Below are positions 1 to 64,000 of a stretch of DNA of 64,000 nucleotides, piece after piece. Source of the DNA: a virus. The stretch spans positions 1 through 64,000 of the IMG/VR virus record IMGVR_UViG_3300015360_000002. One strand, written 5' to 3'. Both the position numbers and the translations under genes were made by a program. How positions within the stretch are numbered: the first letter of the stretch is position 1; every line of letters starts with the position of its first letter. Under the pieces are notes generated by a model that was not told where the DNA came from, ran no database searches, and worked only from the letters and a program-made list of their open reading frames with translations.

Positions 1-2
1 AG

Positions 3-2744
3 ACGATTGTAGGTTCTCAGGTCACGGGCGCCTACACGGCCTCCGGGTTGACGATGGCGACCGCGAGAATCCTTGGACGCACGACGGCAAGCACCGGCGC
101 TGCGGAGGAAATCACCATTGGAGGCGGCCTCACTTTATCGTCCGGATTGCTGGACGTCACAGAGGCGCCTTCTCCGACTGGTGCGACCTACATCGTCCAG
201 ACGCCGAACGGCGACCTCACGGCCGAGCAGGCGCTCTCCGCGCTTGCGACGGGCATCCTGAAGAACACTACCACCACGGGGATTCTCTCCATTGCCGCCT
301 CGGGTACCGATTATGTCGCGCCCGGAGTTGCTACGGGATCGGGTCTGACGATGGCAACGTCGCGACTCTTGGGACGCACGACGGCCGGCACTGGAGCAAT
401 CGAGGAAATCACGGTCGCGAGCAATTTGAGCTTCACGGGAACGACGCTGAACCTCGCGACATCACCCACTATCACAACGCCAACGATCTCTGGAGCGATC
501 ACCTTCCCTGACGGGGTAAGCCAGGTCTTTAATCCCAACGGAACCACCTCGGGCCTAAACGTGGGCGCTCATACTGCTGATCCATCCGGCCTCACCAACG
601 GGGATCTTTGGTACGACAGCACCGGGAATTTGCTCCGAGCCCGAGTCAACGGCGCATCAGTGAGTCTTGGGGCAGGCAGCGGTGGGGACATCGCTACGGA
701 TACTCTCTGGGATGCCAAGGGAGACCTCGCAGGAGGTACGGGGTCGAATACGGCTGCCCGTCTCGCAGTTGGAACGAACGGGCACGTACTCACGGCGGAT
801 TCCGCTGAGACTACGGGGATGAAGTGGGCGGCTGCGGGAGCAGTCGGCGTCGCTACGGATACCCTCTGGGATGCCAAGGGAGACCTCGCAGGAGGTACGG
901 GGTCGAATACGGCTGATCGCCTCGCAGTTGGAACGAACGGGCAAGCCTTGATTGCCGATTCGGCCGAAACGACCGGAATGAAGTGGGCAACGGTCGCAGG
1001 GACCGGAGACGTAGTCGGTCCGGCCTCCTCGACGAATGCGCGTCTGGCTCTCTTCGATCTGGCGACAGGCAAACTTATCAAGCAGTCCACGGCGCTCACC
1101 GAATCAGGAGGAACTATCACCTCCAATACTTCGATTGGATTGGCTGCAGGCGGATCGAATCAAAGCATTACTCTGACCCCAACAGGGACCGGGATCAACG
1201 TCCTGACCGGGGGTGTCCAAACAGGCACCGCCTCCTCGGCTGTCCTCGGGGCGTCTTACAGTATCTACACCACAACGAGCTCGCCCGCGAGCGTCGGATT
1301 GCGACACGCAAGCGCAGACTCGGGTTCGGCCTATCAGCTTTTTAGTAAGAGTCGGGGGAGTATTGCTAGTCCCACTGCGGTTCAAAGTTCCGACGAACTC
1401 GGCGGAATTTTTTTCGGTGGCCACGACGGCACAGGACAGGCGGATTCACAGGCGGCGATTCAGGCGCTCGCGACGCAGACATGGACTTCAGGGGCGAGAG
1501 GGACGCAGCTCAAATTACGCACAACGGCCAACAGCGACACGACACTGACGGACCGAGTGATTATCCATCAAGATGGATTAGTGCAGGTGGGCGCTGGCTC
1601 TCCTGGAACGCAGTTCACGACTTCAAGCCCTCGTCTCATGATCGCGAGGGAAGCGGCGAGTACCACTCAACAATTCGCGATCGCCTCGGCGACGTCGACG
1701 AACCGCGGAATTATTCAATTTTTCAAAACCCGCGGGACACTGGCGACCCCGACCGCCGTAACTACGGGTGATTCTATTTTCTCGATCTTAGCGGGCGGAA
1801 GCGATGGGACGAACGTCGAGCAGAGCGCAGAAATCGCTGGCTTTATCGACGGGACAGTCTCAGGCGGAGTGGTCCCGGCGCGTTTGGAGTTTCTAACAAG
1901 CGCCACCAATTCGTTGGGCAAAGCGATCCGACTCACCGTAAAAAGTACCGGTCAAATTCAGATGCCAGCAAATCTCGCATCGACCACCACGACCACAGGG
2001 ACACTGATCGTCACGGGGGGCGTGGGAATCAGCGAAAACCTTTACGTCGGGGGGTCGATCGTTCCCACGTCGACGATCACCTTCCCCGACGGCGTTCGGC
2101 AAACATTCAACCCCAACGGAACCACCCCGGGCCTAAACATCGGCGCTCACACCACTGATCCATCCGGCCTCACCAATGGGGATCTCTGGTACGACAGCAC
2201 GGGGAATTTGCTCCGAGCCCGCATCAACGGGGCCTCAGTGAGTCTTGGGGCAGGCGGCGGTGGCGGGACGCTCACACTGGATCGGTTCAACGCTCTGGAC
2301 AATCAACCGCCCGCGACAAACTTCGCGAGCTTCGACACCCGGAATTCAGTCGCCGTTTTGGCGTTTGATGCGGCCACAGCAGAAGGAGCAGTCTTCGTTT
2401 CAAACATGTCCGAAGCGGCGAGTTTCAGCACGGGAATATCCGTCATCATCCGCTGGATCGCGGCGACGGCAACTACAGGGGATACTGTTTGGACTTCCGC
2501 ATTTGAGCGGTCGAATACCGACTTGGACACCGACTCTTTTGCAACCGCGGTCTCCGCCACTACGACCACCAACGGAACGTCGGGCATCATCACCACGACC
2601 ACGATCAACCACACGGGGTCTGAAATGGATGGTCTTGTTGCGGGGGAACCTTTCCGATTGAACGTCAAACGGGATGCTGCGGTCGGCGGTGATACCATGG
2701 CTGGCGACGCACAACTTGTCTCCCTTGAACTCCGCCAACGATGA
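3..2744 (+). CDS. Tail fibre protein, 5'-truncated by the window edge
   Basis: The frame is already open at base 3, with no convincing start, so the N-terminus lies outside the window. About 914 residues are visible. The protein is a beta-rich, Thr/Ser/Gly/Ala-rich repeat protein. Units beginning IATDTLWDAKGDLAGG occur twice in tandem (DNA about 690-840 and 850-990). A unit ending NGDLWYDSTGNLLRAR occurs twice (about 497-680 and 2077-2260), and a unit ending in LLGRTTAGTG-type sequence also recurs. This architecture is typical of phage tail fibre shafts, which bind the host surface. The stop overlaps the next ATG (ATGA). Fibre assignment rests on composition and repeats, not on a named domain. 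Confidence 0.75.
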   Translation, partial: TIVGSQVTGAYTASGLTMATARILGRTTASTGAAEEITIGGGLTLSSGLLDVTEAPSPTGATYIVQTPNGDLTAEQALSALATGILKNTTTTGILSIAASGTDYVAPGVATGSGLTMATSRLLGRTTAGTGAIEEITVASNLSFTGTTLNLATSPTITTPTISGAITFPDGVSQVFNPNGTTSGLNVGAHTADPSGLTNGDLWYDSTGNLLRARVNGASVSLGAGSGGDIATDTLWDAKGDLAGGTGSNTAARLAVGTNGHVLTADSAETTGMKWAAAGAVGVATDTLWDAKGDLAGGTGSNTADRLAVGTNGQALIADSAETTGMKWATVAGTGDVVGPASSTNARLALFDLATGKLIKQSTALTESGGTITSNTSIGLAAGGSNQSITLTPTGTGINVLTGGVQTGTASSAVLGASYSIYTTTSSPASVGLRHASADSGSAYQLFSKSRGSIASPTAVQSSDELGGIFFGGHDGTGQADSQAAIQALATQTWTSGARGTQLKLRTTANSDTTLTDRVIIHQDGLVQVGAGSPGTQFTTSSPRLMIAREAASTTQQFAIASATSTNRGIIQFFKTRGTLATPTAVTTGDSIFSILAGGSDGTNVEQSAEIAGFIDGTVSGGVVPARLEFLTSATNSLGKAIRLTVKSTGQIQMPANLASTTTTTGTLIVTGGVGISENLYVGGSIVPTSTITFPDGVRQTFNPNGTTPGLNIGAHTTDPSGLTNGDLWYDSTGNLLRARINGASVSLGAGGGGGTLTLDRFNALDNQPPATNFASFDTRNSVAVLAFDAATAEGAVFVSNMSEAASFSTGISVIIRWIAATATTGDTVWTSAFERSNTDLDTDSFATAVSATTTTNGTSGIITTTTINHTGSEMDGLVAGEPFRLNVKRDAAVGGDTMAGDAQLVSLELRQR

Positions 2745-3418
2745 AAACTCTTCGATTTATACTTCTCCTCACGGTTCTGACGGGTGCCCTCCAAGCAGCA
2801 CGCACTTTCCCCAATGACCTAACAAAGTACATCCAGCTTAATACGACCCCGGTCACAACTGCCCCGATGACTTTTTCCGCTTGGGTTAAATTCAGTTCCA
2901 CCGTAACGGGTCAAATACTCTTTATGGTGGCCGAAAGCACCGTTAACGCCCATGCCCTTTGGCTAGGTACAACGACCAACGCCTTGGAGGCCGGTGAATG
3001 GGATGGTGGCCCCGTCGCAAGGGCTCAATCCGGCACGATTTCAACGGGGGTCTGGTATCATGCGGGAGGCGTCTTTACCAGCCTCAGCTCTCGCGCTGTT
3101 TTTCTTGATGGGGTGAAAACGACAAACACGACAACGATCGGAAGTGTTCACACCCCCGGGAAGGTTGTCGTAGGCCGATGGGATGGCGCGGGTTCGGCTC
3201 TTCAGGGAGACCTCGCTGAAATCGCGATTTGGAACGTGGCTTTAACAGACGCCGAAATGTCGACGCTCGCGACCGGAGTTAGTGCGTTACGGGTTCGTCC
3301 AAGTGCGCTCGTTTTATATATCCCTTTATGGGATTCGGTCTTCGATTATAAGGCGAGCCGAGCTATAACTACGAACACCACGACCACAACCGTTTCTGGA
3401 CCTCGCAGATACCGATGA
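2741..3418 (+). CDS. Secreted LamG/concanavalin-like protein
   Basis: 225 residues. The N-terminus is a clear signal peptide (Lys-Arg start, hydrophobic core FILLLTVLTGAL, AXA-type cleavage near residue 20). The rest matches the LamG/Concanavalin-A jelly-roll pattern: FSAWVKF near residue 45, WYHAGGVF near 103, VFLDGVKTT near 121, and GDLAEIAIWNVALTDAEM near 156-173, the usual end of laminin-G-like domains. The start ATG overlaps the fibre stop by 4 nt, so translation is probably coupled. It is likely a carbohydrate- or surface-binding accessory of the fibre module, or an exported protein. A signal peptide is odd for a virion fibre. Confidence 0.7.
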   Translation: MKTLRFILLLTVLTGALQAARTFPNDLTKYIQLNTTPVTTAPMTFSAWVKFSSTVTGQILFMVAESTVNAHALWLGTTTNALEAGEWDGGPVARAQSGTISTGVWYHAGGVFTSLSSRAVFLDGVKTTNTTTIGSVHTPGKVVVGRWDGAGSALQGDLAEIAIWNVALTDAEMSTLATGVSALRVRPSALVLYIPLWDSVFDYKASRAITTNTTTTTVSGPRRYR

Positions 3419-3481
3419 AGCTCCTCCTCTTCCTGATCTTCGTTCAAATCTCCCCGAATTAACCGCGAAACAACTTTCCTC

Positions 3482-3763
3482 ATGGCAATTATCAAGAAAT
3501 TGGCTAACTGGCGAAATTGGCTTAGAGGTCTTTTGGCTGCCGCAATTGGAGGAGCGGCGAACGCGACCACGTTGATGGTAGTCGACCCTCTACAATTCAA
3601 CTTCAATACGGGAATGAGCGCGCTCTGGAAGGTATCCTTGGTTTCGGCGGTTCTCAATGCGGCGTTTTACCTGAAGCAGAGTCCGATCCCTCCGTCCGAA
3701 GAAGAGGATGATGCATTGCAACCTGATGCTACTTTCACGCCTTCAAAAGATAAAACGCCATGA
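3482..3763 (+). CDS. Small membrane protein, holin candidate
   Basis: 93 residues. A basic N-terminus is followed by a hydrophobic segment (residues about 17-30), a DPLQFNFNTG turn and a second hydrophobic segment (about 44-62), then YLKQSPIPP and an acidic, disordered tail. Two membrane passes, small size and a place beside a lipoprotein and another membrane protein suggest a holin or other lysis-timing protein. No holin family signature is certain. Its stop overlaps the next start (ATGA). Confidence 0.5.
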   Translation: MAIIKKLANWRNWLRGLLAAAIGGAANATTLMVVDPLQFNFNTGMSALWKVSLVSAVLNAAFYLKQSPIPPSEEEDDALQPDATFTPSKDKTP

Positions 3764-4140
3764 GGTATCTCGTTTTTCTTGCATTGGTGCTGAGCGGCGC
3801 CCTCCTTGCGGCCCCGCCTCCATTCACGACGGACCTACCTGCTGAACTCGTAGGCAAAACGGATCTTTGGTTGGCAAGGCTTGAGCCATCTCCAGGAGAC
3901 CCAGAGGGCGGGCTCTACATGGTTCAACGCAGATTCCTGGGTCGCTACTCCGACGCACGGGCGCGGGGCTACCCTTGGTCATGGGCTCCACTGCCTGCTG
4001 TCTTTGATGCCTTTGACCGCTCTACGCAGCCCCCGTCCGATCTCGAAATTAAAGCCGAGCGCGCAGAGAGCGAACGCCTGCGGGCGCGCATCAGAGCCGC
4101 CGTTTCAATACTTCAACCTCCAGTCAATGTTGCACCATGA
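3760..4140 (+). CDS. Small secreted protein of unknown function
   Basis: 126 residues with a signal peptide (MRYLVFLALVLSGALLAAP, cleavage probably after LLAA). The mature part has no domain I recognise. It contains a central Trp/Pro-rich stretch (YPWSWAPLPAVF) and a charged helical C-terminus with SDLEIKAERAESERLRARI. It overlaps both neighbours by ATGA junctions inside a run of four envelope-targeted genes, so a role at the host envelope (lysis, spanin or superinfection functions) is the reasonable guess. No function can be assigned. Confidence 0.55.
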   Translation: MRYLVFLALVLSGALLAAPPPFTTDLPAELVGKTDLWLARLEPSPGDPEGGLYMVQRRFLGRYSDARARGYPWSWAPLPAVFDAFDRSTQPPSDLEIKAERAESERLRARIRAAVSILQPPVNVAP

Positions 4141-4424
4141 ATACGTCCATCCGCATCCTCTTCGCCCTCGTGTGCATCTCGCTCTCAGCGTGCAGTACCG
4201 TATACGACCGGCTTGATGCATCTATCCCAAATGGCGAGGCGCGAAAACTCCGCGCTACTATCACCGGCAAATTTTCTTCAACGACCATTGAGGCCGATGG
4301 GTTTAAGAAAACTGCAAGCGAAGTAACCGCAGAGCGGATGTACGAGCGCCACAACAATGCCTGGGTTCCACTCATCGAAATCGAGATCGAGGGCTATCGC
4401 AGAAGCAGGGGGGATAAAAAATGA
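4137..4424 (+). CDS. Small lipoprotein, outer-spanin candidate
   Basis: 95 residues. The N-terminal signal ends in the lipobox LSAC, with Cys near residue 20, so the protein should be lipidated and membrane-anchored. The mature part is a short mixed alpha/beta sequence (ATITGKFSSTTIEADGF, then VPLIEIEIEGYRRSR). Phage lipoproteins of this size next to holin-like genes are often o-spanins or superinfection-exclusion proteins. No spanin signature beyond the lipobox and context is visible. ATGA overlaps occur on both sides. Confidence 0.55.
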   Translation: MNTSIRILFALVCISLSACSTVYDRLDASIPNGEARKLRATITGKFSSTTIEADGFKKTASEVTAERMYERHNNAWVPLIEIEIEGYRRSRGDKK

Positions 4425-4741
4425 CCGAACCTGATAAAAACGAACTCATCCGATGGATTGACGTGCTGTTCAAGTTGGGCACGCCGGTCATTATTGTTCT
4501 CTCGTCGTTCATCATCTACTGGCTTCAAGCGCACTATGTTCCGATCGAGACTTTCGGGCAAAATTCGGAGCGTCTATCGAAACTTGAGACCGCCTTCATG
4601 CTGATGACGAAAGAAAATGAGGTGAACAATCGACAGGAAAAGAGTTTGGCTGACCACGAAACGCGCATTCGTGTGCTGGAAGAAAAATCTCCGCGTGGAG
4701 GCCATTATCCCAACACCAGTGGTGTCGGAATAAGTAAGTAG
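4421..4741 (+). CDS. Membrane-anchored coiled-coil protein
   Basis: 106 residues. One strong transmembrane helix lies at about residues 19-34 (PVIIVLSSFIIYWLQ), followed by a heptad-like coiled coil at about 45-90 (SERLSKLETAFMLM, EKSLADHETRIRVLEEK). This one-pass-plus-coiled-coil layout is that of inner-membrane spanins and of some holin-associated proteins. Together with the preceding lipoprotein it could form a two-component spanin. That is inference from topology and neighbourhood only. It is the last gene before the capsid block. Confidence 0.5.
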   Translation: MTEPDKNELIRWIDVLFKLGTPVIIVLSSFIIYWLQAHYVPIETFGQNSERLSKLETAFMLMTKENEVNNRQEKSLADHETRIRVLEEKSPRGGHYPNTSGVGISK

Positions 4742-4748
4742 CGGCGAA

Positions 4749-4756
4749 TGCAACCG
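4749..4756 (+). promoter_or_regulatory. TGCAACCG leader element before scaffold gene
   Basis: The octamer TGCAACCG lies 7 nt after the stop of the preceding gene and 37 nt before the scaffold ATG. It belongs to a recurring set at gene boundaries in the late region. Confidence 0.35.
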
Positions 4757-4793
4757 AACACATCGCCCGCGGCGTTCACAGAACGGCGGGGCA

Positions 4794-6014
4794 ATGGAAA
4801 ACTCAGCACCTACCGCCCTAGCCGAGGGTTCTGCCCCGGCATCCTCTCCTGACGCCCCCGCGGCGCCAGCAGCGGCGAATCCTCCCCAGGATGACAACCA
4901 GCGAATCGACGTAAAATCGTTGATGGCGCAGTTGACGCCTGACCAGCGACGTCTCGCAGCAGCCGGCAAGTTCGACCAGATCAAGCCCGCTGCCAGCAGC
5001 GCACCAGCAACGCCAGCCGCACCCGCCGCGCCAAGCGTGCCAGTGGTTGCAGCCCCGGCGCTTGGTGAGCCCGCCTCGTACACCGAACCCGTAGAAGGCG
5101 CGCCTGCCGCAGCCCCCGAAGTTGGCATCGCGGAGGATTCTCCCGATCCGGCCGGGGATGCCAGTGGCGGCAAGTCGAAGCGGTTCCGGTTTTCCGACGA
5201 GAAAGACCAGGCAGTTATCTCGTTCGCAAAGGCCAACGGACTGAGCCTCATCGAGGCTGCGCAGCGTCTCGCTGCCGCAACTCCGACGTCGGTTCATCAG
5301 TCGGCCCATGCAACAGGAGCATCGCCTGCGACCACTCCAGCCGAACCGGCCCAAGATCCACAGGTCGTCGCGTTTGACGCGCAGATCACGGAGACGGCAA
5401 CGCGGCTTGAGAAGCTCAACGCGAAACGCGCGAAAGCGATTGATGACTTGGATTCGGCCACCGCTGCATCCATTTCCGACGAAATCGCCGACCTGCGGTC
5501 CGACAAAAAGCTCTTGGAGCGGGACAAAGTGAACTACGTCAAGGGACAGGAGCAGGCAGTTGTTCAAGGATTTGAGCGGCAAGTGCAAGAGACCCGGACG
5601 ATGGCACTCGCGCAGTACCCCGTCCTCGCGAACACGAATAGCATGGCGCGGATGGCACTCGACGCGTTTACAGCGCGCGCGAAGGCCCAACGCCCCGAGC
5701 TGTTTTCAAATCCGGCATGGCCACAGGTCATCGTCACGGAGTTCGTACAGTTGCACAAACTCAACGGAGCACCCGCGGGCATATCCGCCCCGGCCCAAGC
5801 TCCCGCGGCCCCGGCAAAACCGGGCTTTCAGAAAACCGCTCCAAAGCAGGTCATCAACGGCCAGCCGAGCGGATCCAGACTTTTAACCGGCGCGGACGGG
5901 CGATCGCCCTCCTCACCGAGCGCAATGACGAGGGACGACGCGCTCGCCCTCGCACGGAGCGACCCAAAAGCGGCCGTCCGAGCACTCGCACAACTCAACG
6001 CAGGGAGGCGGTAA
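4794..6014 (+). CDS. Capsid scaffold-like protein
   Basis: 406 residues, directly upstream of the major capsid gene. The N-terminal 125 residues are Ala/Pro-rich and disordered. A short folded part follows (KSKRFRFSDEKDQAVISF, about 128-145). Residues about 195-275 form a long charged coiled coil (ITETATRLEKLNAKRAK through QEQAVVQGFERQVQETR). The C-terminus is a basic tail ending LARSDPKAAVRALAQLN. Low complexity, coiled coil, and position between portal-side genes and the capsid gene are the classic picture of a scaffold that directs procapsid assembly and is later expelled or cleaved. No protease motif is seen. Confidence 0.7.
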   Translation: MENSAPTALAEGSAPASSPDAPAAPAAANPPQDDNQRIDVKSLMAQLTPDQRRLAAAGKFDQIKPAASSAPATPAAPAAPSVPVVAAPALGEPASYTEPVEGAPAAAPEVGIAEDSPDPAGDASGGKSKRFRFSDEKDQAVISFAKANGLSLIEAAQRLAAATPTSVHQSAHATGASPATTPAEPAQDPQVVAFDAQITETATRLEKLNAKRAKAIDDLDSATAASISDEIADLRSDKKLLERDKVNYVKGQEQAVVQGFERQVQETRTMALAQYPVLANTNSMARMALDAFTARAKAQRPELFSNPAWPQVIVTEFVQLHKLNGAPAGISAPAQAPAAPAKPGFQKTAPKQVINGQPSGSRLLTGADGRSPSSPSAMTRDDALALARSDPKAAVRALAQLNAGRR

Positions 6015-6054
6015 AACCGCTTCCGATATTCAGCGGTAACAACCGCATACTACA

Positions 6055-7548
6055 ATGGCATTTGATCTCAGTCAGATTACAACTCTTCAGTCGCTCATCG
6101 ACTCCGACCCAAAACTCCAAATGGAAATGTGGTCGGAGGCCGTGAAGGCTGATGCCGCGGATATGAATCCGCTGAAAGACTTCATTGGCGGCGAGGGCTC
6201 CGGTATGCCCATCGTCGAAAAACGAGACGCCGTCGTGAAGGGCGGACAGAAAGTCTACTTCTCCACGCACGCTCCCGTTCGAGGCCGCGGCGTCATGGGC
6301 GCTTCCGAGCTCAAGTCCAAGACCGCGACCGTGCGGTATGGCTCGTACGGAGTCACGGTGGACCTTCGCCGGTTCGCCATCTCCGAGGAACAGCTCATCT
6401 CGTATTTCTCGCTCCCCGGCAACGTGGACAAGAATCGCGACGAGTTCATGTTCAACCTCTGCAAAAACTGGTGGAGCCGCACCGTGGTAGACGACATCCA
6501 AATCGTCCTCCGGCAGAAAGCACTCACCGCTTCGGGTCAGCCGAACGTCATGCGCATCGGCCGCGGCGCCACCAAGGCCGCGATCACCGAGGACCATACG
6601 GTTGACACCGAAATTTTCCGGCGCGCCAAAAACACCCTCGTTGGCCTCGGCGCGAACGCGATGAAGTACGGCGTCTCCAAAGCCGGCCAGAAAATCCCGC
6701 AGTTTCTCACGTTCGCCCCCCAGCAGTTCCTTGATCCGCTGGAAGACGAACAGAAGTTCCGCGAGGCCGTGAACAACAACCAGACCCGCGGCGAAGATGC
6801 CTACTGGTGGACCGGCGCTCTTCCCGTGTGGAAGAACCAGCTCATCTTTGGGCACGATCTCGTTTATGATTCCGGTCCCAATCGGCAGGGATCTCCGTTG
6901 GCTCCGATCGCCTTCCTTGGCACAGCGATTCCGTCAGAGGTCGCAACGGTTGTCACAGGAGGTGGTGCTTGGAACACGGCGGACACACTGACCGACACCA
7001 GCCTCTTCGACTTCTTTTCGTACTTCCCAGGTTATTCCTGGAAGACGTACGACTCGGAGTCGCTGCCCTCTGATGTCGACACGCACTATGCGATCATCTA
7101 CAACGTGTCCGGCGCGAACGCGGACAAATATGAGATCGTGTCCTACGTGGCCGCTGGCAACACCGGCAACAAGCTCACGGTGATTCGCGAAATTGATGCC
7201 GCCAACCAGAAGACGCTCCTCACGGCCGCTACGCGTTACTCGAACGTTCATCCGTCCGGATCGCTCATCATCCCCTGCAACGTCTATGGCATCCCGATTG
7301 GCTACGGCTTAATCATGGGCGCCGAGGCATTGCTGGTCGGCAAGGGCGAGCTTGAGGCGGATCCGATTGAGTGGGCGGACGACTTCCAGTCCAAGACGTC
7401 TGGTCGCGCTCACATCAACGCGCAAGGAATCCAGTCCATCATCGGCTATTCGCCGGCTGAGGACACTCTGGCCAGGTACCCGAACTACGTCCTCCTTGAG
7501 GGCGCGCTCGACTACCCGGACCTCAACCTCATCGACCTCCACCCGTAA
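6055..7548 (+). CDS. Major capsid protein (N4-like/DUF4043-type)
   Basis: 497 residues. The family pattern is visible: GGQKVYFSTHAPVRGRGVMG at about 62-81, an early strand-turn-strand EKRDAVVK, a charged helix VDLRRFAISEEQL, and a C-terminal part with YGIPIGYGLIMGAEALLVGK and GRAHINAQGIQS. N4-like and DUF4043 capsid proteins have this order and length (about 400-500 residues). Position after a scaffold and a terminator-like hairpin right after the stop, as is common for highly expressed capsid genes, support the call. It forms the HK97-fold shell. Confidence 0.85.
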   Translation: MAFDLSQITTLQSLIDSDPKLQMEMWSEAVKADAADMNPLKDFIGGEGSGMPIVEKRDAVVKGGQKVYFSTHAPVRGRGVMGASELKSKTATVRYGSYGVTVDLRRFAISEEQLISYFSLPGNVDKNRDEFMFNLCKNWWSRTVVDDIQIVLRQKALTASGQPNVMRIGRGATKAAITEDHTVDTEIFRRAKNTLVGLGANAMKYGVSKAGQKIPQFLTFAPQQFLDPLEDEQKFREAVNNNQTRGEDAYWWTGALPVWKNQLIFGHDLVYDSGPNRQGSPLAPIAFLGTAIPSEVATVVTGGGAWNTADTLTDTSLFDFFSYFPGYSWKTYDSESLPSDVDTHYAIIYNVSGANADKYEIVSYVAAGNTGNKLTVIREIDAANQKTLLTAATRYSNVHPSGSLIIPCNVYGIPIGYGLIMGAEALLVGKGELEADPIEWADDFQSKTSGRAHINAQGIQSIIGYSPAEDTLARYPNYVLLEGALDYPDLNLIDLHP

Positions 7549-7565
7549 ACGGTCGCGGTCAAACA

Positions 7566-7603
7566 AAGCCCCCTTTGGTCTCCCCTTGGGGGGCTTCCCT
7601 TTT
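7566..7603 (+). terminator. Hairpin terminator after the capsid gene
   Basis: An 8-bp stem AAGCCCCC / GGGGGCTT (7566-7573 and 7589-7596) is followed by ccctttt. It starts 18 nt after the capsid stop and ends shortly before the next ATG, so it probably acts as a partial terminator or mRNA stabiliser. Confidence 0.65.
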
Positions 7604-7610
7604 CCTACCT

Positions 7611-8039
7611 ATGCAGATCCTCCTCAAAATCCTCAACGAAGTGAAGGGCCGGAAGGCTCTCAAGGTTGATGGCTACAGCGGCATTCGATACAAGTTCGAC
7701 TGGAATCCGGCGCACAAAGGCTACACCTACATGCCGAGAAACCAACAGGAGACCGACGACCTCTACAAGACGGTCGGGCGCGTCAGTTCCTGCATCTTTG
7801 CGCCGATTCTTGTGGGCGAGTCCACAGCTCTACCACCGACACCCAAACCTGCGGAAAATAAAAACGAGGCGCTGCGTGAGCAGTGTTTTCACCGCGGGGT
7901 TGTTCTAACCAGCGAAGACACCAACGACACGGCATTGCGGTTGATCCGCGCGTACGATCAGGGAGTTTCAGACACTCTCCAGAGCGTACCCACGAAAAAA
8001 AAGAGACCACAGCCTGACTCCAAGGAAGACCCTTCATAA
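7611..8039 (+). CDS. Hypothetical virion-region protein
   Basis: 142 residues. The ATG at 7611 is chosen because it follows the terminator hairpin. The upstream in-frame ATG would lie inside the hairpin. The N-terminal half looks folded (MQILLKILNEVKG, SGIRYKFDWNPAHKGYTYMP, then a helix ending VGRVSSCIFAPIL). The C-terminal half is polar and ends in a Lys-rich tail. It sits between the capsid protein and a putative connector, where head-stabilising or head-completion proteins are often found. No family is recognised. Confidence 0.5.
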   Translation: MQILLKILNEVKGRKALKVDGYSGIRYKFDWNPAHKGYTYMPRNQQETDDLYKTVGRVSSCIFAPILVGESTALPPTPKPAENKNEALREQCFHRGVVLTSEDTNDTALRLIRAYDQGVSDTLQSVPTKKKRPQPDSKEDPS

Positions 8040-8045
8040 ACACCT

Positions 8046-8109
8046 CCGCGCCGTACGACTAAAGGGTGTGTCCTGGGGAGGAGACGCCCGAGGTAGGCGT
8101 ACGGCGCGG
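8046..8109 (+). ncRNA. Two-stem structured RNA element in the intergenic leader
   Basis: A perfect 12-bp inverted repeat (CCGCGCCGTACG at 8046-8057, CGTACGGCGCGG at 8098-8109) encloses a second stem (GGGTGTGTCC at 8064-8073 with GGAGACGCCC at 8080-8089; 9 of 10 pairs including one G-U). No open frame explains it, and it ends 16 nt before the next ATG. It could be a translational operator, an RNA processing site or a small RNA. It has no U-tract, so it is not a simple terminator. Confidence 0.6.
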
Positions 8110-8125
8110 TCCCACTTTTCAAGCC

Positions 8126-9094
8126 ATGGCGAATAAGACCTTCCTTCAGATCCAGAACTCACTCGCAAATATGTGGGGAGGATTCGCGGCAAGTGAGCTC
8201 GTGGCTCAAGACCTCGTTGACCTGAAAGACCTCATCAACGCGGCGTACTTCGACATCTACGCGCCCGCAGACAGCAAGCGAGCATGGTGGTCGGCCCAGA
8301 CTCACAGCGACATGGTGAAGGCTCAGGTTGCCGCGACGCTCGGACTCACGCATGGATCCAAGGAAGTGACCGGCTATGCGTTCGAGACAAAATACGCAGG
8401 CTCTTTCGTACGCATCGGCGATCGCTATTTCCGCTTCGCTGGCTCGACCACGGTCGCAATGACAACGACCTACTATCTGGTGCAGCCATGGCCGGGTGAT
8501 ACCGGCAGCTACGCCGCCGTCATTTTCCACAACGCGGTGGCTCTCCCGTGGCAAGTCATTGAGATTGCCGGGATGCCGACGCTTCTGGGTGTTGGGTTGT
8601 TGGCCCCGCTTCCGGATCCGGATTCTGAGCTTACGTTGCGAACCGAACCAGCCTTCGACTTCACGCCGAAGTTCAACCGCTCCCCATTTGCCCAACACCG
8701 GAAGCACTTCAGCCAGCAGACGTTTTTCGACACGGGCGATCCTCGGTTTTACCACATCGACCAAGCGTCTGTTGCCCCAACATTTGCCGTCGGCAATCGG
8801 TTCCACCTCTACCCAATCCCCGAGATCGCGTACACGTTTGACTTTGTCGCGAACGTCGTGCCGAACGCGCTGGAGCTCGACGCGGACGTTCCAGTTCTGC
8901 CAGCGCGGGTGGACAGCAATATCCTCATGGCGCTCTGCCGCGAAAAACTGGTGACAAACTCCAACGGACGCATGTTCACCGGCGACGCACGCCTCATCAT
9001 GGGAGAGGCCGACAAGGCGCGCGCCCAACTTAACTCACTCAGGCGCACCCAGCGCGACGTCGCTGGGGCCTTCCGTGTGCGCGGGGGCTGGTAA
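8126..9094 (+). CDS. Putative head-tail connector/adaptor protein
   Basis: 322 residues. The start at 8126 is chosen because earlier codons in frame run through the structured RNA. The N-terminus (MANKTFLQIQNSLANMWGGF, then VAQDLVDLKDLINAAYFDIY) looks like the helical start of phage adaptor or tubular-tail proteins. The middle is rich in beta strands (FVRIGDRYFRF, TTYYLVQPWPGDTG), and the C-terminus has a helical DARLIMGEADKARAQLNSLR. Position two genes after the capsid gene and before a large repeat protein fits a head-completion or tail-tube role. The assignment is from context. Confidence 0.5.
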   Translation: MANKTFLQIQNSLANMWGGFAASELVAQDLVDLKDLINAAYFDIYAPADSKRAWWSAQTHSDMVKAQVAATLGLTHGSKEVTGYAFETKYAGSFVRIGDRYFRFAGSTTVAMTTTYYLVQPWPGDTGSYAAVIFHNAVALPWQVIEIAGMPTLLGVGLLAPLPDPDSELTLRTEPAFDFTPKFNRSPFAQHRKHFSQQTFFDTGDPRFYHIDQASVAPTFAVGNRFHLYPIPEIAYTFDFVANVVPNALELDADVPVLPARVDSNILMALCREKLVTNSNGRMFTGDARLIMGEADKARAQLNSLRRTQRDVAGAFRVRGGW

Positions 9095-9096
9095 CA

Positions 9097-12000
9097 ATGA
9101 GCAGCAAAATCGAACTCATCGGGCGCCCGGCGATCGTGGACACGTTCCACGGTCTGAGGCAGATCACGCGACGTTGGAAGGTAAAGGGGATCGGCTCCAT
9201 CGCGGCGGAGATCGAGACGGAAGTGTTCATCCCGTACGCGACCGCGGACGTGGAATATCCCCTCGCCCTTTTGACGGCGCAAAAGATCGAGCCGATTTCC
9301 AATGACCAAAGCGCTGAGTCGGTCGAGCTCGTCCGGACGTACACCGAATTCGAGGATAACACGCTGGTAAATATCGGCGGGAACAAGCTCACGTACCTGG
9401 AGGACGATCGCACGGTTCTGGAATCAACGTTTGTCTGTCTTGCTGAGGACGCTGAATCCCTTGCACCAACGATCGGTTCCGTAGATTCCGGGCGGGCAGT
9501 ATCGAACGTGCAAATTCAGTACGAGGGCGTTGGCGCGCGCGTCGTCGTCACCCGCATTTCTGCGGGGCAACTCTCCGTGTCGGTTCAAGAAAACCACAAC
9601 GGAAAGCTCGTTTTCATTACTCAGCGGTGGTTCAACCAATTGCCGGACACCCCGGTGGGCTATGTGCTTGTCGACCACGCAACAGAGAACAACGAGGGCG
9701 TTCCGACGTACACGTACCGTTGGGCAAAGGGCGACGGCGAAATCTCCCGTACGACCGTCACGAGAAACAACGGCAAGCTCGCGATCGTCAGCGTTCGCCA
9801 CCTCACCGGCCCAGACATTGCCGTCAATCCGATCGACCTGCCTGACATCGGCTACCTTCTGACCGAGACGGGAATGACCGAGGCCGACGGCCACCGGGTC
9901 TGGACCGCAACCTACGCATTCGGAGAAGGACGCACGAGCCTTCGCACGGAGTACCGGCACAACGGAAAACTCATTATTCGGACCGTTCGCTGGTTGAACG
10001 CGGACGATGGCGTCACCCCGGTTGGCGTGCTCATCGAGGAAGGGGTCGAAGAGGGAGAGGGATACACCGCAGGATTCGAGGTCTATGCTGAGGGCGACGG
10101 CGAAATTTCGCGCACAACGGACACGAGGAACAACGGGAAGCTGACGGTCGTTCGGATCCGACATATCAGCGCGCCCGACGTTGCCGCCAATCCGATTGCC
10201 TCACCTGGCAATGGTTACGCACTCACTGACAGCGGTCTGAGCGAAGAGTCCGGCTATCGGCTATGGTCTGCCAGTTACGCGCTCGGCTCAGGCCGGATTT
10301 CCCTGCGCAGCGACGAAAAACACAACGGCGCCCTCACGATCGCCACCGTCCGTTACATGACCGTGGACGACGGCTCGTTGCCAGCGGGGACGCTTGTGGA
10401 CACTTCCACGGAAGAGGCCGATGGCTATGTCATGGTCTCAAAGACCTACGCCTACGGCACGGGGGAAATCTCGCGATCCACCGAGACGAAAAACAGTGGA
10501 AAGATTACGGTCATTCAGATTCGGCATCTCTCCACGAACGCTGTCAGCGTCAACCCGATCGCGAGTCCTGGAGGTCTTTACTCGCTGGTCGAGACGGCGA
10601 AGACCGAGGCCGACGGCTACCGGGTCTGGACTGCAACCTACGCGACGGGCTCGGGACGGATCAGTTCGCGCACTGAAATCAAACATAACGGTGCGCTGAA
10701 CATCATCACGATCCGCTACCTCGGGGCCGAACGCGAAGGCACACCCACGGGAGTCCTGACAGACAGCTCAGTGGAGAAGGGTAATGGCTATGACATCACG
10801 TCGGAAACCTACGCATCAGGCGACGGCGAAATTTCGCGAGACGTTGAGACGAAGAACAACGGTAAGCTCATCCTCACGAGAGTCCGACACCTGACGGCCC
10901 CGGCGACGACAACGAGCCCAATTGTTGCGCCAGGCTCCTCGATTCTGACCGACACATCCATGCAGGAGGCAGACGGCTACCGGATTTGGAGCGATTCGTT
11001 TGCCGAAGGCGATGGCCGGATCTCTCTAAAGACGGACACCCGAAACAACGGAGCACTCATCATCCGCACGGTTCGTTTCCTGGGAACGGACGACGGCACC
11101 ACTCCAGTCGGAACGCTCGTCGACACCTCTACCGAGCAGTCAAACGGTTACATTCTAATCGTCCAATCCTATGCGCAGGGGTCAGGCACGATCTCCACGA
11201 AAATCGACACGCGCAACAATGGGCAGCTCCTTATTCAGACCGTCCGCCGCCTCGGCACTGCGCCAGCGACCCCAAGCGGGTACATCGTTGTTTCAACGCA
11301 TGTGGAAGAATCTGATGGCTACCAGATTTTCACCTACCAGTACGGGAAGGGAGATGGAATCATATCCAGTTCCACATCGCGCTCGCACAACGATAAACTA
11401 ATCAGCTACCGCACCGTGAAGTTGTCGCCTGCGGGAAACGCGATACCGCCCACGACACCAAGCAGCACAATCGCAGGGGTGGTCACGCTAGTCGACTCGG
11501 AGCAGCGTGAGGAAGAGGGACACGTCCTTTACGCCTACCGCTGGATTGAAGGGAAAGGTCTCATCGGTGAGACGGTTCGCTCGCGAGAGGATGGTCTCCG
11601 TACCCAGACCTACGTTTCGCTGGGTACCAAAGAATCGCCCGCAGGCGTTGTAGTCCAAGATGAAGTCGACCAAATTGATGGATGTCCGAGGTACACTGTT
11701 ACGTCCATGCAGAACAAAACTGGTGGAAGTCCAACCATCGGCTCATTCGCTTTTCAGCGATACCACCCATTCACCTACCCAGGCAGGATAAAGGCGTATT
11801 CGCGCACCATTGCAGGTTCAGGTCGAAAGCTCGCAGGCGTATTCCTTTCACCGCCCGTCGAAACCGAAGTCCTCAGCAGCTACACGGTCAGCTACACTTC
11901 GACACCAACGCTCTCCGTAGCGAATATGTGGCAACCAAAAGAGGCCGCGACGGTTTTGGCTCAATTCATCGGGAATGGAGGCCGGCCTATTGATCGGGTC

Positions 12001-12285
12001 CAAGCGTTCCGAGGCTACCGCTCAGTATCAAATGTGGCTGTAACGATCGCGGCACCGACCTTTCCGGCACCAGACAATCCAGGCGGCACTATTTTTGGCG
12101 ACAATGTTTTCGGCGGGACAACGGGACTCGTGCAGGCAACTGGAGGTCCATCAAACCCGGACAACCAGACCTACACGCTGGATGCGAGGCTCGAACCAGC
12201 ATTCGTATCGACCGATGGCACGATTTATTACCGCAAAATCATCGTTACTGCGACAGTTCCCGCTCAACCCGCATTGTCTTACTAA
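9097..12285 (+). CDS. Large tandem-repeat virion protein
   Basis: 1062 residues. After about 140 unique residues the protein is built of about nine alternating repeats of roughly 90-95 residues. Each has an EADGYRVWTATYA-like strand, a GxGxISxxTxxxNNGKL motif and a VRxLxxxxxxTPxG turn. The HNGKL/NNGKL core recurs through residues about 165-770. The last 250 residues are unique (TYPGRIKAYSRTIAGSG, then TFPAPDNPGGTIFGDNVFGG). The repeats are clean and diverged, so they are ancient duplications rather than assembly artefacts. It probably forms an elongated tail, fibre or spike structure. No enzymatic motif is seen. Confidence 0.65.
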   Translation: MSSKIELIGRPAIVDTFHGLRQITRRWKVKGIGSIAAEIETEVFIPYATADVEYPLALLTAQKIEPISNDQSAESVELVRTYTEFEDNTLVNIGGNKLTYLEDDRTVLESTFVCLAEDAESLAPTIGSVDSGRAVSNVQIQYEGVGARVVVTRISAGQLSVSVQENHNGKLVFITQRWFNQLPDTPVGYVLVDHATENNEGVPTYTYRWAKGDGEISRTTVTRNNGKLAIVSVRHLTGPDIAVNPIDLPDIGYLLTETGMTEADGHRVWTATYAFGEGRTSLRTEYRHNGKLIIRTVRWLNADDGVTPVGVLIEEGVEEGEGYTAGFEVYAEGDGEISRTTDTRNNGKLTVVRIRHISAPDVAANPIASPGNGYALTDSGLSEESGYRLWSASYALGSGRISLRSDEKHNGALTIATVRYMTVDDGSLPAGTLVDTSTEEADGYVMVSKTYAYGTGEISRSTETKNSGKITVIQIRHLSTNAVSVNPIASPGGLYSLVETAKTEADGYRVWTATYATGSGRISSRTEIKHNGALNIITIRYLGAEREGTPTGVLTDSSVEKGNGYDITSETYASGDGEISRDVETKNNGKLILTRVRHLTAPATTTSPIVAPGSSILTDTSMQEADGYRIWSDSFAEGDGRISLKTDTRNNGALIIRTVRFLGTDDGTTPVGTLVDTSTEQSNGYILIVQSYAQGSGTISTKIDTRNNGQLLIQTVRRLGTAPATPSGYIVVSTHVEESDGYQIFTYQYGKGDGIISSSTSRSHNDKLISYRTVKLSPAGNAIPPTTPSSTIAGVVTLVDSEQREEEGHVLYAYRWIEGKGLIGETVRSREDGLRTQTYVSLGTKESPAGVVVQDEVDQIDGCPRYTVTSMQNKTGGSPTIGSFAFQRYHPFTYPGRIKAYSRTIAGSGRKLAGVFLSPPVETEVLSSYTVSYTSTPTLSVANMWQPKEAATVLAQFIGNGGRPIDRVQAFRGYRSVSNVAVTIAAPTFPAPDNPGGTIFGDNVFGGTTGLVQATGGPSNPDNQTYTLDARLEPAFVSTDGTIYYRKIIVTATVPAQPALSY

Positions 12286-12286
12286 A

Positions 12287-12589
12287 ATGGACTCCTGGGA
12301 TCTGTCCGAACCACGCATCAAGACGGGTAAACGCCCAAGCCGAGAAGGCGCGCCTTTCACTGACGTTCACGAGGGCAAGGACGAGCTCAACTTTGACGAG
12401 CAATCGCTCAAAAATAAGCTGGAGCGTTTGCTCGAACAGATCAATGGCGGCGACAACTTCACGAACGACACCCTTATCAACACTCCGGGTAACAAATCGG
12501 TGATTGAACGGCTGACCGAGCTTGAGGATCGGATCGGAAATATGTCGGCGGAATGTAACGCCGATGGCACCATCACCATAACGATATAG
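12287..12589 (+). CDS. Small coiled-coil virion-region protein
   Basis: 100 residues. The start lies just after the stop of the repeat protein (TAAAATG). The N-terminus is polar and disordered (GKRPSREGAPFTDVHEGKDE). Residues about 38-55 form an amphipathic helix (SLKNKLERLLEQINGGD), and a second helix follows (VIERLTELEDRIGN). The end is a short beta hairpin (ADGTITITI), as in proteins that cap or link trimers. The context suggests an accessory of the neighbouring tail structure. Confidence 0.5.
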   Translation: MDSWDLSEPRIKTGKRPSREGAPFTDVHEGKDELNFDEQSLKNKLERLLEQINGGDNFTNDTLINTPGNKSVIERLTELEDRIGNMSAECNADGTITITI

Positions 12590-12591
12590 CT

Positions 12592-13986
12592 ATGCCTCTT
12601 CAGGACACACCCATTACATTGACGGTACCATGTCCGTCTTGCTGCGGTGAAAAATGCACCAAGCTCGAATGTCGCTCTCGCGGAGGAAACGTCAAGCTGT
12701 GCGGCTTTGAAGAGTTTGGAGAAGCCAGTTCACCGCCCCGCTTCTACTTAGAAAAGGTGATTGGTGGATCCCTCGTCATTTGCGATTATCATTCAGTTAC
12801 CCCAAACGTCGCCTGCGAAGACGATGACTGCGTGAGTCCGGTGGGGTGGTCGATCGAAATAAACTCGGCGTGGAATTGTTCCGGGCCTCCGGGCTGTACA
12901 GGCACGAATCTTGGGGCCGTATCCAAAATCGAAGTGACCGATTCCTATCCTACGCCCGGAAACCCTGGGCAGGTAACGCTGGAATTTTCCGCTTATTCAG
13001 GCATAACCCCATCGTGCTCGACGGTTCCTTGGAGTTGGATTGGTTATATTAATGGATTAATATTTATCGGATCGTACTCCGGCGCCGGGTCGGTGACCGC
13101 AAAAATCTCAAGTTTTGACGGAAACGAACTTGGCGTACTTTTCATTATAGACGCCAATTGCTCGCCTGCGCCGGGTCTCTGCACGGGGACCGTTTGTACC
13201 GGTGACGGCGGTTCGGACTGCATTTCTGAATGCCTAAAAGATGGCACGCGACATCAGGCTGGTTTCTCCGGGATGCAATGGTGCGTTCCGAGAAAGACGT
13301 CGACACGCTATGCGTATTCCGGATCGACCGCTTTCGATCCCGCAATTGATTGCGACGTTGTGGCGACCGACACGCTGACGCGCGATAGCATCGACCAACC
13401 AAAAGGATGCAATCCGAAGCCGTCCGGCGGATTTATCCAGGCGACAACCACTGCGTTTGAGCCAACTCTTTCAGCGTACGTCCAAGATTCAGCCATGAAT
13501 TCGGGATCTTTTCGCGGCCAGGAGGCAAAGAGCGTTTGCACGAATGACCGCCGAGCGACCTCATGTGACAGGTACGAATCGCTGCAAGCAGAAGACACCG
13601 ACGAGGACGCGATCGTTCGGCTTTTAGATAGCCCATCTGGCGCGTGGTCTGGGTGGCAAATCGTCGACGACGGCGAAGGGGTGACGTGCGAAAACCCGCC
13701 TTGCTGTCAGGCTGCATGGGAAATTCGTGAGGATCGGCAGTTCGAGTACAAGGAAGCGGAATGGCGCGCGTCGATCGAGGGGCTCACGCCAGGAGCGAGT
13801 GTCACGATCAAGATTTCAGTCTTTCGGAGAGCATATGGAACGATACCATACTCCATTCTTCAGGTTGAAGAATACGTCGTTTCGGCGGACGGTGGAGGCG
13901 TCGCCCAAGCCACGGGCACCACGCTGAACGATGAAGGTTTTCAGACCTACGTGACATGCACTTACTCTGAACCACTGCCGCCATGA
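12592..13986 (+). CDS. Cysteine-rich structural-region protein
   Basis: 464 residues with more than 25 cysteines, many in CxxC or CC arrangements (CPSCCGEKCTKLEC at the N-terminus, CTGTVCTGDGGSDCISEC in the middle, CENPPCCQAAWEI near residue 365). The final 100 residues look like a beta-sandwich (WRASIEGLTPGASVTIKIS). So many cysteines are unusual in a cytoplasmically assembled virion protein. Zinc binding or late disulfide formation is possible. The adjacent gene is also Cys-rich. Function unknown. Confidence 0.5.
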   Translation: MPLQDTPITLTVPCPSCCGEKCTKLECRSRGGNVKLCGFEEFGEASSPPRFYLEKVIGGSLVICDYHSVTPNVACEDDDCVSPVGWSIEINSAWNCSGPPGCTGTNLGAVSKIEVTDSYPTPGNPGQVTLEFSAYSGITPSCSTVPWSWIGYINGLIFIGSYSGAGSVTAKISSFDGNELGVLFIIDANCSPAPGLCTGTVCTGDGGSDCISECLKDGTRHQAGFSGMQWCVPRKTSTRYAYSGSTAFDPAIDCDVVATDTLTRDSIDQPKGCNPKPSGGFIQATTTAFEPTLSAYVQDSAMNSGSFRGQEAKSVCTNDRRATSCDRYESLQAEDTDEDAIVRLLDSPSGAWSGWQIVDDGEGVTCENPPCCQAAWEIREDRQFEYKEAEWRASIEGLTPGASVTIKISVFRRAYGTIPYSILQVEEYVVSADGGGVAQATGTTLNDEGFQTYVTCTYSEPLPP

Positions 13987-14387
13987 CCAAATCGACACCG
14001 ACCCGCATCACCGTCCATCGGCCTGAGCTTCTTGGTACTCCACGGGTAAAGCGCGACAAGCAGGCGCCCGTGGCTCCAGTCGTGGCTGCGCACCCCCCCG
14101 GCATGATTGGCATGGCGAAGACCATGCTATCATCCGGCGCGCGCTGGATTGCTGCGGGCCGACCAATGACCTCAGAAGCGGGGCTCCGATTGAGGAAGGA
14201 CAAATGCGGTCAATGCCACTACTGGAATCCAGCCGGCTGGTTTGGGCGAGGCCGCTGCACAATTTGCGGGTGTTCCGGCCTAAAACTCGCATGGGCAACT
14301 GAGCGTTGCCCCAAAAAACCGCCTGAGCTGCCAGAGTGGATAGAGGAAACGCAACCGCCCGCCGACAGCGTTGATCCGCAAATCTGA
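13983..14387 (+). CDS. Zinc-ribbon-like small protein
   Basis: 134 residues, overlapping the previous stop by ATGA. The C-terminal half carries a compact Cys cluster, CGQCHYWNPAGWFGRGRC followed by CGCSGLKLAWATERCP. This resembles a metal-binding ribbon found in some phage structural-region proteins (C-x2-C, then C-x2-CGC, then CP). The N-terminal half is basic and likely flexible. It probably binds zinc and works with the Cys-rich protein encoded just upstream. Confidence 0.55.
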   Translation: MTKSTPTRITVHRPELLGTPRVKRDKQAPVAPVVAAHPPGMIGMAKTMLSSGARWIAAGRPMTSEAGLRLRKDKCGQCHYWNPAGWFGRGRCTICGCSGLKLAWATERCPKKPPELPEWIEETQPPADSVDPQI

Positions 14388-14391
14388 GGGG

Positions 14392-15672
14392 GTGGAGTAT
14401 TTCCAAATCCGCAATTTCCGGCCAATCGAGACCAAAGAGGACGGCACCGACCAAGACCGGTCTGTGCTGCGCTTGTGCGAGGGCTTGGTGCCAGTCCCTC
14501 AAGGCGCTCTCTCGGCAGGCCCCTTGTGGAAAGTTCTCTGGGGCCAGGACAACCTCATATCCGCTGCGGCGACCCTCCTGTCCGCGGCAAATCAGGACAA
14601 CGCGCATATATTGAAGCTCCAGAAGGGCGACCGTACATTCCTCATTGTCTGGTCGATTCCACTGGAAAGGGCACTGGGGTTCTTCGAGGTAGTCGCAGCA
14701 CCAACGGAGTCCGACCTCGATGGAATCTCTGACGTCAGTCTGACGGCGCCGAGCGATGCGCCATGGCGCGACGTGGACGCAACGGCTCTTTGGTTCGCAT
14801 CCCTCATCGGCAACCGGTGGTTTCTCGGGAACGGCGTGAACCAGAATCTCGTCTGGTCTGCGGGGACTTTGGAGGTCCTGGGCCCCGGGAGCTTGACGAG
14901 CGACCCGTACAACCTCTCAAGGGAGCGGATCCCGCCATGCACTTGCTTCCGGATGCACGTCATTCGGTCGGTTTTTGCCACCGGCAACACTACCCACCCT
15001 CTGCGCGTCTGGATCACGTCAAAGCCGAATGCCACCTACCCGATCTTCGATGGCGTCCAGTCGTTGGATACTTCGTGGATCGACATTCACGCGAGTAAGG
15101 CAGCAACCAAGACCGTCGCATTGTCGGTCTACCAGCAGTACGTCACGGTGCATACCGACCGGGGCCCGGTGAACGTCTACGGCGTTGACAACACCGCTGA
15201 CGGGTGGAAGTGCGAGCAGGCCCCCAGCCCGGCGAACGCCAGCGCGATCAACCCCTCGTGCGTCGGCGACACCGAGGGCGATGCCTCATTCTACCTCGGG
15301 CGAGACTTGGAGGTTTACATGGACCAGGCCGTCCGCGTTGGACCCTACGAGAAAAAAAGCGGCCGCGCGCAGGAGATCGCCACCGAGCAGGGCGCGGACG
15401 TCTGGAACCGCGAAATGCAGCGGAACTTGGCCACCTACGGGTATCACACGCTGTACGACCGGAATACGCGCCTGTTTTGGGTCTTTGCCCGATCCATCTA
15501 CGCGGGTCGCTCCATGTTGTGGCTTTTGAACGAGCGCACGAGGACATGCTCGGGACCAATTCACTACCCAGATGCAGTGGTCTCGACCGCGCTCGCCGCG
15601 CTCAACCTCCCGCACACGCGTCGCGGCGGCATCGGGTTCATGCAAATCGGAAATTCTTTTGGCGTCGGTTAA
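14392..15672 (+). CDS. Putative virion protein of unknown family
   Basis: About 426 residues. I prefer the GTG at 14392, right after the upstream stop and a GAGGGG stretch. A TTG at 14371 would add seven residues. The sequence begins VEYFQIRNFRPIETKEDGTD and continues with a beta-propeller-like rhythm of Trp-rich strands (DATALWFASLIGNRWFLGNG, VHTDRGPVNVYGVD, LFWVFARSIYAGR). The length and recurrent strands fit a structural protein, such as a collar, fibre or tail-associated protein. No catalytic motif is evident. Confidence 0.5.
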   Translation: MEYFQIRNFRPIETKEDGTDQDRSVLRLCEGLVPVPQGALSAGPLWKVLWGQDNLISAAATLLSAANQDNAHILKLQKGDRTFLIVWSIPLERALGFFEVVAAPTESDLDGISDVSLTAPSDAPWRDVDATALWFASLIGNRWFLGNGVNQNLVWSAGTLEVLGPGSLTSDPYNLSRERIPPCTCFRMHVIRSVFATGNTTHPLRVWITSKPNATYPIFDGVQSLDTSWIDIHASKAATKTVALSVYQQYVTVHTDRGPVNVYGVDNTADGWKCEQAPSPANASAINPSCVGDTEGDASFYLGRDLEVYMDQAVRVGPYEKKSGRAQEIATEQGADVWNREMQRNLATYGYHTLYDRNTRLFWVFARSIYAGRSMLWLLNERTRTCSGPIHYPDAVVSTALAALNLPHTRRGGIGFMQIGNSFGVG

Positions 15673-15690
15673 CGACAACTCCATTCGACG

Positions 15691-15945
15691 ATGTCTATTC
15701 GCTCAAGAAATGTCCTGAAGGCATGGTTCGAGAACGGTGACTTTCCAACCGGAACGCAATTTGCCGACTGGATCGACTCGTTCTTCCACAAAAGCGAAGA
15801 TGTTGCCGCCGTGCTCGCATGGACAACAGTTCCAGCTTCCTCAAGCGCGGCCGGCACAGCCGGCCAGATTTCGTACGACGCGGATTATTTCTACCTCTGC
15901 GTCGCAACCAACTCCTGGAAACGCGTGCCTATCGCAGACTGGTAA
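15691..15945 (+). CDS. Short fibre/baseplate-like protein
   Basis: 84 residues. The N-terminal motif LKAWFENGDFPTGTQFADWIDSFFHKSED is the hallmark of many short phage tail-region proteins (a helix, then PTxxxFxxxIDSFF). It is followed by a Gly/Ala/Ser linker and a small strand pair ending FYLCVATNSWKRVPIADW. Such proteins often sit at fibre bases or are fibre tips. The function is inferred from this recurrent pattern and from the neighbours. Confidence 0.5.
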   Translation: MSIRSRNVLKAWFENGDFPTGTQFADWIDSFFHKSEDVAAVLAWTTVPASSSAAGTAGQISYDADYFYLCVATNSWKRVPIADW

Positions 15946-15950
15946 ACCAC

Positions 15951-16559
15951 ATGATCGCAGCCGTCATCACTCGCACCGGAGAAATCCTCTACTCGGCCCT
16001 GAACCACGTCGCGGAGCAGGAGGCTGGCGACATCGAGCCTCAAGGCACCGCCCTTGGCACCGACTATGAGGCTTTTGGTACGCCACCAACCCCGACCGCT
16101 GGCATACCGATCGTGGGTATCTCAGCGGACCATCTCGCGTGGATCGAGAAACTTGGCGCGAACTACATCGGGTTCACCAATCCATTCGACCACCCCGTCA
16201 ATATAGATCCGGACGCGGTGACGGTTGCGGAGTGGTACAAAGACGCCCATATCGCACGCATCGAGATCCCATGGCAGGATTTTTCGGACGGCGGCCGCCA
16301 CAAAGAATTCTTCGAGCTGGTCCTTACCTTCCAGCGCGATACCCGCCTTTACCTGGGCGTCTATGCTGAAACCCAGCCGCGTGGAATCCGTCGGTTCGCG
16401 TGGAAGGGACTGGTGTTCGATCCCCAGTTGCCGGTTCGCGTGCCACTGCGCCTGGCCGGCACACATCTGCGTCTTCGCCTTGTCATGGTGGTGTTCAACC
16501 AAGGACGGGCAATGCTGAAAGACTTGCGGATCGGGTGGAACCCAGGCGGCACGAGCTAG
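15951..16559 (+). CDS. Beta-sandwich virion-region protein
   Basis: 202 residues. Last gene of the rightward structural block. Its stop overlaps the integrase stop tail-to-tail in a shared CTAG at 16556-16559. The sequence alternates strands (MIAAVITRTGEILYSAL, WIEKLGANYIGFTNPFDHPV, RLYLGVYAETQPRGIRRF, HLRLRLVMVVFNQGRAML), suggesting a beta-sandwich fold. It may be a head-fibre, collar or decoration protein. No named family is recognised. Confidence 0.5.
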   Translation: MIAAVITRTGEILYSALNHVAEQEAGDIEPQGTALGTDYEAFGTPPTPTAGIPIVGISADHLAWIEKLGANYIGFTNPFDHPVNIDPDAVTVAEWYKDAHIARIEIPWQDFSDGGRHKEFFELVLTFQRDTRLYLGVYAETQPRGIRRFAWKGLVFDPQLPVRVPLRLAGTHLRLRLVMVVFNQGRAMLKDLRIGWNPGGTS

Positions 16560-17845
16560 GAGTTGATGGCCTGAGCGGGAGGCAGGCGCCAGAACGGGAT
16601 CAGACGGTCAGACATCTGATTGTCGCCATAGTGCGTCTGCGTTACCTTCGGATCCGAATGTCCGGCCTGTTGCGCCGCGGCGAGTAGCCCCTCCATCTTT
16701 GCCTTCGAGCTCACCCAACACTTCCGGAGCTCATGAATCGGCTTCTGAATCCGGGCGCCCTCTGGCAACCGCGCGCGAAGCCACGTCGTCAGGTCCTCCT
16801 GCGCGGCGTCCGCCTTTTGGAGCGGCCCGAGCTCCAGCAAGAGATCGTACACCCATCGGGTAAGCGCCACGCGACGCCCCTTCCCGTGCTTGGGATTGAA
16901 CTCTCCCCTCACCCGCACGTAGATCATGGGTCGGTCCTCGTCCCGCAGCCAATCCAAGCCGAACGCCTTCGCTTCGGCGGCTCGGAGGCCGCAGTGCATA
17001 CTCAGAATGAACGCCCTGTAGGCGTCCACGTTCTCGTCTCGCAGAGACATGGACTCCCGCATGATCGTGGTGATGACTTCGGGCGGGAGGAGCTCGAAGA
17101 ACCTCCGTGCGTTGTAGGAGGGCTCGGACAGGAAGCTCGACAGTTCCGGCAACTTCATCCCGACTTGGGCGAAATACTGGAGCGCGCGCTTGGAGAACAC
17201 CGCTCGGGCGTTCAGGAGTGTGGAGTCGCACGAGATCCGAGCAGAGATGACCTCCTCCTCGTCTGCTTCTTCCAGGGACGGCACCGAGGCCAACTTGTAG
17301 TCCTGCACCAGCCGCGCCGTCAGGATGTCCGTGGACAGCTTCAGCCATGGCGAGAAGTCGATATGGTGCATCCCCATGAACGGCACCCATTCCTTCCCGT
17401 CCCGGTACATCTGAACGCGTCGAAGTACCTTCAGGACGTTCGACCTGTAGCCTTTGAACGTGCCGTCAGAAACGGGCGCCCCGCGCCGTCCAATGATCCC
17501 CAGAGCCTTCTCGAACGCATCGAGGCATTCCCCTACCGTCGCCGTCCCGCGGGCCTCCTGACGTGGGTTATACTTGGCGACGGCCTGAGCCATGGTGTTC
17601 TGGGGGATGGACAGGAACGCCGCTATCTCGTCGGCCAGCTTCTCGGCAGACTTCTGATTCGTTCCGAGGCGGAACGCTTGTGTCTCCTTCGAGACCGTTT
17701 TCCGCACGACCCAGGGTTCGGCATACCGGACCACGCCATCGGTCGCGACGTAGGGGACGCGGACAACTTTGACGCCGTAGGTTCTGGAACGGAATTCGAT
17801 GAGCGTCCCGTCTGGGAGCCTCTTTTCAGAGTCGGCTTTGGGCAT
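16556..17845 (-). CDS. int: Tyrosine recombinase/integrase
   Basis: 429 residues from the ATG at 17845. An upstream in-frame ATG would add a hydrophobic stretch that is unlikely to be coded. The N-terminal part binds arm/core DNA. The catalytic domain shows the box I Arg (HCGLRAAEAKAFGLDW), a Lys region (FNPKHGKGRRVAL), HELRKCW for box II His/Arg, then AGHSDPKVTQTHYGD with the GHxxxxxTxxHY pattern containing the catalytic Tyr. It joins attP to a bacterial attB. attP lies 160 bp upstream in the tRNA-His fragment. Convergent with the structural operon. Confidence 0.95.
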   Translation of the reverse strand: MPKADSEKRLPDGTLIEFRSRTYGVKVVRVPYVATDGVVRYAEPWVVRKTVSKETQAFRLGTNQKSAEKLADEIAAFLSIPQNTMAQAVAKYNPRQEARGTATVGECLDAFEKALGIIGRRGAPVSDGTFKGYRSNVLKVLRRVQMYRDGKEWVPFMGMHHIDFSPWLKLSTDILTARLVQDYKLASVPSLEEADEEEVISARISCDSTLLNARAVFSKRALQYFAQVGMKLPELSSFLSEPSYNARRFFELLPPEVITTIMRESMSLRDENVDAYRAFILSMHCGLRAAEAKAFGLDWLRDEDRPMIYVRVRGEFNPKHGKGRRVALTRWVYDLLLELGPLQKADAAQEDLTTWLRARLPEGARIQKPIHELRKCWVSSKAKMEGLLAAAQQAGHSDPKVTQTHYGDNQMSDRLIPFWRLPPAQAINS

Positions 17846-17870
17846 GGGGAGGAGGAATTTCGGGCTGTCA

Positions 17871-17904
17871 AACTGTACAATTCGACTTTTTGCCAACTGT
17901 ACAA
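17871..17904 (+). repeat. AACTGTACAA direct repeats, candidate integrase arm sites
   Basis: AACTGTACAA occurs at 17871-17880 and 17895-17904 (24 bp apart). A nine-base copy, ACTGTACAA, lies at 18128-18136 beyond the attP core. Placement on both sides of the core is that expected of integrase arm-type or excisionase sites. The palindromic TGTACA core would also suit an operator. Confidence 0.45.
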
Positions 17905-18007
17905 GAACTATGCAACCCAAAAGGGCGATATGATGCGATATACCGCGCCACATCAGGCTCAACCAGAGGGAAATGTACGTTATAGCGAACTATGCCGACA
18001 GGAAAAG

Positions 18008-18057
18008 CAGGATTGTGAATCTGGGGGCCGCGGGTTCAAATCCCGTTGACCGCCCCA
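18008..18057 (+). other. attP: attP core: 3' half of a tRNA-His gene
   Basis: The segment folds as the 3' half of tRNA-His: an anticodon loop TTGTGAA (anticodon GTG, 18013-18019), a five-base variable region, T-arm GCGGG-TTCAAAT-CCCGT (18030-18046), acceptor TGACCGC, discriminator C and encoded CCA (18055-18057). The 5' half (acceptor strand, D-arm) is absent upstream. Phages that integrate into a tRNA gene carry such a 3' portion to restore it after insertion. It is next to int, so attP is a confident call. The crossover point is not resolved. Confidence 0.85.
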
Positions 18058-18146
18058 TTTTTATTCACTACGAAAAGAACGAGTTACCTGATACTTCCTG
18101 GTCTTTTCTGGCGGAGCCTAAAAATCGACTGTACAAGGATTGCGCA

Positions 18147-18434
18147 ATGGAAAATGGCGCTATTCCCCAACCGGCCGCGAGTTTATCAGTGGCAGACGAA
18201 ATCCGCCGAAGCGGGCCGGCGTTCATCAAGGCAGCAACAGAGGCTTTTGCGAAACGGTTTGCCATCGAGTACCACCGACTCAGGGGCTACTCGTTGGAAC
18301 AGCAAAACTCAGAGATGGATCTGACGCTCGTTGTCCGCTGCAATTTCGCCCCACAGAACCGTTCGGTCACGATTGAAGCGACGCCCAAGGTGAACCCCAG
18401 GGCAGGCGTAACCACAGTCAAGGTATCAGTCTGA
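18147..18434 (+). CDS. Small hypothetical protein of the early operon
   Basis: 95 residues. The ATG at 18147 is chosen: AAGGA lies 7 nt upstream, and longer in-frame starts would translate the attP tRNA fragment. N-terminal helix VADEIRRSGPAFIKAATEAF, then a beta-rich half (DLTLVVRCNFAPQ, SVTIEATPKVN, TTVKVSV). It has the same general layout as the 22915-23295 protein (helix, then strands that look like a small DNA-binding or cold-shock-like fold), but identity is low. It is the first gene to the right of attP, where excisionases or regulators often lie. Function unknown. Confidence 0.5.
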   Translation: MENGAIPQPAASLSVADEIRRSGPAFIKAATEAFAKRFAIEYHRLRGYSLEQQNSEMDLTLVVRCNFAPQNRSVTIEATPKVNPRAGVTTVKVSV

Positions 18435-18436
18435 TA

Positions 18437-19225
18437 ATGGAAAACACGCCGATCACGCTGGATCGGAACGCGTACTTGCAGCGGTGGGGACATCCCTCCT
18501 CATGGACGGGAGACTGGAGCCGGAAGGGTCGATACCTAAAAGCACACGACCAACCTTCCATTCAGACCCGGCTCATTGCGAATGAGACCACGATTGTCGG
18601 GATGGCCGCGAGGCAGGTACCCAGTCAGACCATAGCTGCGGCAATGGGGGTGTCTCGCGAGTCAATTGACCGTCGGCTCCGCCCGAGGGGTTTCAAGAAC
18701 GCCCCTGGACACGTTGGTGCCCCCGGAAAGAAAGAGAACATTGACTTCGCTCAAATGCGAAACGACCTTCTTGAGATGCTCGCAGCTCGAAAAGTAATGT
18801 TCGGAAGTCTTTGCTCAGCAATCGCTCAGGAAGAGGGCAAGACGCTCCAAGAGATCGCGGCCAAAGTTCCCAACACGCCTGCCAGTCAGTTTACCCGGTG
18901 GAAAAACGGGGATTGGACGTCCATCGAGCACACCAAGCTCGTCAAACTGGTTCGGACGGTCACAGACGACCCCCGCCGTCAGACCGACCTCATCATTGCC
19001 TACTTGGTCGACCTGACTCCGGTGGAGTACCGTCCACAAATCGACATTGGCCAGCGAGGCGAAGTCTTGCATGGCAAGCGCACCTCGGACGAACTGTCCG
19101 GCCCTTGGTCCAAGGACATCCGCAACAAACTCGAACTCATCGGCGCCGCCTACTCCAAGGACGCCGATTACATGAAATTGGTGGACACGCTCGCGAGCTG
19201 GGCTCGTCGGCTGACCAAGGAGTAG
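18437..19225 (+). CDS. Helix-turn-helix regulatory protein
   Basis: 262 residues, two nt after the previous stop. An HTH-like stretch is seen at about residues 60-82 (VPSQTIAAAMGVSRESIDRR). A second helical unit with KTLQEIAAKVPNTPASQFTRW (about 132-152) is HTH-like in the manner of XRE or transposase-like domains. The C-terminus has charged helices (DIRNKLELIGAAYSKDADYM). It may be a repressor or a regulator of the lysis-lysogeny decision. The neighbouring RHH pair is an equally good candidate for that decision. No exact family is recognised. Confidence 0.5.
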   Translation: MENTPITLDRNAYLQRWGHPSSWTGDWSRKGRYLKAHDQPSIQTRLIANETTIVGMAARQVPSQTIAAAMGVSRESIDRRLRPRGFKNAPGHVGAPGKKENIDFAQMRNDLLEMLAARKVMFGSLCSAIAQEEGKTLQEIAAKVPNTPASQFTRWKNGDWTSIEHTKLVKLVRTVTDDPRRQTDLIIAYLVDLTPVEYRPQIDIGQRGEVLHGKRTSDELSGPWSKDIRNKLELIGAAYSKDADYMKLVDTLASWARRLTKE

Positions 19226-19258
19226 GAGTAGAGGCTTGTCCCGTCGTGCCTGATGGGC

Positions 19259-19555
19259 TCAGCCGGGATCGTCTTGGTCGATCGAATCACTCGACTTAGC
19301 CTTGCATTTTTTGCTCATCGCAAATTCTCCAAGGGCACGATCCTCGCCAATTTCACCAAGGAATTGGTGAACGTTTTTCGCCTTCAGTGATTCGCGGTAC
19401 ATCAGCCAAACGGCGCGACGGATTATCTCTGACCGTGACAGGTTCGTGCGCTTTTTGAGTTCCGCCATGAACAACAGCTCGATCTTGTTGAACTTGGTCG
19501 GTACGGCCGGACCCGATTGATAATTCAGATACAAATCTTCAGGTTTTTTTGTCAT
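19259..19555 (-). CDS. RHH (CopG/MetJ-type) transcription regulator, left arm of switch
   Basis: 98 residues. The N-terminal segment PTKFNKIELLFMAELKKRTNL-type strand and helix is followed by SRSEIIRRAVWLMYRE, the RHH helix pair. The core LKKRTNLSRSEIIRRAVW nearly matches LKKRTKLSASEILRRAVR of the divergent gene at 19707, so the two are paralogues. The tail is acidic then Lys-rich. RHH proteins dimerise and insert a beta ribbon into the major groove. The gene is transcribed leftward from a promoter whose perfect TATAAT lies at 19615-19620 on the minus strand. Its 3' end faces the gene ending at 19225. Confidence 0.75.
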   Translation of the reverse strand: MTKKPEDLYLNYQSGPAVPTKFNKIELLFMAELKKRTNLSRSEIIRRAVWLMYRESLKAKNVHQFLGEIGEDRALGEFAMSKKCKAKSSDSIDQDDPG

Positions 19556-19565
19556 CTAATTTGAT

Positions 19566-19706
19566 GGCGTAAGTAATGCGACTTCGACCGAAAAGGTCAA
19601 ACTTACGAGATCCGATTATACGCCGTAGAAAAATTCCTAATGAAAATTTATTGACGCGAGATTCTACGGATTTATACCCGGGATAAACATGGGGTGAACA
19701 CCTACC
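19566..19706. promoter_or_regulatory. Divergent promoter/operator region of the RHH switch
   Basis: Rightward promoter: TTGACG (19651-19656), 16 nt, TATACC (19673-19678). Leftward promoter: perfect -10 TATAAT (19615-19620, minus strand) with a weak -35. The octamer TTCTACGG occurs once for each promoter, just upstream of its -10: at 19662-19669 on plus and as CCGTAGAA at 19623-19630. A second inverted repeat CGTAAGT/ACTTACG (19568-19574, 19601-19607) lies in the leftward leader. GGTG-aa-CACC (19693-19702) sits in the rightward leader. Operators and promoters overlap, as expected for a switch. Confidence 0.6.
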
Positions 19707-19943
19707 ATGAGCATATCGAAAACAACAATGGCGACCCAGACCCTTAGCAATCCATACCCCGTAAAACTCGACTGGGCCACCAAGGAAGTGATCGAAGCGC
19801 TAAAGAAAAGGACGAAGCTCTCGGCTTCGGAAATCCTCCGCCGTGCAGTCCGATTCTCTGCCCCGAAATTCCTTTCCGGAGAAGTCTCCATTTTGGATTT
19901 TACGGACGAAATGCCTTCAATGAAGGGGAGCAAGAGGAAGTGA
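19707..19943 (+). CDS. RHH (CopG/MetJ-type) transcription regulator, right arm of switch
   Basis: 78 residues (an ATG at 19728 would give 71). PYPVKLDWATKEVIEALKKR starts the ribbon and helix 1, and LSASEILRRAVRF is helix 2. The core is nearly identical to the divergent paralogue at 19259. Shorter, with a basic C-terminus (MKGSKRK). The promoter upstream has operator-like TTCTACGG within its spacer. It is placed like Cro relative to cI: it drives the operon of replication genes that follows (next GTG overlaps its stop). Which of the two acts as lysogenic repressor cannot be told from sequence. Confidence 0.7.
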   Translation: MSISKTTMATQTLSNPYPVKLDWATKEVIEALKKRTKLSASEILRRAVRFSAPKFLSGEVSILDFTDEMPSMKGSKRK

Positions 19944-20131
19944 ATAATTCACCTCCCAACGAACGCGAGAAAGCGTTCGATGGCATGTGGGAGATGCTCT
20001 TATCGCTCCTCCGGTGCGCCTCAAATGGCGAAGAAAAATATGCCACACGAGAGGTGGCAAAATTGCTCATACCTCGACTAAAAATCCAACGCCCGCGGCT
20101 CCGAAAAAACGTCCTAAACGCCAAAAAATAA
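19940..20131 (+). CDS. Small hypothetical protein
   Basis: 63 residues with a GTG start overlapping the preceding stop (GTGA). Charged helical N-terminus (EREKAFDGMWEMLLSLLR) and a strongly basic end (LKIQRPRLRKNVLNAKK). No family is recognised. Its place between the RHH regulator and the ATPase and the 4-nt coupling suggest a real gene. The basic tail could bind DNA. Confidence 0.4.
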   Translation: MNNSPPNEREKAFDGMWEMLLSLLRCASNGEEKYATREVAKLLIPRLKIQRPRLRKNVLNAKK

Positions 20132-20148
20132 ACCCAAAACTCCTCCCT

Positions 20149-21480
20149 ATGTCTCGCATCATCCGGTTAGAGTCTTCCAATGTAAAAAGGCTCAAGGCGG
20201 TCGCAATCGACCCTGAGCCAATCATCAACCGCATCGGCGGCGAAAACGGAGCTGGCAAGAGCTCGCTCCTCGACTCCATCGCAATGGCCCTCAGTGGAGG
20301 CGAGCTCACCGACGCCCCTCTTCGCCAAGGGGAAAAGAAGGGGTCGATTCGCGTCACGCTGGACGATGGCATCACGATCAAAAGGACGTTCAGTGCGGCC
20401 GGTGGAACAACGCTTTCGATCTCGAATGCGGAAGGGCTGAAGTACCCATCGCCACAAGCGATGCTCGACAAGCTCACGGGCAAACTCTGTTTCGACCCTT
20501 TCGCGTTCACACGTCTCGGCGCGAAAGATCAGGCAGCCGCGTTGAAGCGGCTTGTCGACCTCGATTTTTCTGCGATGGACGCGGCCCGCGCGGCCACGTA
20601 CAACGAGCGCACGCTCTTCAATCGGGAAAACGATCGTGCGCTCATGGAGCTTGAGAAGCTACCGTTTTTCCCATTTTCGCCCGATTCCCCTGTATCGACG
20701 ATGGGCCTCATGGGTCAACTTCAGGCGATCCAGACGCACAACAGCCAGGTGTTCACGCTCGGCTCCAAGTGCAGTGACGCACAAGAGTCTTACGACGACG
20801 GCGCGAAGGGCGTGGTTACGTTTCAGGAGGAGATTGCGAAGTTGGAAGCGACGCTCGTGAAGAAGCGCGCGGCTCTGGTGGATCAGCAGGCGACTACTGC
20901 GACGCACAAAACAACGCTGGACGCCGCCAAGCTCGCGCTCGACTCATTCGTCAAACAGGACGATGGCCCGGTAAAAACGGCTCTGGCTGGAGCCAGCGAG
21001 ACCAACCAGAAGGTTCAGGCCAATCAGGTCCGCGACGCTGCTCAGAAGCTCATTGCGACCCGCGAGTCGCGAGTCGCGCAGCTCACTCAGACCATTCAGT
21101 CGATCGACGACCAGAAGGCGGTTCAACTCGCCGCTGTGAAGTTTCCAATCGAAGGGCTTTCGTTCACAGACGGCGGAGTGACATACAAAGGTTTGCCGTT
21201 CAGCGAGGCGAGCACAGCGGAGAAAATCCGGATCTCGGTGGCGATGGGCGCCGCGCTCAACCCGAAGCTACGGGTGATGATAGTCCGAGATGGTTCGCTG
21301 CTCGACAAAAAGAGCATGGCATTGCTGGCCGACCTCGCCTTCCAACATCAGCTCCAAGTCTTCATCGAGGTCGCTGGCGACGGCGCCGGCTGCGAAATCG
21401 TAATAGAAGACGGTGAAGTCAAGGGCGTCGCGTCAGATTCCTCAGAAACCCCAGCCTTCGATGCCGAAGACAATGGATGA
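20149..21480 (+). CDS. SMC/RecF-like AAA ATPase (recombination)
   Basis: 443 residues. ATG at 20149 is chosen since it places the conserved start (MSRIIRLESSNVKRLKAVAI) at residue 1. Walker A is GENGAGKSS near residue 29. A coiled coil spans about 215-330 (VTFQEEIAKLEATLVKKRAALVDQQ and onward). The C-terminal lobe contains STAEKIRISVAMGAAL and a Walker B-like MIVRDGSLLDKKSM near 380, where the usual Asp-Glu pair is degenerate. This layout is that of SbcC/RecN/RecF-type ATPases. Phage versions help load annealing proteins or nucleases at ends. Followed by recombination-type genes. Confidence 0.75.
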   Translation: MSRIIRLESSNVKRLKAVAIDPEPIINRIGGENGAGKSSLLDSIAMALSGGELTDAPLRQGEKKGSIRVTLDDGITIKRTFSAAGGTTLSISNAEGLKYPSPQAMLDKLTGKLCFDPFAFTRLGAKDQAAALKRLVDLDFSAMDAARAATYNERTLFNRENDRALMELEKLPFFPFSPDSPVSTMGLMGQLQAIQTHNSQVFTLGSKCSDAQESYDDGAKGVVTFQEEIAKLEATLVKKRAALVDQQATTATHKTTLDAAKLALDSFVKQDDGPVKTALAGASETNQKVQANQVRDAAQKLIATRESRVAQLTQTIQSIDDQKAVQLAAVKFPIEGLSFTDGGVTYKGLPFSEASTAEKIRISVAMGAALNPKLRVMIVRDGSLLDKKSMALLADLAFQHQLQVFIEVAGDGAGCEIVIEDGEVKGVASDSSETPAFDAEDNG

Positions 21481-21838
21481 GCGCAGAGAGCGCGCGATGA
21501 CCGCCCTGAGTGAGGCTCACGCCTACCTCGCAGGCATGGGCGGCAATGTTGACGGTGACGCCAAAACACTTGCTGAAAATGTGCGCGGCGACATCGAGAA
21601 GGCCAAGGCGGCGCCAACCGCTTTGGTCCTCGCCCTCCTGGCGGATGAGCCATGTCCGGCCCAATTATTTGGACCGTGGGCCAGTGTGCAGCGCATTCGG
21701 TCATGGCGCGACGCCGGCAAGTTAGCGGCAGTCATCAAGCACGGACGGACCTGCGTTCGTCCGAGTGATTTTTTCAGGTTTTTCAACACTTTACCCGATG
21801 AGAGTCGGGCGAAGGTCGGGCACAATGCCGGTTCGTGA
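21473..21838 (+). CDS. Small hypothetical protein, possible HTH domain
   Basis: 121 residues from the ATG at 21473, which overlaps the ATPase stop by 8 nt. The N-terminus is helical (MDERRERAMTALSEAHAYL), and the C-terminal part (PWASVQRIRSWRDAGKLAAVIKHG, then VRPSDFFRFFNTLPDE) looks like an HTH or MerR-like DNA-binding fold in which SVQRIRSWRDAGKL serves as recognition segment. No family assignment is certain. It ends before a hairpin and T-tract. Confidence 0.45.
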   Translation: MDERRERAMTALSEAHAYLAGMGGNVDGDAKTLAENVRGDIEKAKAAPTALVLALLADEPCPAQLFGPWASVQRIRSWRDAGKLAAVIKHGRTCVRPSDFFRFFNTLPDESRAKVGHNAGS

Positions 21839-21888
21839 AGGCTTATCTCGTTTTCGGGATGCTCTGTTTTGGACGCCCATCGAACTTT

Positions 21889-21920
21889 ACTCGCAGACGC
21901 GAGTGACGGCCCTTTTTTTT
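21889..21920 (+). terminator. Weak terminator-like hairpin and T-tract
   Basis: Perfect 6-bp stem ACTCGC-agac-GCGAGT at 21889-21904, then eight other bases, then eight T (21913-21920). The gap between stem and T-tract is too long for a standard intrinsic terminator. It may be an attenuator between the ATPase and the next gene. Confidence 0.35.
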
Positions 21921-21953
21921 CCTAGACACTAACACATATAGATTAGAAACATT

Positions 21954-22883
21954 ATGAGTAATTCTTCCACCACGCTTGCTCTCTCAGCAGGCTCATGGCT
22001 TGCAAAGCTCGAAAGCAAACTCACCGAGCTCGACCAATTTGCCGAAAAGAACAACCTCGCTGTTCTGACCGACGGCAAGGGCGGATTCACCGCTGCGGTC
22101 GCGATGGCTGAGGCGATTGGCCAGCTCAAGGCCATGCTCACCCCGGAAATCATGCAGCCCATCATGGCACTGCAAGGCACAACCCTCGGATTCAAGACAG
22201 ACAAGGACAAAGAGGGTGGATACCCCGTGGACGTGGTCCGCGACGTCATGATTACTGCCACCCTGCGGGGCTTCAAGATGGTCCTGAATCACACCAACAT
22301 CATCGGAGGTAACTTCTATGCCGCCAAAGATGGATTGGAGGATTGGATTCTGCGTTCCTCCAAGAGAGGGGAGCTCACAGACTTTCGCGACGCGTACAGC
22401 GTTCCCAAGTACATCAGCGATCAGGAGGCGCACGTGAATGTCTCAGCGTCATGGATTTTCAAAGGGAAACCAGATTCCATTAAGGACGTCCCGCTCGCCG
22501 TCCGGGTGAATAAAGGCCAAGGGGCCGACGCAATACTCGGGAAGGCAAAGCGGAAACTTTTGGCACGAGTGATCTCGCGCGTCACGGGCACCGTGGTCGC
22601 CGAAGGCGATGCTGGAGACGCGATCGACATCGTCGCGACGCCCGTAACGGGCCCCGGGGCACCAGGAGGCACGGAAGCGTCGAAGGCACCAGTCGGCGCG
22701 ACCGACGAACAAAAGGAAAGGCTGCATCACCTCCTCGAAGTGCACTGGGAAAAGGCGAATACATTCCTTATCGCCCAGAAACGAATTCCGGATGGAGCGA
22801 CATATGTGAGCGTAACGGCGAAGATGGCCCAACAGATTATCGACCGACCCAAGGACTTCCTGAGCGCGATCGGCGCGAACTGA
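21954..22883 (+). CDS. Putative recombination (annealing-type) protein
   Basis: 309 residues. The region VRDVMITATLRGFKMVLNHTNIIGGNFYAAKDG (about 86-118) and the later LAVRVNKGQGADAILGKAKRKLLARVISRVTG (about 182-213) resemble a phage protein family that often sits with a nuclease and an SMC-like ATPase and is suggested to anneal ssDNA. The tail is charged. I cannot confirm membership in RecT or related superfamilies. The genetic context (ATPase upstream, DUF2303 downstream, RecB-like nuclease in the same operon) is the best argument. Confidence 0.5.
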   Translation: MSNSSTTLALSAGSWLAKLESKLTELDQFAEKNNLAVLTDGKGGFTAAVAMAEAIGQLKAMLTPEIMQPIMALQGTTLGFKTDKDKEGGYPVDVVRDVMITATLRGFKMVLNHTNIIGGNFYAAKDGLEDWILRSSKRGELTDFRDAYSVPKYISDQEAHVNVSASWIFKGKPDSIKDVPLAVRVNKGQGADAILGKAKRKLLARVISRVTGTVVAEGDAGDAIDIVATPVTGPGAPGGTEASKAPVGATDEQKERLHHLLEVHWEKANTFLIAQKRIPDGATYVSVTAKMAQQIIDRPKDFLSAIGAN

Positions 22884-22914
22884 CCCGTAAACCAACTCTT
22901 CAAGCCACACCATT

Positions 22915-23295
22915 ATGCCACTGCAAGATGATCAAACGCTCGGAGTAGCCGTCTCGACGATCGCGTCGATGAACGCCGGCAAAACGTCCGACGACCTCGA
23001 CGACGCCATGCGCGAAGTTGTCCGGGCCGTCGTCGGATCGAACCAGAAAGGGAAAGTCACGCTTTCACTGACCATCGAGCCATCCGGCTCTGGTGTTGGC
23101 GAAACGCCCCTCTATACGGTGGACGCCGACATCAAAGTCGTCGCGCCGAAGAAGCGTCGTCAAAAACAATCCTTTTTCGCGGACGAGAACTGCAATTTGA
23201 CTCGACGCGAACCGGGCCAGACCGAAATGCGGATGGGGAAAAGCGGATCACTGGCCGCGCTCACCCTGCCAATTGACGGCATCACTGTTAGCTAA
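22915..23295 (+). CDS. Small beta-rich hypothetical protein
   Basis: 126 residues. N-terminal helix (DDLDDAMREVVRAVVGSNQ) then strands GKVTLSLTIEPSG, YTVDADIKVVAPKKRRQKQSFF, and a short C-terminal tail (IDGITVS). The pattern with a basic strand loop (PKKRRQKQ) suggests nucleic-acid contact. Similar short proteins accompany DUF2303 genes in other phages. No function is known. It resembles the 18147 protein in layout. Confidence 0.5.
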   Translation: MPLQDDQTLGVAVSTIASMNAGKTSDDLDDAMREVVRAVVGSNQKGKVTLSLTIEPSGSGVGETPLYTVDADIKVVAPKKRRQKQSFFADENCNLTRREPGQTEMRMGKSGSLAALTLPIDGITVS

Positions 23296-23322
23296 CCAGA
23301 AAATCGTTCAACCATCACAAAA

Positions 23323-24240
23323 ATGACAGATCCAATCAAAACACGCACCGAGGCGGATGCGATCAACGAGATCATTCGCGACTCCCAAAACCGAGTGGTT
23401 CCCGACGATAAAGTCGGCGCCGCCCTGTCCACCGGTATCATCGTATTCCAAGACAAGTCTATCCTGAATCTCGAAACATTACAGCGATCACCCAAGCGCA
23501 AGCGCGCGCGCGTGAAGGTTTATGATGTCGCGAGCTTCATTCACTACGTCAAAGACCACAAGATTGATGGCCAGACGGCGGTTTTTGTTAACACGTCACC
23601 CACCAGCGCCAATTTTTGTGCAATAATCGACTATCACGGCACCGGAGACATGGGACCCGCCTGGGGAGAGCATGTGTGCGAACTGGAACTACGAACCACC
23701 CATGAGTGGCAAGTCTGGACGGGCTCAAACAACAAGCTCATCGGTCAAGAAGCGTTTTCCGAATTTCTCTTGGATAACCGGCGCGACATCGTGCGGCCCG
23801 ATGCGGGCATCCTGTTGGATGTCGCTCGGCTCCTCTGCGCGAAGAAGTCGGTGGACTTCAAGTCCGGCATCAATTTGAAGAACGGGGCCAACCACCTAGA
23901 ATTCGTGGAGACCATCGAAACCCGGGGGATTTCAAACCGGGTTGAGGACGCAATGGACATCCCCGATACGTTCATGATCGGCATCATCCCCTTCTCGGGC
24001 GGCGCCCACGAGATGATCGAGGCTCAACTCCGCTTCCGGATCATTGATCGAAAGCTCTCTTTCGTTTACGTGCTCCTCCAGCCCCACAAAATCGTGGAGG
24101 CGGCGATCGATGCGGCGCGCGCGAAAGTCGAAGCTGAACTCGAATTCGTTTACTACGGCGGAGCGGCTATCACACCACCTCCATCCTTGGGCGTTTACTA
24201 CGGCGGACCGGCTATCACACCACCTCCATCCTTGCGCTAA
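23323..24240 (+). CDS. DUF2303 family protein
   Basis: 305 residues. Family signs: VKVYDVASFIHYVKDHKIDGQ (about 66-86) followed by TAVFVNTSP, a central AIIDYHGTG and WQVWTGSNNKLIGQEAFSEFL (about 130-150). These match DUF2303/YfdQ proteins common in phage recombination or early regions. The last 30 residues are a perfect tandem duplication of a 15-residue unit beginning VYYGGxAITPPPSL (45 bp repeats, 24148-24237). The normal C-terminus is therefore probably shorter. Function of the family is not established. Confidence 0.75.
   Translation: MTDPIKTRTEADAINEIIRDSQNRVVPDDKVGAALSTGIIVFQDKSILNLETLQRSPKRKRARVKVYDVASFIHYVKDHKIDGQTAVFVNTSPTSANFCAIIDYHGTGDMGPAWGEHVCELELRTTHEWQVWTGSNNKLIGQEAFSEFLLDNRRDIVRPDAGILLDVARLLCAKKSVDFKSGINLKNGANHLEFVETIETRGISNRVEDAMDIPDTFMIGIIPFSGGAHEMIEAQLRFRIIDRKLSFVYVLLQPHKIVEAAIDAARAKVEAELEFVYYGGAAITPPPSLGVYYGGPAITPPPSLR
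24148..24237 (+). repeat. Two tandem 45-bp repeats at the DUF2303 gene 3' end
   Basis: Two 45-bp units (24148-24192 and 24193-24237) are almost identical, with only a few base differences, and keep the reading frame. They look like a recent slippage or unequal-crossover duplication of the C-terminal 15 codons. Confidence 0.9.
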
Positions 24241-24244
24241 GCTC

Positions 24245-24433
24245 ATGGTCGCTTTTGTTGTCACGGTTCTGCTCGCGGGCTGGAGCACGTTCCTGGCGGG
24301 CATGTTGTTGATGCATTCCAGGGATGTATCAACATTTCCGCCCGCCCGCAGGCTATCGTTGGTAGCGTGCTGCCTGCTTGTTGTGGTTGCTTTTGGATTC
24401 ACCCTACTTGCTGTCAAATTCCTACAAGCGTAG
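24245..24433 (+). CDS. Small two-pass membrane protein
   Basis: 62 residues, starting 4 nt after the previous stop. Two hydrophobic helices, at about 2-21 (AFVVTVLLAGWSTFLAGMLL) and 38-58 (SLVACCLLVVVAFGFTLLAV), flank a short basic loop, SRDVSTFPPARR. A two-helix hairpin of this size in an early phage operon could be a superinfection-exclusion, holin-like or inhibitor protein. No family is recognised. Confidence 0.5.
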   Translation: MVAFVVTVLLAGWSTFLAGMLLMHSRDVSTFPPARRLSLVACCLLVVVAFGFTLLAVKFLQA

Positions 24434-24473
24434 GCACCGCACCGCCCCGAGCGCATCGGGGCACAATTTATTT

Positions 24474-25253
24474 ATGAATCACCCCACGTCACTGGTCTGG
24501 CATGACCTTCAATCATGCCTTCGCCGAACGCCCAGACACCTCCTCGAAGCACTGAAGAAAGCAAACGGCACGATATTCGTCGCAGGCGGATTCATCCGCT
24601 CGTGCATCGCCCACGAGGAGGTCAACGACATCGACTGCTTTGCCCAGTCCAAGGAACTCGCGCGCGCCTTTGCCCTCAACTTGGCCAACGGGGAAGAGGC
24701 TGCATTCCACGAAACGGACAATGCCTTCACGGTCATCGGCGGATCCCGCCGACTGACCATTCAAGTCATCCATCGCTGGACTTTTCAAAACCCCTACGAA
24801 TGTATAAATTCGTTCGACTTCACCATCGCGTGCGCGGCGCTTTGGTGGGTTAATAAAAACAGCACTGAATTTGACTACACCATCGGGGAATGGCAATCGA
24901 GGGTGGACGAACGCTTTTATGCGGACCTCGCCGCCAAAAGGCTCATTTACCGGAACCCGGTTCGGAATGAGGACGCGGGCGGCAGCATCCTGCGCGTGCT
25001 GAAGTTTTACCAACGCGGCTACCGTATCCCGCTCGACAGCTTGAGCCAAGTTATCGCTCGGCTCGTCATGGGCATCGAGAATCCTTCCAGATTCAGAGAA
25101 GGTGACATGGCGATAATGTTGGCCGGGTTACTCCGCGAGGTCGACCCTGCTATCGACGTCTCGCACGTTGCTTACCTTCCAGCCGAAGAGGTTGTTAGGC
25201 TCTCGAAGGACGAAAAAAAGGGGGGACCTGTGCCAGACTCCTTTGATCCATGA
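24474..25253 (+). CDS. Nucleotidyltransferase, CCA-adding/poly(A) polymerase-like
   Basis: 259 residues from the ATG at 24474. The head shows the class II polymerase beta-type signature: AGGFIRS (GG at 38-39, Arg42) then NDIDCFA (Asp52 and Asp54 as likely metal ligands). LTIQVIHRW may supply the third carboxylate-strand region. The C-terminal half (LAAKRLIYRNPVRNEDAGGSILRVLKFYQRGY) resembles the neck helices with the conserved RxxKF/YxR-like pattern of CCA-adding enzymes. It could add nucleotides to tRNA or RNA ends, or modify another substrate. It is shorter than cellular CCA enzymes. Chemistry is inferred. Confidence 0.6.
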   Translation: MNHPTSLVWHDLQSCLRRTPRHLLEALKKANGTIFVAGGFIRSCIAHEEVNDIDCFAQSKELARAFALNLANGEEAAFHETDNAFTVIGGSRRLTIQVIHRWTFQNPYECINSFDFTIACAALWWVNKNSTEFDYTIGEWQSRVDERFYADLAAKRLIYRNPVRNEDAGGSILRVLKFYQRGYRIPLDSLSQVIARLVMGIENPSRFREGDMAIMLAGLLREVDPAIDVSHVAYLPAEEVVRLSKDEKKGGPVPDSFDP

Positions 25254-25513
25254 GCAGCGATCTAACCATTCCTCCCACGCTGCCGAATCCGGACGAGGTC
25301 CGTGGACGGATACATGCGGCGTTCCGTGAGCTTGCAACTCAAAGGGCGATGCTGGTCGAAGTCTTCCCGTTGGTCGACGGAGCGATCGACGCGCTTTCCT
25401 ACATATCCACCAAGCGCATGAACGACGCAGGGCTTACGCAGGAAGCCCGCGATCTTCAGCGCGCGCGCGTAGTTCTCGGCAAAGTGCTCAACCTGCTCGA
25501 CCCTCACCGTTAA
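25250..25513 (+). CDS. Small helical hypothetical protein
   Basis: 87 residues, ATGA overlap with the nucleotidyltransferase. Helical throughout (EVRGRIHAAFRELATQRAML, LTQEARDLQRARVVLGKVLN). Nothing recognisable. Coupled translation suggests it is co-expressed with, and could assist, the upstream enzyme. Confidence 0.45.
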   Translation: MSSDLTIPPTLPNPDEVRGRIHAAFRELATQRAMLVEVFPLVDGAIDALSYISTKRMNDAGLTQEARDLQRARVVLGKVLNLLDPHR

Positions 25514-25517
25514 AGCC

Positions 25518-25748
25518 ATGTGGAATAAAACCAATCAATCTAAGGGCGTTCAGAGGAGGTATCGACCTGAAGAGCTCAAGGCCATGGCCGACCAAGCGGC
25601 TGCGACTTCCATGCGTCACGCATCGCGAAAAATGAAATGTTCGGTCACCGCCGTTCGGCGCGCGATGGCGCTCCACGGAATCTCTCATCGGCGCCAAGGC
25701 AATTTCACCAACCAGGAAGCGTACAACCTCAAAGGTTGGGAACCATGA
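25518..25748 (+). CDS. Small HTH-like protein
   Basis: 76 residues. Basic, with RYRPEELKAMADQAAATSMR and a helix-turn-helix-like MKCSVTAVRRAMALHGISHR at about 40-59, where SVTAVRRAMALHG could be the recognition helix of a resolvase- or Trp-repressor-like fold. It may be a DNA-binding regulator. Overlaps the next ATG. Confidence 0.4.
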   Translation: MWNKTNQSKGVQRRYRPEELKAMADQAAATSMRHASRKMKCSVTAVRRAMALHGISHRRQGNFTNQEAYNLKGWEP

Positions 25749-25951
25749 ACACGCCGAAAACGAATGACGCACGCATTCACGTAAGGTTGTTCAAGCGTCG
25801 ACCGATCCCAAAGGGCTACGGCGACGCATTAAACGTCGGCTGGTCGGGCTTCAAATCTGACTGCCAAAAGGCACACAAAGAGTTTTTCGAGCGCCGCGGC
25901 ATGGATGTGCCGGCGCCGGAAAACTTCAACTGCTGGACAAACACCAAATGA
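25745..25951 (+). CDS. Small hypothetical protein
   Basis: 68 residues, ATGA junctions on both sides. VRLFKRRPIPKGYGDALNVGW and FKSDCQKAHKEFFERRGM give a basic, partly helical protein with one Trp-rich end (FNCWTNTK). No family is recognised. The reading frame is supported only by junction pattern and length. Confidence 0.35.
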   Translation: MNTPKTNDARIHVRLFKRRPIPKGYGDALNVGWSGFKSDCQKAHKEFFERRGMDVPAPENFNCWTNTK

Positions 25952-26220
25952 CACTCGAACAGCAGCTCGACGAATGCCACAGCATCTTCGAGCGTCTCAC
26001 CGCCGAAAACGCAGCCCTACGTGCGGATTTCGCCAAGCTGGCCGAACTCACGCGAAGAATTCGGGAGTATGGCCGGTGCATCGCGGTCAACACCGGAGGA
26101 ACGTTTGAGAACGATCCGATCGACGCCATATTGGACGCAATGTGGCGCAGCGCGGCTCAGGCACAGGACGAACTCGCAGTTCGGATGGATACGAAACCGC
26201 CCGTGCCGCCAACGCCATGA
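25948..26220 (+). CDS. Coiled-coil hypothetical protein
   Basis: 90 residues. A leucine-rich coiled coil at the start (LEQQLDECHSIFERLTAENAALRAD), then a short domain (IAVNTGGTFENDPIDAILDAMW) and a Pro-rich tail. This is one of a set of tiny coupled genes at 25.2-27.0 kb. The next protein opens with a similar coiled coil, so the two may be distant paralogues. Confidence 0.45.
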   Translation: MTLEQQLDECHSIFERLTAENAALRADFAKLAELTRRIREYGRCIAVNTGGTFENDPIDAILDAMWRSAAQAQDELAVRMDTKPPVPPTP

Positions 26221-26468
26221 CAATACAGGAACAACTCAACGCCGCCAATCGTGTGATAAAGATACTCGTCGCCGAACTCATCACCCTACGTGAAGACAAG
26301 ACGTTGCTCGACGCACTTGAGAAAAACCGGCTCAGTCTGTACACGCTCTGCGACCAATGGGGGTGCGGGCGCTATCAAACGCAGGGCACCGGAAACACCG
26401 CACGGGAAGCCATCGCCAAGGTCATGAAGGAAACACCATGCCATAACACTCTCCCGCAAAATCCATGA
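26217..26468 (+). CDS. Coiled-coil hypothetical protein
   Basis: 83 residues. N-terminal coiled coil (IQEQLNAANRVIKILVAELITLREDK), then a small Cys-containing segment (LCDQWGCGRYQTQGTGNTAREAIAKVMKE) resembling Phe/Tyr-Gly turn motifs of small phage proteins that hold a beta hairpin. No function is recognised. Junctions are of the ATGA type. Confidence 0.4.
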   Translation: MTIQEQLNAANRVIKILVAELITLREDKTLLDALEKNRLSLYTLCDQWGCGRYQTQGTGNTAREAIAKVMKETPCHNTLPQNP

Positions 26469-26698
26469 AAATCTATGGTGCTGCCATCCTCCTCCGAAAC
26501 GGAGTCGGGTTTAGGTTTGCCCGTGCGGAAATGCATCGGCACCTGACCGAGCTCGCCACACGCTTTTACTCCGGCGACGTCGCAGCCTGTGATGACTTTC
26601 TCCAGTTGTATTGTTATGGAGAGGAAGAGCGAAAGCGGAATTCCGCCAGCGGTTCAGCAACCCCTTCAAACCAGAAACACCATGACATCGCCGATTAA
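26465..26698 (+). CDS. Small hypothetical protein, probably frameshifted near its end
   Basis: 77 residues as read, starting in an ATGA junction. Helical (MHRHLTELATRFYSGDVAACDDFLQL). From about base 26629 the reading looks out of phase. The other plus-strand frame continues KAEFRQRFSNPFKPETP and stops at a TGA that overlaps the next ATG (26682), the usual junction here. The motif EFRQRFxNPFK also ends the gene at 33639. A single-base slip is likely. Confidence 0.4.
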   Translation: MKIYGAAILLRNGVGFRFARAEMHRHLTELATRFYSGDVAACDDFLQLYCYGEEERKRNSASGSATPSNQKHHDIAD

Positions 26699-26810
26699 AT
26701 TCGGCCATCGACCACTCTCCCGCGCAACGAAACTGTACAGGCGTCAAACAAGACCTGGGAACCTGTACGATTGCGCGGGAACAATTTTATTATCTAACAA
26801 AGCGACGTGA
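26682..26810 (+). CDS. Very small hypothetical protein
   Basis: 42 residues (SPIKFGHRPLSRATKLYRRQ, then PGNLYDCAGTILLSNKAT). Basic, single Cys. Its ATG overlaps the out-of-phase stop of the gene before it, and its TGA overlaps the GTG of the next, so it is translationally nested. No similarity is recognised. Confidence 0.3.
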   Translation: MTSPIKFGHRPLSRATKLYRRQTRPGNLYDCAGTILLSNKAT

Positions 26811-27001
26811 ACAGCCGACTACGACAAATACGCGAAGCGTATGGAGTGCCTGTACGAAGGGGTGCCAAAGTTCTGTACCAAGGCAAACCAGCGACCATCA
26901 CCTCAGCGGCTCACGGTCACCGAATACATCTTCGGTTCGCCTCGGAAAAGCGAGCCACCCGCAAAGTTTTCCACCCGACTTGGCAAATTACCTACTTATG
27001 A
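26807..27001 (+). CDS. Small SH3-like hypothetical protein
   Basis: 64 residues with GTG start in a GTGA junction. VPVRRGAKVLYQGKPATITSAAHGHRIHLRFA is typical of a small SH3/KOW-like beta barrel that phages and plasmids use repeatedly, with a basic end (KRATRKVFHPTW). Nucleic-acid or protein binding is plausible. Its exact role is unknown. Confidence 0.5.
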   Translation: MNSRLRQIREAYGVPVRRGAKVLYQGKPATITSAAHGHRIHLRFASEKRATRKVFHPTWQITYL

Positions 27002-27072
27002 GATTCCACGAACACTATCGCAAAATGAACGCCCCGGCCGGAACTCCCACCGTCGATTTTAATCGGGCCTAA
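26998..27072 (+). CDS. Possible 24-residue peptide
   Basis: ATG in an ATGA junction with the preceding stop. Reads MRFHEHYRKMNAPAG then TPTVDFNRA. Very short, and retained mainly because its start follows the coupling rule of its neighbours. It could be spurious. Confidence 0.25.
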   Translation: MRFHEHYRKMNAPAGTPTVDFNRA

Positions 27073-27090
27073 AAAATTGCCAAATCTCGA

Positions 27091-28299
27091 ATGAAAACCC
27101 TCGAAATAGCACCAACAGCCCACCATCGAATCGGTCCATCCAAATTCCCGATGCTTGCAGAGTGCATCGACTTTGATTCAGAGGAAGATATCGACGATCT
27201 TGATGCTGAAGAAAGCGCAAAGATCGCGGAAGATTGCCCGAATCCGGCGCAACGCGGCGACGCGAAAAGCCGCGGCCTCGCGCAACATGAGTCACTGGCC
27301 AAGGCGCTCACTGGTCAGCCGAACCCGTTCGACGGACTCTCAGAAAGAGAAGTACAGCAGGTCCAGTGGGTCGCTGAAGATGTCGTCACGCGCGCGGCCG
27401 CGTATGGCTATTCGTCCGACGAGATACGGGTGGAGCAACGTGTCTCGATCATGTGGCCGGATTTTCGCGAAGCCACCTTCGGCACGCTCGATATAGAATA
27501 CGGTCCCTTCATCGAGGATGCGAAATTCGGGGACATGCGGAATTATTTCCCGCAGCTCGCGGGCTACGCGCTCGGAAAGATGGATCGCGATGAAATCGAC
27601 CGGGTCTTTGCCAGAACAACCTACGGGCGTTGGCGCAAAACTCAACAATACGTGATCGACCGGTCGACCGCGGAGTCAGTAGTATTCTCAATTATCCGCA
27701 GGAAGATGGCGCCCAATCGCCGTCCGACCCTCTGCCAGTATTGCGGGTGGTGCGCCAAACGCGGCGAATGCAGCGCGATCACCGGCGTTGTCGACACAAT
27801 CGCCTCAAAGCGCAACGACTGGTCGATGCGTCTGCCAACCGCGCACGCCTCGCACGCGCCGAACGATCCCGTGGTGCTCGGTGCCATGCGCTACCTCTGG
27901 AAAGTCTACATCGAGCCTTGGGGCGCGAGCGTGGAGTTCGCGTCGAACTCACTCGCGGAAGGCGGCACCATCCCGCTGGGATTCAAGCGCCAGAACGTAA
28001 AAGGACGGGCCGAATTCGAGGAAGGTGACGTCGTTGCCCAGGCGCTCATGAAAGCCGGCGTAGAACCCGCGAGGCTCTTTTCTGCCGCTAAATTCGGCCT
28101 GAAGAAGCTGTCGCTCGCGTACCATGCTCAGTTCGGCGGCACTAAAGTCGGCGCCGAGCGACGCGTAGAGGAGATCCTCACGGAGGCGGGCGTCATCAAG
28201 CGCGGAGAGGCCGGCTTCAAGCTCGTCCGCACTCCCGACGCCGATGAGGAGATCAAACTCGCCCTCGCGCGCCCAGTTATCGAGGAAACTTCCAACTGA
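27091..28299 (+). CDS. RecB/Cas4-like PD-(D/E)XK nuclease (DUF2800-type)
   Basis: 402 residues. Nuclease core: GTLDIE (Asp134), IEDAKFG (Glu142-x-x-Lys145 region as the E/D-x-K half) and NYFPQLAGYA (Gln155), the conserved order of RecB-type exonucleases. A cysteine cluster, CQYCGWCAKRGEC (about 212-224), resembles the metal-site cluster seen in DUF2800 and Cas4-like nucleases. This is likely the phage exonuclease that makes ssDNA for annealing. The operon includes an SMC-like ATPase, a putative annealing protein and DnaB. A single-base overlap joins it to the next gene. Confidence 0.75.
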   Translation: MKTLEIAPTAHHRIGPSKFPMLAECIDFDSEEDIDDLDAEESAKIAEDCPNPAQRGDAKSRGLAQHESLAKALTGQPNPFDGLSEREVQQVQWVAEDVVTRAAAYGYSSDEIRVEQRVSIMWPDFREATFGTLDIEYGPFIEDAKFGDMRNYFPQLAGYALGKMDRDEIDRVFARTTYGRWRKTQQYVIDRSTAESVVFSIIRRKMAPNRRPTLCQYCGWCAKRGECSAITGVVDTIASKRNDWSMRLPTAHASHAPNDPVVLGAMRYLWKVYIEPWGASVEFASNSLAEGGTIPLGFKRQNVKGRAEFEEGDVVAQALMKAGVEPARLFSAAKFGLKKLSLAYHAQFGGTKVGAERRVEEILTEAGVIKRGEAGFKLVRTPDADEEIKLALARPVIEETSN

Positions 28300-29174
28300 T
28301 GAAACGCCCAGCTTTCCAGTTTTATCCTGGGGATTGGCTCCACGATGCTGCCCTGCGATCCTGCTCCATCGAGGCCCGCGGGCTCTGGATGGACATGATG
28401 TGCATCATGCACCAAGCCGAGCCGTATGGCTATTTGATGGTTAACCTCAAGGTTATCAATGAGGATAACCTTGCTCGGTTGGTCGGCGTACCCCGAAAGA
28501 GACTAAAATCTCTACTTTTTGAGCTAGAAAATGCCGGAGTTTTCTCAAAAAATATCGAAAATTCCGCGTTATTTTGTCGAAGAATGGTGCGAGATGAAGA
28601 GGTCAGAAATCGGCGGGCACAAGGAGGCTCTTTGGGAGGTAATCCGGCTCTTTTGAAGCATAAAAAACATGCTCCGAAGGATAACCCGAAGGATAACGAT
28701 AAGGTTAACCTCGCAACAAAATCCTGTATAACCCCTTCATCTTCATCTTCATCTTCATATTCATACATAAGAGCGTCGGACCAATCCGACGCGGATGAAA
28801 AGAATGAAGAAAACCCGGCAGAAAACCCGGCAAAAAAACGGCAAACGCATCGCGAACGAAATCCTCTTTTTGATTCTTTGGCAAAAGTAGGAGGCTCGAA
28901 TGTTCTTGAACTCACAACTTCCGCAGCCCGAGCGGTGGGCGTTGCTCTGGCGGAGATTCGCAGAGCGACCCCGGACGTCACCACGGAAGAAATTGCCCGC
29001 CGTGCAAACACGTTTCGATCGCGAAATCCGACGTGGAAACTGACGCCGAACTCCCTGGCGCGCCATTGGGCCGAATGTGGATCCACTTTCACCACCCCGC
29101 AGGAACAGATGGACCTCCCGGACAACGTGAAAGAACTCATTGCAATTCAAAACGCGCACCAATCCCATGCCTGA
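28299..29174 (+). CDS. Replication initiator/helicase-loader-like protein (DUF1376-type N-terminus)
   Basis: 291 residues. The start RPAFQFYPGDWLHDAALRSC and GLWMDMMCIMHQA is the hallmark of phage DUF1376/replisome-organizer-like winged-helix proteins. INEDNLARLVGVPRKRLKSL continues the winged helix. The middle has a poly-Ser tract (SSSSSSSSYSY, encoded by TCATCT repeats near 28739-28765) and a basic linker. The C-terminus (TTEEIARRANTFRSRNPTWK) may contact DnaB or DNA. Directly followed by the helicase gene, so it probably recruits it to the origin. Confidence 0.7.
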   Translation: MKRPAFQFYPGDWLHDAALRSCSIEARGLWMDMMCIMHQAEPYGYLMVNLKVINEDNLARLVGVPRKRLKSLLFELENAGVFSKNIENSALFCRRMVRDEEVRNRRAQGGSLGGNPALLKHKKHAPKDNPKDNDKVNLATKSCITPSSSSSSSYSYIRASDQSDADEKNEENPAENPAKKRQTHRERNPLFDSLAKVGGSNVLELTTSAARAVGVALAEIRRATPDVTTEEIARRANTFRSRNPTWKLTPNSLARHWAECGSTFTTPQEQMDLPDNVKELIAIQNAHQSHA

Positions 29175-30522
29175 CCTTCCCCACTCCATCGAGGCCGAGG
29201 AATACCTGCTTTCCAGCCTGTTTGTGGCTGGGGCCCAGGGTGTCGCGTCCGCCGTCAATTCCGGCGTCTCGCCTGCCACTTTCTTCGCCGAAACCAATGC
29301 CACAGTGTTCGGCGCGATCATCACCCTCGCAGAGCGTGGCCAGGTCCCGAGCGTCCAAGCAGTTATCCACGAGTTGAATTTCTCAAAAACTCTGACGCAG
29401 GCCGGGGGGATGCCGGACGTCCTGCGCATCGTCGGATTGGTGCCAACCTCAGTAAATCTATCGCTCTACATCCAGCGCGTCAGGGAGTTGCAGCTTCTCC
29501 GCACGATCGCTCGCACCACTCGGGCACTCCACGAGGAGGCGTTCAGCCAAGAGGCCAATGTGCCTGAATTCGCCGAGCGAGTCGAGCGGACCATCCTCGG
29601 ACTGTCTCAGGATCGCGTAAAACCTGCCCGGACGTGGGAACAGGCTGTTGCCGAGACTTCCACCGAGTTCGAGGCAATGCTCCTTGCGAAGCCGGGCGCC
29701 GTTCTGGCCGGCGAAATCTCGTGGGGATTCCCCGACATGGACCGATTCTTCGGGCCAATGGCGCCCGGCCAGCTCGTCATCCTCGCAGCACGCCCTAGCG
29801 TTGGAAAATCGAGCCTCATGCGCCAAACCGCTACCGAGGTATTAAAAACCGGAAAGATCGTCTCCATCGCAAGCCTAGAGGTCAAGGACAGGGCAATAGC
29901 ACGGAACATCGCTCAGGCTTTGAGCGGCATCAGTTATCGCGCGCTTCGCGTTGGGGCCCATCCGGCAGAAGCCGAGGACTTCCGCCGTGCGTTGGAAAAA
30001 GTGAAGTATCTCCCTCTCATCGTCACCGACGATTTTTCGGCAACAGTTTCGCAAATATGCGCACAAGCCCGCCTTGCGAAGGCAAAACGAAACCTTGGAC
30101 TCGTGTGCGTCGATCACCTCCACGAGCTCGCCGAATGCAAGAACCCACCGAAGGGCACCAATACAGCCCAAATGTACGGACGCGCGGTCAAAGCGTTCAA
30201 GGAATTGGCCGGTGAACTCGAAGTCCCCGTCCTCGTGCTCGCTCAACTCAACCGCGGATCAGAATCAGATAAACGCGTCCCCACCCTCTCCGACCTCCGT
30301 GACTCCGGGAACATCGAAGAAGGAGCGGATAAGGTAGTTTTGCTACACCGTCCGCTCGAAAACCCGCTGAACAACATGCAGCAGTCCGAGACGAGCAATC
30401 CGAAGGATCACCCAACGTTTTACACCCAGGCAATCCAAGCCAAGGGCCGCGATGATGGCACGAATTCGATGGGTATCATCTTCCAACGCGCCACAGCGCG
30501 ATTCGTTCCACTCACCCGATGA
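29167..30522 (+). CDS. dnaB: Replicative DNA helicase (DnaB family)
   Basis: 451 residues from the ATG at 29167, which overlaps the previous stop. N-terminal domain: HSIEAEEYLLSSLFVAG and the helical region to about 150. C-terminal RecA-like domain: Walker A ARPSVGKSS (about 217-225), Walker B LVCVDHLHEL (about 313-322), LAQLNRGSE (about 357), RDSGNIEEGADKVVLLHR (about 375-392), and the final QAKGRDDGTNSMGIIFQ. These are the DnaB motifs H1 to H4. It unwinds DNA at the phage fork. It probably pairs with the upstream initiator-like protein. Confidence 0.95.
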   Translation: MPDLPHSIEAEEYLLSSLFVAGAQGVASAVNSGVSPATFFAETNATVFGAIITLAERGQVPSVQAVIHELNFSKTLTQAGGMPDVLRIVGLVPTSVNLSLYIQRVRELQLLRTIARTTRALHEEAFSQEANVPEFAERVERTILGLSQDRVKPARTWEQAVAETSTEFEAMLLAKPGAVLAGEISWGFPDMDRFFGPMAPGQLVILAARPSVGKSSLMRQTATEVLKTGKIVSIASLEVKDRAIARNIAQALSGISYRALRVGAHPAEAEDFRRALEKVKYLPLIVTDDFSATVSQICAQARLAKAKRNLGLVCVDHLHELAECKNPPKGTNTAQMYGRAVKAFKELAGELEVPVLVLAQLNRGSESDKRVPTLSDLRDSGNIEEGADKVVLLHRPLENPLNNMQQSETSNPKDHPTFYTQAIQAKGRDDGTNSMGIIFQRATARFVPLTR

Positions 30523-30911
30523 CCACCACAGGCACAATCCTCCGCGCCAGCGTACGCAATGATGGCACCATCGAACTCAGGGACCAAGAAAACCGGCTCC
30601 ACAACGACAACGACCTGCCGGCTTGTGTCGCTCTGGACGGTTCTCAAGCGTGGTTCCGTTATGGCCAAGGACACCGGGACACCGGACCTGCGTTCATCCA
30701 CGCCAACGGGTCTGCCGTGTTCTTCCTCAACGGATCTTTCGTCATGCAGGATGATTCCGGCTTCAGCCTCCTCAACCCACCCAAGCCGGTCGTGTTGATC
30801 GAGACCTTGCGCAGCCTGTACAATGTCGCACCGACCAAGGAAGTCGAAGACGCGATCCTCGCGATTGCCGAAAAGCACGGGCATCCCACCCACACAGTTT
30901 GCTTCTCATGA
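30519..30911 (+). CDS. Small hypothetical protein with MORN-like strands
   Basis: 130 residues in ATGA junctions. DGTIELRDQENRLHNDNDLPA then GSQAWFRYGQGHRDTGPAFI and NGSAVFFLNGS are repeated strand-turn motifs like those of MORN/YwqK-type proteins. The C-terminus is helical (VEDAILAIAEKHGHPTH). Between helicase and methyltransferase, function unknown. Confidence 0.45.
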   Translation: MTTTGTILRASVRNDGTIELRDQENRLHNDNDLPACVALDGSQAWFRYGQGHRDTGPAFIHANGSAVFFLNGSFVMQDDSGFSLLNPPKPVVLIETLRSLYNVAPTKEVEDAILAIAEKHGHPTHTVCFS

Positions 30912-31789
30912 CGTATTATAACGACCACGACGCAAAAACCTGCGCCTGGCTGCGAGAGCTCATCGCCTGCGATCTCATACCGGCCGGCGAAGTTGATTCA
31001 CGCTCGATCACCGATGTCCACCCAACTATACTTGCAGAGCCTCATCAATGCCATTTCTTCGCCGGCATTGGTGGCTGGCCGCTCGCGCTCCGCCTCGCAG
31101 GATGGCCCGATGACCAGCCTGTCTGGACTGGCTCCTGTCCGTGCCAGCCTTTCTCAGTCGCCGGAAAACACACAGGCGAAAACGACTCGCGGCACCTTTG
31201 GCCTGAATTCCTCAGACTCATCACCGAGCGACTCCCTTCAACGATCTTTGGAGAACAGGTTACGGGCGCGTCTGGACGTCAGTGGCTCTCTGGAGTACGT
31301 GCTGACTTGGAAACGCTGGGATATGCAGTCGCTGCCGCCGATTTGTGCGCTTCGAGCGCGGGCGCACCTCACATCAGGCAAAGATTATACTGGGTGGCCA
31401 GCGCCGACGGTCGGAAACGCGACAGGCAGTCAATCGGCGAAGGGCGCGAGCCCAACGGGACGAAGGGAGGACGGTTCAAAGGCGACCGTGAGCTTGAGCG
31501 CGGTAGCGAGGTTGGCGGGTTGGGCGACCCCAACTGTGCAGGACTCGAAGAACAACGCTGGTCCCTCTCAGTTTCGCCGGAACAGCCTCCCCCTCAATTG
31601 CGAGGCAACTCTTGGAGTCACTTCGATCTCCTCCCTTGCACAGACGGCAAAACGAGGCGGATTGAACCCGGCTCATTCCCGCTGGCTCATGGGATTCCCG
31701 CCCGCTTGGTGCGACTGCGCGGTTACGGCAATGCAATCGTTCCCCAAGTCGCCGCTCAGTTCATCAAAGCGTTCATCGAAACCCGCTGA
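30908..31789 (+). CDS. DNA (cytosine-5) methyltransferase
   Basis: 293 residues from the ATG at 30908 (ATGA junction; a TTG at 30899 would add three). Motif I FAGIGG (51-56), motif IV GSCPCQPF with nucleophile Cys79, motif VI GEQV (115-118), motif VIII QRLYWVA (158-164), and C-terminal motif X GYGNAIVPQVAAQF. The target-recognition part between VIII and X is short and low in complexity. It may methylate phage DNA against host restriction. From 31014 onward the whole gene is overprinted by a second frame (see next entry). Confidence 0.9.
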   Translation: MTYYNDHDAKTCAWLRELIACDLIPAGEVDSRSITDVHPTILAEPHQCHFFAGIGGWPLALRLAGWPDDQPVWTGSCPCQPFSVAGKHTGENDSRHLWPEFLRLITERLPSTIFGEQVTGASGRQWLSGVRADLETLGYAVAAADLCASSAGAPHIRQRLYWVASADGRKRDRQSIGEGREPNGTKGGRFKGDRELERGSEVGGLGDPNCAGLEEQRWSLSVSPEQPPPQLRGNSWSHFDLLPCTDGKTRRIEPGSFPLAHGIPARLVRLRGYGNAIVPQVAAQFIKAFIETR

Positions 31790-31817
31790 CTTTGCTCCCG
31801 CAAAAACAACACCATGA
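31014..31817 (+). CDS. Overprinted second-frame protein with WPTP/WLMG-type motifs
   Basis: 267 residues in the +1 frame relative to the methyltransferase, covering most of it and passing its stop. Two facts suggest it is real. The peptide carries recognisable patterns: SLEYVLTWKRWDM, GWPAPTV and GWATPTVQD repeats, and LNPAHSRWLMGFPPAWCDC near the end, like the recognition or C-terminal part of phage methyltransferases. Its TGA overlaps the next gene's ATG at 31814 (ATGA), the junction used across this operon, whereas the methyltransferase stop lies 25 nt away. It may be a partner or specificity subunit. A TTG at 30993 is an alternative start. Confidence 0.6.
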   Translation: MSTQLYLQSLINAISSPALVAGRSRSASQDGPMTSLSGLAPVRASLSQSPENTQAKTTRGTFGLNSSDSSPSDSLQRSLENRLRARLDVSGSLEYVLTWKRWDMQSLPPICALRARAHLTSGKDYTGWPAPTVGNATGSQSAKGASPTGRREDGSKATVSLSAVARLAGWATPTVQDSKNNAGPSQFRRNSLPLNCEATLGVTSISSLAQTAKRGGLNPAHSRWLMGFPPAWCDCAVTAMQSFPKSPLSSSKRSSKPADFAPAKTTP

Positions 31818-32257
31818 AATCCAAAATAATCCAACGGGGCCTTGTGTCCCTCCTGCTTGTATTTTTCGTCGCCCTCAGCAAGGCCGCCGATCTCACCCTC
31901 ACATGGAAGGACAACTCTGCCAACGAGGACGGTTTTGTCATCCAGCGATCCCCCGGGATCGGCGCCCCAGTTTTCGCCGAAGTCGCCAGAGTAGCCAAAG
32001 ACGTCACGTCATGGACTGACACAGGGCTCGCGAACGCTACTTCGTTCTCCTACCGCGTTGCCGCGTTCAATCCTGGTGGCACTTCAGCCTTCACGAACAC
32101 TGCAACCGGCACCACCGTCGTCGCACCTCCCAATGCTCCTTCTGATGCCACCGTCGTCACCGTCACCGTAACCGTCTCGATCCAGCAATCCAAGACGGGC
32201 GCAACCATCGCCTCAGCATCGCCCGTCATTCTCCATCGCGCCGCCGCTCCACTGTAA
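31814..32257 (+). CDS. Secreted fibronectin type III-like protein
   Basis: 147 residues. Signal peptide (residues 1-23: GLVSLLLVFFVALSKA), then one FnIII-like domain: LTLTWKDNSANEDGFVIQRS, TSWTDTGLANATSFSYRVAA and FNPGGTSAFTNTATGT. A Thr/Val-rich strand tail follows. An exported Ig-like domain at the end of a replication operon is unexpected. It could act at the host surface (adhesion, exclusion). Coupled to the overprinted frame by ATGA. Confidence 0.6.
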   Translation: MKSKIIQRGLVSLLLVFFVALSKAADLTLTWKDNSANEDGFVIQRSPGIGAPVFAEVARVAKDVTSWTDTGLANATSFSYRVAAFNPGGTSAFTNTATGTTVVAPPNAPSDATVVTVTVTVSIQQSKTGATIASASPVILHRAAAPL

Positions 32258-32299
32258 AACCAAAGCCTGATTCACGGCATCTCCTCCCCAAAACGCAAA

Positions 32300-32326
32300 A
32301 AACCCGCCCTTTTAGAGGGCGGGTTT
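32300..32326. terminator. Bidirectional intrinsic terminator
   Basis: A perfect 10-bp stem AAACCCGCCC / GGGCGGGTTT at 32300-32309 and 32317-32326 with loop ttttaga, T-rich on both flanks. It stands between the plus-strand early operon and the convergent minus-strand genes and should stop transcription from both sides. Confidence 0.9.
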
Positions 32327-32397
32327 CTGTGACAAAAACTAAGACAGTTCAGAAAATGCCTTTCGGCGAAGGCAACCTACCCCGACTCCCGAGTGTG

Positions 32398-32808
32398 TCA
32401 AGCGTCCTGACATCGAAATCGGCTTTCGATCTCCTCCCCCATACTTCGCCCCGATGAGGTCGCCGCCGCCTCGATCGCCCGAATCCCGGCCGGCGACAGC
32501 CAGAACGTCCTCTGCGCCTTCGCCGCCTCGCCCAAGCTATTCCGCCCAGCCCCCGGCGCCCGCTTACGCAGCTCCAGCCCCAGCGCGCGCGCATCCCTTT
32601 TGTGCGGATGAGAGCCAACGAGCCACACCGGAGCGATCAGCGATAACTGACCCGCGACGCTGCAGAAGTGATCCAAGGCATCTTTCGCGCCTCCCATCGT
32701 CGCGTACGTCCCCAACGACCGCGACCGTCCCCCCACCGAGTAGTCACACTCGTAGATTGCTCCTAACTCATTTACGCCCGTCAGCTTCAGCCTCAGCCCG
32801 GGACTCAT
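32398..32808 (-). CDS. Hypothetical phage accessory protein
   Basis: 136 residues, last gene of the leftward accessory operon. LGAIYECDYSVGGRSRSLGTYA shows a beta meander. KRDARALGLELRKRAPGA and AIEAAATSSGRSMGEEIE are charged helices. Nothing identifies a family. The GTG/ATG-type junction with the gene upstream supports coding. Confidence 0.45.
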   Translation of the reverse strand: MSPGLRLKLTGVNELGAIYECDYSVGGRSRSLGTYATMGGAKDALDHFCSVAGQLSLIAPVWLVGSHPHKRDARALGLELRKRAPGAGRNSLGEAAKAQRTFWLSPAGIRAIEAAATSSGRSMGEEIESRFRCQDA

Positions 32809-33089
32809 GGTGCAACCTCCCGAACGCTTGACGTATTCCCTACATGGTCACGCTTCAACGCCTTCAACTCTGCCACCGCCAAGCCAAGCTCATCCACTGC
32901 CGCTTGCCACGCGCACGCCGCCCTAAGAATCCCCTGCGGATCATTTTGATCTATTCCTAAAGCGTGCCGCACGCGCACGTTGGCATACTCCCTCTTGGCG
33001 TGCGCCCACGCGCTTTTCGCCTCCGACTTCCTACGCACCGCTTGCGCGTAGGAAGCCCATTGTGAATCGCTCATTAATTTCATAATCAC
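32805..33089 (-). CDS. Small helical hypothetical protein
   Basis: 94 residues. The GTG at 33089 makes a GTGA overlap with the upstream stop; ATG at 33083 or 33074 are alternatives. Entirely helical (SWRKSEAKSAWAHAKREYAN-type, AVDELGLAVAELKALKRD), possibly a coiled coil. No function is recognised. Confidence 0.45.
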   Translation of the reverse strand: MIMKLMSDSQWASYAQAVRRKSEAKSAWAHAKREYANVRVRHALGIDQNDPQGILRAACAWQAAVDELGLAVAELKALKRDHVGNTSSVREVAP

Positions 33090-33457
33090 GTCTCAGTTTC
33101 GAGCGTTCCGCACGCCCAGTTATCATCGCTGACTCCCCAGTCAGCGCCCGCATCAGCATCGTCAAAAAATGCACAATGCGCTTCATCGAGCCAGAAGCCT
33201 TGGCTCCTTGCCAGCGTCCACGCATCATGCCACACCCCGGCTTGATCCCCGCACAAAGGCGACCTCGGCTCCTCTCCAAACACATCAACCCAAGCGTCTC
33301 CCATCGTCTCGCTTGCGTCGCAAAATCCATGAGAGTGGCAGATGGCCGCATTCGGCTCCTTTCTGTTTGCTTCCACCACATCGGCCAGTGCCTCCCGGCC
33401 GATGTCGAATAGTAATCGCTGAGCAAACGCGCGCGCCAACCGTTTCATCGTGCTCAT
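33086..33457 (-). CDS. Hypothetical acidic accessory protein
   Basis: 123 residues. N-terminal helix (MKRLARAFAQRLLFDIG) and many acidic, His/Cys/Trp-containing segments (NAAICHSHGFCDASETMGDAW, WLDEAHCAFFDDADAG, DDNWACGTLET). The His/Cys pattern could bind metal. No family. ATGA junction upstream. Confidence 0.4.
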   Translation of the reverse strand: MSTMKRLARAFAQRLLFDIGREALADVVEANRKEPNAAICHSHGFCDASETMGDAWVDVFGEEPRSPLCGDQAGVWHDAWTLARSQGFWLDEAHCAFFDDADAGADWGVSDDNWACGTLETET

Positions 33458-33642
33458 TTGGCTAAACGGGCGTTGATCGCGGCAATTTCCGCGCGCAGTC
33501 CAGACTCAATGTCGGCGACCTCAGCCCCCCATAGTCGCCGATCGTTCAGCATCGCAACAAGGGACGCATAACCTGCCTCCAAGGCGAGGTCTACGAGAGG
33601 AGAGTCAAGCACATCACTGACTGGTAAATCATATATTTTCAT
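33454..33642 (-). CDS. Very small hypothetical protein
   Basis: 62 residues, all helical after IYDLPVSDVLDSPLVDLA. Ends RAEIAAINARLAK. Leader AAAAACCCAAAAACA before its ATG is A-rich and has no Shine-Dalgarno, typical of this phage. It overlaps the next gene (33457) by ATGA. Confidence 0.4.
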   Translation of the reverse strand: MKIYDLPVSDVLDSPLVDLALEAGYASLVAMLNDRRLWGAEVADIESGLRAEIAAINARLAK

Positions 33643-34250
33643 TGTTTTTGGGTTTTTTGTTTTTTGAACGGGTTACCGAACCGCTGGCGGAATTCCGCAA
33701 GCTGGAACGTCTGGGCAACGCGGAAGGAGGCGAGGCGGGATCCGCCGTAGCGTGAGACTTCGAGGCGGGCTCCGCCATAGCGAGCGGCTGCGAGTGCGGA
33801 GTACAGGACACCGGCACCAGCGCTGTGGTTGGCGATCGCCCGGACTGCTTCAGCCGCACCCTCGACGGCCCATGGAAAGGAATAGACGGCGTCGATGTGG
33901 GCGGAAATGGCGGCTTCTTCGGCGGCGCTGTGCTCTTCTGAAGTCGCCGCGCCCACCGCAAAACGCTCAGTGACCTCCACTGCCGTTCGGCTCTCAGTGC
34001 TCAGCAAATCCCAGACCTTCCTCCCGTCCGCAAGCGGGGTCTGCCTGATGCACCAGCACCCGTACAGCCTCAGGCTTCCCCGATCGGCCGGCACGACATA
34101 CTCGTGTGTCCAGACCAACCAATCCACGCGATCGCATGCGTTCCACGCCCCGTGAAGCGTCGAAAACATGGACGCGAACTCGCTCGCTTCCGAGCACACA
34201 TCATACAGGTCAAGGAATTCGCGAATACTCATGGAATCGTACGTTTTCAT
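33639..34250 (-). CDS. Hypothetical accessory protein with Ala-rich repeats
   Basis: 203 residues from the ATG at 34250 (longer in-frame starts extend into a Pro/Lys leader). The N-terminus is MKTYDSMSIREFLDLYDVCS. The centre has WNACDRVDWLVWTHEYVVP and an Ala/Ser-rich helical part (SAGAGVLYSALAAARYGG). The C-terminus contains two RYGGxRLxS-like strands and the motif AEFRQRFGNPFKK. The same EFRQRF-NPFK motif appears out of frame in the 26465 gene. The GNPF-type end may be a folded tail of a phage-specific family. Function unknown. Confidence 0.45.
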   Translation of the reverse strand: MKTYDSMSIREFLDLYDVCSEASEFASMFSTLHGAWNACDRVDWLVWTHEYVVPADRGSLRLYGCWCIRQTPLADGRKVWDLLSTESRTAVEVTERFAVGAATSEEHSAAEEAAISAHIDAVYSFPWAVEGAAEAVRAIANHSAGAGVLYSALAAARYGGARLEVSRYGGSRLASFRVAQTFQLAEFRQRFGNPFKKQKTQKQ

Positions 34251-34290
34251 CGTGCTTTTGTTGAGTTTTTTGTCGGGCGGGCCCCTGCGC

Positions 34291-34542
34291 TCAGCGGGTG
34301 TGCAGCCGCAATGCATCCTTCATCGCGGATGGCCGCAGGGACTTCACCGTGACCATTGTCAGGGTGTCTCTGACCAACTCGTTGGTCCCCGTGCGATAAT
34401 AGGACCCGTCAAATTGCGCGATGTACTCACGGCACGCTGTCAGCGTACCGACCATCGCCAGATCCACGCTGTCGGCCGTAGGTCCGTAGAAAAACCGCCT
34501 GCGTCGGACAGCGTGAGTTGGCAGTTTTTTGATGTTTTTCAT
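34291..34542 (-). CDS. Small hypothetical protein
   Basis: 83 residues. Basic N-terminus (MKNIKKLPTHAVRRRRFFYG), then a mixed domain (LTACREYIAQFDGSYYRTG) and a C-terminal strand-rich part. A-rich leader CCCAAACAAAAAATAATCATC ends at the ATG without a Shine-Dalgarno site. No family is recognised. Confidence 0.4.
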   Translation of the reverse strand: MKNIKKLPTHAVRRRRFFYGPTADSVDLAMVGTLTACREYIAQFDGSYYRTGTNELVRDTLTMVTVKSLRPSAMKDALRLHTR

Positions 34543-34590
34543 GATGATTATTTTTTGTTTGGGTTGAGGGTTGAGTGAGGTGATTCTTTT

Positions 34591-34821
34591 TTAAGCGCGC
34601 GACCTGAAGCGGAGGTCGCTTGGTTTGGTGCCGGCGATGATGAAATAGCGCCCGCAGGCGCTGATCCCCATCAGGCTATCTAGATTGATCCCCTGTGCTG
34701 ATGCCTCTGCGCGGATGGCATCGGCCTCGGCTGCGGCCATATTCCCGAGCGACAGCCCGGGGAACGTCGGGACAACCAGTGCTGCGTTTTCCACTTCATC
34801 CATGAGCCAGTTGGTTTTCAT
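34591..34821 (-). CDS. Small hypothetical protein
   Basis: 76 residues from the ATG at 34821; longer in-frame codons are Arg-rich and look non-coding. TNWLMDEVENAALVVPTFPG, then AEADAIRAEASAQGINLDSL and ISACGRYFIIAGTKPSDLR. The Gly-Arg-Tyr-Phe segment may bind nucleotide or be a simple strand. Unknown. Confidence 0.4.
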   Translation of the reverse strand: MKTNWLMDEVENAALVVPTFPGLSLGNMAAAEADAIRAEASAQGINLDSLMGISACGRYFIIAGTKPSDLRFRSRA

Positions 34822-34831
34822 GGTTGGTGCC

Positions 34832-35224
34832 TCACTCCACCACCTGAACCCACGCCGATGCGAACGCGGTGTTGTTGCTGACCGCATTCTCCACCGCCTC
34901 CTGAGCCACCCGCCCGAGCCCTCCGCCCTCAACGCCCGACCGAGTTTCCAACCAATCGATCGCCTCCGCCGCCGTCTCGCACGAGCACGCCGTGCTCCTG
35001 TCGTACTCATTCGCCCAAGCAGTCAGATGTTCCTCCAAAACCACGAACCGCCCGCCCTTGGTGCGGTAAATCCATACCTTGGTGCACCGATTTGCTCGGT
35101 TCCCGTGTTGGATGCAGTTGTCCGCACGGCCAATCAATTCGCCCGTGAACCTGATGGGCGGAAGCCCGTCTCGTTTGATGCTGATGGGCGGTAGCGTGTC
35201 TCGTTTGATGCTGATCTTATCCAT
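34832..35224 (-). CDS. Hypothetical protein with N-terminal tandem repeat
   Basis: 130 residues from the ATG at 35224, with an ACAAAAAAC leader. The N-terminus holds two copies of a 10-residue unit, ISIKRDxLPP, from a 30-bp tandem DNA repeat (about 35153-35212). The rest (FTGELIGRADNCIQHGNRAN, VWIYRTKGGRFVVLEEHLTAW, CSCETAAEAIDWLETRSG) resembles small phage proteins of unknown function that contain a beta-strand pair and a C-terminal helix. Unknown. Confidence 0.45.
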   Translation of the reverse strand: MDKISIKRDTLPPISIKRDGLPPIRFTGELIGRADNCIQHGNRANRCTKVWIYRTKGGRFVVLEEHLTAWANEYDRSTACSCETAAEAIDWLETRSGVEGGGLGRVAQEAVENAVSNNTAFASAWVQVVE

Positions 35225-35313
35225 GTTTTTTGTTGCCCCCTTTTGACTCCCGGTAGGCGGTGGGAAAGCAGACGGGCCGGTCTGCCAGCGGTTCCTAAAA
35301 TTGATTGAACGCT

Positions 35314-36027
35314 CTACATGCCGGACCTCTGGAAAGACCAAAAGCCTACCCCCAACGGATCGCATTCCCTCCGCCCCATTATGAGGTGGTCTATCACCGT
35401 AATATCCACCGTTGCCCCCGCCTCCCGCAGAGTGCGTGTGATCCGGATATCTTGGGCGCTGGGACTCGGGTCTCCGCTGGGATGATTGTGCACACAGATA
35501 ATGCCCGATGCCGACTCCATGATCGCCGTTCGGAACACCTCCCGGGGATGCACCAGCGTGCTTGAGGCGATTCCTGATGAGACCTCCACCCGCTTGATAA
35601 GGCGTCCTTTGCGATTGAGGCAGAGAACCCAGAACTTCTCCACCTCCAACCCCGCGCACACGGGCGACATGTGATTTGCTACTTCATCTGGCACGTCCAG
35701 AATTGGCACCACTCCCGGCACCCCTGCCGTCATCCTGCGGCCAATCTCCATCGCCGCCACCAGCCTCTCCGCGAACCCCCTCGGGATTCCCGTCCGTGCC
35801 ATCCGCGCGAGATCCCACCCCGCCAGTGCTGGCAGGTTTCCCGCAGCCGCCACAAGCTCCCGCGCCTTGTCCACCGCCTTTAGCCGGTCACCCCCACACA
35901 ATGCCGCCACAAGCTCCCCGTCTGAGAGAGCCTGCGCTCCATATTTGGCCATCCTCGCCTCCGGCCCTTCGTGGAGAGCCATCCCGCTCTCATCCCTCAC
36001 AATCCACCGACCATTTTTCGTTTTCAT
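35314..36027 (-). CDS. radC: RadC/JAB-like protein
   Basis: 237 residues from the ATG at 36027 (a GTG at 36036 adds three). An N-terminal helix-hairpin-helix-like half (YGAQALSDGELVAALCGGD, then GWDLARMARTGIPRGFAERL) precedes the MPN/JAMM domain with HNHPSGDPSPSAQD (about residue 194) and ECDPLGVGFWSF at the end. This is the RadC/DUF2466 layout. RadC proteins are common in mobile elements. Their biochemical role is unsettled, but a metal-dependent JAB activity is predicted by the His-His-Asp arrangement. First gene of the leftward operon. Confidence 0.9.
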   Translation of the reverse strand: MKTKNGRWIVRDESGMALHEGPEARMAKYGAQALSDGELVAALCGGDRLKAVDKARELVAAAGNLPALAGWDLARMARTGIPRGFAERLVAAMEIGRRMTAGVPGVVPILDVPDEVANHMSPVCAGLEVEKFWVLCLNRKGRLIKRVEVSSGIASSTLVHPREVFRTAIMESASGIICVHNHPSGDPSPSAQDIRITRTLREAGATVDITVIDHLIMGRRECDPLGVGFWSFQRSGM

Positions 36028-36036
36028 CTCCCGCAC

Positions 36037-36485
36037 TTACCCACAAAACCTTAATAACCGCACGCTTAAAATTAGCACCACTCGCATCCTCCTCTACCTC
36101 AGTCACTTCCGCTTATCATAGTTCACGCGTCGCTCAATTCCCTTTCCGAATTTCAGAGGGTGTAACCTCCCCTTCGGGTAAAACGAGGCGATCTACTCCC
36201 ATCGAACCACCACGGTTCACCTCTCAGCATCCCCAGCTTCTTTTCTTCGTGAAGCCATATCTCTTTGCCTGCTCTATGTCTTTCGGAGTCGGAGGGCTTT
36301 TACACTTCCGTCAAGCTCTTTCTCGCTTTTGAGCCAACAAGTCTCTTCTGCGTACCTCTCCTCGCTTTCCAGACTCCTTTTGCTTTTGCGTTGTCTTCGC
36401 CCACCGGCTTACCTCAATCATTCCCATGTCACCGCGCCTATCCAGCCCGCGTTCGTCCGATCAAGGACCATCGAGGGGTCGGGGC
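36037..36485. other. Long intergenic region with purine-rich minus-strand leader
   Basis: 449 bp, pyrimidine-rich on plus, so the minus strand is purine-rich. A 38-codon minus frame lies at 36311-36427 (MGMIEVSRWAKTTQKQK), and a 22-codon one (MGVDRLVLPEGEVTPS) farther left. They are separated by stops and lie in one frame, so they may be remnants of one gene. Leader or promoter functions for radC and for the plus gene are likely. No convincing -10/-35 pair was found. Confidence 0.35.
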
Positions 36486-36887
36486 ATGGCTATCGAACAA
36501 GCGATTTCGTTTTCCGCTGACGAGGTCGCAAGAGCCAAGGCCAAGTTGCTCGACCTGATGGATGCCAATGTCGTCGTCAGGGGCACTGAGCGTAATGCTG
36601 AAGGTCGATGCGTTTACATTGAGGTCGCCAACCAGCCCATCCAGCTCGCGGCCGCGATCAAGGTGGTCGAGTGGGGGATTGGCAAACCGTCACAAATGGT
36701 CGTGGTCGATCAAACGGAGAGTTATCGACCGGCACGAGCGGATCTCGGAAAGATGCTCGTCGCGAATCCCTCCTTGATTGAGACCGTACTGCGCACGATC
36801 AAGGAGGCGGCTGAACAGTCGCAAGCGATTCCCGTGCAGAGCGTTGTGTCAGATCGGGCCGAAGCGGCACAAGAGTCAATATCTTGA
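36486..36887 (+). CDS. Possible terminase small subunit
   Basis: 133 residues from the ATG at 36486, with GAGGGG about 8 nt upstream. An ATG at 36426 would add 20 unlikely residues. Helical N-terminus (SADEVARAKAKLLDLMDANV), then strand-turn GRCVYIEVANQPIQLAAAIK and VVEWGIGKPSQMVVVDQ. The AAIKVVEWGIGKPSQ motif is like that of phage small terminases (xxIKxxExGxGKPxQ). The end is disordered. It stands upstream of the terminase large subunit by several kb, so the call rests on this motif. Confidence 0.4.
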   Translation: MAIEQAISFSADEVARAKAKLLDLMDANVVVRGTERNAEGRCVYIEVANQPIQLAAAIKVVEWGIGKPSQMVVVDQTESYRPARADLGKMLVANPSLIETVLRTIKEAAEQSQAIPVQSVVSDRAEAAQESIS

Positions 36888-37187
36888 GGCTTACCTAGCT
36901 AAGTCTCCAAACTGTGCAAGGACTGCGCAATCTCCATCCCCCTTCCCCTTCCTCTCTCTTCCCCATGGTCATCCTCTCCTCTCCTCCCGTCTTGTCGCCG
37001 CGCCGATCGTCGGCTCGCTGCCTTGTCGCCGCGTCACCTACCCCCCCACACCCCTTTTTCGTGTCCCCGTATCGGCGCAGCCAGGCGCGCGGTACTGGGG
37101 GGTCCCCTGCCTCTTTGGTATTGGGAGGGGGGAAAGGAGAGAAAAAAATGGGAGAATTTTTTTGGAAGTGAAAAAGGAGAGTTAAAA
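36888..37187. other. Intergenic region with strand-skew switch, candidate origin
   Basis: 300 bp. The first half is C/T-rich on plus (36940-37000), and after about 37110 the sequence becomes G/A-rich. It contains direct repeats of CTTGTCGCCGCG (36991-37002 and 37022-37033) and the hyphenated palindrome GCCGA-tcg-TCGGC (37002-37014) between them. Repeats, a palindrome and a skew change together are features of replication origins. No initiator box is known here. No gene is supported. Confidence 0.4.
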
Positions 37188-37616
37188 ATGGCGACATTGA
37201 ACAAGGTTTTTTTGATTGGGAGAGTGGGAAGGGACCCTGAGATGAGGGAGGTGGGGAAAGGAGGGGTTGTGTGTAATTTTTCGATGGCGGTGATGAAGGA
37301 GGTGGAGGTGGAGGAGGGAGTTAGAAGAGAGGTGACGACGTGGGTGGATTTGGAGGCGTGGGGGAAGACAGGGGAGTTGTGTGGGAGGTATTTGAGGAAG
37401 GGGGGAGGGTGTCACGTGGAGGGGAGGTTGAAGGTGGAGGAGTGGGTGGACAAAGTGAGTGGAGGGAAGAGGAGTCGGATGAAAGTGGTGGTGGAGCGTG
37501 TGCAATTTTTGGATAGGAGGGAGGGAGTGGAAGAGGTGAAGGAGGTTAAGGAAGTGAAGGAGGTTAAGGTGAAGAGGGAGGAGAAGGTATTTCCTGACGA
37601 GGACGCGCCATTTTGA
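37188..37616 (+). CDS. ssb: Single-stranded DNA-binding protein
   Basis: 142 residues. GGAGA lies 8 nt before the ATG (strong Shine-Dalgarno). The OB fold is clear: NKVFLIGRVGRDPEMREVG (strand 1 and 2), CNFSMAVMKE, TTWVDLEAWGKTGELCGRYL, and GCHVEGRLKVEEWVD. After a KEVKEVKEVKVKR repeat linker it ends DEDAPF, an SSB-type acidic tip that recruits replication and repair partners. It is the first gene of the extremely purine-rich block (about 5% C here). Confidence 0.95.
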   Translation: MATLNKVFLIGRVGRDPEMREVGKGGVVCNFSMAVMKEVEVEEGVRREVTTWVDLEAWGKTGELCGRYLRKGGGCHVEGRLKVEEWVDKVSGGKRSRMKVVVERVQFLDRREGVEEVKEVKEVKEVKVKREEKVFPDEDAPF

Positions 37617-37624
37617 GGGGGAGA

Positions 37625-37656
37625 GAAACTGAGAAACTGAAACTGAAACTGAAACT
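37625..37656 (+). repeat. GAAACT hexamer repeats after ssb
   Basis: Five copies of GAAACT (37625, 37633, 37639, 37645, 37651), the last four in tandem, then a GAAACAACT variant. They fill the 60-bp gap between ssb and the next gene. Likely slippage-prone. Could be iterons. Confidence 0.8.
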
Positions 37657-37676
37657 GAAACAACTGAAGGAATGTG

Positions 37677-38000
37677 ATGAAAACTATTATGGAAGTGATG
37701 AAGTCGGAGGAGGCGAAAGAGATGGCAGAAAATCAGATGGGGGACGCGGTGAAGGGTGTGATGGAGCGAGTGTTGAAATGGCGAGATGAGCTTCTGGAGG
37801 GAGGGATGGAGGAGGGAGATGTGGTGAAATCAGTGATAGCGACGGGGTATGTGCTGGGGGTGATGGACGCGGCGAAGAGCGCAACTCAGATTGGGAAAAT
37901 GAGTGGAGAAGTTCCGCTGAAGGAGTGGGGAGATTTTACGAGGGAGGTGGTAAGAAATCTCCAGAGCAGGAGGAGTGGGAGGGTAGCAGGGAGGAACTGA
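37677..38000 (+). CDS. Helical hypothetical protein
   Basis: 107 residues. GAAGGA upstream of the ATG at 37677. Helical (MKSEEAKEMAENQMGDAVKG, VLKWRDELLEGGMEEGDVVK), then a small mixed part (SVIATGYVLGVMDAAKSAT) and a basic end (RRSGRVAGRN). Very low C content as in ssb. No family is recognised. Context suggests a DNA-replication accessory protein. Confidence 0.45.
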   Translation: MKTIMEVMKSEEAKEMAENQMGDAVKGVMERVLKWRDELLEGGMEEGDVVKSVIATGYVLGVMDAAKSATQIGKMSGEVPLKEWGDFTREVVRNLQSRRSGRVAGRN

Positions 38001-38001
38001 A

Positions 38002-38520
38002 ATGAAGAAGAGGGGCCTGGCGATTAAATGGATGGAGCTACCGGAGCACGTGAGGGCGATGAATCGTCACGTGGAGGGGGAGGTGTTTGTGAGGAATTTT
38101 GAAGAGTCGTTGGGGATTGAGAAGGAGATGGTGAGGAGGGAGGAGAAGGGGGAGGAGAGAGCAGTGAGACGACTGAGGCAGAGACAGGAGCCGGTGATGA
38201 ACAAACTTGAGGAGCGGTTTTATGAGCAGTTGAAGAAGGACAAAGATCGGTGTGACGAGAAGGGGAAGGTGATAGGGGAGATCAAGATTCAGGCAGTGAG
38301 GTTGGAGTTGGCGCGGGGGATTTGGTACAAGCCGGACTTTTTTTTGGTGGAGGGGAAGAGTTTGAGGCCGATCGCGTATGAAGTGAAGGGGCCGAAAGTG
38401 TTTAGGGGAGGGTTTGAGAATTTGAAGGTGGCGGCGAGGGTGCACGCGTGGATCAGGTTTTATCTGGTGTGGGAGAAGACGCGAGGAGGGGAGTGGGAAA
38501 GACAGGAGGTTTTACAATGA
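38002..38520 (+). CDS. PD-(D/E)XK nuclease-like protein (DUF1064-type)
   Basis: 172 residues. YKPDFFLVEGKSLRPIAYEVKG gives the motif: Asp112 in PDF and Glu127-x-Lys129 in EVK. The later FENLKVAARVHAWIRFYLVW matches DUF1064 phage proteins, which are candidate Holliday-junction or DNA-processing nucleases. The N-terminal half is charged and helical (VRNFEESLGIEKEMVRREE). Part of the purine-rich block. It could resolve recombination intermediates made by the early module. Confidence 0.65.
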   Translation: MKKRGLAIKWMELPEHVRAMNRHVEGEVFVRNFEESLGIEKEMVRREEKGEERAVRRLRQRQEPVMNKLEERFYEQLKKDKDRCDEKGKVIGEIKIQAVRLELARGIWYKPDFFLVEGKSLRPIAYEVKGPKVFRGGFENLKVAARVHAWIRFYLVWEKTRGGEWERQEVLQ

Positions 38521-38768
38521 ACAACAACGTGAATAGCGCGCTGGCAAAAGCTGGGATGACGAAGGAGAACGTCCGTCGGATCATGGACGAGGTGGAGGTG
38601 AATTATGAACGGTTGGACAGGTGTCCGGCGCACGCGTTTGAGTTGATCGAGGGAGGGCAGCCATTGCGGAACCGATATGCGTGCAAGGTGTGTGGAGGGG
38701 AGGTCGACAATACGGCGCGATTTTGGTATACGAAGGGACTGGAGCACGGGAGGAGATTTGGAAAATGA
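38517..38768 (+). CDS. Small Cys-containing protein
   Basis: 83 residues, ATGA overlap. Helix (MTKENVRRIMDEVEVNYERL), then CPAHAFELIEGG and YACKVCGGEVDN: C-x23-C-x2-C spacing is compatible with a small zinc site. End YTKGLEHGRRFGK is basic. It may bind nucleic acid. Unknown. Confidence 0.45.
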   Translation: MNNNVNSALAKAGMTKENVRRIMDEVEVNYERLDRCPAHAFELIEGGQPLRNRYACKVCGGEVDNTARFWYTKGLEHGRRFGK

Positions 38769-39046
38769 CCGCGATCGAAACAGTGAAGGAGTTTCAGAAG
38801 TGGAGGAGGGGAGAAGGGAGGTACGCGGGTACGGAGAACGGGGGGAGGCCGGAACCGATGCCGCAAACGCCGGAACAGTATGGGTTGGCGATTGACGAGG
38901 TGGTGAAGTTGGCGGAGATCGGGAGGCTGTCGGTGGAGGAGGCGAGGACGTGCCATGAGAAGCTGCCGCTGGACGTCTGGCTCAAGGCGAAGGCGGCGTT
39001 GCTTGCGAAAATTAATGAATTTATGAATACGAAGGGGGAACCATGA
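38765..39046 (+). CDS. Small hypothetical protein
   Basis: 93 residues, ATGA overlaps on both sides. VKEFQKWRRGEGRYAGTENG and EPMPQTPEQYGLAIDEVVKL are typical of a short phage protein type in which a Trp-Arg-Arg-Gly motif precedes a Pro-containing linker and a helix (EEARTCHEKLPLDVWLK). Function unknown. Confidence 0.45.
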   Translation: MTAIETVKEFQKWRRGEGRYAGTENGGRPEPMPQTPEQYGLAIDEVVKLAEIGRLSVEEARTCHEKLPLDVWLKAKAALLAKINEFMNTKGEP

Positions 39047-39231
39047 AGCGGGCGATCGTGCAGTTTGTGGCGGTGGTTGGGATTATAGGGACGACCCTGC
39101 ATGTGGTGCTGGGCGTTTCTGTCGGGTTGATGGTGGTTTCCGCAGTGGTGAGTGGAATAGGGGTGGTTGTGGTGATTGCGGCCGCGGTCAGCCTGAAACG
39201 GAAAAATGATAAAGAGGAGGAGGGCAGATGA
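39043..39231 (+). CDS. Small membrane protein
   Basis: 62 residues. Two hydrophobic segments (FVAVVGIIGTTLHVVLGVSV and MVVSAVVSGIGVVVVIAAAV) with a basic/acidic tail (LKRKNDKEEEGR). Two-pass hairpin, likely inner membrane. Could affect host membrane or exclusion. No family is recognised. Confidence 0.45.
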   Translation: MKRAIVQFVAVVGIIGTTLHVVLGVSVGLMVVSAVVSGIGVVVVIAAAVSLKRKNDKEEEGR

Positions 39232-39437
39232 AACTGACGACGCTCGAACTTGAACGGATGGCGAGAAGGGGAGCGGAGGACGGGTACGATACGACGTGGC
39301 ACGCGCAGATGACCGAGAGTCCAAGGATGAGATCGACCATGGGGAGGATTCGCGACGAAACGCTGGCAACGCTTTTTTTGGAGGACGAAAAGGCGTATCA
39401 GGAAAGCCTGGCAAAATGGGGGAAGGAAAATGGATGA
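39228..39437 (+). CDS. Small hypothetical protein
   Basis: 69 residues in ATGA junction. Helical (TLELERMARRGAEDGYD, TMGRIRDETLATLFLEDEKAY). C content rises from here on, so it marks the fading edge of the purine-loaded block. No family is recognised. Confidence 0.4.
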   Translation: MKLTTLELERMARRGAEDGYDTTWHAQMTESPRMRSTMGRIRDETLATLFLEDEKAYQESLAKWGKENG

Positions 39438-39693
39438 GGTGATCCATTTTACGATTCCGGACATAAAGCTGGGGGTGACGCGCAAGCTGGAGATGGAGAC
39501 GCTTGCGAGAGAACTGAGGAAGCACGGGTTTAAGGTCGGAGGTATGAGAGCGGTGCAGTCATGGATGTCGGTGCGAGAGATGGAGGATAAGTTTAAGAAA
39601 ATTCTCGAAGAAGCGGGGGTGGCCCGACTGGTGGTCTGGCACGAAGACCGAAATCGCTGCGTGAACGTGCGGGCATACCGTAAGGTGAAGTAG
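39430..39693 (+). CDS. Small hypothetical protein
   Basis: 87 residues, overlapping its neighbour by 8 nt. Begins with a strand-turn (VIHFTIPDIKLGVTRKLEME), then helices (LARELRKHGFKVGGMRAVQSW) and a C-terminal strand pair (VARLVVWHEDRNRCVNVRAY). Could be a small alpha/beta domain. Function unknown. Confidence 0.45.
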   Translation: MDEVIHFTIPDIKLGVTRKLEMETLARELRKHGFKVGGMRAVQSWMSVREMEDKFKKILEEAGVARLVVWHEDRNRCVNVRAYRKVK

Positions 39694-39704
39694 CGATTTT
39701 TCTG

Positions 39705-39926
39705 ATGTCGATACACGTGATACCGATTGGGGATGAGAAGCCGCACGAGACCACGCACGAATGCGCGTGCCGGCCGACCGTGGAGTGGGTGGATCCGACG
39801 GACGGTAAGCCGTACGAGAATGGCCCGTTAGTCATCCACAATTCGTACGATGGCCGGGAATACGTGGAACGTGCGATCGGGGAAAGTCTGGTGAAGGGGA
39901 GTCGGTGGAAAGTGATCGAAGTATGA
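39705..39926 (+). CDS. Small conserved-type phage protein
   Basis: 73 residues. HVIPIGDEKPHETTHECACRP and VEWVDPTDGKPYENGPLVIHNSYDGREYVERA fit a recurring phage protein pattern with a short Cys-x-Cys and a conserved Ile/Val-His-Asn-Ser/Ala-x-Asp-Gly-Arg box. Such proteins are found before terminases or in early regions. Function unknown. Coupled by ATGA to the lipase gene. Confidence 0.5.
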   Translation: MSIHVIPIGDEKPHETTHECACRPTVEWVDPTDGKPYENGPLVIHNSYDGREYVERAIGESLVKGSRWKVIEV

Positions 39927-40726
39927 AACCGTCAAAATTAGATGCGGTGATTTGTTGCGACTTGATTCGTGGAGTTTACTCCGCGTTTGAAGCATGGGAA
40001 CAGTCCGGCCGGCCCAGAGAGGGAAGTTTTGAATGGAAGGACTGTTTGATTTGGGGGGAGTCGATGAGCTACGAGCGCAGGCCGGGGCCGCGTGAGCGGC
40101 ACCATTGGGTCAGGGAGTGGTCACCAATGGGCACGTGCCTGTTGATTGGGAAAACGTTGTACGTGGTTTTCCGGGGAACATGCACCGCGCATGAGTGGAA
40201 CAACAACGTCCGGTTTCCGCTGCGATCGTTTCGGGTGCCGATTGGAGCGGATGTGAATTTGTTGGCACCGCGCGAGTATTACATGGGCAACGTCCATGAC
40301 GGATTTGCGGACTCAATGGAATCACTTCAGCAGGATCTTATCGCAGAGGTGAAGCGCCTGATACCGGGAGCAGAGAGGGTGATTGTCACAGGGCATTCAT
40401 TGGGGGGTGCGATCGGAACGCTCGCGTTTGCGTCGATCCTGGCGCGGTTGCCGATTGCGAGAATGACGACGGGGATGGTGTTTGGCTCGCCGAGGGTCGG
40501 GAACCAGGAGTTCAAGCGTGCATTTTACACCGTGGGGAATCCTGAGACGTTCTGGAGATACGAGTTGATGCACGATCCGGTCGTGGATGTGCCACCCAGG
40601 AAGATAATGTGGGTTTGGGAATACAATCACGTGGGCGAGCAGATTCTCCTGACGGAGCAGTTCGGGAGCGATCGGAAGAATCACGCGATCGAGAGCTATC
40701 GGACGGCAATCATGAACCTGCCATAG
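39923..40726 (+). CDS. Class 3 lipase-like alpha/beta hydrolase
   Basis: 267 residues. Nucleophile elbow VIVTGHSLGGAIG (Ser about 158), FGSPRVGNQEF (about 192-202), catalytic-Asp region LMHDPVVDVPP (about 214-224), then NHAIESY with the probable catalytic His (about 254). YVVFRGT (about 80) supplies the oxyanion-side strand. This is the complete pattern of the Lipase class 3 family. It would hydrolyse lipid esters. No signal peptide is seen, so it may act inside the cell at the membrane or depend on lysis. It precedes terL and lies at the edge of the purine-rich block. Confidence 0.85.
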   Translation: MKPSKLDAVICCDLIRGVYSAFEAWEQSGRPREGSFEWKDCLIWGESMSYERRPGPRERHHWVREWSPMGTCLLIGKTLYVVFRGTCTAHEWNNNVRFPLRSFRVPIGADVNLLAPREYYMGNVHDGFADSMESLQQDLIAEVKRLIPGAERVIVTGHSLGGAIGTLAFASILARLPIARMTTGMVFGSPRVGNQEFKRAFYTVGNPETFWRYELMHDPVVDVPPRKIMWVWEYNHVGEQILLTEQFGSDRKNHAIESYRTAIMNLP

Positions 40727-40728
40727 AT

Positions 40729-40736
40729 TGCAACCG
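40729..40736 (+). promoter_or_regulatory. TGCAACCG leader element before terL
   Basis: Two nt after the lipase stop and exactly 34 nt before the terL ATG at 40771. Same octamer and spacing precede two other late genes. Confidence 0.4.
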
Positions 40737-40770
40737 GGATGTGATTGATTGGTTTCGGAAGGATCAAGGA

Positions 40771-42591
40771 ATGACGGAATTTGCAATGTCTAGCCCCCTC
40801 CCCGGCCAAGACCACAATCTCACAGCGGAGCAGATCCAGGATCTCCTCTTTCAGGATTTTGAGGTCTGGGCGCACAGTTTTGCGGTATTCAAGTCGATCA
40901 AGGGCGGCACGCCCCATCACGGGTTGATTCCAAATGTCCTCCAGCTTCGGGTGATCGCCCATTATCGGCGCTGCATTATCGAAAAAAGGCCATGCCTCAT
41001 CATGATCCTCAAGCCGCGGCAGAAGGGCGCATCGACGATCGCGGAGGCGGTGTGTTACCGGCACATGCGGATGCACGAGAACCTGAACGGAGCGCTGATG
41101 GGCGACGTTCAGAGCACGTCGGACAAGGTTTTTGAGATGTTTCGTACCTACGCGAAAGAGGACGCGTACCCGTACGCCGACGGGAATCCGAACATCATGA
41201 AGGACTTGGACCTGACGGACGAAATCACACTCGGCAGCGGATCAAAATGGTGGAAGGAGACAGCAGGGAGCTCGAACGCGGGCCGATCGGGTACCGTTCA
41301 GGTGCTGCACTTGGACGAGGTGGCATACTTTCCGTCTTCCGACACAAAGGATCCGACGACAGCGGTGTTGGGTGCGTTCTACAAAGAGGGTCCGATGTCG
41401 CTCGGATTCGCGACGTCTACCGCGAAGGGGGCGGTGGGATGGTTTCACGATACTTGGTGGGGCGATAACGACTGGCTCAAGGTTTTCGCCGCCTGGTTCG
41501 AGTTTAAGGACTCTGTAACTCCATTTCCGTCGCCGAACGCGCGCGCTCAGTTCGAGCGCACCATGACCAGGGACGAGATCGAGGAGCAGGTCCTCTACAA
41601 GGTCTCGCCTGAGCAGCTCCAGTGGCGCCGAAAGAAGATCCAGACCGACTACAAGGGCGACACGGGCAAGTTCCGACAGGAATACCCGTCCAGCGAGCAG
41701 GGAGCCTTCCTCAGTTCGAGTCGTATGCGCTTCGAGGCGTCCTCCGTGTCCGCAATGATGGTGTGGGCGCAGACCAACGACACGCGGGAGACGGGCAACC
41801 TGCGGCAGCAGATTGCGGGAGGAGCCTCGACATGGATGCCGGACCAACAGGGTTCAGTCCATCGCTGGGAGGAGCCCGTCTTTGGGCGGAAATACCTCAT
41901 TTCGGTGGATGTGTGTACGGGCAAGGACCAACAAATTGGGGGTACAACCGCGAATCCCGACTGGCACTCCGTTCAGGTGTGGCGACAAGCGTTCATGAAC
42001 GAGGATGGGGTCTACCGAAAACCGGCGCTGGTCATGCTTCACCATTCGCGTGAAGACATTGATATTCTCGCAGAAATCATCGCAGCGATGTCAGCCTACT
42101 ATGGCCAGTGTCTCGTCGTCCCCGAGGTGAACAACTGCGGATTGGCGCTGGTTAAAGCACTCGTGAGACTCAAGGTGAACGTGTTCCGTCGACAGGCGCA
42201 CGTCCAGCGCCGCAAGCAGGAGACGGAGGAGGAAAAGCTCGAAGCGTTCGGGTGGCTGACCGACAAGATGACCCGCAAGTGGATGATCGACGAAGTAGCA
42301 CCGATCATTCGTCAAGAAGGAGTGGAGATTAAGGCGCCCGAAGTCCTTCAAGAGATTCAGAGTTTCGTCATTGATGACAACGGAAACGCGAAAGCAGCAC
42401 CATCCAAGCACGACGACCACGTCATGGGAATGTGCATCGGTATTTACAACCTTGGGCACGCAACGGAGTACAAACTGGCGAAGGTGACCGGGATGGACCT
42501 GAGCAGGCTCGGTCGAGATCCGCGATATATGGCCGGCGAGGGTTGGCGTCGGCGGATCCCGCTGGATGCCCTCCGGAGTAACCGCAAGTAA
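40771..42591 (+). CDS. terL: Terminase large subunit
   Basis: 606 residues from the ATG at 40771 (AAGGA just upstream; another ATG at 40786). The ATPase domain has a Walker A-like KPRQKGAST (about 80-88) as in many terminases with Arg-Gln-Lys-Gly, and Walker B VLHLDEVAYF (about 178-187). The C-terminal nuclease shows ISVDVCTGKD (Asp about 378), VVPEVNNCG (Glu about 451) and KHDDHVMG (Asp-Asp about 548). It packages DNA into the procapsid by pumping and cutting at the portal. Confidence 0.9.
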   Translation: MTEFAMSSPLPGQDHNLTAEQIQDLLFQDFEVWAHSFAVFKSIKGGTPHHGLIPNVLQLRVIAHYRRCIIEKRPCLIMILKPRQKGASTIAEAVCYRHMRMHENLNGALMGDVQSTSDKVFEMFRTYAKEDAYPYADGNPNIMKDLDLTDEITLGSGSKWWKETAGSSNAGRSGTVQVLHLDEVAYFPSSDTKDPTTAVLGAFYKEGPMSLGFATSTAKGAVGWFHDTWWGDNDWLKVFAAWFEFKDSVTPFPSPNARAQFERTMTRDEIEEQVLYKVSPEQLQWRRKKIQTDYKGDTGKFRQEYPSSEQGAFLSSSRMRFEASSVSAMMVWAQTNDTRETGNLRQQIAGGASTWMPDQQGSVHRWEEPVFGRKYLISVDVCTGKDQQIGGTTANPDWHSVQVWRQAFMNEDGVYRKPALVMLHHSREDIDILAEIIAAMSAYYGQCLVVPEVNNCGLALVKALVRLKVNVFRRQAHVQRRKQETEEEKLEAFGWLTDKMTRKWMIDEVAPIIRQEGVEIKAPEVLQEIQSFVIDDNGNAKAAPSKHDDHVMGMCIGIYNLGHATEYKLAKVTGMDLSRLGRDPRYMAGEGWRRRIPLDALRSNRK

Positions 42592-42599
42592 TGCAACCG
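42592..42599 (+). promoter_or_regulatory. TGCAACCG leader element before the 42634 gene
   Basis: It directly follows the terL TAA and lies exactly 34 nt before the ATG at 42634. The context TAATGCAACCGTGA also forms a three-codon mini-frame, Met-Gln-Pro-stop. Confidence 0.4.
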
Positions 42600-42633
42600 T
42601 GAGAGCGCCGTCCAATTTTGCAGGTTTGCCCGC

Positions 42634-43767
42634 ATGGAAACCGCTATCGACAAAACCCAGAGCTACAACGCGACGCGTTTGGGGCCACCGGATAGCGGAA
42701 CCCTTGCAGCGTTCAAGACCCCGAGGGAGAACCGAACCCCGCAGCAGCAGCAACTCCTGAATCAGCGACTCGAACTTGAGAAACGTACCGGTGTCGCAAA
42801 GGGGGCGATCGTGGGAGCGATCGGTCAGGTGCTTCTCGACGAAGACAAGGCCGCGCAGCACGGCACGCGCGAAGCCGTTGCCGGAGTGGCGCACAATCAG
42901 GCGCGGACGTCAGCCCTTGCAACACGTGGTTATGGCCCGGACGGGCAACCAATGGTGCCAGGCCAGACTTTTGGCGCGCAGGCACAGAACCCACAGATGA
43001 GGAGCCCCGCCTCCGCCCAGAATCAATCTCCATCTTCGGATCAGAATCCACGACAGGGTTTCGCGCTTCGACAAATGCCCGGTGGCGGGTTCCGTGGTTC
43101 ATCGACGGTGAACGGAAATCCGCAACAGGAAAACTTCACGACCCGCGACGCCGCTCTTGCGTTTTATGGCACCGCTCAACCGATGGCAGCGTCGGGCGCG
43201 GCCGGCATTCAGATGGCCCAGACGGATCCATCCGCCGCTCCAAGGAACGCGCCACAGCGTCCCGATCCGATGGGGCCCGCAGAGCCTGACACAATGGGGT
43301 ACGGAGCAATGAATCCCGCGCCCGCAGAAGAGTCTGCGTTCATGGCGACGCCTTCACAGTCCATGCGACCAGGCACGCCGCTCGGATCCGAAGCACTCAT
43401 GCGAGGACGGCCAAACTCTGGTCAGCCGATCCCCCAGCCAAATTCGACTGCCGCGCTCAGCAACTATGTTGCGGAAATGGCGGGCCAACAGGCGGGCCAA
43501 CCCGCACTGAGACCGCCGATGATCGACGGCAGCGATCCCGCCGCAGGCCGGCCGGTCGCTCCGATGGCCGCGCCGCAGAACATGGTCCAGAATCGCATTG
43601 CGGACTTTCAGAAGCCGATGGAGGCGGGCGCATCCATGATGCCGTCTACCAGCCAATTCGCATCTCCGACGACGAAGATGAAGCAGACCGCGAAGAAGAT
43701 GGGCAATCCACGCGCGAACGCCGGCACGCAAGAATTCTTCAGCAGCAACGACGACTATGGCTTTTGA
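42634..43767 (+). CDS. Gln/Pro/Ala-rich disordered virion-region protein
   Basis: 377 residues. A helical start (PQQQQLLNQRLELEKRTGVAK, then GAIVGAIGQVLLDEDKAA) followed by about 280 residues of low-complexity Gln/Pro/Ala/Met-rich sequence, such as MAQTDPSAAPRNAPQRPDP. The end has a basic helix (TKMKQTAKKMGNPR). Such proteins are often co-packaged or bind other virion components. Overlaps the next gene by 11 nt. No domain is recognised. Confidence 0.5.
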   Translation: METAIDKTQSYNATRLGPPDSGTLAAFKTPRENRTPQQQQLLNQRLELEKRTGVAKGAIVGAIGQVLLDEDKAAQHGTREAVAGVAHNQARTSALATRGYGPDGQPMVPGQTFGAQAQNPQMRSPASAQNQSPSSDQNPRQGFALRQMPGGGFRGSSTVNGNPQQENFTTRDAALAFYGTAQPMAASGAAGIQMAQTDPSAAPRNAPQRPDPMGPAEPDTMGYGAMNPAPAEESAFMATPSQSMRPGTPLGSEALMRGRPNSGQPIPQPNSTAALSNYVAEMAGQQAGQPALRPPMIDGSDPAAGRPVAPMAAPQNMVQNRIADFQKPMEAGASMMPSTSQFASPTTKMKQTAKKMGNPRANAGTQEFFSSNDDYGF

Positions 43768-46700
43768 TCCCAGCCCGACCGCGTTCGACTACGACGATCC
43801 AGAAACCCCAGAGGGCGCTTTTAGTTCAGGCGCGCGCGGGGTATCTAATTCGATCGCGACGGCCCAAGCAGCGGATCCGCTGAAGGGCGAGATTCGTCTG
43901 CGCACACAGCGCAAGGCGGACCTCGGGCGCACGAAGCAAGCTCTCGACCAGCTCGAAGGCACATTCCTCTCTACTGAGGGCGGTGGACTCTTCCAGTTGG
44001 ACGAGAAGGGTCAGCCATTCAAGAACGCGGACGGCACGTACGTCCCCGATATGGGAGCGCGCGTCGAATCATTGCGCGCGCGATCGCTCGGGCAGGTGGG
44101 ATTCGTGAAGGGCGCTTTGACTCCAGGTGTCGCGCGTGGGGATAAGACCAATGATGCGTTGGCGGCTCAACAGGAGCTCTCTCAGATCGAACCCGCCTAC
44201 GAGGCAAAGCGGCAGAAATGGGAACGCATCCAAGAGCAGCGCGCGATGTGGAAGCATACGCACGACCGCAACGAGCTCGAACTCGGCGCCTTGTCGGCGG
44301 AACGGCTCGCTCAGCAAGGGCTTTTCATGCCCACCCAGCCCCAGCAGCAGGCTCCGATGGGTCAACCAGCTACAGCCGCAGACTCACCAATGAGCCCGGC
44401 CGCTACGACGCCAGCTCAGGCCCAAGATCCAATCTTCCTTGGCGAAGTCGGGAAAAACGCGACGGATCTCGCTGCATCGTTTGGCTCAGGATCGAATGCG
44501 TTGCTGAAGATGGCCGGCGACCTGTACGGACTCGCCAGCGGAAACTTTGAAAACTGGCTCTCCGAGCAGGGCAAGTACGGCATGGATCATTTCGAGCGCA
44601 TGAAGTCGCCCGAGATGCTTGCAAAGCAGACCGAACGGAAAGCCGCGATCGACGCTGCGCCGGATGAGCTGGGGAAGGCTTTGGCATTTGTGAAGAGCAC
44701 GGTCATGGATCCGATGCTCTTTGCGTCGACCGTGGTGGAGCAAGTACCCAACACCGTCGGAACCGGAAGCGTGGGCTTGGTGATGCGCAAAGGCGCCGAG
44801 AAACTCCTCCTTCGGAAAGCTGCCACTGAGGCAGCAAAGGCATTGGCCGAGAAACAGGCCATCAAAGTCGGAGTTGGTGCCGCAGTTGGAGCCGGCGCCG
44901 CCATGCAAGGCGCGGACGTTGGTGGCGACCAGTACGGTCAACTCCTCGTTGAGATGGAGCGGATGACCAAGCCGCAGCTTGAGAAGATCCCCGAAATCGC
45001 GGAGCTCGTGAAGCGGGGCGCATCCATCGACGAAGCAAAAATGGCGTACGCGCTCACGCAGGCGCGCAAGACGGGCGCCGTCGCAGGCGCGATCTCGTTG
45101 GCCGCTCAGGCGCTTCCTGGTGGCGCAACAATTGAAAAGACGCTGGCCGGTGGTGTTGCAGGCCGTTCAGTGCGCGGAAGGCTTGCCGGTGCCCTCGTCG
45201 GTGGTGTTGGCGAGGCTGTGTCAGAATCCATCGAGGAAGGTGGCGGACAGTTTGCCTCAAACGTGTTTGCGCAGGGCGTCGACCCGACCCGAAAGCTCAC
45301 TCAGGGTGTGGGCGAGGCCGTCGGGCAGGCGATCGTCACCGCTGGACCAATGGGCGCCGGCGCTGGTGCGCTCAACGGTGGCGCGGACCCAGAAGCCCAG
45401 ATCCCCCCCGCTCAACAGACCCCTCCGGGTCAGCCTCAGACGCCTCCCACTTCCCCGCCCGCGGCGCTGGCTCAAGGCGCGCCTTCCCGGAGTCACGGAG
45501 GTTATAGAGGGTGGGGACCCCAACCCCCGCCCGCGGCGCTGGCTCAAGGCGCGCCTCTTGCCCCTTCTGCGGCGCCGATAGACAACAATGAAATTACGGT
45601 GGATCCCGAACTCCAAGCGGAGCTCGACGCCGAGACGGAACAATCCGCTGCGCCAAAGGCCCCAATTTCCACGCAGGGCGGGCCGGCTGCCCAAACTGGC
45701 CTCATCCGTCAGCCCTCTGTAGGTTCGACTCCTACCCCTGCACCCACTCAATCGGAGGCGAAGCCAGCTTCGCCGTTCAATGTTTCGTCGCCCGAAGTAA
45801 AAGCGGCATGGGGAGAAGGCTCGCCCCCGGACGAGGCGAAAACGAAGATGATCCAAGATGCGATTGCGACTCCTGGAGTCACAATCGGGTATTCGATTTT
45901 CGAGGGTCGACCAGGTCAACCGCGCCCCCACCAAGTGGATCTACTGGGACAAGATGGCGGAAGTTTGGTAGGCACCAACATTTACGACCTCGCGCGCCTT
46001 GGATTTGAAGCACCGATTCCACCGGCTGACATCAAGACCGGGAACTACACACGGGAGCAAATCGAAGAGGAAATTGCAAAACGAGGGACCGCAGGACCTC
46101 AAACGACCAATCAGCCGACCGCGACCGAAACCCCGCAGGATGTAATACAGAAGCCTCAGAGAGCTCAGGCAACCGACGACGAGATTGACGACGGCATGGT
46201 CGCTGCCGCTGAACGTGAAACAGACCCAGACAAGGAGGAAACGGAACCGATCAACCAAGGCGAAGATGTCGCGCCCGAAAAACTGGACGAAGTTGCACTG
46301 AAATCCGTATTGAGGGTGACGTTCAAAGACGGAACCGTGATTGAAGGCAATTACACCATCGCACAGGGGAATGGATACATCCGCGATAAAACAACCAATG
46401 AAATCCATGTTCTCACGGGCGGTGCAGCAGTAGAAAGGGAGGGAAACCCGACTGCCAGAATCGTAAAGCTCCGCGACGGTATGGACGTGCAGGCCGAACA
46501 GGATGGCCGGAAATTCGGAAAACTGGAATACACTCAGCCCAAAACCCGCGATGAGTACGAGAATACGCTTTGGGACTTGGCGACCAAAGCGAACCAACTG
46601 AGGGCGGCGGACAGCTACAACCAGGATGACTTCAAGCGCAGTTTGCAGCTCGATGCTCAGTTTGAAAAACTTGCTGACCAAATCGAGCTCTCGAAAATAA

Positions 46701-48004
46701 AACGTCGATACCTCTTTGCTCAGGCCAATAGGCGAGCCAACGGTCAGCCATTGCAGAACCCAAATGAGTTCAGCGAAGGGCCGCTCGATGCTCTTCGATT
46801 CGGCGTTCCACGGATCACGGACTTCGATCCAAACCCGGAGAATAGAAAGAAGAACCGTGCTGCACTGCCGGTCTTCGCATACCCAACAAAAGCCGAGGTT
46901 GAAGCCAGCCTCGCCGACGCGCGCCTGAAGGGCCAACAGACCAAGAGCCCGCAACGTCGAAAAAAGATGGCTCAGATCATCCAGCTACGGCAAAAGCAAC
47001 TCGCCACCGGAAAATATCGCGAGGCCGTTGAAAACGGGCTGGCTGAACAACCTTCCCCCAATGGGCAAGACCAAAAAGTGCCGACCGAAGCCCCTCAAGG
47101 GCAAGTAGGAGGACAAAAACCCGCATCGGTTAACGTGCGTTCCGGTGCGGGTACCTCCGTAACCTCGTTAGACGTCAAGGAACCGGCGATCTCGCGAGGG
47201 TCGAACACGCCGGCTAAACTCGCCCAAGTTGCGTCGCAGGTGGCTGGACTGAAAGAGAACGACGCCGCGGCAAAGTTTCTGAGGGACTTTGCGCCGCGCC
47301 TTCATAATGCGAATCCGGCCGCGTTCGCGGACATGGAGCTCAATGTCCTCACGGATGCCGAATGGAAGACCCACCCTTCCCTCTCGAAGAGCAACCCCAA
47401 TTCTCCAGCGGCGTTCAACGTAGGAAAGAACATCCTCTACCTTAATTCGGACAAGGTGAAGGGTGGCGAAGCGATTGCAGAGGCGATCGTCCATGAAGCT
47501 GGACACTTTGCCGAAATTTTTGCGCTTGGAGAAGCCTTCACGCAGCAGCAGTGGGAGTCCCTGACCGACCTCCAACGCGAGGATTCCGCCCGTAGCTACT
47601 CGTGGGACGATGGACGCACCGGAGCCGAGCTGAAGGACGATCGGCGCGCGCGCGCGGAGTGGGTTGCGATGCAGTTCACGCGTGTAGTGAAGGGTGACAC
47701 GGTGGGAATGAACCCAACTGTAAAAGAACGCCTGAGCGAATGGTTGGAAATAATTAGAGCTCTGGTGAAGCGATGGGTAGGCAATGAGCGACTCTCAACG
47801 CCACAACTCGACGCCAAAATACTCGAAATTCTAGGCTACGCAGATTCGCAGATGACGGCCGATTCGGCTACCGTGACAACTGAGGCAGTTGACTTCGATA
47901 CCGGGAACGTAGTCGACCAATCATCCTCTGCCTCCGAGGCCGTCGCCGAGAGTGAGCGAGCAGTGACTCGATACGAGTCCCTCTTGGATTGTCTGAAAAC
48001 ATGA
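43757..48004 (+). CDS. Large virion/ejection protein with HExxH metalloprotease
   Basis: 1415 residues. Central hydrophobic and Gly/Ala-rich regions (about 295-560, such as VGTGSVGLVMRKGAE and VGVGAAVGAGAAMQGAD) resemble membrane-inserting parts of phage ejection proteins. ESIEEGGGQFASNVFAQG (about 493-510) is frequent in large internal virion proteins. A Pro-rich linker (about 550-690) carries a 32-bp repeat and a tRNA-like insertion. Near residue 1246 lies AEAIVHEAGHFAE (HEAGH, zinc metalloprotease signature, H1246, E1247, H1250). Likely packaged and ejected; the protease may act after entry or during maturation. Confidence 0.6.
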   Translation: MAFDPSPTAFDYDDPETPEGAFSSGARGVSNSIATAQAADPLKGEIRLRTQRKADLGRTKQALDQLEGTFLSTEGGGLFQLDEKGQPFKNADGTYVPDMGARVESLRARSLGQVGFVKGALTPGVARGDKTNDALAAQQELSQIEPAYEAKRQKWERIQEQRAMWKHTHDRNELELGALSAERLAQQGLFMPTQPQQQAPMGQPATAADSPMSPAATTPAQAQDPIFLGEVGKNATDLAASFGSGSNALLKMAGDLYGLASGNFENWLSEQGKYGMDHFERMKSPEMLAKQTERKAAIDAAPDELGKALAFVKSTVMDPMLFASTVVEQVPNTVGTGSVGLVMRKGAEKLLLRKAATEAAKALAEKQAIKVGVGAAVGAGAAMQGADVGGDQYGQLLVEMERMTKPQLEKIPEIAELVKRGASIDEAKMAYALTQARKTGAVAGAISLAAQALPGGATIEKTLAGGVAGRSVRGRLAGALVGGVGEAVSESIEEGGGQFASNVFAQGVDPTRKLTQGVGEAVGQAIVTAGPMGAGAGALNGGADPEAQIPPAQQTPPGQPQTPPTSPPAALAQGAPSRSHGGYRGWGPQPPPAALAQGAPLAPSAAPIDNNEITVDPELQAELDAETEQSAAPKAPISTQGGPAAQTGLIRQPSVGSTPTPAPTQSEAKPASPFNVSSPEVKAAWGEGSPPDEAKTKMIQDAIATPGVTIGYSIFEGRPGQPRPHQVDLLGQDGGSLVGTNIYDLARLGFEAPIPPADIKTGNYTREQIEEEIAKRGTAGPQTTNQPTATETPQDVIQKPQRAQATDDEIDDGMVAAAERETDPDKEETEPINQGEDVAPEKLDEVALKSVLRVTFKDGTVIEGNYTIAQGNGYIRDKTTNEIHVLTGGAAVEREGNPTARIVKLRDGMDVQAEQDGRKFGKLEYTQPKTRDEYENTLWDLATKANQLRAADSYNQDDFKRSLQLDAQFEKLADQIELSKIKRRYLFAQANRRANGQPLQNPNEFSEGPLDALRFGVPRITDFDPNPENRKKNRAALPVFAYPTKAEVEASLADARLKGQQTKSPQRRKKMAQIIQLRQKQLATGKYREAVENGLAEQPSPNGQDQKVPTEAPQGQVGGQKPASVNVRSGAGTSVTSLDVKEPAISRGSNTPAKLAQVASQVAGLKENDAAAKFLRDFAPRLHNANPAAFADMELNVLTDAEWKTHPSLSKSNPNSPAAFNVGKNILYLNSDKVKGGEAIAEAIVHEAGHFAEIFALGEAFTQQQWESLTDLQREDSARSYSWDDGRTGAELKDDRRARAEWVAMQFTRVVKGDTVGMNPTVKERLSEWLEIIRALVKRWVGNERLSTPQLDAKILEILGYADSQMTADSATVTTEAVDFDTGNVVDQSSSASEAVAESERAVTRYESLLDCLKT
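45453..45556 (+). repeat. Two 32-bp direct repeats in the linker of the 1415-residue gene
   Basis: The same 32 bp (starting CCCCGCCCGCGGCGCTGG) occurs at 45453-45484 and 45525-45556, encoding PPAALAQGAP twice. The 40-bp spacer encodes SRSHGGYRGWGPQ and has a composition unlike its surroundings. A duplicated linker or insertion footprint. Confidence 0.85.
45672..45746 (+). tRNA. tRNA-fMet-like cloverleaf inside a coding gene
   Basis: 75 nt fold into all four arms: acceptor CGCAGGG (45672-45678) with CCCTGCA (45736-45742), six pairs and a C1-A72 mismatch as in initiator tRNAs; D-arm GGGC-CGGCT-GCCC (45680-45692); anticodon arm CTGGC-CTCATCC-GTCAG (45696-45712), anticodon CAT; T-arm GTAGG-TTCGACT-CCTAC (45719-45735); discriminator C and CCA (45744-45746). 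D-arm is short and position 37-38 is CC rather than AA, so it may not be functional. It is read in frame as part of the 1415-residue protein. Confidence 0.4.
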
Positions 48005-48285
48005 TCCCCACGAAGTCAACTACCGTGCGATCGCTCCTTGCGCCTGTCGTTGCCGCCAAAGTGGCGGACGACCCGCTCTCTCTCGCCATAGCGAGTTTGG
48101 CGGAATCCATCGCTATACTGAAGGGCACATTCGCCCATGCCCCCGTGGCAATCGAAGTGGCTCCATCCCCGGCTCCTCATGTCACAATTCAGATGCCGAG
48201 CGACCGGCCAAAAAAGATGCGCTTTACCATTCATCGCGATCGTTCTGGCCGCATCGAATCAATCGATGCTGAAAACCTCCGTTAA
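48001..48285 (+). CDS. Small hypothetical virion-region protein
   Basis: 94 residues from the ATGA junction at 48001. N-terminal helix (SLAIASLAESIAILKGTFAH), a Pro-rich hinge, and a C-terminal strand-rich basic part (KKMRFTIHRDRSGRIESIDA). Short, likely structural or chaperone-like. No family is recognised. Confidence 0.45.
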   Translation: MIPTKSTTVRSLLAPVVAAKVADDPLSLAIASLAESIAILKGTFAHAPVAIEVAPSPAPHVTIQMPSDRPKKMRFTIHRDRSGRIESIDAENLR

Positions 48286-48296
48286 CCAACAATAAT

Positions 48297-48737
48297 ATGA
48301 GCATGTCCAACGCGGCGGAAGCCGCTCTCCTCGATCTTTTATTCCTGAACGCTGCCTGGGGCAACGTCGGTGATGCCTCGGGTCTTCAGCCAAGCGGCGC
48401 GGCGGGCTCTTTCTACGTTTCCTTGCACACGGCCGACCCCGGCGAAGCGGGTACGCAGGCGACGAACGAAGCCGCTTACACCGGGTACGGCCGTGTGGCA
48501 GTTGCCCGAACTGCGGGAGGATTTGTCCGTTCGGTCAGCACGGTGAGTAATGTTGCGACAATCCAGTTCGACGAATGCACGGCTGGTTCGGCCACCATCA
48601 CCCATTTCTCGATTGGCCTGGCGTCGTCAGGTGCAGGCATGATCGGAGTGTCGGGTACGCTGACCACCTCTCGCTCGATCTCAGCCGGCATCACCCCGCT
48701 GTTCAACGCAGGCACGCTTTCGGCGACGGTCGATTAA
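48297..48737 (+). CDS. Virion protein of the short tail-fibre/decoration type
   Basis: 146 residues. The pattern FYVSLHTADPGEAGTQATNEAAYTGYGRVAVAR (read in parts) is a known signature of phage tail-fibre-like or minor structural proteins (LHTADPG-N-YxGYxR). The C-terminal half is Gly/Ser/Thr-rich strands (HFSIGLASSGAGMIGVSGTL). It is likely a small surface or fibre component followed by two larger, related proteins. Confidence 0.65.
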   Translation: MSMSNAAEAALLDLLFLNAAWGNVGDASGLQPSGAAGSFYVSLHTADPGEAGTQATNEAAYTGYGRVAVARTAGGFVRSVSTVSNVATIQFDECTAGSATITHFSIGLASSGAGMIGVSGTLTTSRSISAGITPLFNAGTLSATVD

Positions 48738-48741
48738 TTCG

Positions 48742-49608
48742 ATGGCTTTTAAGCGCGGACTTTCCGACGTGCTCGACGCCTACGAAGCGGGCCGAGTTCA
48801 CACCCAGAGGTTCCAGAAAAACGCTGGGACGGCGCACGCGCTGCAATGGGCGGATTGCACGTTTGCCTCGGGCCAGCCGGGGTACGATGCGCGGGTGGGT
48901 CCTGCCGGGTCATTCACCCCGGCGATCGCCTCTCGGAATGACGCGATTTATTTTCCTCCCATACTGTCCGGGCAGGAACGCTACCTCGCATCCTCCACGT
49001 TCTGGGCGCGTCTGGCCTCGTTCAACGGCGAGGGCTCACTGGTCATATTCGATCTGCTTGGGTATTACCCATTGATCGACGGAGACTCGACCGATGACCA
49101 GGCGATGGACAACACGTTGCCCTTGCCCCGCTACACGTCTGGCGAAGGAGTCGGCATCGTCGTGGTGAACCACATCGCTCCCCAGCTCCAAGCGGGGACG
49201 ATGACTCTGACCTACACGGACCAATCGGATGTTCAGAATACAATCACAGTCAGTGTTCCGGCTCAGGGGCAGAATCTCGTCTGTTCCGGGCAGGATGCGG
49301 CGAGCCTGAACACAACAACGATCACGCTACCACTGGCCAACGGATCGAGAGGCGTGAAGCGCATTGACTCGGTGACGTTCAGCACGGCCCCCGGCGGGTT
49401 GTTCTGCTTCTACCTCGTGAAGCTCCTGGCGACCTCAACCTTTGCCGGGGACAACAACGTCGCGACCGAGAAAAGCTACCTCACCCAAAACGGCTGCGCT
49501 ATGCCTCGCATCTATGACGGCGCTTGGGTTGGCTGGTTTGATCGCATCGGCGCGGGGACCAGCCGAACGGTTTCTTGGTTCGGGGACTTAACTTTCATCT
49601 GGGGGTAA
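48742..49608 (+). CDS. Virion surface protein, copy A of a paralogous pair
   Basis: 288 residues. The N-terminus is MAFKRGLSDVLDAYEAGRVHTQRF, then strands (SFTPAIASRNDAIYFPPILS, SLVIFDLLGYYPLIDGDS, GVGIVVVNHIAPQLQAGTMT) and the final RIYDGAWVGWFDRIGAGTSR...DLTFIWG. The next gene has the same architecture and the same kind of ending (IKDGACLAWLW...FVWG), with low identity, so the two arose by duplication. Probably a trimeric or capsid-decorating protein. Function inferred. Confidence 0.6.
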   Translation: MAFKRGLSDVLDAYEAGRVHTQRFQKNAGTAHALQWADCTFASGQPGYDARVGPAGSFTPAIASRNDAIYFPPILSGQERYLASSTFWARLASFNGEGSLVIFDLLGYYPLIDGDSTDDQAMDNTLPLPRYTSGEGVGIVVVNHIAPQLQAGTMTLTYTDQSDVQNTITVSVPAQGQNLVCSGQDAASLNTTTITLPLANGSRGVKRIDSVTFSTAPGGLFCFYLVKLLATSTFAGDNNVATEKSYLTQNGCAMPRIYDGAWVGWFDRIGAGTSRTVSWFGDLTFIWG

Positions 49609-49612
49609 TATT

Positions 49613-50497
49613 ATGGCAATTCAATCACTCGACCAACTCATTTCCGCGATCACGGCTGGCAAGACCACTCGTTACGACTGGAACAAAATCACGGGCGCTG
49701 CCGCCTACGCGCTTGGGCGCTGGTACGACACGAGCGCATTGGGCGGCTTGCCGCTCGCAAACGCCTACCCCGGCACGGCGCTTGCGTGGGTGACGTGCGA
49801 TGAGGCAGCGGGCAACGGCACGCAAATCTTCGGTATGCCTCACGGTGGAGACGTCTCCGCCGACTTGAAGCACCTGCTCAACATGAGTGCCTGGACCACG
49901 GCGGCCACGGGGGTTCCGGGGACGCTCATGCTCGTCGACGTACAAGGGTACTGGGGCGGGATCAACATGAACACGCTCTCGGCTCAGAATCTCACGGGCA
50001 CGCCGACACTCCGCTACACGAATGGAGCGGGGTGCAGGCTGTTTCTGACGGCTCGGGCTACCACGGGAGCGGTGGCGCACAATCTGTCGCTGAGCTACTC
50101 GAACTCTGTTCCGACCTCGGGTCGGGCGATGCCTGTCACGGTCGCGTGTACTGCCTCGGCCATCACGCCTCATATCGTGCATTCCGGCGTCGCTGCAAAT
50201 AACTACGGACCATTCCTCCCTCTGGCGTCGGGCGACACGGGCGTTTCGACGGTGGCGTCCGTTACGCTTTCCGCAGCGTCGGGTACGGCGTCGACGGCGG
50301 CTCTCGTTCTTTGCCGACCCCTCGCGCAGATCACGCTTTCGGTGGTGGGGCTCATGACCGAAAAGGATTTGCTCAATCAAATTCCGAGCCTGCCGCAGAT
50401 CAAAGACGGCGCGTGCCTTGCTTGGCTTTGGGGCGCTGGGGGTGCGACTGCCGCAAGTACGACGTTCGCGGGCGGCACGGAGTTTGTCTGGGGTTGA
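49613..50497 (+). CDS. Virion surface protein, copy B of a paralogous pair
   Basis: 294 residues, 4 nt after copy A. MAIQSLDQLISAITAGKTTRY start and final LPQIKDGACLAWLWGAGGAT...FVWG. Strands such as TLMLVDVQGYWGGINMNTLS and GCRLFLTARATTGAVAHNLS align in position with copy A. The divergence is old but the layout is conserved. Perhaps two subunits of one heteromeric structure, or copies with different surface binding. Confidence 0.6.
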   Translation: MAIQSLDQLISAITAGKTTRYDWNKITGAAAYALGRWYDTSALGGLPLANAYPGTALAWVTCDEAAGNGTQIFGMPHGGDVSADLKHLLNMSAWTTAATGVPGTLMLVDVQGYWGGINMNTLSAQNLTGTPTLRYTNGAGCRLFLTARATTGAVAHNLSLSYSNSVPTSGRAMPVTVACTASAITPHIVHSGVAANNYGPFLPLASGDTGVSTVASVTLSAASGTASTAALVLCRPLAQITLSVVGLMTEKDLLNQIPSLPQIKDGACLAWLWGAGGATAASTTFAGGTEFVWG

Positions 50498-50500
50498 CCC

Positions 50501-51352
50501 ATGGCCGTTTATCCGAATAACCGCTACATGCTCCGTTCGCCTGGCCGACATTTCGGCCCGGCGACGGGTCTTGGCGTGTTTGGGCGCGGGCGCTCAGACC
50601 AGATGAACAGGTTTGTCGGGGGAACCTACGCCCCGACGGCGAGCACGCCGGACGGTTATGGTGTGGCAGGCTGGGTCCCCTCGATCAAAGCGGGGTCCAT
50701 GGGAGGTTACGCCTTTGTCGATGTCGTGGCAGCGGGCGACATCCTTCAGGGTGGACCTATGGCAGGTTCGGCGACGGTCACGATCACGCCCGGCGACTGG
50801 GACCTCTCCCTGACGATCGGCATGAGCGGAACGTCCACCATTGAGCTGACGACAGCCAATTGGAACCTCGCGGGTGTCATTGGCATGGCGGGCACGGCCG
50901 CGGTCACGCTCACGGCGGACGGATGGAACCTCGGGTCGATCATCCCCTTCGGAGGATCGTCTTCGTTTGGCTTCAGCGGGGATGCTAACCTGAAGGGGCT
51001 GCTCAGCATGAGTGGTGAAAGCACGCCGTTCGCCGATCTCTCGGCGCAGTCCCTTGCCCGAGCCGTTTGGGAATATGAAATTCGTTCGACGGAGCCCGCA
51101 GCCGACATGCTTGCCGGGGCCTACGACAACGCGGGTGGCGGAGGCGGGGGACTCACCGTACCCCAAGCGAACCAGCTTACGTCAGTCTACAACAACAGCG
51201 TCACCACGACCCCTCAAATCGACGACATCGTAAAAGTTCATGGCCTTGATCCGCTCAATCCACTTGTTGTAACGGCAAGCACGCGCAAAGCGGGAGATGT
51301 CGACCAAACTATCGTGGACTCAAGCGGGACCGTGACCGTCACACGACTATGA
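50501..51352 (+). CDS. Beta-helical fibre-like virion protein
   Basis: 283 residues. SMGGYAFVDVVAAGDILQGG, then several repeats of strand pairs with TVTITPGDWDLSLTIGMSGTSTIELTTANWNLAGVIGMAGTA (read in parts), a pattern of roughly 20-residue rungs as in beta-helices. A long Gly linker follows (AGGGGGGLTVPQANQL). The C-terminal 60 residues (VYNNSVTTTPQIDDIVKVHG and STRKAGDVDQTIVDSSGTVTVTRL) are typical of phage fibre or neck-tail proteins. Probably fibre or collar. Confidence 0.55.
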   Translation: MAVYPNNRYMLRSPGRHFGPATGLGVFGRGRSDQMNRFVGGTYAPTASTPDGYGVAGWVPSIKAGSMGGYAFVDVVAAGDILQGGPMAGSATVTITPGDWDLSLTIGMSGTSTIELTTANWNLAGVIGMAGTAAVTLTADGWNLGSIIPFGGSSSFGFSGDANLKGLLSMSGESTPFADLSAQSLARAVWEYEIRSTEPAADMLAGAYDNAGGGGGGLTVPQANQLTSVYNNSVTTTPQIDDIVKVHGLDPLNPLVVTASTRKAGDVDQTIVDSSGTVTVTRL

Positions 51353-51600
51353 GCCCGCGCGCAATAGCCACCCAAGGTCTCGGATTCGGGACGCTCTACG
51401 TCGCCGTCCTCGGACTCTTGCCATTGGCGCAGCCGGTCGAACCGGCGCCATCCATCGTCAGAAGTGGTCTTCAGGTAATGCAACCCACCATCCGCGGAAC
51501 GGATGATCCAGAGTTGCACCAGTACCTCCAAAACGCGGCGGAAGAGGAGGAGATTCTTGTGATTCTACACTGCATCAGCGCATTCACTGACATCCGATGA
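51349..51600 (+). CDS. Small hypothetical protein
   Basis: 83 residues in an ATGA junction. Starts with a short hydrophobic stretch (GTLYVAVLGLLPLAQPV), then TIRGTDDPELHQYLQNAAEEEEILVI. Probably an accessory of the preceding fibre-like protein or of the giant protein that follows. No family is recognised. Confidence 0.45.
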   Translation: MSPRAIATQGLGFGTLYVAVLGLLPLAQPVEPAPSIVRSGLQVMQPTIRGTDDPELHQYLQNAAEEEEILVILHCISAFTDIR

Positions 51601-54600
51601 CATTCAACGCTCTTGAACGGTGCCTCAAAAATGCGGGCAAAGCATTCTCTCCTAAAGAGGCGAACTTACTGCGCCGTCTTGCTGAACAATATGCCCAGGA
51701 CGGAGCAAATGCGCTCGTCGCTTCGCAAAAGGCAGTCAAGTCCATCGCAGTGGTCTACAAGGCGAACCTCGAAAAGCTCAATGCGCACTACGAGGAAATG
51801 GGCGCCGTTATGCCGGTCAGAACGGGTTCACCAACCAAACTGTCAGAAAACTATGCGCCTCCGGAAAAAGGCAAACGCGCACGGTGGTCAGTCGGGCTCA
51901 CGCCAGACGGCAATGAGGATCTCCTCAGCGTAATCGAACAGTTGGGCGGAATCCGTGTTCCATCAGCCACACGCAATTCTGGGGGCGAGTTGAACGGTTT
52001 TGCTGAAACCTTCAATACGGGTATGGCTCGCCTCCTTCGACGCACCAATGCAACGGCGTCGACGGTCGATCAGCTACTTGGCGAACTTCCGTCCTACGGT
52101 TACACGTTTGACACGCCCGACCAGCTTTATTCAGCAGTGCTGAAAGCAATGGAAACGCGCCGAAAGGTTCACAAAAATCAAAAGACTCAGGCTTACGAAA
52201 ATGCTTTCGATGAAGCGTTCCTTGGCAACGAGCAGAAGAAGCCCATGCTGCGCGCTGGAAAACCTGTCACGATTGACGATCTTGGCGTTGGCGACTCTTT
52301 CGAGGTTAATGGAGAGAAGTTCACGGTCAAAAACGTGGACGAGGATGGGAACGTAACCATTAAAGACGGAATCACCCGGACGATCCCTCCTGACACCGTC
52401 GTTTATCCCGACCGCGGCGAGGTCAAGCCGGCCAAACGCGACGCCACGTTTGCTCCAACGCCTCCAAAAAACGAACCCGATCCGAGATTTGGACCACGCA
52501 AAGCCGTTCAACCGGATCTCATTCCCGAGGGCGATATTGAAATGACTCTCGACGGCGGCACGCAGGCCGACCCTGCATACCTCCTGAAGCAAAAAGAGGA
52601 GCAGGAAGCGGCGAAGAAGAAGTTGGAAGACGATCAAATCAAGATCCCTGAAGCCGAAAACACGCCGAAGAGAAACCCACTCCTTCCGAATCGCGACTCC
52701 GTCTTGCCTGATGTGAATCAGCCCAAAGACACCCCGGCATCACCCGCTCCAGCCGGCGTCAAGAAGCCATCACGATTCGGCGGAAAGCGGCCCAGTGCCG
52801 AAACCCAGAAACTCGGCGACGATATTTTCGGCGCGCCCGCTGAAAATACCTCGAATGAAAAGTACGGGAAGAAATTCGGCACGAACCTGGCGAAGGCAAA
52901 TCAGTTTGTTGATACCATTGTGCGGGACTTTCCTGATGTGACGAGCCGTGAAATGCTGGCCGCGTACATCGAGGAGTTTTTCCCGAATGCGAAACCTTAT
53001 TCGGAGGCGTTGTTCCGCAACCTTGGCAGCGCGATCGACGTCGATGAAACCGGAGGAATCGACTCGTGGGATTCATTTTACACGCCTGCGGACGAGACTC
53101 CGTCGACGCAGCCCCCACCGACTCCGCCACCTGCACCGCTTCCAAAATCGGGAACGATCGCGGAACGATCGTTGGAGGCAGCAAAACTCATTGAGGCGAG
53201 AATCAACACCAACCCGGCCGAGATGACTTGGCGTGAATTGTTCGCGCTCACAGACCAGGCATTTGGCGGCACACAAGCCGATGGGACATACACCGTCAAA
53301 GATGCTTACGACGCTTTGGAGACGGCCGTAAACCGATACATCCTTGTGCGTCTTCCAATGCCCGTGGACGGTTCCGTCCCTACGGCGCTCAACTACATTC
53401 AGGAGCTGAATACCCTTCTATCGCGAATTCCGACGCAGACAAAGCGCAGCCAAGAGCAGGATCGGATGCAGCAGTTTTCCACCCCGCCACCGTTGTCTTT
53501 CGTCGCCAATTGGGTCGCGAATTTGAACGAGAACGACATCTACCTGGAGCCGAGTGCTGGAGTCGGCGGGCTGGCAGTGTTCGCCAAGTCCATCGACGTA
53601 GGGGCTATCATCGCGAATGAGTTGTCGATGGCGCGCTCATCAATTCTTAATTTGAGCGACATTCCTGATGTCGTAATCACCGAAAATGCCGAAGTGCTTC
53701 ACGCGATCGTGAACAACAAGATCGCTCGCGGTGATTTGCTGCGACCCACAGTGGTTGTGATGAACCCGCCGTTCTCCAATAGTACTGCGGGAGTCCTTGG
53801 TGACACGATGGTCGGCGCGAGGCACATCATGGAGGCTTTGAAGATCCTGCCTCCGGGTGGTCGATTGGTCGCAATCGTCGGCGAGGGTATGGCAATGGAC
53901 AAACCCACTTTCCGGGTATGGTGGAAAGACCTCGGCACTAAATACAACGTCCGCGCCAATATCCACGTAGACGGGAAGAATTACACGAAATACGGCACGA
54001 GTTTCGGCGTTCAGCTTGTCGTCATCGACAAGCCGCTGGCAAATGAAGTGGTAGGCGTAGTGAATCCGATTGTTGCTGAAGTTGACTTGATTGAACAACT
54101 ACCTAACCTGTTAGAGGGGATTCGCAATGATCGCAAACCAATCAAACTTGAAAAGCCTGAAACACCGGCCGATAAACCAAGCGGCGGCAAACCGCCTACG
54201 GGAAATCGACCCAAGTTGGACGCCCCACGAGGACCTACCAGTCCTCGAACTGGCGATGGCGGTTCTCCCCGAGGAGGATCCCCGGCTGCCAACGGTGGTG
54301 CAGCAAACCAGAACCCCAGCGTCCCAACGGCAAGCACTCCGCCACTTGGAGACGTACCTGACGCCGGACGGCCTGATGGCGGGGACGCCGGAGGACGCAG
54401 CGTCACTGATAGCGGACGAGCTTCAAGCGAACAACCCGCTGGAGTAGATCCAGCCGACGCGGACAGCGCCCCACAGGGCAATGAAGACGACGAGGTCTAT
54501 TCGGACTATACGCCGACCAAGGTTGCATCTGACGGATCCCAAAAGCATCCAACTCCGTTGGTTGAGAGTGCGGCAATGGCGTCGGTCGCGCCGCCTGACC

Positions 54601-57600
54601 CGACATATAAGCCGGACCTCCCGAGAAGCGTCATTGAGAACTCCCTTTCTCACGCCCAACTGGAAAATGTAGTTTACGCGGGACAAGCGCATCAGAAATT
54701 TGCGCCCACTGGCGAGCGGCGTGGATACTTCATTGGCGACGGCACTGGTGTAGGCAAAGGCCGGCAGATTGCGGCGATCATCCTTGATAACCTTCGCCAA
54801 GGACGAAAAAAGGCAGTCTGGGTCTCAAAGTCCTCAAATCTCATTGCCGATGCCAAGCGGGACATGGCCGACACGGGATTGGACCCAGAGAGGATTCACC
54901 TGTTCAACAAGGTTGCAAAATCTGGACGAGGAGGAATTACCATGCCGGGAGGGACTGGCATTGTATTTTCGACGTACCAAACACTTTCAGGAGATAACTC
55001 AGGATTCAACGCGGATGGAGAATTGATCGAGGGGCTGAAGAAGAGTCGCATTCAACAACTGGTTGATTGGCTGGGCAAAGACTTCGATGGCGTTATCGCG
55101 TTCGATGAAGCCCACCAAGCCGGCAATTCGATCACGATGAAGAGCGATCGCGGCAAGAAGGGAGCATCACTGATGGGTATGGCGGTTGTCGATCTTCAGA
55201 GGGCACTGCCCAAGGCTCGTGTGGTTTACGTGTCGGCCACAGGCGCCACTGAGGTATCGAATCTCGCCTACGCGGAACGGTTGGGCATTTGGGGACCAGG
55301 TACACCATTTCCGAACAAGCTGAAATTCATTCAGGAGATGGCCGCTGGAGGGGTTAGCGCGATGGAGATTATCGCTCGCGACCTCAAGGCACTGGGATCG
55401 TACCTCGCTCGAACCCTCAGTTTCAGGGGCATTCAGTATGATCGAGTTGAGCAGACATTAACGACCGATCAACGCACCAACTACGATAAAATCGCCGAAG
55501 GGTGGCAGACTGTTTTCCAAAATATGGACCAAGCGATGACCGTTTCTGGTGCATCGCAAAATCAGCAGGCGAGGAGAAACGCGCGTGGAAAGTTCTTTGG
55601 TTCTCAGCAGCGGTTTTTCAACCAATTGCTGACCGCGATGACGATGCCCGCGGTAATCAAGGACGCAAAGAAGCACATCGAGGACGGAAAATCGGTCGTC
55701 TTTCAGCTTACCAACACGAACAAGGCGGGCCTCGACCGCGAGCTGGCTCGCTTGGACGAAGAAGAAAGCGACAGTCTCGACAGTCTCGATCTCTCCCCGA
55801 AGGACATACTTCTTCAGTACGTCGCCAACTCATTCCCGACGGCAAAATGGGTAGAGGTAGCGGACGAGAATGGCGAGCCTGGCACCACGAAGTGGATCAT
55901 TCTGAAAGACAATGAAGGGAACATCATCGAAGACCCGGAAGCGGTTGAGTTGAAAAATAAAACACTGAACTCGATCGCGGATCTTCAAATGCCCGAGAAC
56001 CCAATTGAGATGATCCTCAATACGTTCGGCTCAGAGAACGTCGCCGAAATCACGGGTCGCGACTCTCGCGTTGTGCGTAAAACCACCGACGAAGGCGCGA
56101 TCAAGCTCGTGCTCGAAAAGGGGCGATCGGACAGGACCGCACAGGTTGAGGCGCAGGATTTTCAAGATGGGAAACGACGCCTTTTGATTTTCTCGGGCAA
56201 GGGCGGAACCGGTTTCTCGTACCATGCCAGCCGAAAAGCCAAGAATCAGCAGCAGCGAATTCACTATCTCGTGCAGGCCGGATGGAGGGCCGACATGGCG
56301 CTTCAGGGGTTTGGCCGAACACATCGCAGCGACCAAGCGCATACCCCAATCTACAAATTGGCCATGACGGACCTTCAAGGCCATAAACGGTTTGTCAGTT
56401 CCGTTGCGCGCCGCCTGGAGCAACTTGGGGCACTCACTACCGGCGATCGTCAAACAGCAACCAAGGGAATGTTTTCGGAGAAGGACAACCTCGAAAGTGA
56501 GTACGCTGAAAACGCGGTCGAATCACTTTTCGTGCGGCTCTATAGTAACAAACTCCCGAACTTTAACTTCGGCACCATCACCAAAAAAATGGGTTTCGGT
56601 CAAACCATTGGTGGGGAGTGGGTGAACTCCCTCATGGACCCCAAAACTGGTTCCATTAATCTCTCCAAGATTCCGACCGTTCAGCAATTCCTGAATCGCA
56701 TTCTTTCGCTTCCATTCGAGGAACAGAACGGCCTGTTCGACGTGTTTACGAGAATCTTGGAGCAGTCGATCGAAATGGCGAAGGAGCGCGGGACATTCGA
56801 CCCTGGAATGCAGTCCTACAAGGCCGACACCATCGAAATTAAATCCGATGAAGTCGTTTGGGAAGATCCAAACTCAAGCGCAAAAACTAGGATCGTAGAC
56901 ATTGAGACCACAGACCCCGTGAGGTTCCGATCACTCGAATCTGTTCAGCAATGGGCCATCACTGATCCGATCGTGAAATACGTTCAGAATAACCAGAGTA
57001 AGCGCGTCTATGCGCTGGCGGAGGCACACCCGAGAACCAATCAAGATGGAACAATCGAGCCTGTTTTTAGGCGCTCTGGTGTGCGGGAAGGGTCAGACTA
57101 TATCCCTGAAAAAGAATTCAATGCATCGAAGTACAAAACGCTTCAATCAAGTGAAGTTCTGGCACTTTGGAACGAGGAAATCAGGACTGCCGACAAAATT
57201 CACCGAACCAACGCCAATTTCATCGTTGGGTCGTTCCTCCCGATTTGGGACCGAATCAAAATTGCATCACCAAAAATCTATCGGTTCACGGTGAATAAGG
57301 GCGAAAAAAATGGTCAGCAAGTCCTCGGTGCCCTGATTCCGCCCCAGTCACTCGCTGGAGTTCGCAAGCGCCTCTCGGCGAAGAGTGGTTCCGTGACGCC
57401 GGAAAGTGCTTTCAATAGCCTGATGAACGATGGCAAATCAATCCGGCTCGCGAACAATTGGTTCATCTTTCGTGTGCGCCTTTCCGGAGAATATCGCATC
57501 GAGGTGAGCGACATGAACTACGCAGAGGCAAATGAGTTCGTGAAGTTTATCGGTGGATACTCTGAACGAATCCAATACCGCGAACGATATTTCATTTCCT

Positions 57601-60600
57601 CGAACCCCAAAACGGGCGTTGAGGTCATGACGAGAGTGCTTGCGAAGAGCCCGATCGTTGAAGGCGAAGAGTTTGGTGCGCCCGGCGAGGAGACTGCGCC
57701 ATTGCCATCGTCCACAATCCTAAAGCCTGCGCCCGTGGAAGGCCACGATGGTTTCTTCTATCGCTCCGAGTCTGACTCCCTCCGTGCTTTGGGGTTTGGA
57801 GTGGTCCGGCAAATTTACGAGCGGCGCCCGCAAGCGACCGATCAAGAGCTGGCGCTTGGAATTCTAAGTGTTACAGACGAAGACAAGGCCACGCGACTGG
57901 CACTCGACCCAAACGAGAATGGAGTGCCTGGATCAGTCAAAACGATCCTCTACGGTGAGTTGATGACTCGCCAAGCAGCGATCATTGCCAACGCAGACTC
58001 GACTCCATTGGCACGAGCCAAAGCCACGCGCCGCCTCCAGCAGATGGACAACGTGAAGGCACCGCAGTTCACGGAGAAGGGTCAGGAAATCAGCGCACTC
58101 CAGCAGGTTTACAAGAACGCCTCCGCCGGTGGTATCGCCCAGTACCTGCACGAAAAAAAGAAGGAGCAGGAGCGTGCGCTCGGCGGCGAGAAGGGGATGG
58201 ACGACATCAAAGCGGCCGCTGACGAGCTCAACGAGGTCAACAAGCAGTCGATCGAGGAAGCGACCAAGGCCATGAACAAGGCTCTGCGCGCGATGCCTCT
58301 CACGAAGGGACTTTGGAAGAAATACAAGGATTGGGCCGCGCAACGGGTGTTCGACTGGCTGGACGGAGTTACGTCCCCGCCGAAGGAGCTCGCTGAGCTC
58401 GACCGCTTCACGCGTGAGATTGTCGCCGAAGTGAAGAGCCGGATGAAGGCCGAATTGGGCGACGCGCTCAAACAGCCGAAGCAACCCGAGCGAAGCCCGT
58501 CGGACATCCTCCGTGATGCGATCCTGAACAAGGAGAAGTACAAAGAGGCGTTCGACACAGTTCTAAGAAAGCTCGAAAACAAGCTCGGCGACACCCATCC
58601 GATCGTCATGCAGGCGCATCAGATCCTCGGTGCCATGGGTGTGAAGCCATGGAGCAAGCACGTCCTCGACAAGGCCATAAAAGAGGCGCACGAGGCAATG
58701 GGCTTGAACGTCCGAGAAATCGCGAAGATGCACTACACGAACGCAGATCGCCTTCACCGCGACCTCGCCGACACGCTCTCGGACATTGCTGGAATTCCCC
58801 AGGCGATGGCCAATGACTTGGCTGACGACTTCGCGAAGCGAATGCAGGAATTGACCATCCAGGCGAAGAAGAAGGCGATTCTTTCGATCATCCAGCGGCA
58901 AAACTCCACGGCCAAGACGCGCGAAAAGATGACGGCGATCGAGCGCGCAGTCCTCCTGAATAACTACGGAGCCATGAGCGTGCCCGAGCTCGCGGACCTC
59001 GTCGCGAAAGAGCTCAAGCTGCCGCGGGTGAGTACCGAGCAGATGCAGGAAATCGCCCGCATCGGCAATCGCATCGAGACAGCGACCAACATGGCCGACA
59101 AGGCGCGCGCGGAGCTCGACATGCTTCGCACACTCCGGATCGCGCGCGGTTTCACCCGGATGGACGTCAACACGTCGATTTGGTACGCAAATTTGCTCTC
59201 GGGATATACCACTCAGGTCGCGAATGTCGTGGGCAACATGATGACCGGAACGCTGCAACTGGCGACGATCATGGCGACCACTCCGAAGTATGCGGGCGAG
59301 ACGTTCCGCGGATGGATCAACGGATTTGGCGAAGGCTGGGCGCAGGGCGCGGCGATCATGAAAACCGGGCGCGGTTCGCGGGAATTCGACACCAACAAGG
59401 CCGGCGAGGCCGGCAACATCCTGGAACTCGTGGACTTCAATCGGGACTTCCCTGACATGAATGAGCGTTGGGCAAACGCGCGCCAGAAGCACACGAAGGC
59501 TTTGCGGTACGTCACGCGCATGATGAAGGCGGTTGACTCGGTCTTCTATTACCCGGCCCGAGAAGCGTTCGCCAGAGTCGCAGTCGCGAAGCTCATTGAG
59601 GGTCAGTACCAAGGCAAAGAGCTCATCGACAAGGTTCGCGAAATCCTCGCGATCTCGCCGGACCAATTCGTGAACGCCCGCAAGCGTGCCGAAGCCGAAG
59701 GGTTCACTGGCATCGACCTCGTTCTGCGCACTTCTAATATCATCGAGGAGGCTCGCCGGAAAACCCCGGAGGGCGCTCGGGCGGCGGATGACAGCGAACA
59801 GTTTGCTCTCGAATCCACGTTCAACAATGAGCCAGTCGGATGGGCGGGTATCCTGTACCAGCATCTCGTTCCTCTCACCCAAAGTATTGCCCCCGGTGGC
59901 GTACCGATTTTGCGGGTGTTCCTGCCTTTCCTGCGGGTTCCGACGAATCTGTTCAATGCGTCGCTGAACTTCACTCCGGTTGGAGCCATGCGCGCCGTCC
60001 GTGGAATGCCCACCGAGGCCAAGCGCACGGAAGATGGGAAATACCATATCGAGCGAAAAGAATTCACGGCTGACGAGCGGAAGCGCCTCTACGCCCAAGC
60101 CGTCGGTGGAACTCTTCTCATGGCCGGGCTGGCCGCGCTGGCGCTGACTGGCGGGGACGATGACAAAGAGCGGTGGTTCGACATCACTTCGACCGGCCCC
60201 GATGACTTCAAGAAACGGCAGCAACTTGAGGCGACCGGCTGGCGCCCCCATTCCATCAAGATGGGTGACACGTGGGTGTCCTACAAAGACTCTCCCCTCC
60301 TGTTGGCCCTCGCGGTCACCGGGCATGTCGTGGACGCGGTTCGCTACAGCAAACAGAACGACGAGCTCGCACTTGGCAGCAAGGTTTTCAATGCCCTCCT
60401 GACGGCCCCGCGCGCCATCATGGAGACGTCCATGCTGTCGGGCTTGGGCCAACTCATGGAGTACGCATCGGGCCGCGCGACGGCAAAGCAACTGGTATCC
60501 TTCCTCACCCGGACGGTTAGCAGTGTTGTCGTCCCGAACCTCCTCCAGCAGGTTGACCGGCAGTTTTCGCCAGCGATCAGGGATCCGAATGGGCCCCTTG

Positions 60601-60986
60601 GATCCGTGGGCGCCACCCTCCCGTTTGTTCGGCGGGCCGGCGACGTGAAAACTGACGTCCTGGGAGAAACCGTGGAGCGGAACCCGTTGGCTCGGTTTGG
60701 AGGCATCGAATCCAATGATCCGCTGCGTAAGCTCCTGCGGGACAACAACATCTTCATCTCAACCCCAGGTCGTGACACAAAGCTCGGGAATGGCCCGATG
60801 GATGAGTCCACGTACCGAGAATACGTCAAGATCTCAGGCGAACGCATTCAGCAGCGGTTGGGCCAGAACGTCGAGGTTCTTCGTCGGCAACCCAAGGAGA
60901 ACGTGGAACGTATCGTTGACCGCATTACGCGGGAAGAGCGGGAGAGGGCCAAGAACATGCTCCGAGGGCGCGCAGGAGCCAACTAA
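51597..60986 (+). CDS. Giant polyvalent protein with DNA methyltransferase and SF2 helicase (DarB-like)
   Basis: 3129 residues. Methyltransferase part: LEPSAGVGGLAVFA (about 650, motif I) and NPPF at 723-726 (motif IV, N6-adenine type). Helicase part: Walker A GDGTGVGKGR (1047-1056, Lys1054), DEAH at 1170-1173, and QGFGRTHRSDQAH (about 1570, motif VI). This order matches P1 DarB and strawberry-notch-type helicases. A disordered linker (about 840-960) separates the two and holds a nested frame. After about 2000, helical and hydrophobic segments (LLSGYTTQVANVVGNMM, LLMAGLAALALTGG about 2841) suggest membrane-ejection domains. Likely packaged and injected to protect entering DNA. Confidence 0.8.
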   Translation: MTFNALERCLKNAGKAFSPKEANLLRRLAEQYAQDGANALVASQKAVKSIAVVYKANLEKLNAHYEEMGAVMPVRTGSPTKLSENYAPPEKGKRARWSVGLTPDGNEDLLSVIEQLGGIRVPSATRNSGGELNGFAETFNTGMARLLRRTNATASTVDQLLGELPSYGYTFDTPDQLYSAVLKAMETRRKVHKNQKTQAYENAFDEAFLGNEQKKPMLRAGKPVTIDDLGVGDSFEVNGEKFTVKNVDEDGNVTIKDGITRTIPPDTVVYPDRGEVKPAKRDATFAPTPPKNEPDPRFGPRKAVQPDLIPEGDIEMTLDGGTQADPAYLLKQKEEQEAAKKKLEDDQIKIPEAENTPKRNPLLPNRDSVLPDVNQPKDTPASPAPAGVKKPSRFGGKRPSAETQKLGDDIFGAPAENTSNEKYGKKFGTNLAKANQFVDTIVRDFPDVTSREMLAAYIEEFFPNAKPYSEALFRNLGSAIDVDETGGIDSWDSFYTPADETPSTQPPPTPPPAPLPKSGTIAERSLEAAKLIEARINTNPAEMTWRELFALTDQAFGGTQADGTYTVKDAYDALETAVNRYILVRLPMPVDGSVPTALNYIQELNTLLSRIPTQTKRSQEQDRMQQFSTPPPLSFVANWVANLNENDIYLEPSAGVGGLAVFAKSIDVGAIIANELSMARSSILNLSDIPDVVITENAEVLHAIVNNKIARGDLLRPTVVVMNPPFSNSTAGVLGDTMVGARHIMEALKILPPGGRLVAIVGEGMAMDKPTFRVWWKDLGTKYNVRANIHVDGKNYTKYGTSFGVQLVVIDKPLANEVVGVVNPIVAEVDLIEQLPNLLEGIRNDRKPIKLEKPETPADKPSGGKPPTGNRPKLDAPRGPTSPRTGDGGSPRGGSPAANGGAANQNPSVPTASTPPLGDVPDAGRPDGGDAGGRSVTDSGRASSEQPAGVDPADADSAPQGNEDDEVYSDYTPTKVASDGSQKHPTPLVESAAMASVAPPDPTYKPDLPRSVIENSLSHAQLENVVYAGQAHQKFAPTGERRGYFIGDGTGVGKGRQIAAIILDNLRQGRKKAVWVSKSSNLIADAKRDMADTGLDPERIHLFNKVAKSGRGGITMPGGTGIVFSTYQTLSGDNSGFNADGELIEGLKKSRIQQLVDWLGKDFDGVIAFDEAHQAGNSITMKSDRGKKGASLMGMAVVDLQRALPKARVVYVSATGATEVSNLAYAERLGIWGPGTPFPNKLKFIQEMAAGGVSAMEIIARDLKALGSYLARTLSFRGIQYDRVEQTLTTDQRTNYDKIAEGWQTVFQNMDQAMTVSGASQNQQARRNARGKFFGSQQRFFNQLLTAMTMPAVIKDAKKHIEDGKSVVFQLTNTNKAGLDRELARLDEEESDSLDSLDLSPKDILLQYVANSFPTAKWVEVADENGEPGTTKWIILKDNEGNIIEDPEAVELKNKTLNSIADLQMPENPIEMILNTFGSENVAEITGRDSRVVRKTTDEGAIKLVLEKGRSDRTAQVEAQDFQDGKRRLLIFSGKGGTGFSYHASRKAKNQQQRIHYLVQAGWRADMALQGFGRTHRSDQAHTPIYKLAMTDLQGHKRFVSSVARRLEQLGALTTGDRQTATKGMFSEKDNLESEYAENAVESLFVRLYSNKLPNFNFGTITKKMGFGQTIGGEWVNSLMDPKTGSINLSKIPTVQQFLNRILSLPFEEQNGLFDVFTRILEQSIEMAKERGTFDPGMQSYKADTIEIKSDEVVWEDPNSSAKTRIVDIETTDPVRFRSLESVQQWAITDPIVKYVQNNQSKRVYALAEAHPRTNQDGTIEPVFRRSGVREGSDYIPEKEFNASKYKTLQSSEVLALWNEEIRTADKIHRTNANFIVGSFLPIWDRIKIASPKIYRFTVNKGEKNGQQVLGALIPPQSLAGVRKRLSAKSGSVTPESAFNSLMNDGKSIRLANNWFIFRVRLSGEYRIEVSDMNYAEANEFVKFIGGYSERIQYRERYFISSNPKTGVEVMTRVLAKSPIVEGEEFGAPGEETAPLPSSTILKPAPVEGHDGFFYRSESDSLRALGFGVVRQIYERRPQATDQELALGILSVTDEDKATRLALDPNENGVPGSVKTILYGELMTRQAAIIANADSTPLARAKATRRLQQMDNVKAPQFTEKGQEISALQQVYKNASAGGIAQYLHEKKKEQERALGGEKGMDDIKAAADELNEVNKQSIEEATKAMNKALRAMPLTKGLWKKYKDWAAQRVFDWLDGVTSPPKELAELDRFTREIVAEVKSRMKAELGDALKQPKQPERSPSDILRDAILNKEKYKEAFDTVLRKLENKLGDTHPIVMQAHQILGAMGVKPWSKHVLDKAIKEAHEAMGLNVREIAKMHYTNADRLHRDLADTLSDIAGIPQAMANDLADDFAKRMQELTIQAKKKAILSIIQRQNSTAKTREKMTAIERAVLLNNYGAMSVPELADLVAKELKLPRVSTEQMQEIARIGNRIETATNMADKARAELDMLRTLRIARGFTRMDVNTSIWYANLLSGYTTQVANVVGNMMTGTLQLATIMATTPKYAGETFRGWINGFGEGWAQGAAIMKTGRGSREFDTNKAGEAGNILELVDFNRDFPDMNERWANARQKHTKALRYVTRMMKAVDSVFYYPAREAFARVAVAKLIEGQYQGKELIDKVREILAISPDQFVNARKRAEAEGFTGIDLVLRTSNIIEEARRKTPEGARAADDSEQFALESTFNNEPVGWAGILYQHLVPLTQSIAPGGVPILRVFLPFLRVPTNLFNASLNFTPVGAMRAVRGMPTEAKRTEDGKYHIERKEFTADERKRLYAQAVGGTLLMAGLAALALTGGDDDKERWFDITSTGPDDFKKRQQLEATGWRPHSIKMGDTWVSYKDSPLLLALAVTGHVVDAVRYSKQNDELALGSKVFNALLTAPRAIMETSMLSGLGQLMEYASGRATAKQLVSFLTRTVSSVVVPNLLQQVDRQFSPAIRDPNGPLGSVGATLPFVRRAGDVKTDVLGETVERNPLARFGGIESNDPLRKLLRDNNIFISTPGRDTKLGNGPMDESTYREYVKISGERIQQRLGQNVEVLRRQPKENVERIVDRITREERERAKNMLRGRAGAN
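54127..54447 (+). CDS. Nested second-frame candidate gene in the giant gene's linker
   Basis: 106 residues in the +1 frame, preceded by AGAGGGG about 8 nt before ATG. The peptide (LREIDPSWTPHEDLPVLELA, LPTVVQQTRTPASQRQALRH, GTPEDAASLIADELQ) looks more like a normal alpha-helical protein than the P/G/S-rich linker encoded by the main frame. Either an overprinted gene or a sign that the linker arose by frameshift. Uncertain. Confidence 0.3.
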   Translation: MIANQSNLKSLKHRPINQAAANRLREIDPSWTPHEDLPVLELAMAVLPEEDPRLPTVVQQTRTPASQRQALRHLETYLTPDGLMAGTPEDAASLIADELQANNPLE

Positions 60987-60994
60987 TGCAACCG
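60987..60994 (+). promoter_or_regulatory. TGCAACCG leader element before the portal gene
   Basis: Directly after the giant gene's TAA, exactly 34 nt before the portal ATG at 61029. Same position as for terL and the gene at 42634. Confidence 0.4.
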
Positions 60995-61028
60995 TCATCC
61001 ATGCCCAGCACCACATCAGGTGTTGGTC

Positions 61029-63089
61029 ATGCGGCATCTCAGATTATCCCAAGAGCAGGAAACCAAGCTCGTTGAGTTCCTTAAGAAGCGACTCTTGGAG
61101 CTCGACGGGGACAACCGCGACCGCATTCGGGCGGACGAGACGTCGGATCTCGACTACCGCAATTCCAAAGAGTATCGGGCGAAGATCGGCACTGTCTTTG
61201 CCGAGAGCAACATGCCGGTCCCGCTCACCTCGTACGTGGTCGACCACTTTGCCGCCCGGACCGAGGAAGAGCTATTCGGGAGGGATCCAATGGCGAAGTT
61301 CGAGCCGGCCGGACCCTCCGACGTGGAAACCGCCCGCGGCTTGGACAGGTTCGCATCGTACAAGTTGTTCGAGCAGGGACGGGTAAAAAACGACCTCCTA
61401 GAGTCGCTTCACACGATTTTCCGCCATCGCGCCCAGTTCACAAAGGCGATCTACGAAGAAGACGTCGATTTCTGGGAGGAGCACGAGGTTATGATTCTCC
61501 ACGACGGACTGACCCAGCAGGCGGTCCTCATCATTGACCACGGCTATGTCATTGAGGGCCGGGACACGTGGATCGAAATGTTGCACCCCATCACCGGGTT
61601 TCCGGTTCAAATTCTTGAAGCCGACCCGACAGTCATCTTTGACCCGGCTCGTCACTACTATGCGCCGAGCCCTCTCCCGATCAAATTCCGGGACGTCGTC
61701 TACGCCGGTCCTCGCTCGCGCGAGGTCGATTCGGAGTGCATTCGGATCCCGAATGACGCCCGGTCGCTCAATGAGGCCGATGCGATCGCTGAATACTACG
61801 ACAAGCCGAGCCACTGGATTCGCCCGCGGTTCCTCAAGCGTGCGTGGATCGATTGGACGGTTTACGAACAACGGATTCGAGCAGAGACCGGTTCACGGAA
61901 GACCAAGGATAAGCGGCGTGAGCAGTCCAAGGACGCGAAGGCGTTCGACTTGGACAACTCGTCTATCGGCATCGTGGAGGTCTGGCTGGAGCGGGACGTC
62001 CTCGCATGGGGTACGCCGCAGCGAATCGTCGTCTGGATGGACCGCAAAACGGACGTCCTCATCGACTACGAATACCAAAAACTTGTGACTCCACACGGGC
62101 GTCACCCGTACACCGCAACCGCGGTCGCGAAGACTGAGAGCTATTGGTGGGGATACAGCATCCCGGAAATGCTCAAGCCGTTCCAAGAGTACATCGACCT
62201 CCAGTGGAATCGGCACTCGTTCCGCAATTCGGTGAACGCCAATCCGATTCTCGGCCAAAACCCCGATGCGATCCAGGAGAAGAAATCGTTCTACGAGCTC
62301 CGTCCCTTCGACGTGATGACGTTCGAGCCGGGTAAGACGATGAAGGACTGGCTGGAGGCATTCGTTTTTCCGAACGCGGACCTCGACACACAAGACCTCA
62401 TCGACAAGGCGGTTTACTGGGTCAATTTCTGGTTGGGAATCTCGAACATCGCGCGCGGCGACTACTCGGACGTTCCCCAGAATACCACCCTTGGAGGACA
62501 GGAGGGTGCCCTGAAGGAGGCAAGCAAGCTATCCCGCCGTTGGACCCGGCGCGTCGTGACAGGCTTGGAGGACCATCTCACCAAGCTGGCTCAAATTCTC
62601 CTGGTGACGATGAATCCGGAAGAAGCGTACACCTACCTTGAAGGAGAGGTGAAACAAATCGGATTCATGGCGCAGAACGCGGTGAAGAACCTGTTTGTGA
62701 ACGCTAAGCTCACCGTCGGGAAGGACACGAGCACGCAGGCACTTCAGGAACAGCAGCTCACACTCCAAACGATCGAGAAGTACGTCATGTATCCTCCGCA
62801 GATTCAGCTCATTGTCCGCCCTGTCATGAAGCGGATTTTGTTCCTCCTCGGGCACGACGATGTCGAAGCACTGTTGCCGGTACCGATGATGCCGGCGATC
62901 GACCCCGTCACAGGCCAGCAGGTCATGGTTCCGATGACTCCGGGAATGGCGCCTCCTCCGAACGCGCTGCCAAACAGCGAGCAGCAGATCCCTGGCACGC
63001 CGCCTACCGGCGAAACTCCAACTGACGACTCGTCCGCCCCGGCCCCAGAAAACGAAGCATCCTCCGAGCCTCCCCCCGTAAATGGCTAA
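61029..63089 (+). CDS. Portal protein
   Basis: 686 residues from the ATG at 61029 (a GTG at 61020 adds three). Podovirus-type portal pattern: an N-terminal helical part (RLSQEQETKLVEFLKKRLLEL), TSYVVDHFAARTEEELFGRDP, a central WWGYSIPEMLKPFQEYIDLQWN with NSVNANPILGQNPDA (about 370-410), WVNFWLGISNIARGDYSDVP, and helices to about 620. The last 65 residues are Pro-rich and disordered. The portal ring is the DNA entry port, docking terminase and tail. Large size (about 690) agrees with podoviruses. Confidence 0.8.
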   Translation: MRHLRLSQEQETKLVEFLKKRLLELDGDNRDRIRADETSDLDYRNSKEYRAKIGTVFAESNMPVPLTSYVVDHFAARTEEELFGRDPMAKFEPAGPSDVETARGLDRFASYKLFEQGRVKNDLLESLHTIFRHRAQFTKAIYEEDVDFWEEHEVMILHDGLTQQAVLIIDHGYVIEGRDTWIEMLHPITGFPVQILEADPTVIFDPARHYYAPSPLPIKFRDVVYAGPRSREVDSECIRIPNDARSLNEADAIAEYYDKPSHWIRPRFLKRAWIDWTVYEQRIRAETGSRKTKDKRREQSKDAKAFDLDNSSIGIVEVWLERDVLAWGTPQRIVVWMDRKTDVLIDYEYQKLVTPHGRHPYTATAVAKTESYWWGYSIPEMLKPFQEYIDLQWNRHSFRNSVNANPILGQNPDAIQEKKSFYELRPFDVMTFEPGKTMKDWLEAFVFPNADLDTQDLIDKAVYWVNFWLGISNIARGDYSDVPQNTTLGGQEGALKEASKLSRRWTRRVVTGLEDHLTKLAQILLVTMNPEEAYTYLEGEVKQIGFMAQNAVKNLFVNAKLTVGKDTSTQALQEQQLTLQTIEKYVMYPPQIQLIVRPVMKRILFLLGHDDVEALLPVPMMPAIDPVTGQQVMVPMTPGMAPPPNALPNSEQQIPGTPPTGETPTDDSSAPAPENEASSEPPPVNG

Positions 63090-63354
63090 CCCCGTCCATC
63101 CGGTCACTGCCAAGAACGCATTGGAGTCGCTCGCCGGTCAGACCGGCTGGGATATGTACTGCGCGCGCGTGGACGAGCTCGTGGAAATCGAAATCAACGC
63201 GAAGATTTTTGATTCACGGACATCGGACCAAGAACGGAGAGACTTGGTCAACGCCAGGCTCCTCCTCGTGAGGCACTATTCACCAGAGAGAATCCGTCAG
63301 TCGCTCATGGCAAAGTTCAACTCCGAGATCATCAAGCTGAATGCGAAGAAATAG
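63082..63354 (+). CDS. Small hypothetical protein after the portal
   Basis: 90 residues, overlapping the portal stop by 8 nt. Helical (ALESLAGQTGWDMYCARVDE, LLLVRHYSPERIRQSLMAKF). Its place between the portal and the next virion gene suggests a head-assembly accessory. No family is recognised. Confidence 0.45.
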   Translation: MANPVHPVTAKNALESLAGQTGWDMYCARVDELVEIEINAKIFDSRTSDQERRDLVNARLLLVRHYSPERIRQSLMAKFNSEIIKLNAKK

Positions 63355-63359
63355 ATCAT

Positions 63360-63367
63360 TGCAACCG
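63360..63367 (+). promoter_or_regulatory. TGCAACCG leader element after the 63082 gene
   Basis: 5 nt after the stop. The next coding gene starts 77 nt downstream, so the spacing is not the usual 34. A minor ATG at 63400 lies 32 nt away. Confidence 0.3.
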
Positions 63368-63444
63368 TGACCTCGCCCGAAGCGTGGAGCTCCTCGGGGA
63401 TGTTAAGGATGTTAACTGCACAGTAACCACACAAACACACGACC

Positions 63445-63906
63445 ATGGCCTCGACCATACTCGCAAAAAAACCGACTCCCGGTGCTCTCAAAATCTACGC
63501 GTTGATCCGCAAGTTCGACGCTCTTCGCTACCTGCCGAAACTCGCATACGGAATTCTCCAAATGGATTCGGCTGGCTCCCTCATCGCCACCGATCAACCA
63601 ACCGTCGCTGGTCTCGTTGGTACCGTCCAGCGTCTTACCGGCGCGGGCGCCGTCAACCTTACCACGCTGACGACTGCCCTGACTTCTACGGGCTCATCTC
63701 AAGCTCTCACGCTAGCAGACGGAGTCGATGGCCAGCTCAAGACCATCGTTCACGACGTCGACGGCGGAAGCGCAATCCTGACTCCGACCACCAAGACCGG
63801 ATTCACCACGATGACGTTCACGAATGCCGGCGACACGATCTTCCTTCAGTATTTTACCACGCGAGGATGGATGATCGTCGGCAATCGAGGAGGTACCGTC
63901 GGTTAA
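63445..63906 (+). CDS. Small virion protein (decoration or fibre type)
   Basis: 153 residues. The N-terminal half is basic and helical (TPGALKIYALIRKFDALRYL), the remainder repeated Thr/Ser/Gly-rich strands (TLADGVDGQLKTIVHDVDGG, TKTGFTTMTFTNAGDTIFLQ), ending in a Gly tail. Looks like a fibre or decoration protein with a trimerising beta-rich tail. Function from composition and neighbours. Confidence 0.5.
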   Translation: MASTILAKKPTPGALKIYALIRKFDALRYLPKLAYGILQMDSAGSLIATDQPTVAGLVGTVQRLTGAGAVNLTTLTTALTSTGSSQALTLADGVDGQLKTIVHDVDGGSAILTPTTKTGFTTMTFTNAGDTIFLQYFTTRGWMIVGNRGGTVG

Positions 63907-63928
63907 CCTCAGACCGCATTCCTGCCCA

Positions 63929-64000
63929 ATGAAATCGCTCCATTTCCTTCTCCTCCTTCTGACTCCGCTTGTGGTCTTTGGCGCTGCCAATGACGTCAAG
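63929..64000 (+). CDS. Start of a secreted or fibre-like gene, cut by the window end
   Basis: 24 codons: MKSLHFLLLLLTPLVVFGAA and NDVK. A typical signal peptide with cleavage near GAA. The rest is outside the window. If the genome is circular, this could be the beginning of the tail fibre whose end opens the window, but continuity cannot be tested here. Confidence 0.6.
   Translation, partial: MKSLHFLLLLLTPLVVFGAANDVK

Follow-up and report, generated by a model that had tools for sequence, protein, structure and literature searches.

C5-cytosine methyltransferases that consist of two polypeptides, one nested in the gene of the other, have been known since 1995. In that year, Lee, Kam and Shaw (1995) reportedly described the beta gene of M.EcoHK31I as nested within the alpha gene in a different frame. 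The larger subunit of this enzyme contains motifs I-VIII and X as well as the predicted recognition domain, and motif IX is located in the smaller polypeptide (PMC3404938). M.AquI is a C5-methyltransferase made of two polypeptides, divided in the variable region, and its beta holds both IX and X (PMC3404938). An out-of-frame ORF has also been described in the phage ShiLan, where the methylase contains an insertion and the ORF encodes an HNH homing endonuclease in the inserted element (PMC11855218).

We analyzed a 64,000-nucleotide stretch of viral DNA, here called the window, which covers positions 1 to 64,000 of the 64,795-base virus record IMGVR_UViG_3300015360_000002. A methyltransferase locus in the window very probably encodes, in frames 0 and +1, the two subunits of a C5-cytosine methyltransferase organized like M.EcoHK31I. 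Judged by the description of M.EcoHK31I (YGGCCR), the motifs are divided in the same manner, with I-VIII and X in alpha and IX in a second polypeptide, and beta is nested in an alternative frame of alpha, as is reportedly the case in M.EcoHK31I. The differences are that the window locus is a phage gene with no restriction enzyme gene recognized adjoining it, that its alpha motif VI reads EQV, and that its beta also holds a variable region, whereas the recognition domain of M.EcoHK31I is placed in the larger subunit (PMC3404938). A search of plasmids for a restriction-linked relative identified no EcoHK31I-like restriction-modification system. Unlike M.AquI, the window locus keeps motif X in alpha, in frame 0, and is thus not of the M.AquI type. 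It resembles ShiLan in having an out-of-frame ORF in a phage methylase gene, but the ORF in ShiLan is not part of the enzyme. The labels "DNA methyltransferase" for phrog_1008 and "Mte8-like protein" in K1 phages refer to the same family as beta, and are silent both on its nesting and on its being the recognition/IX part of the enzyme.

The catalytic frame and the nested +1 frame

The features of the locus are listed below in window coordinates.

30519..30911, +, upstream gene, function unknown; its stop overlaps the alpha ATG (ATGA 30908-30911)
30908..31789, +, alpha, C5-cytosine methyltransferase catalytic frame, 293 aa (PF00145, phrog_363)
31014..31817, +, beta, nested +1-frame protein, 267 aa from ATG 31014 (phrog_1008; stop depletion; frozen synonymous sites)
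31058..31075, +, alpha motif I, FAGIGG (sequence; near-invariant in alignment A3)
31133..31156, +, alpha motif IV with catalytic Cys, SCPCQPFS (M.HhaI Pro-Cys motif alignment)
31224..31364, +, beta predicted folded core, helix 71-89 and beta-hairpin 95-117 (YVLTWKRWDM...ICALRARA; AF2)
31253..31261, +, alpha motif VI variant, EQV replacing ENV (alignment A3)
31361..31393, +, alpha motif VIII region, GAPHIRQRLYW (sequence; M.HhaI alignment)
31392..31412, +, beta repeat 1, GWPAPTV (sequence)
31518..31538, +, beta repeat 2, GWATPTV (sequence)
31662..31709, +, beta motif IX, LNPAHSRWLMGFPPAW (hhalign against in-frame motif IX of single-chain methyltransferases)
31709..31768, +, alpha motif X, VRLRGYGNAIVPQVAAQFIK (sequence; R271 and G274-I277 invariant in A3)
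31814..31817, +, ATGA junction, beta stop overlapping the ATG of the next gene (31814)

Frame 0 extends from the ATG at 30908 to the stop at 31787-31789 and matches PF00145 (Pfam, E=4.4e-18) and phrog_363 (E=2.7e-74), in agreement with the 293-residue cytosine methyltransferase that the initial annotation had placed there. Motifs I, IV (Pro-Cys), VI (as EQV), VIII and X are conserved across 44 homologues; residues E116, Q117 and V118 of motif VI are invariant in alignment A3, and EQV is the norm of the clade. The AF2 model of alpha matches the fold of M.HaeIII and M.HhaI over about 190 columns, which correspond to the catalytic body, and residues 186-227, between motifs VIII and X, are predicted to be disordered when alpha is modelled alone (pLDDT < 50). 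By the PF00145 criteria, alpha is the catalytic chain of a C5-cytosine DNA methyltransferase. Motif IX was not found in frame 0 and is present in the +1 frame. The initial claim that frame 0 contains all core motifs therefore holds for I, IV, VIII and X, but not for IX, nor for the canonical form of VI. Since motif IX is situated outside frame 0, in the +1 frame, the locus is not of the single-chain type, and this siting is a pointer to the function of beta.

In the +1 frame, an ORF already open upstream of 30993 continues to the stop at 31815-31817. The 267-residue ORF from 31014 and its ATGA junction were both as first annotated, and an alternative start, TTG 30993, would give 274 aa. The product of the gene at 31814-32257, whose start is coupled to the beta stop, has a hydrophobic N-terminus and matches fibronectin type III weakly (1.7e-4), short of the Pfam cut-off. 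In beta, a lightly constrained N-terminus is followed by a predicted core of helix and beta-hairpin, by GW-x-TP repeats with variable spacers, and by LNPAHSRWLMGFPPAW. The patterns initially listed for this frame, SLEYVLTWKRWDM, GWPAPTV/GWATPTV and LNPAHSRWLMGFPPAWCDC, were all recovered, and G127 and W128 are conserved in over 90% of the sequences. The predicted folded core (pLDDT 78-88, AF2) overprints alpha motifs VI-VIII, and base 31709 is where motif IX ends in the +1 frame and motif X begins in frame 0. Elsewhere in the window, at 24147-24234, two 45-base tandem copies lie within an ORF (C-terminal YYGGPAITPPPSL repeats).

Beta is assigned to phrog_1008 by a profile match over most of the protein (E=2.3e-23; residues 19-251 to profile positions 16-288 of 329). 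No match to beta was obtained in Pfam, NCBIfam, PADLOC or PDB sequences. Its AF2 model is mostly of low confidence (mean pLDDT 61), and a fold search of the PDB with this low-confidence model as query gave nothing below E=0.5.

Selection on both frames

Loci were fetched with the protein of each frame separately; across all loci there were 287 overlapping alpha-beta pairs. In all 80 loci fetched by the alpha protein alone, there was a significant +1 match in an open frame. For 69 non-redundant homologues, synonymous codons were permuted within each gene. Against this null, which keeps the codon usage of the gene but not the dinucleotides across codon junctions, +1 stops in codons 35-266 were reduced to 0.10 per gene from 3.04 in the shuffles. 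The +2 frame was not depleted (9.23 versus 9.18 over the same codons), nor were the three antisense frames (3.75, 6.29 and 5.38 stops per gene versus 3.88, 5.46 and 4.93).

The depletion is confined to alpha codons 37-270 and starts abruptly. Over alpha codons 1-36, 118 +1 stops were observed versus 110 expected; codons 37-44 contained 7 versus 20 expected, and codons 45-241 contained none versus about 167 in the shuffles. The 7 leftover stops all fall in codons 37-43, upstream of the +1 start, and 62 of the 69 genes have an overlap region free of +1 stops (shuffles: mean 3.9, maximum 10). This sharp boundary at codons 37-44 marks the start of a gene. Consistently, 46 of the 69 genes have a +1 ATG at codons 34-42, compared to 28.6 +- 3.1 in the shuffles, with Shine-Dalgarno-like 4-mers ahead of those ATGs in 32 genes, compared to 12.6 +- 2.9. 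The position of the start codon differs among relatives, and no obvious Shine-Dalgarno sequence precedes ATG 31014. We infer that beta is translated separately from its own start codon within alpha, here probably ATG 31014.

Fourfold-degenerate third positions of alpha are the second codon positions of the +1 frame. Their entropy decreases from 1.78 bits (codons 1-36) to 1.64 (45-105), 0.93 (106-170) and 0.57 (251-270), with the strongest synonymous constraint from codon 104-110 onward; the first ~60 residues of beta are therefore only lightly constrained and the remainder strongly. Several fourfold sites are frozen, namely G262 as GGG (68/68), A260 as GCT (61/61), P254 as CCC (51/51) and A149 as GCG (52/52). 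Fourfold divergence between close pairs was 0.108 in the core versus 0.234 in the non-overlapped N-terminus. When 5 kb around the locus was compared with other phages by megablast, only 31662-31770 matched, where motif IX in the +1 frame meets motif X in frame 0. Some similarity in the +1 frame arises simply from the conservation of frame 0 (mean identity 0.25 in the shuffles), and because third positions are frozen the similarity of other frames also exceeds the null. The similarity score is thus not frame-specific; the frame-specific evidence comes from the number of stops and the pattern of frozen sites.

The +1 frame is a real gene, and the dual coding is under selection. The long double coding proposed in the initial annotation was thereby borne out, with a +1 frame stop-free in homologues and frozen fourfold sites: both frames are conserved with low synonymous change among the 69 homologues and the close pairs, and the +1 stops in relatives that would have spoken against it are absent from codons 45-241.

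Function of the second polypeptide and alternative readings

A profile of +1 proteins aligned with in-frame single-chain methyltransferases over the motif IX segment (hhalign E=4.6e-6). With a profile built from overlapped betas only, residues 129-235 aligned with Phasih gp65 at residues 255-371 of the catalytic frame (HMM i-Evalue 1.8e-9 in a 10-sequence set). The phrog_1008 profile also matches in-frame C-termini, as in Phasih gp65 (2e-48) and a Streptomyces plasmid enzyme (6.7e-32). The single-chain enzymes of actinophages and the Streptomyces plasmid have EWMMGxPxGWVT in the catalytic frame, followed by motif X, LGNGVVPQQ. Their profile aligns this segment with M.HhaI 272-307 (RKLHPRECARVMGYPDSY...FGNSVV), motif IX to X, although the domain alone is sub-threshold. 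The alignments indicate that the resemblance of beta to the methyltransferase variable region and motif IX reflects homology, in line with the C-terminal or recognition segments that the initial annotation had seen in this frame. On the same grounds, beta carries what alpha lacks, motif IX and the variable region preceding it.

Alpha and beta are most likely two subunits of a single DNA-methylating enzyme. The AdoMet site and the catalytic Pro-Cys would come from alpha, together with motifs VI, VIII and X. Beta would contribute a small folded core, a variable region for target recognition that contains the GW-x-TP repeats, and motif IX, a segment that in single-chain enzymes appears between the recognition region and motif X. 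Binding of beta to alpha would rebuild the complete enzyme, which is predicted to methylate the phage genome at a specific sequence and may plausibly shield it from host restriction.

The two subunits have to be weighed against other accounts of the +1 frame. It is improbable that beta is a real overprinted protein with a separate accessory role, such as a regulator, inhibitor or anti-restriction factor, and not a part of the methyltransferase. Such a role would fit with a beta core over motifs VI-VIII to which nothing in single-chain enzymes corresponds, with the existence of a free-standing copy of beta (L099:3992-4693), and with the retention of the +1 core in Graduation and Phasih although their motif IX is in the catalytic frame; however, the profiles show the C-terminal half of beta to be homologous to the C5-methyltransferase segment made up of the recognition region and motif IX, and it is exactly this segment that alpha is without. 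Programmed ribosomal frameshifting from alpha into the +1 segment, which would give a fusion instead of a nested gene, is highly improbable. It would agree with the variable start codon of beta and with a relative frame of alpha and beta that is always the same, but the fusion would require a second shift back for motif X, and neither the chance-level +1 stops up to codon 36 with the boundary that follows, nor the enriched ATG and Shine-Dalgarno-like sites, nor a free-standing copy with its own start fit this account.

The probability that the +1 frame is a by-product of alpha conservation, codon bias or high GC, and yields no product, is negligible. The GC content of the window is about 58%, and some +1 similarity follows from frame 0 conservation as noted above. 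Against this stand the approximately three stops per gene in the synonymous shuffles versus 0.10 observed, the lack of depletion in the +2 and antisense frames, the invariant fourfold sites, the retention of the +1 frame in phages of 44-45% GC, and the survival of a beta copy without alpha. An ORF driven by chance or GC content is ruled out by the synonymous shuffles, the frame controls, the N-terminal control and the low-GC relatives.

Distribution, frame arrangements and annotation

Beta was identified in 265 phage records and also in prophage-like loci of many bacterial genomes. The 44-45% GC phages with beta are Vequintavirinae, Paenibacillus phage Genki and Lactobacillus phage Lc-Nu. In more distant C5-methyltransferases, from Staphylococcus phage SpP and Mycobacterium phage Bombitas, the +1 frames are full of stops, and an open +1 frame is therefore not inherent in such genes.

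The arrangement of the frames varies. In Gordonia phages Jumbo (L193:1306-2197) and GordDuk1 (L199:988-1861), frame 0 stops after motif VIII, and the +1 ORF contains the recognition region and motifs IX and X; this is an AquI-like division, but with overlapping frames. In Mycobacterium phage Jarcob (gp69/gp70, L205:1021-2191), the catalytic domain of the methyltransferase is itself divided over two frames, with the break after motif VI; the +1 part holds motif VIII, LPTP repeats and motifs IX and X. As the same module is found both in frame and out of frame, the frame relationships have changed during evolution. The free-standing copy in L099 is a beta paralogue directly after an alpha-beta pair, with no methyltransferase frame beneath it, and demonstrates that beta can be maintained as a protein on its own; it is possibly a second specificity subunit. 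Widespread free-standing betas were sought, and one contig only (L099/L207, the same contig) was found beside the 287 overlapping pairs. Another phage contig has two alpha-beta pairs about 1.1 kb apart (L100:906-1892 and 3001-3993).

A broader hypothesis, which we offer tentatively and consider rather doubtful, is that dual coding is an ancestral or standing condition across the clade, that the recognition/IX module moves between frames, and that extra betas are swappable specificity subunits. The module would on this hypothesis be in frame in actinophages and in +1 elsewhere. Extra betas could retarget one alpha because beta is a separate chain, and might act in a manner similar to Type I S subunits.

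Annotations of the pair are uneven. Both genes are annotated in K1G, as "C-specific methylase" and "Mte8-like protein", and in Genki and PhiXhv-18, as methyltransferases, but only alpha in N15 (gene 58) and only beta in PMG1. A search of the open literature yielded no paper that reports or explains this overlap in phages. The near-universality of the overlap in this phage clade, the frame movement of the module and the one free-standing beta appear to be under-recognized. In many records only one gene is annotated for a phage C5-methyltransferase of this clade, N15 gene 58 being an example, and a probable subunit is then missing; heterologous expression that ignores the +1 frame, for example after codon optimization, would destroy beta. 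As an instance of long double coding on one strand the locus is unusually clean: both products are recognizable and apparently form one enzyme. With in-frame single-chain relatives available for comparison, the origin and persistence of overlapping genes could be tested in laboratory phages.

The best bacterial match to beta (56%) is from the verrucomicrobial Geminisphaera colitermitum TAV2 (L212), a hint at the host group of the window phage. Further along the window, the GC skew becomes sharply positive at 36000-40000 (0.195, then 0.439) following a long negative stretch, and an SSB gene is located at about 37173-37613.
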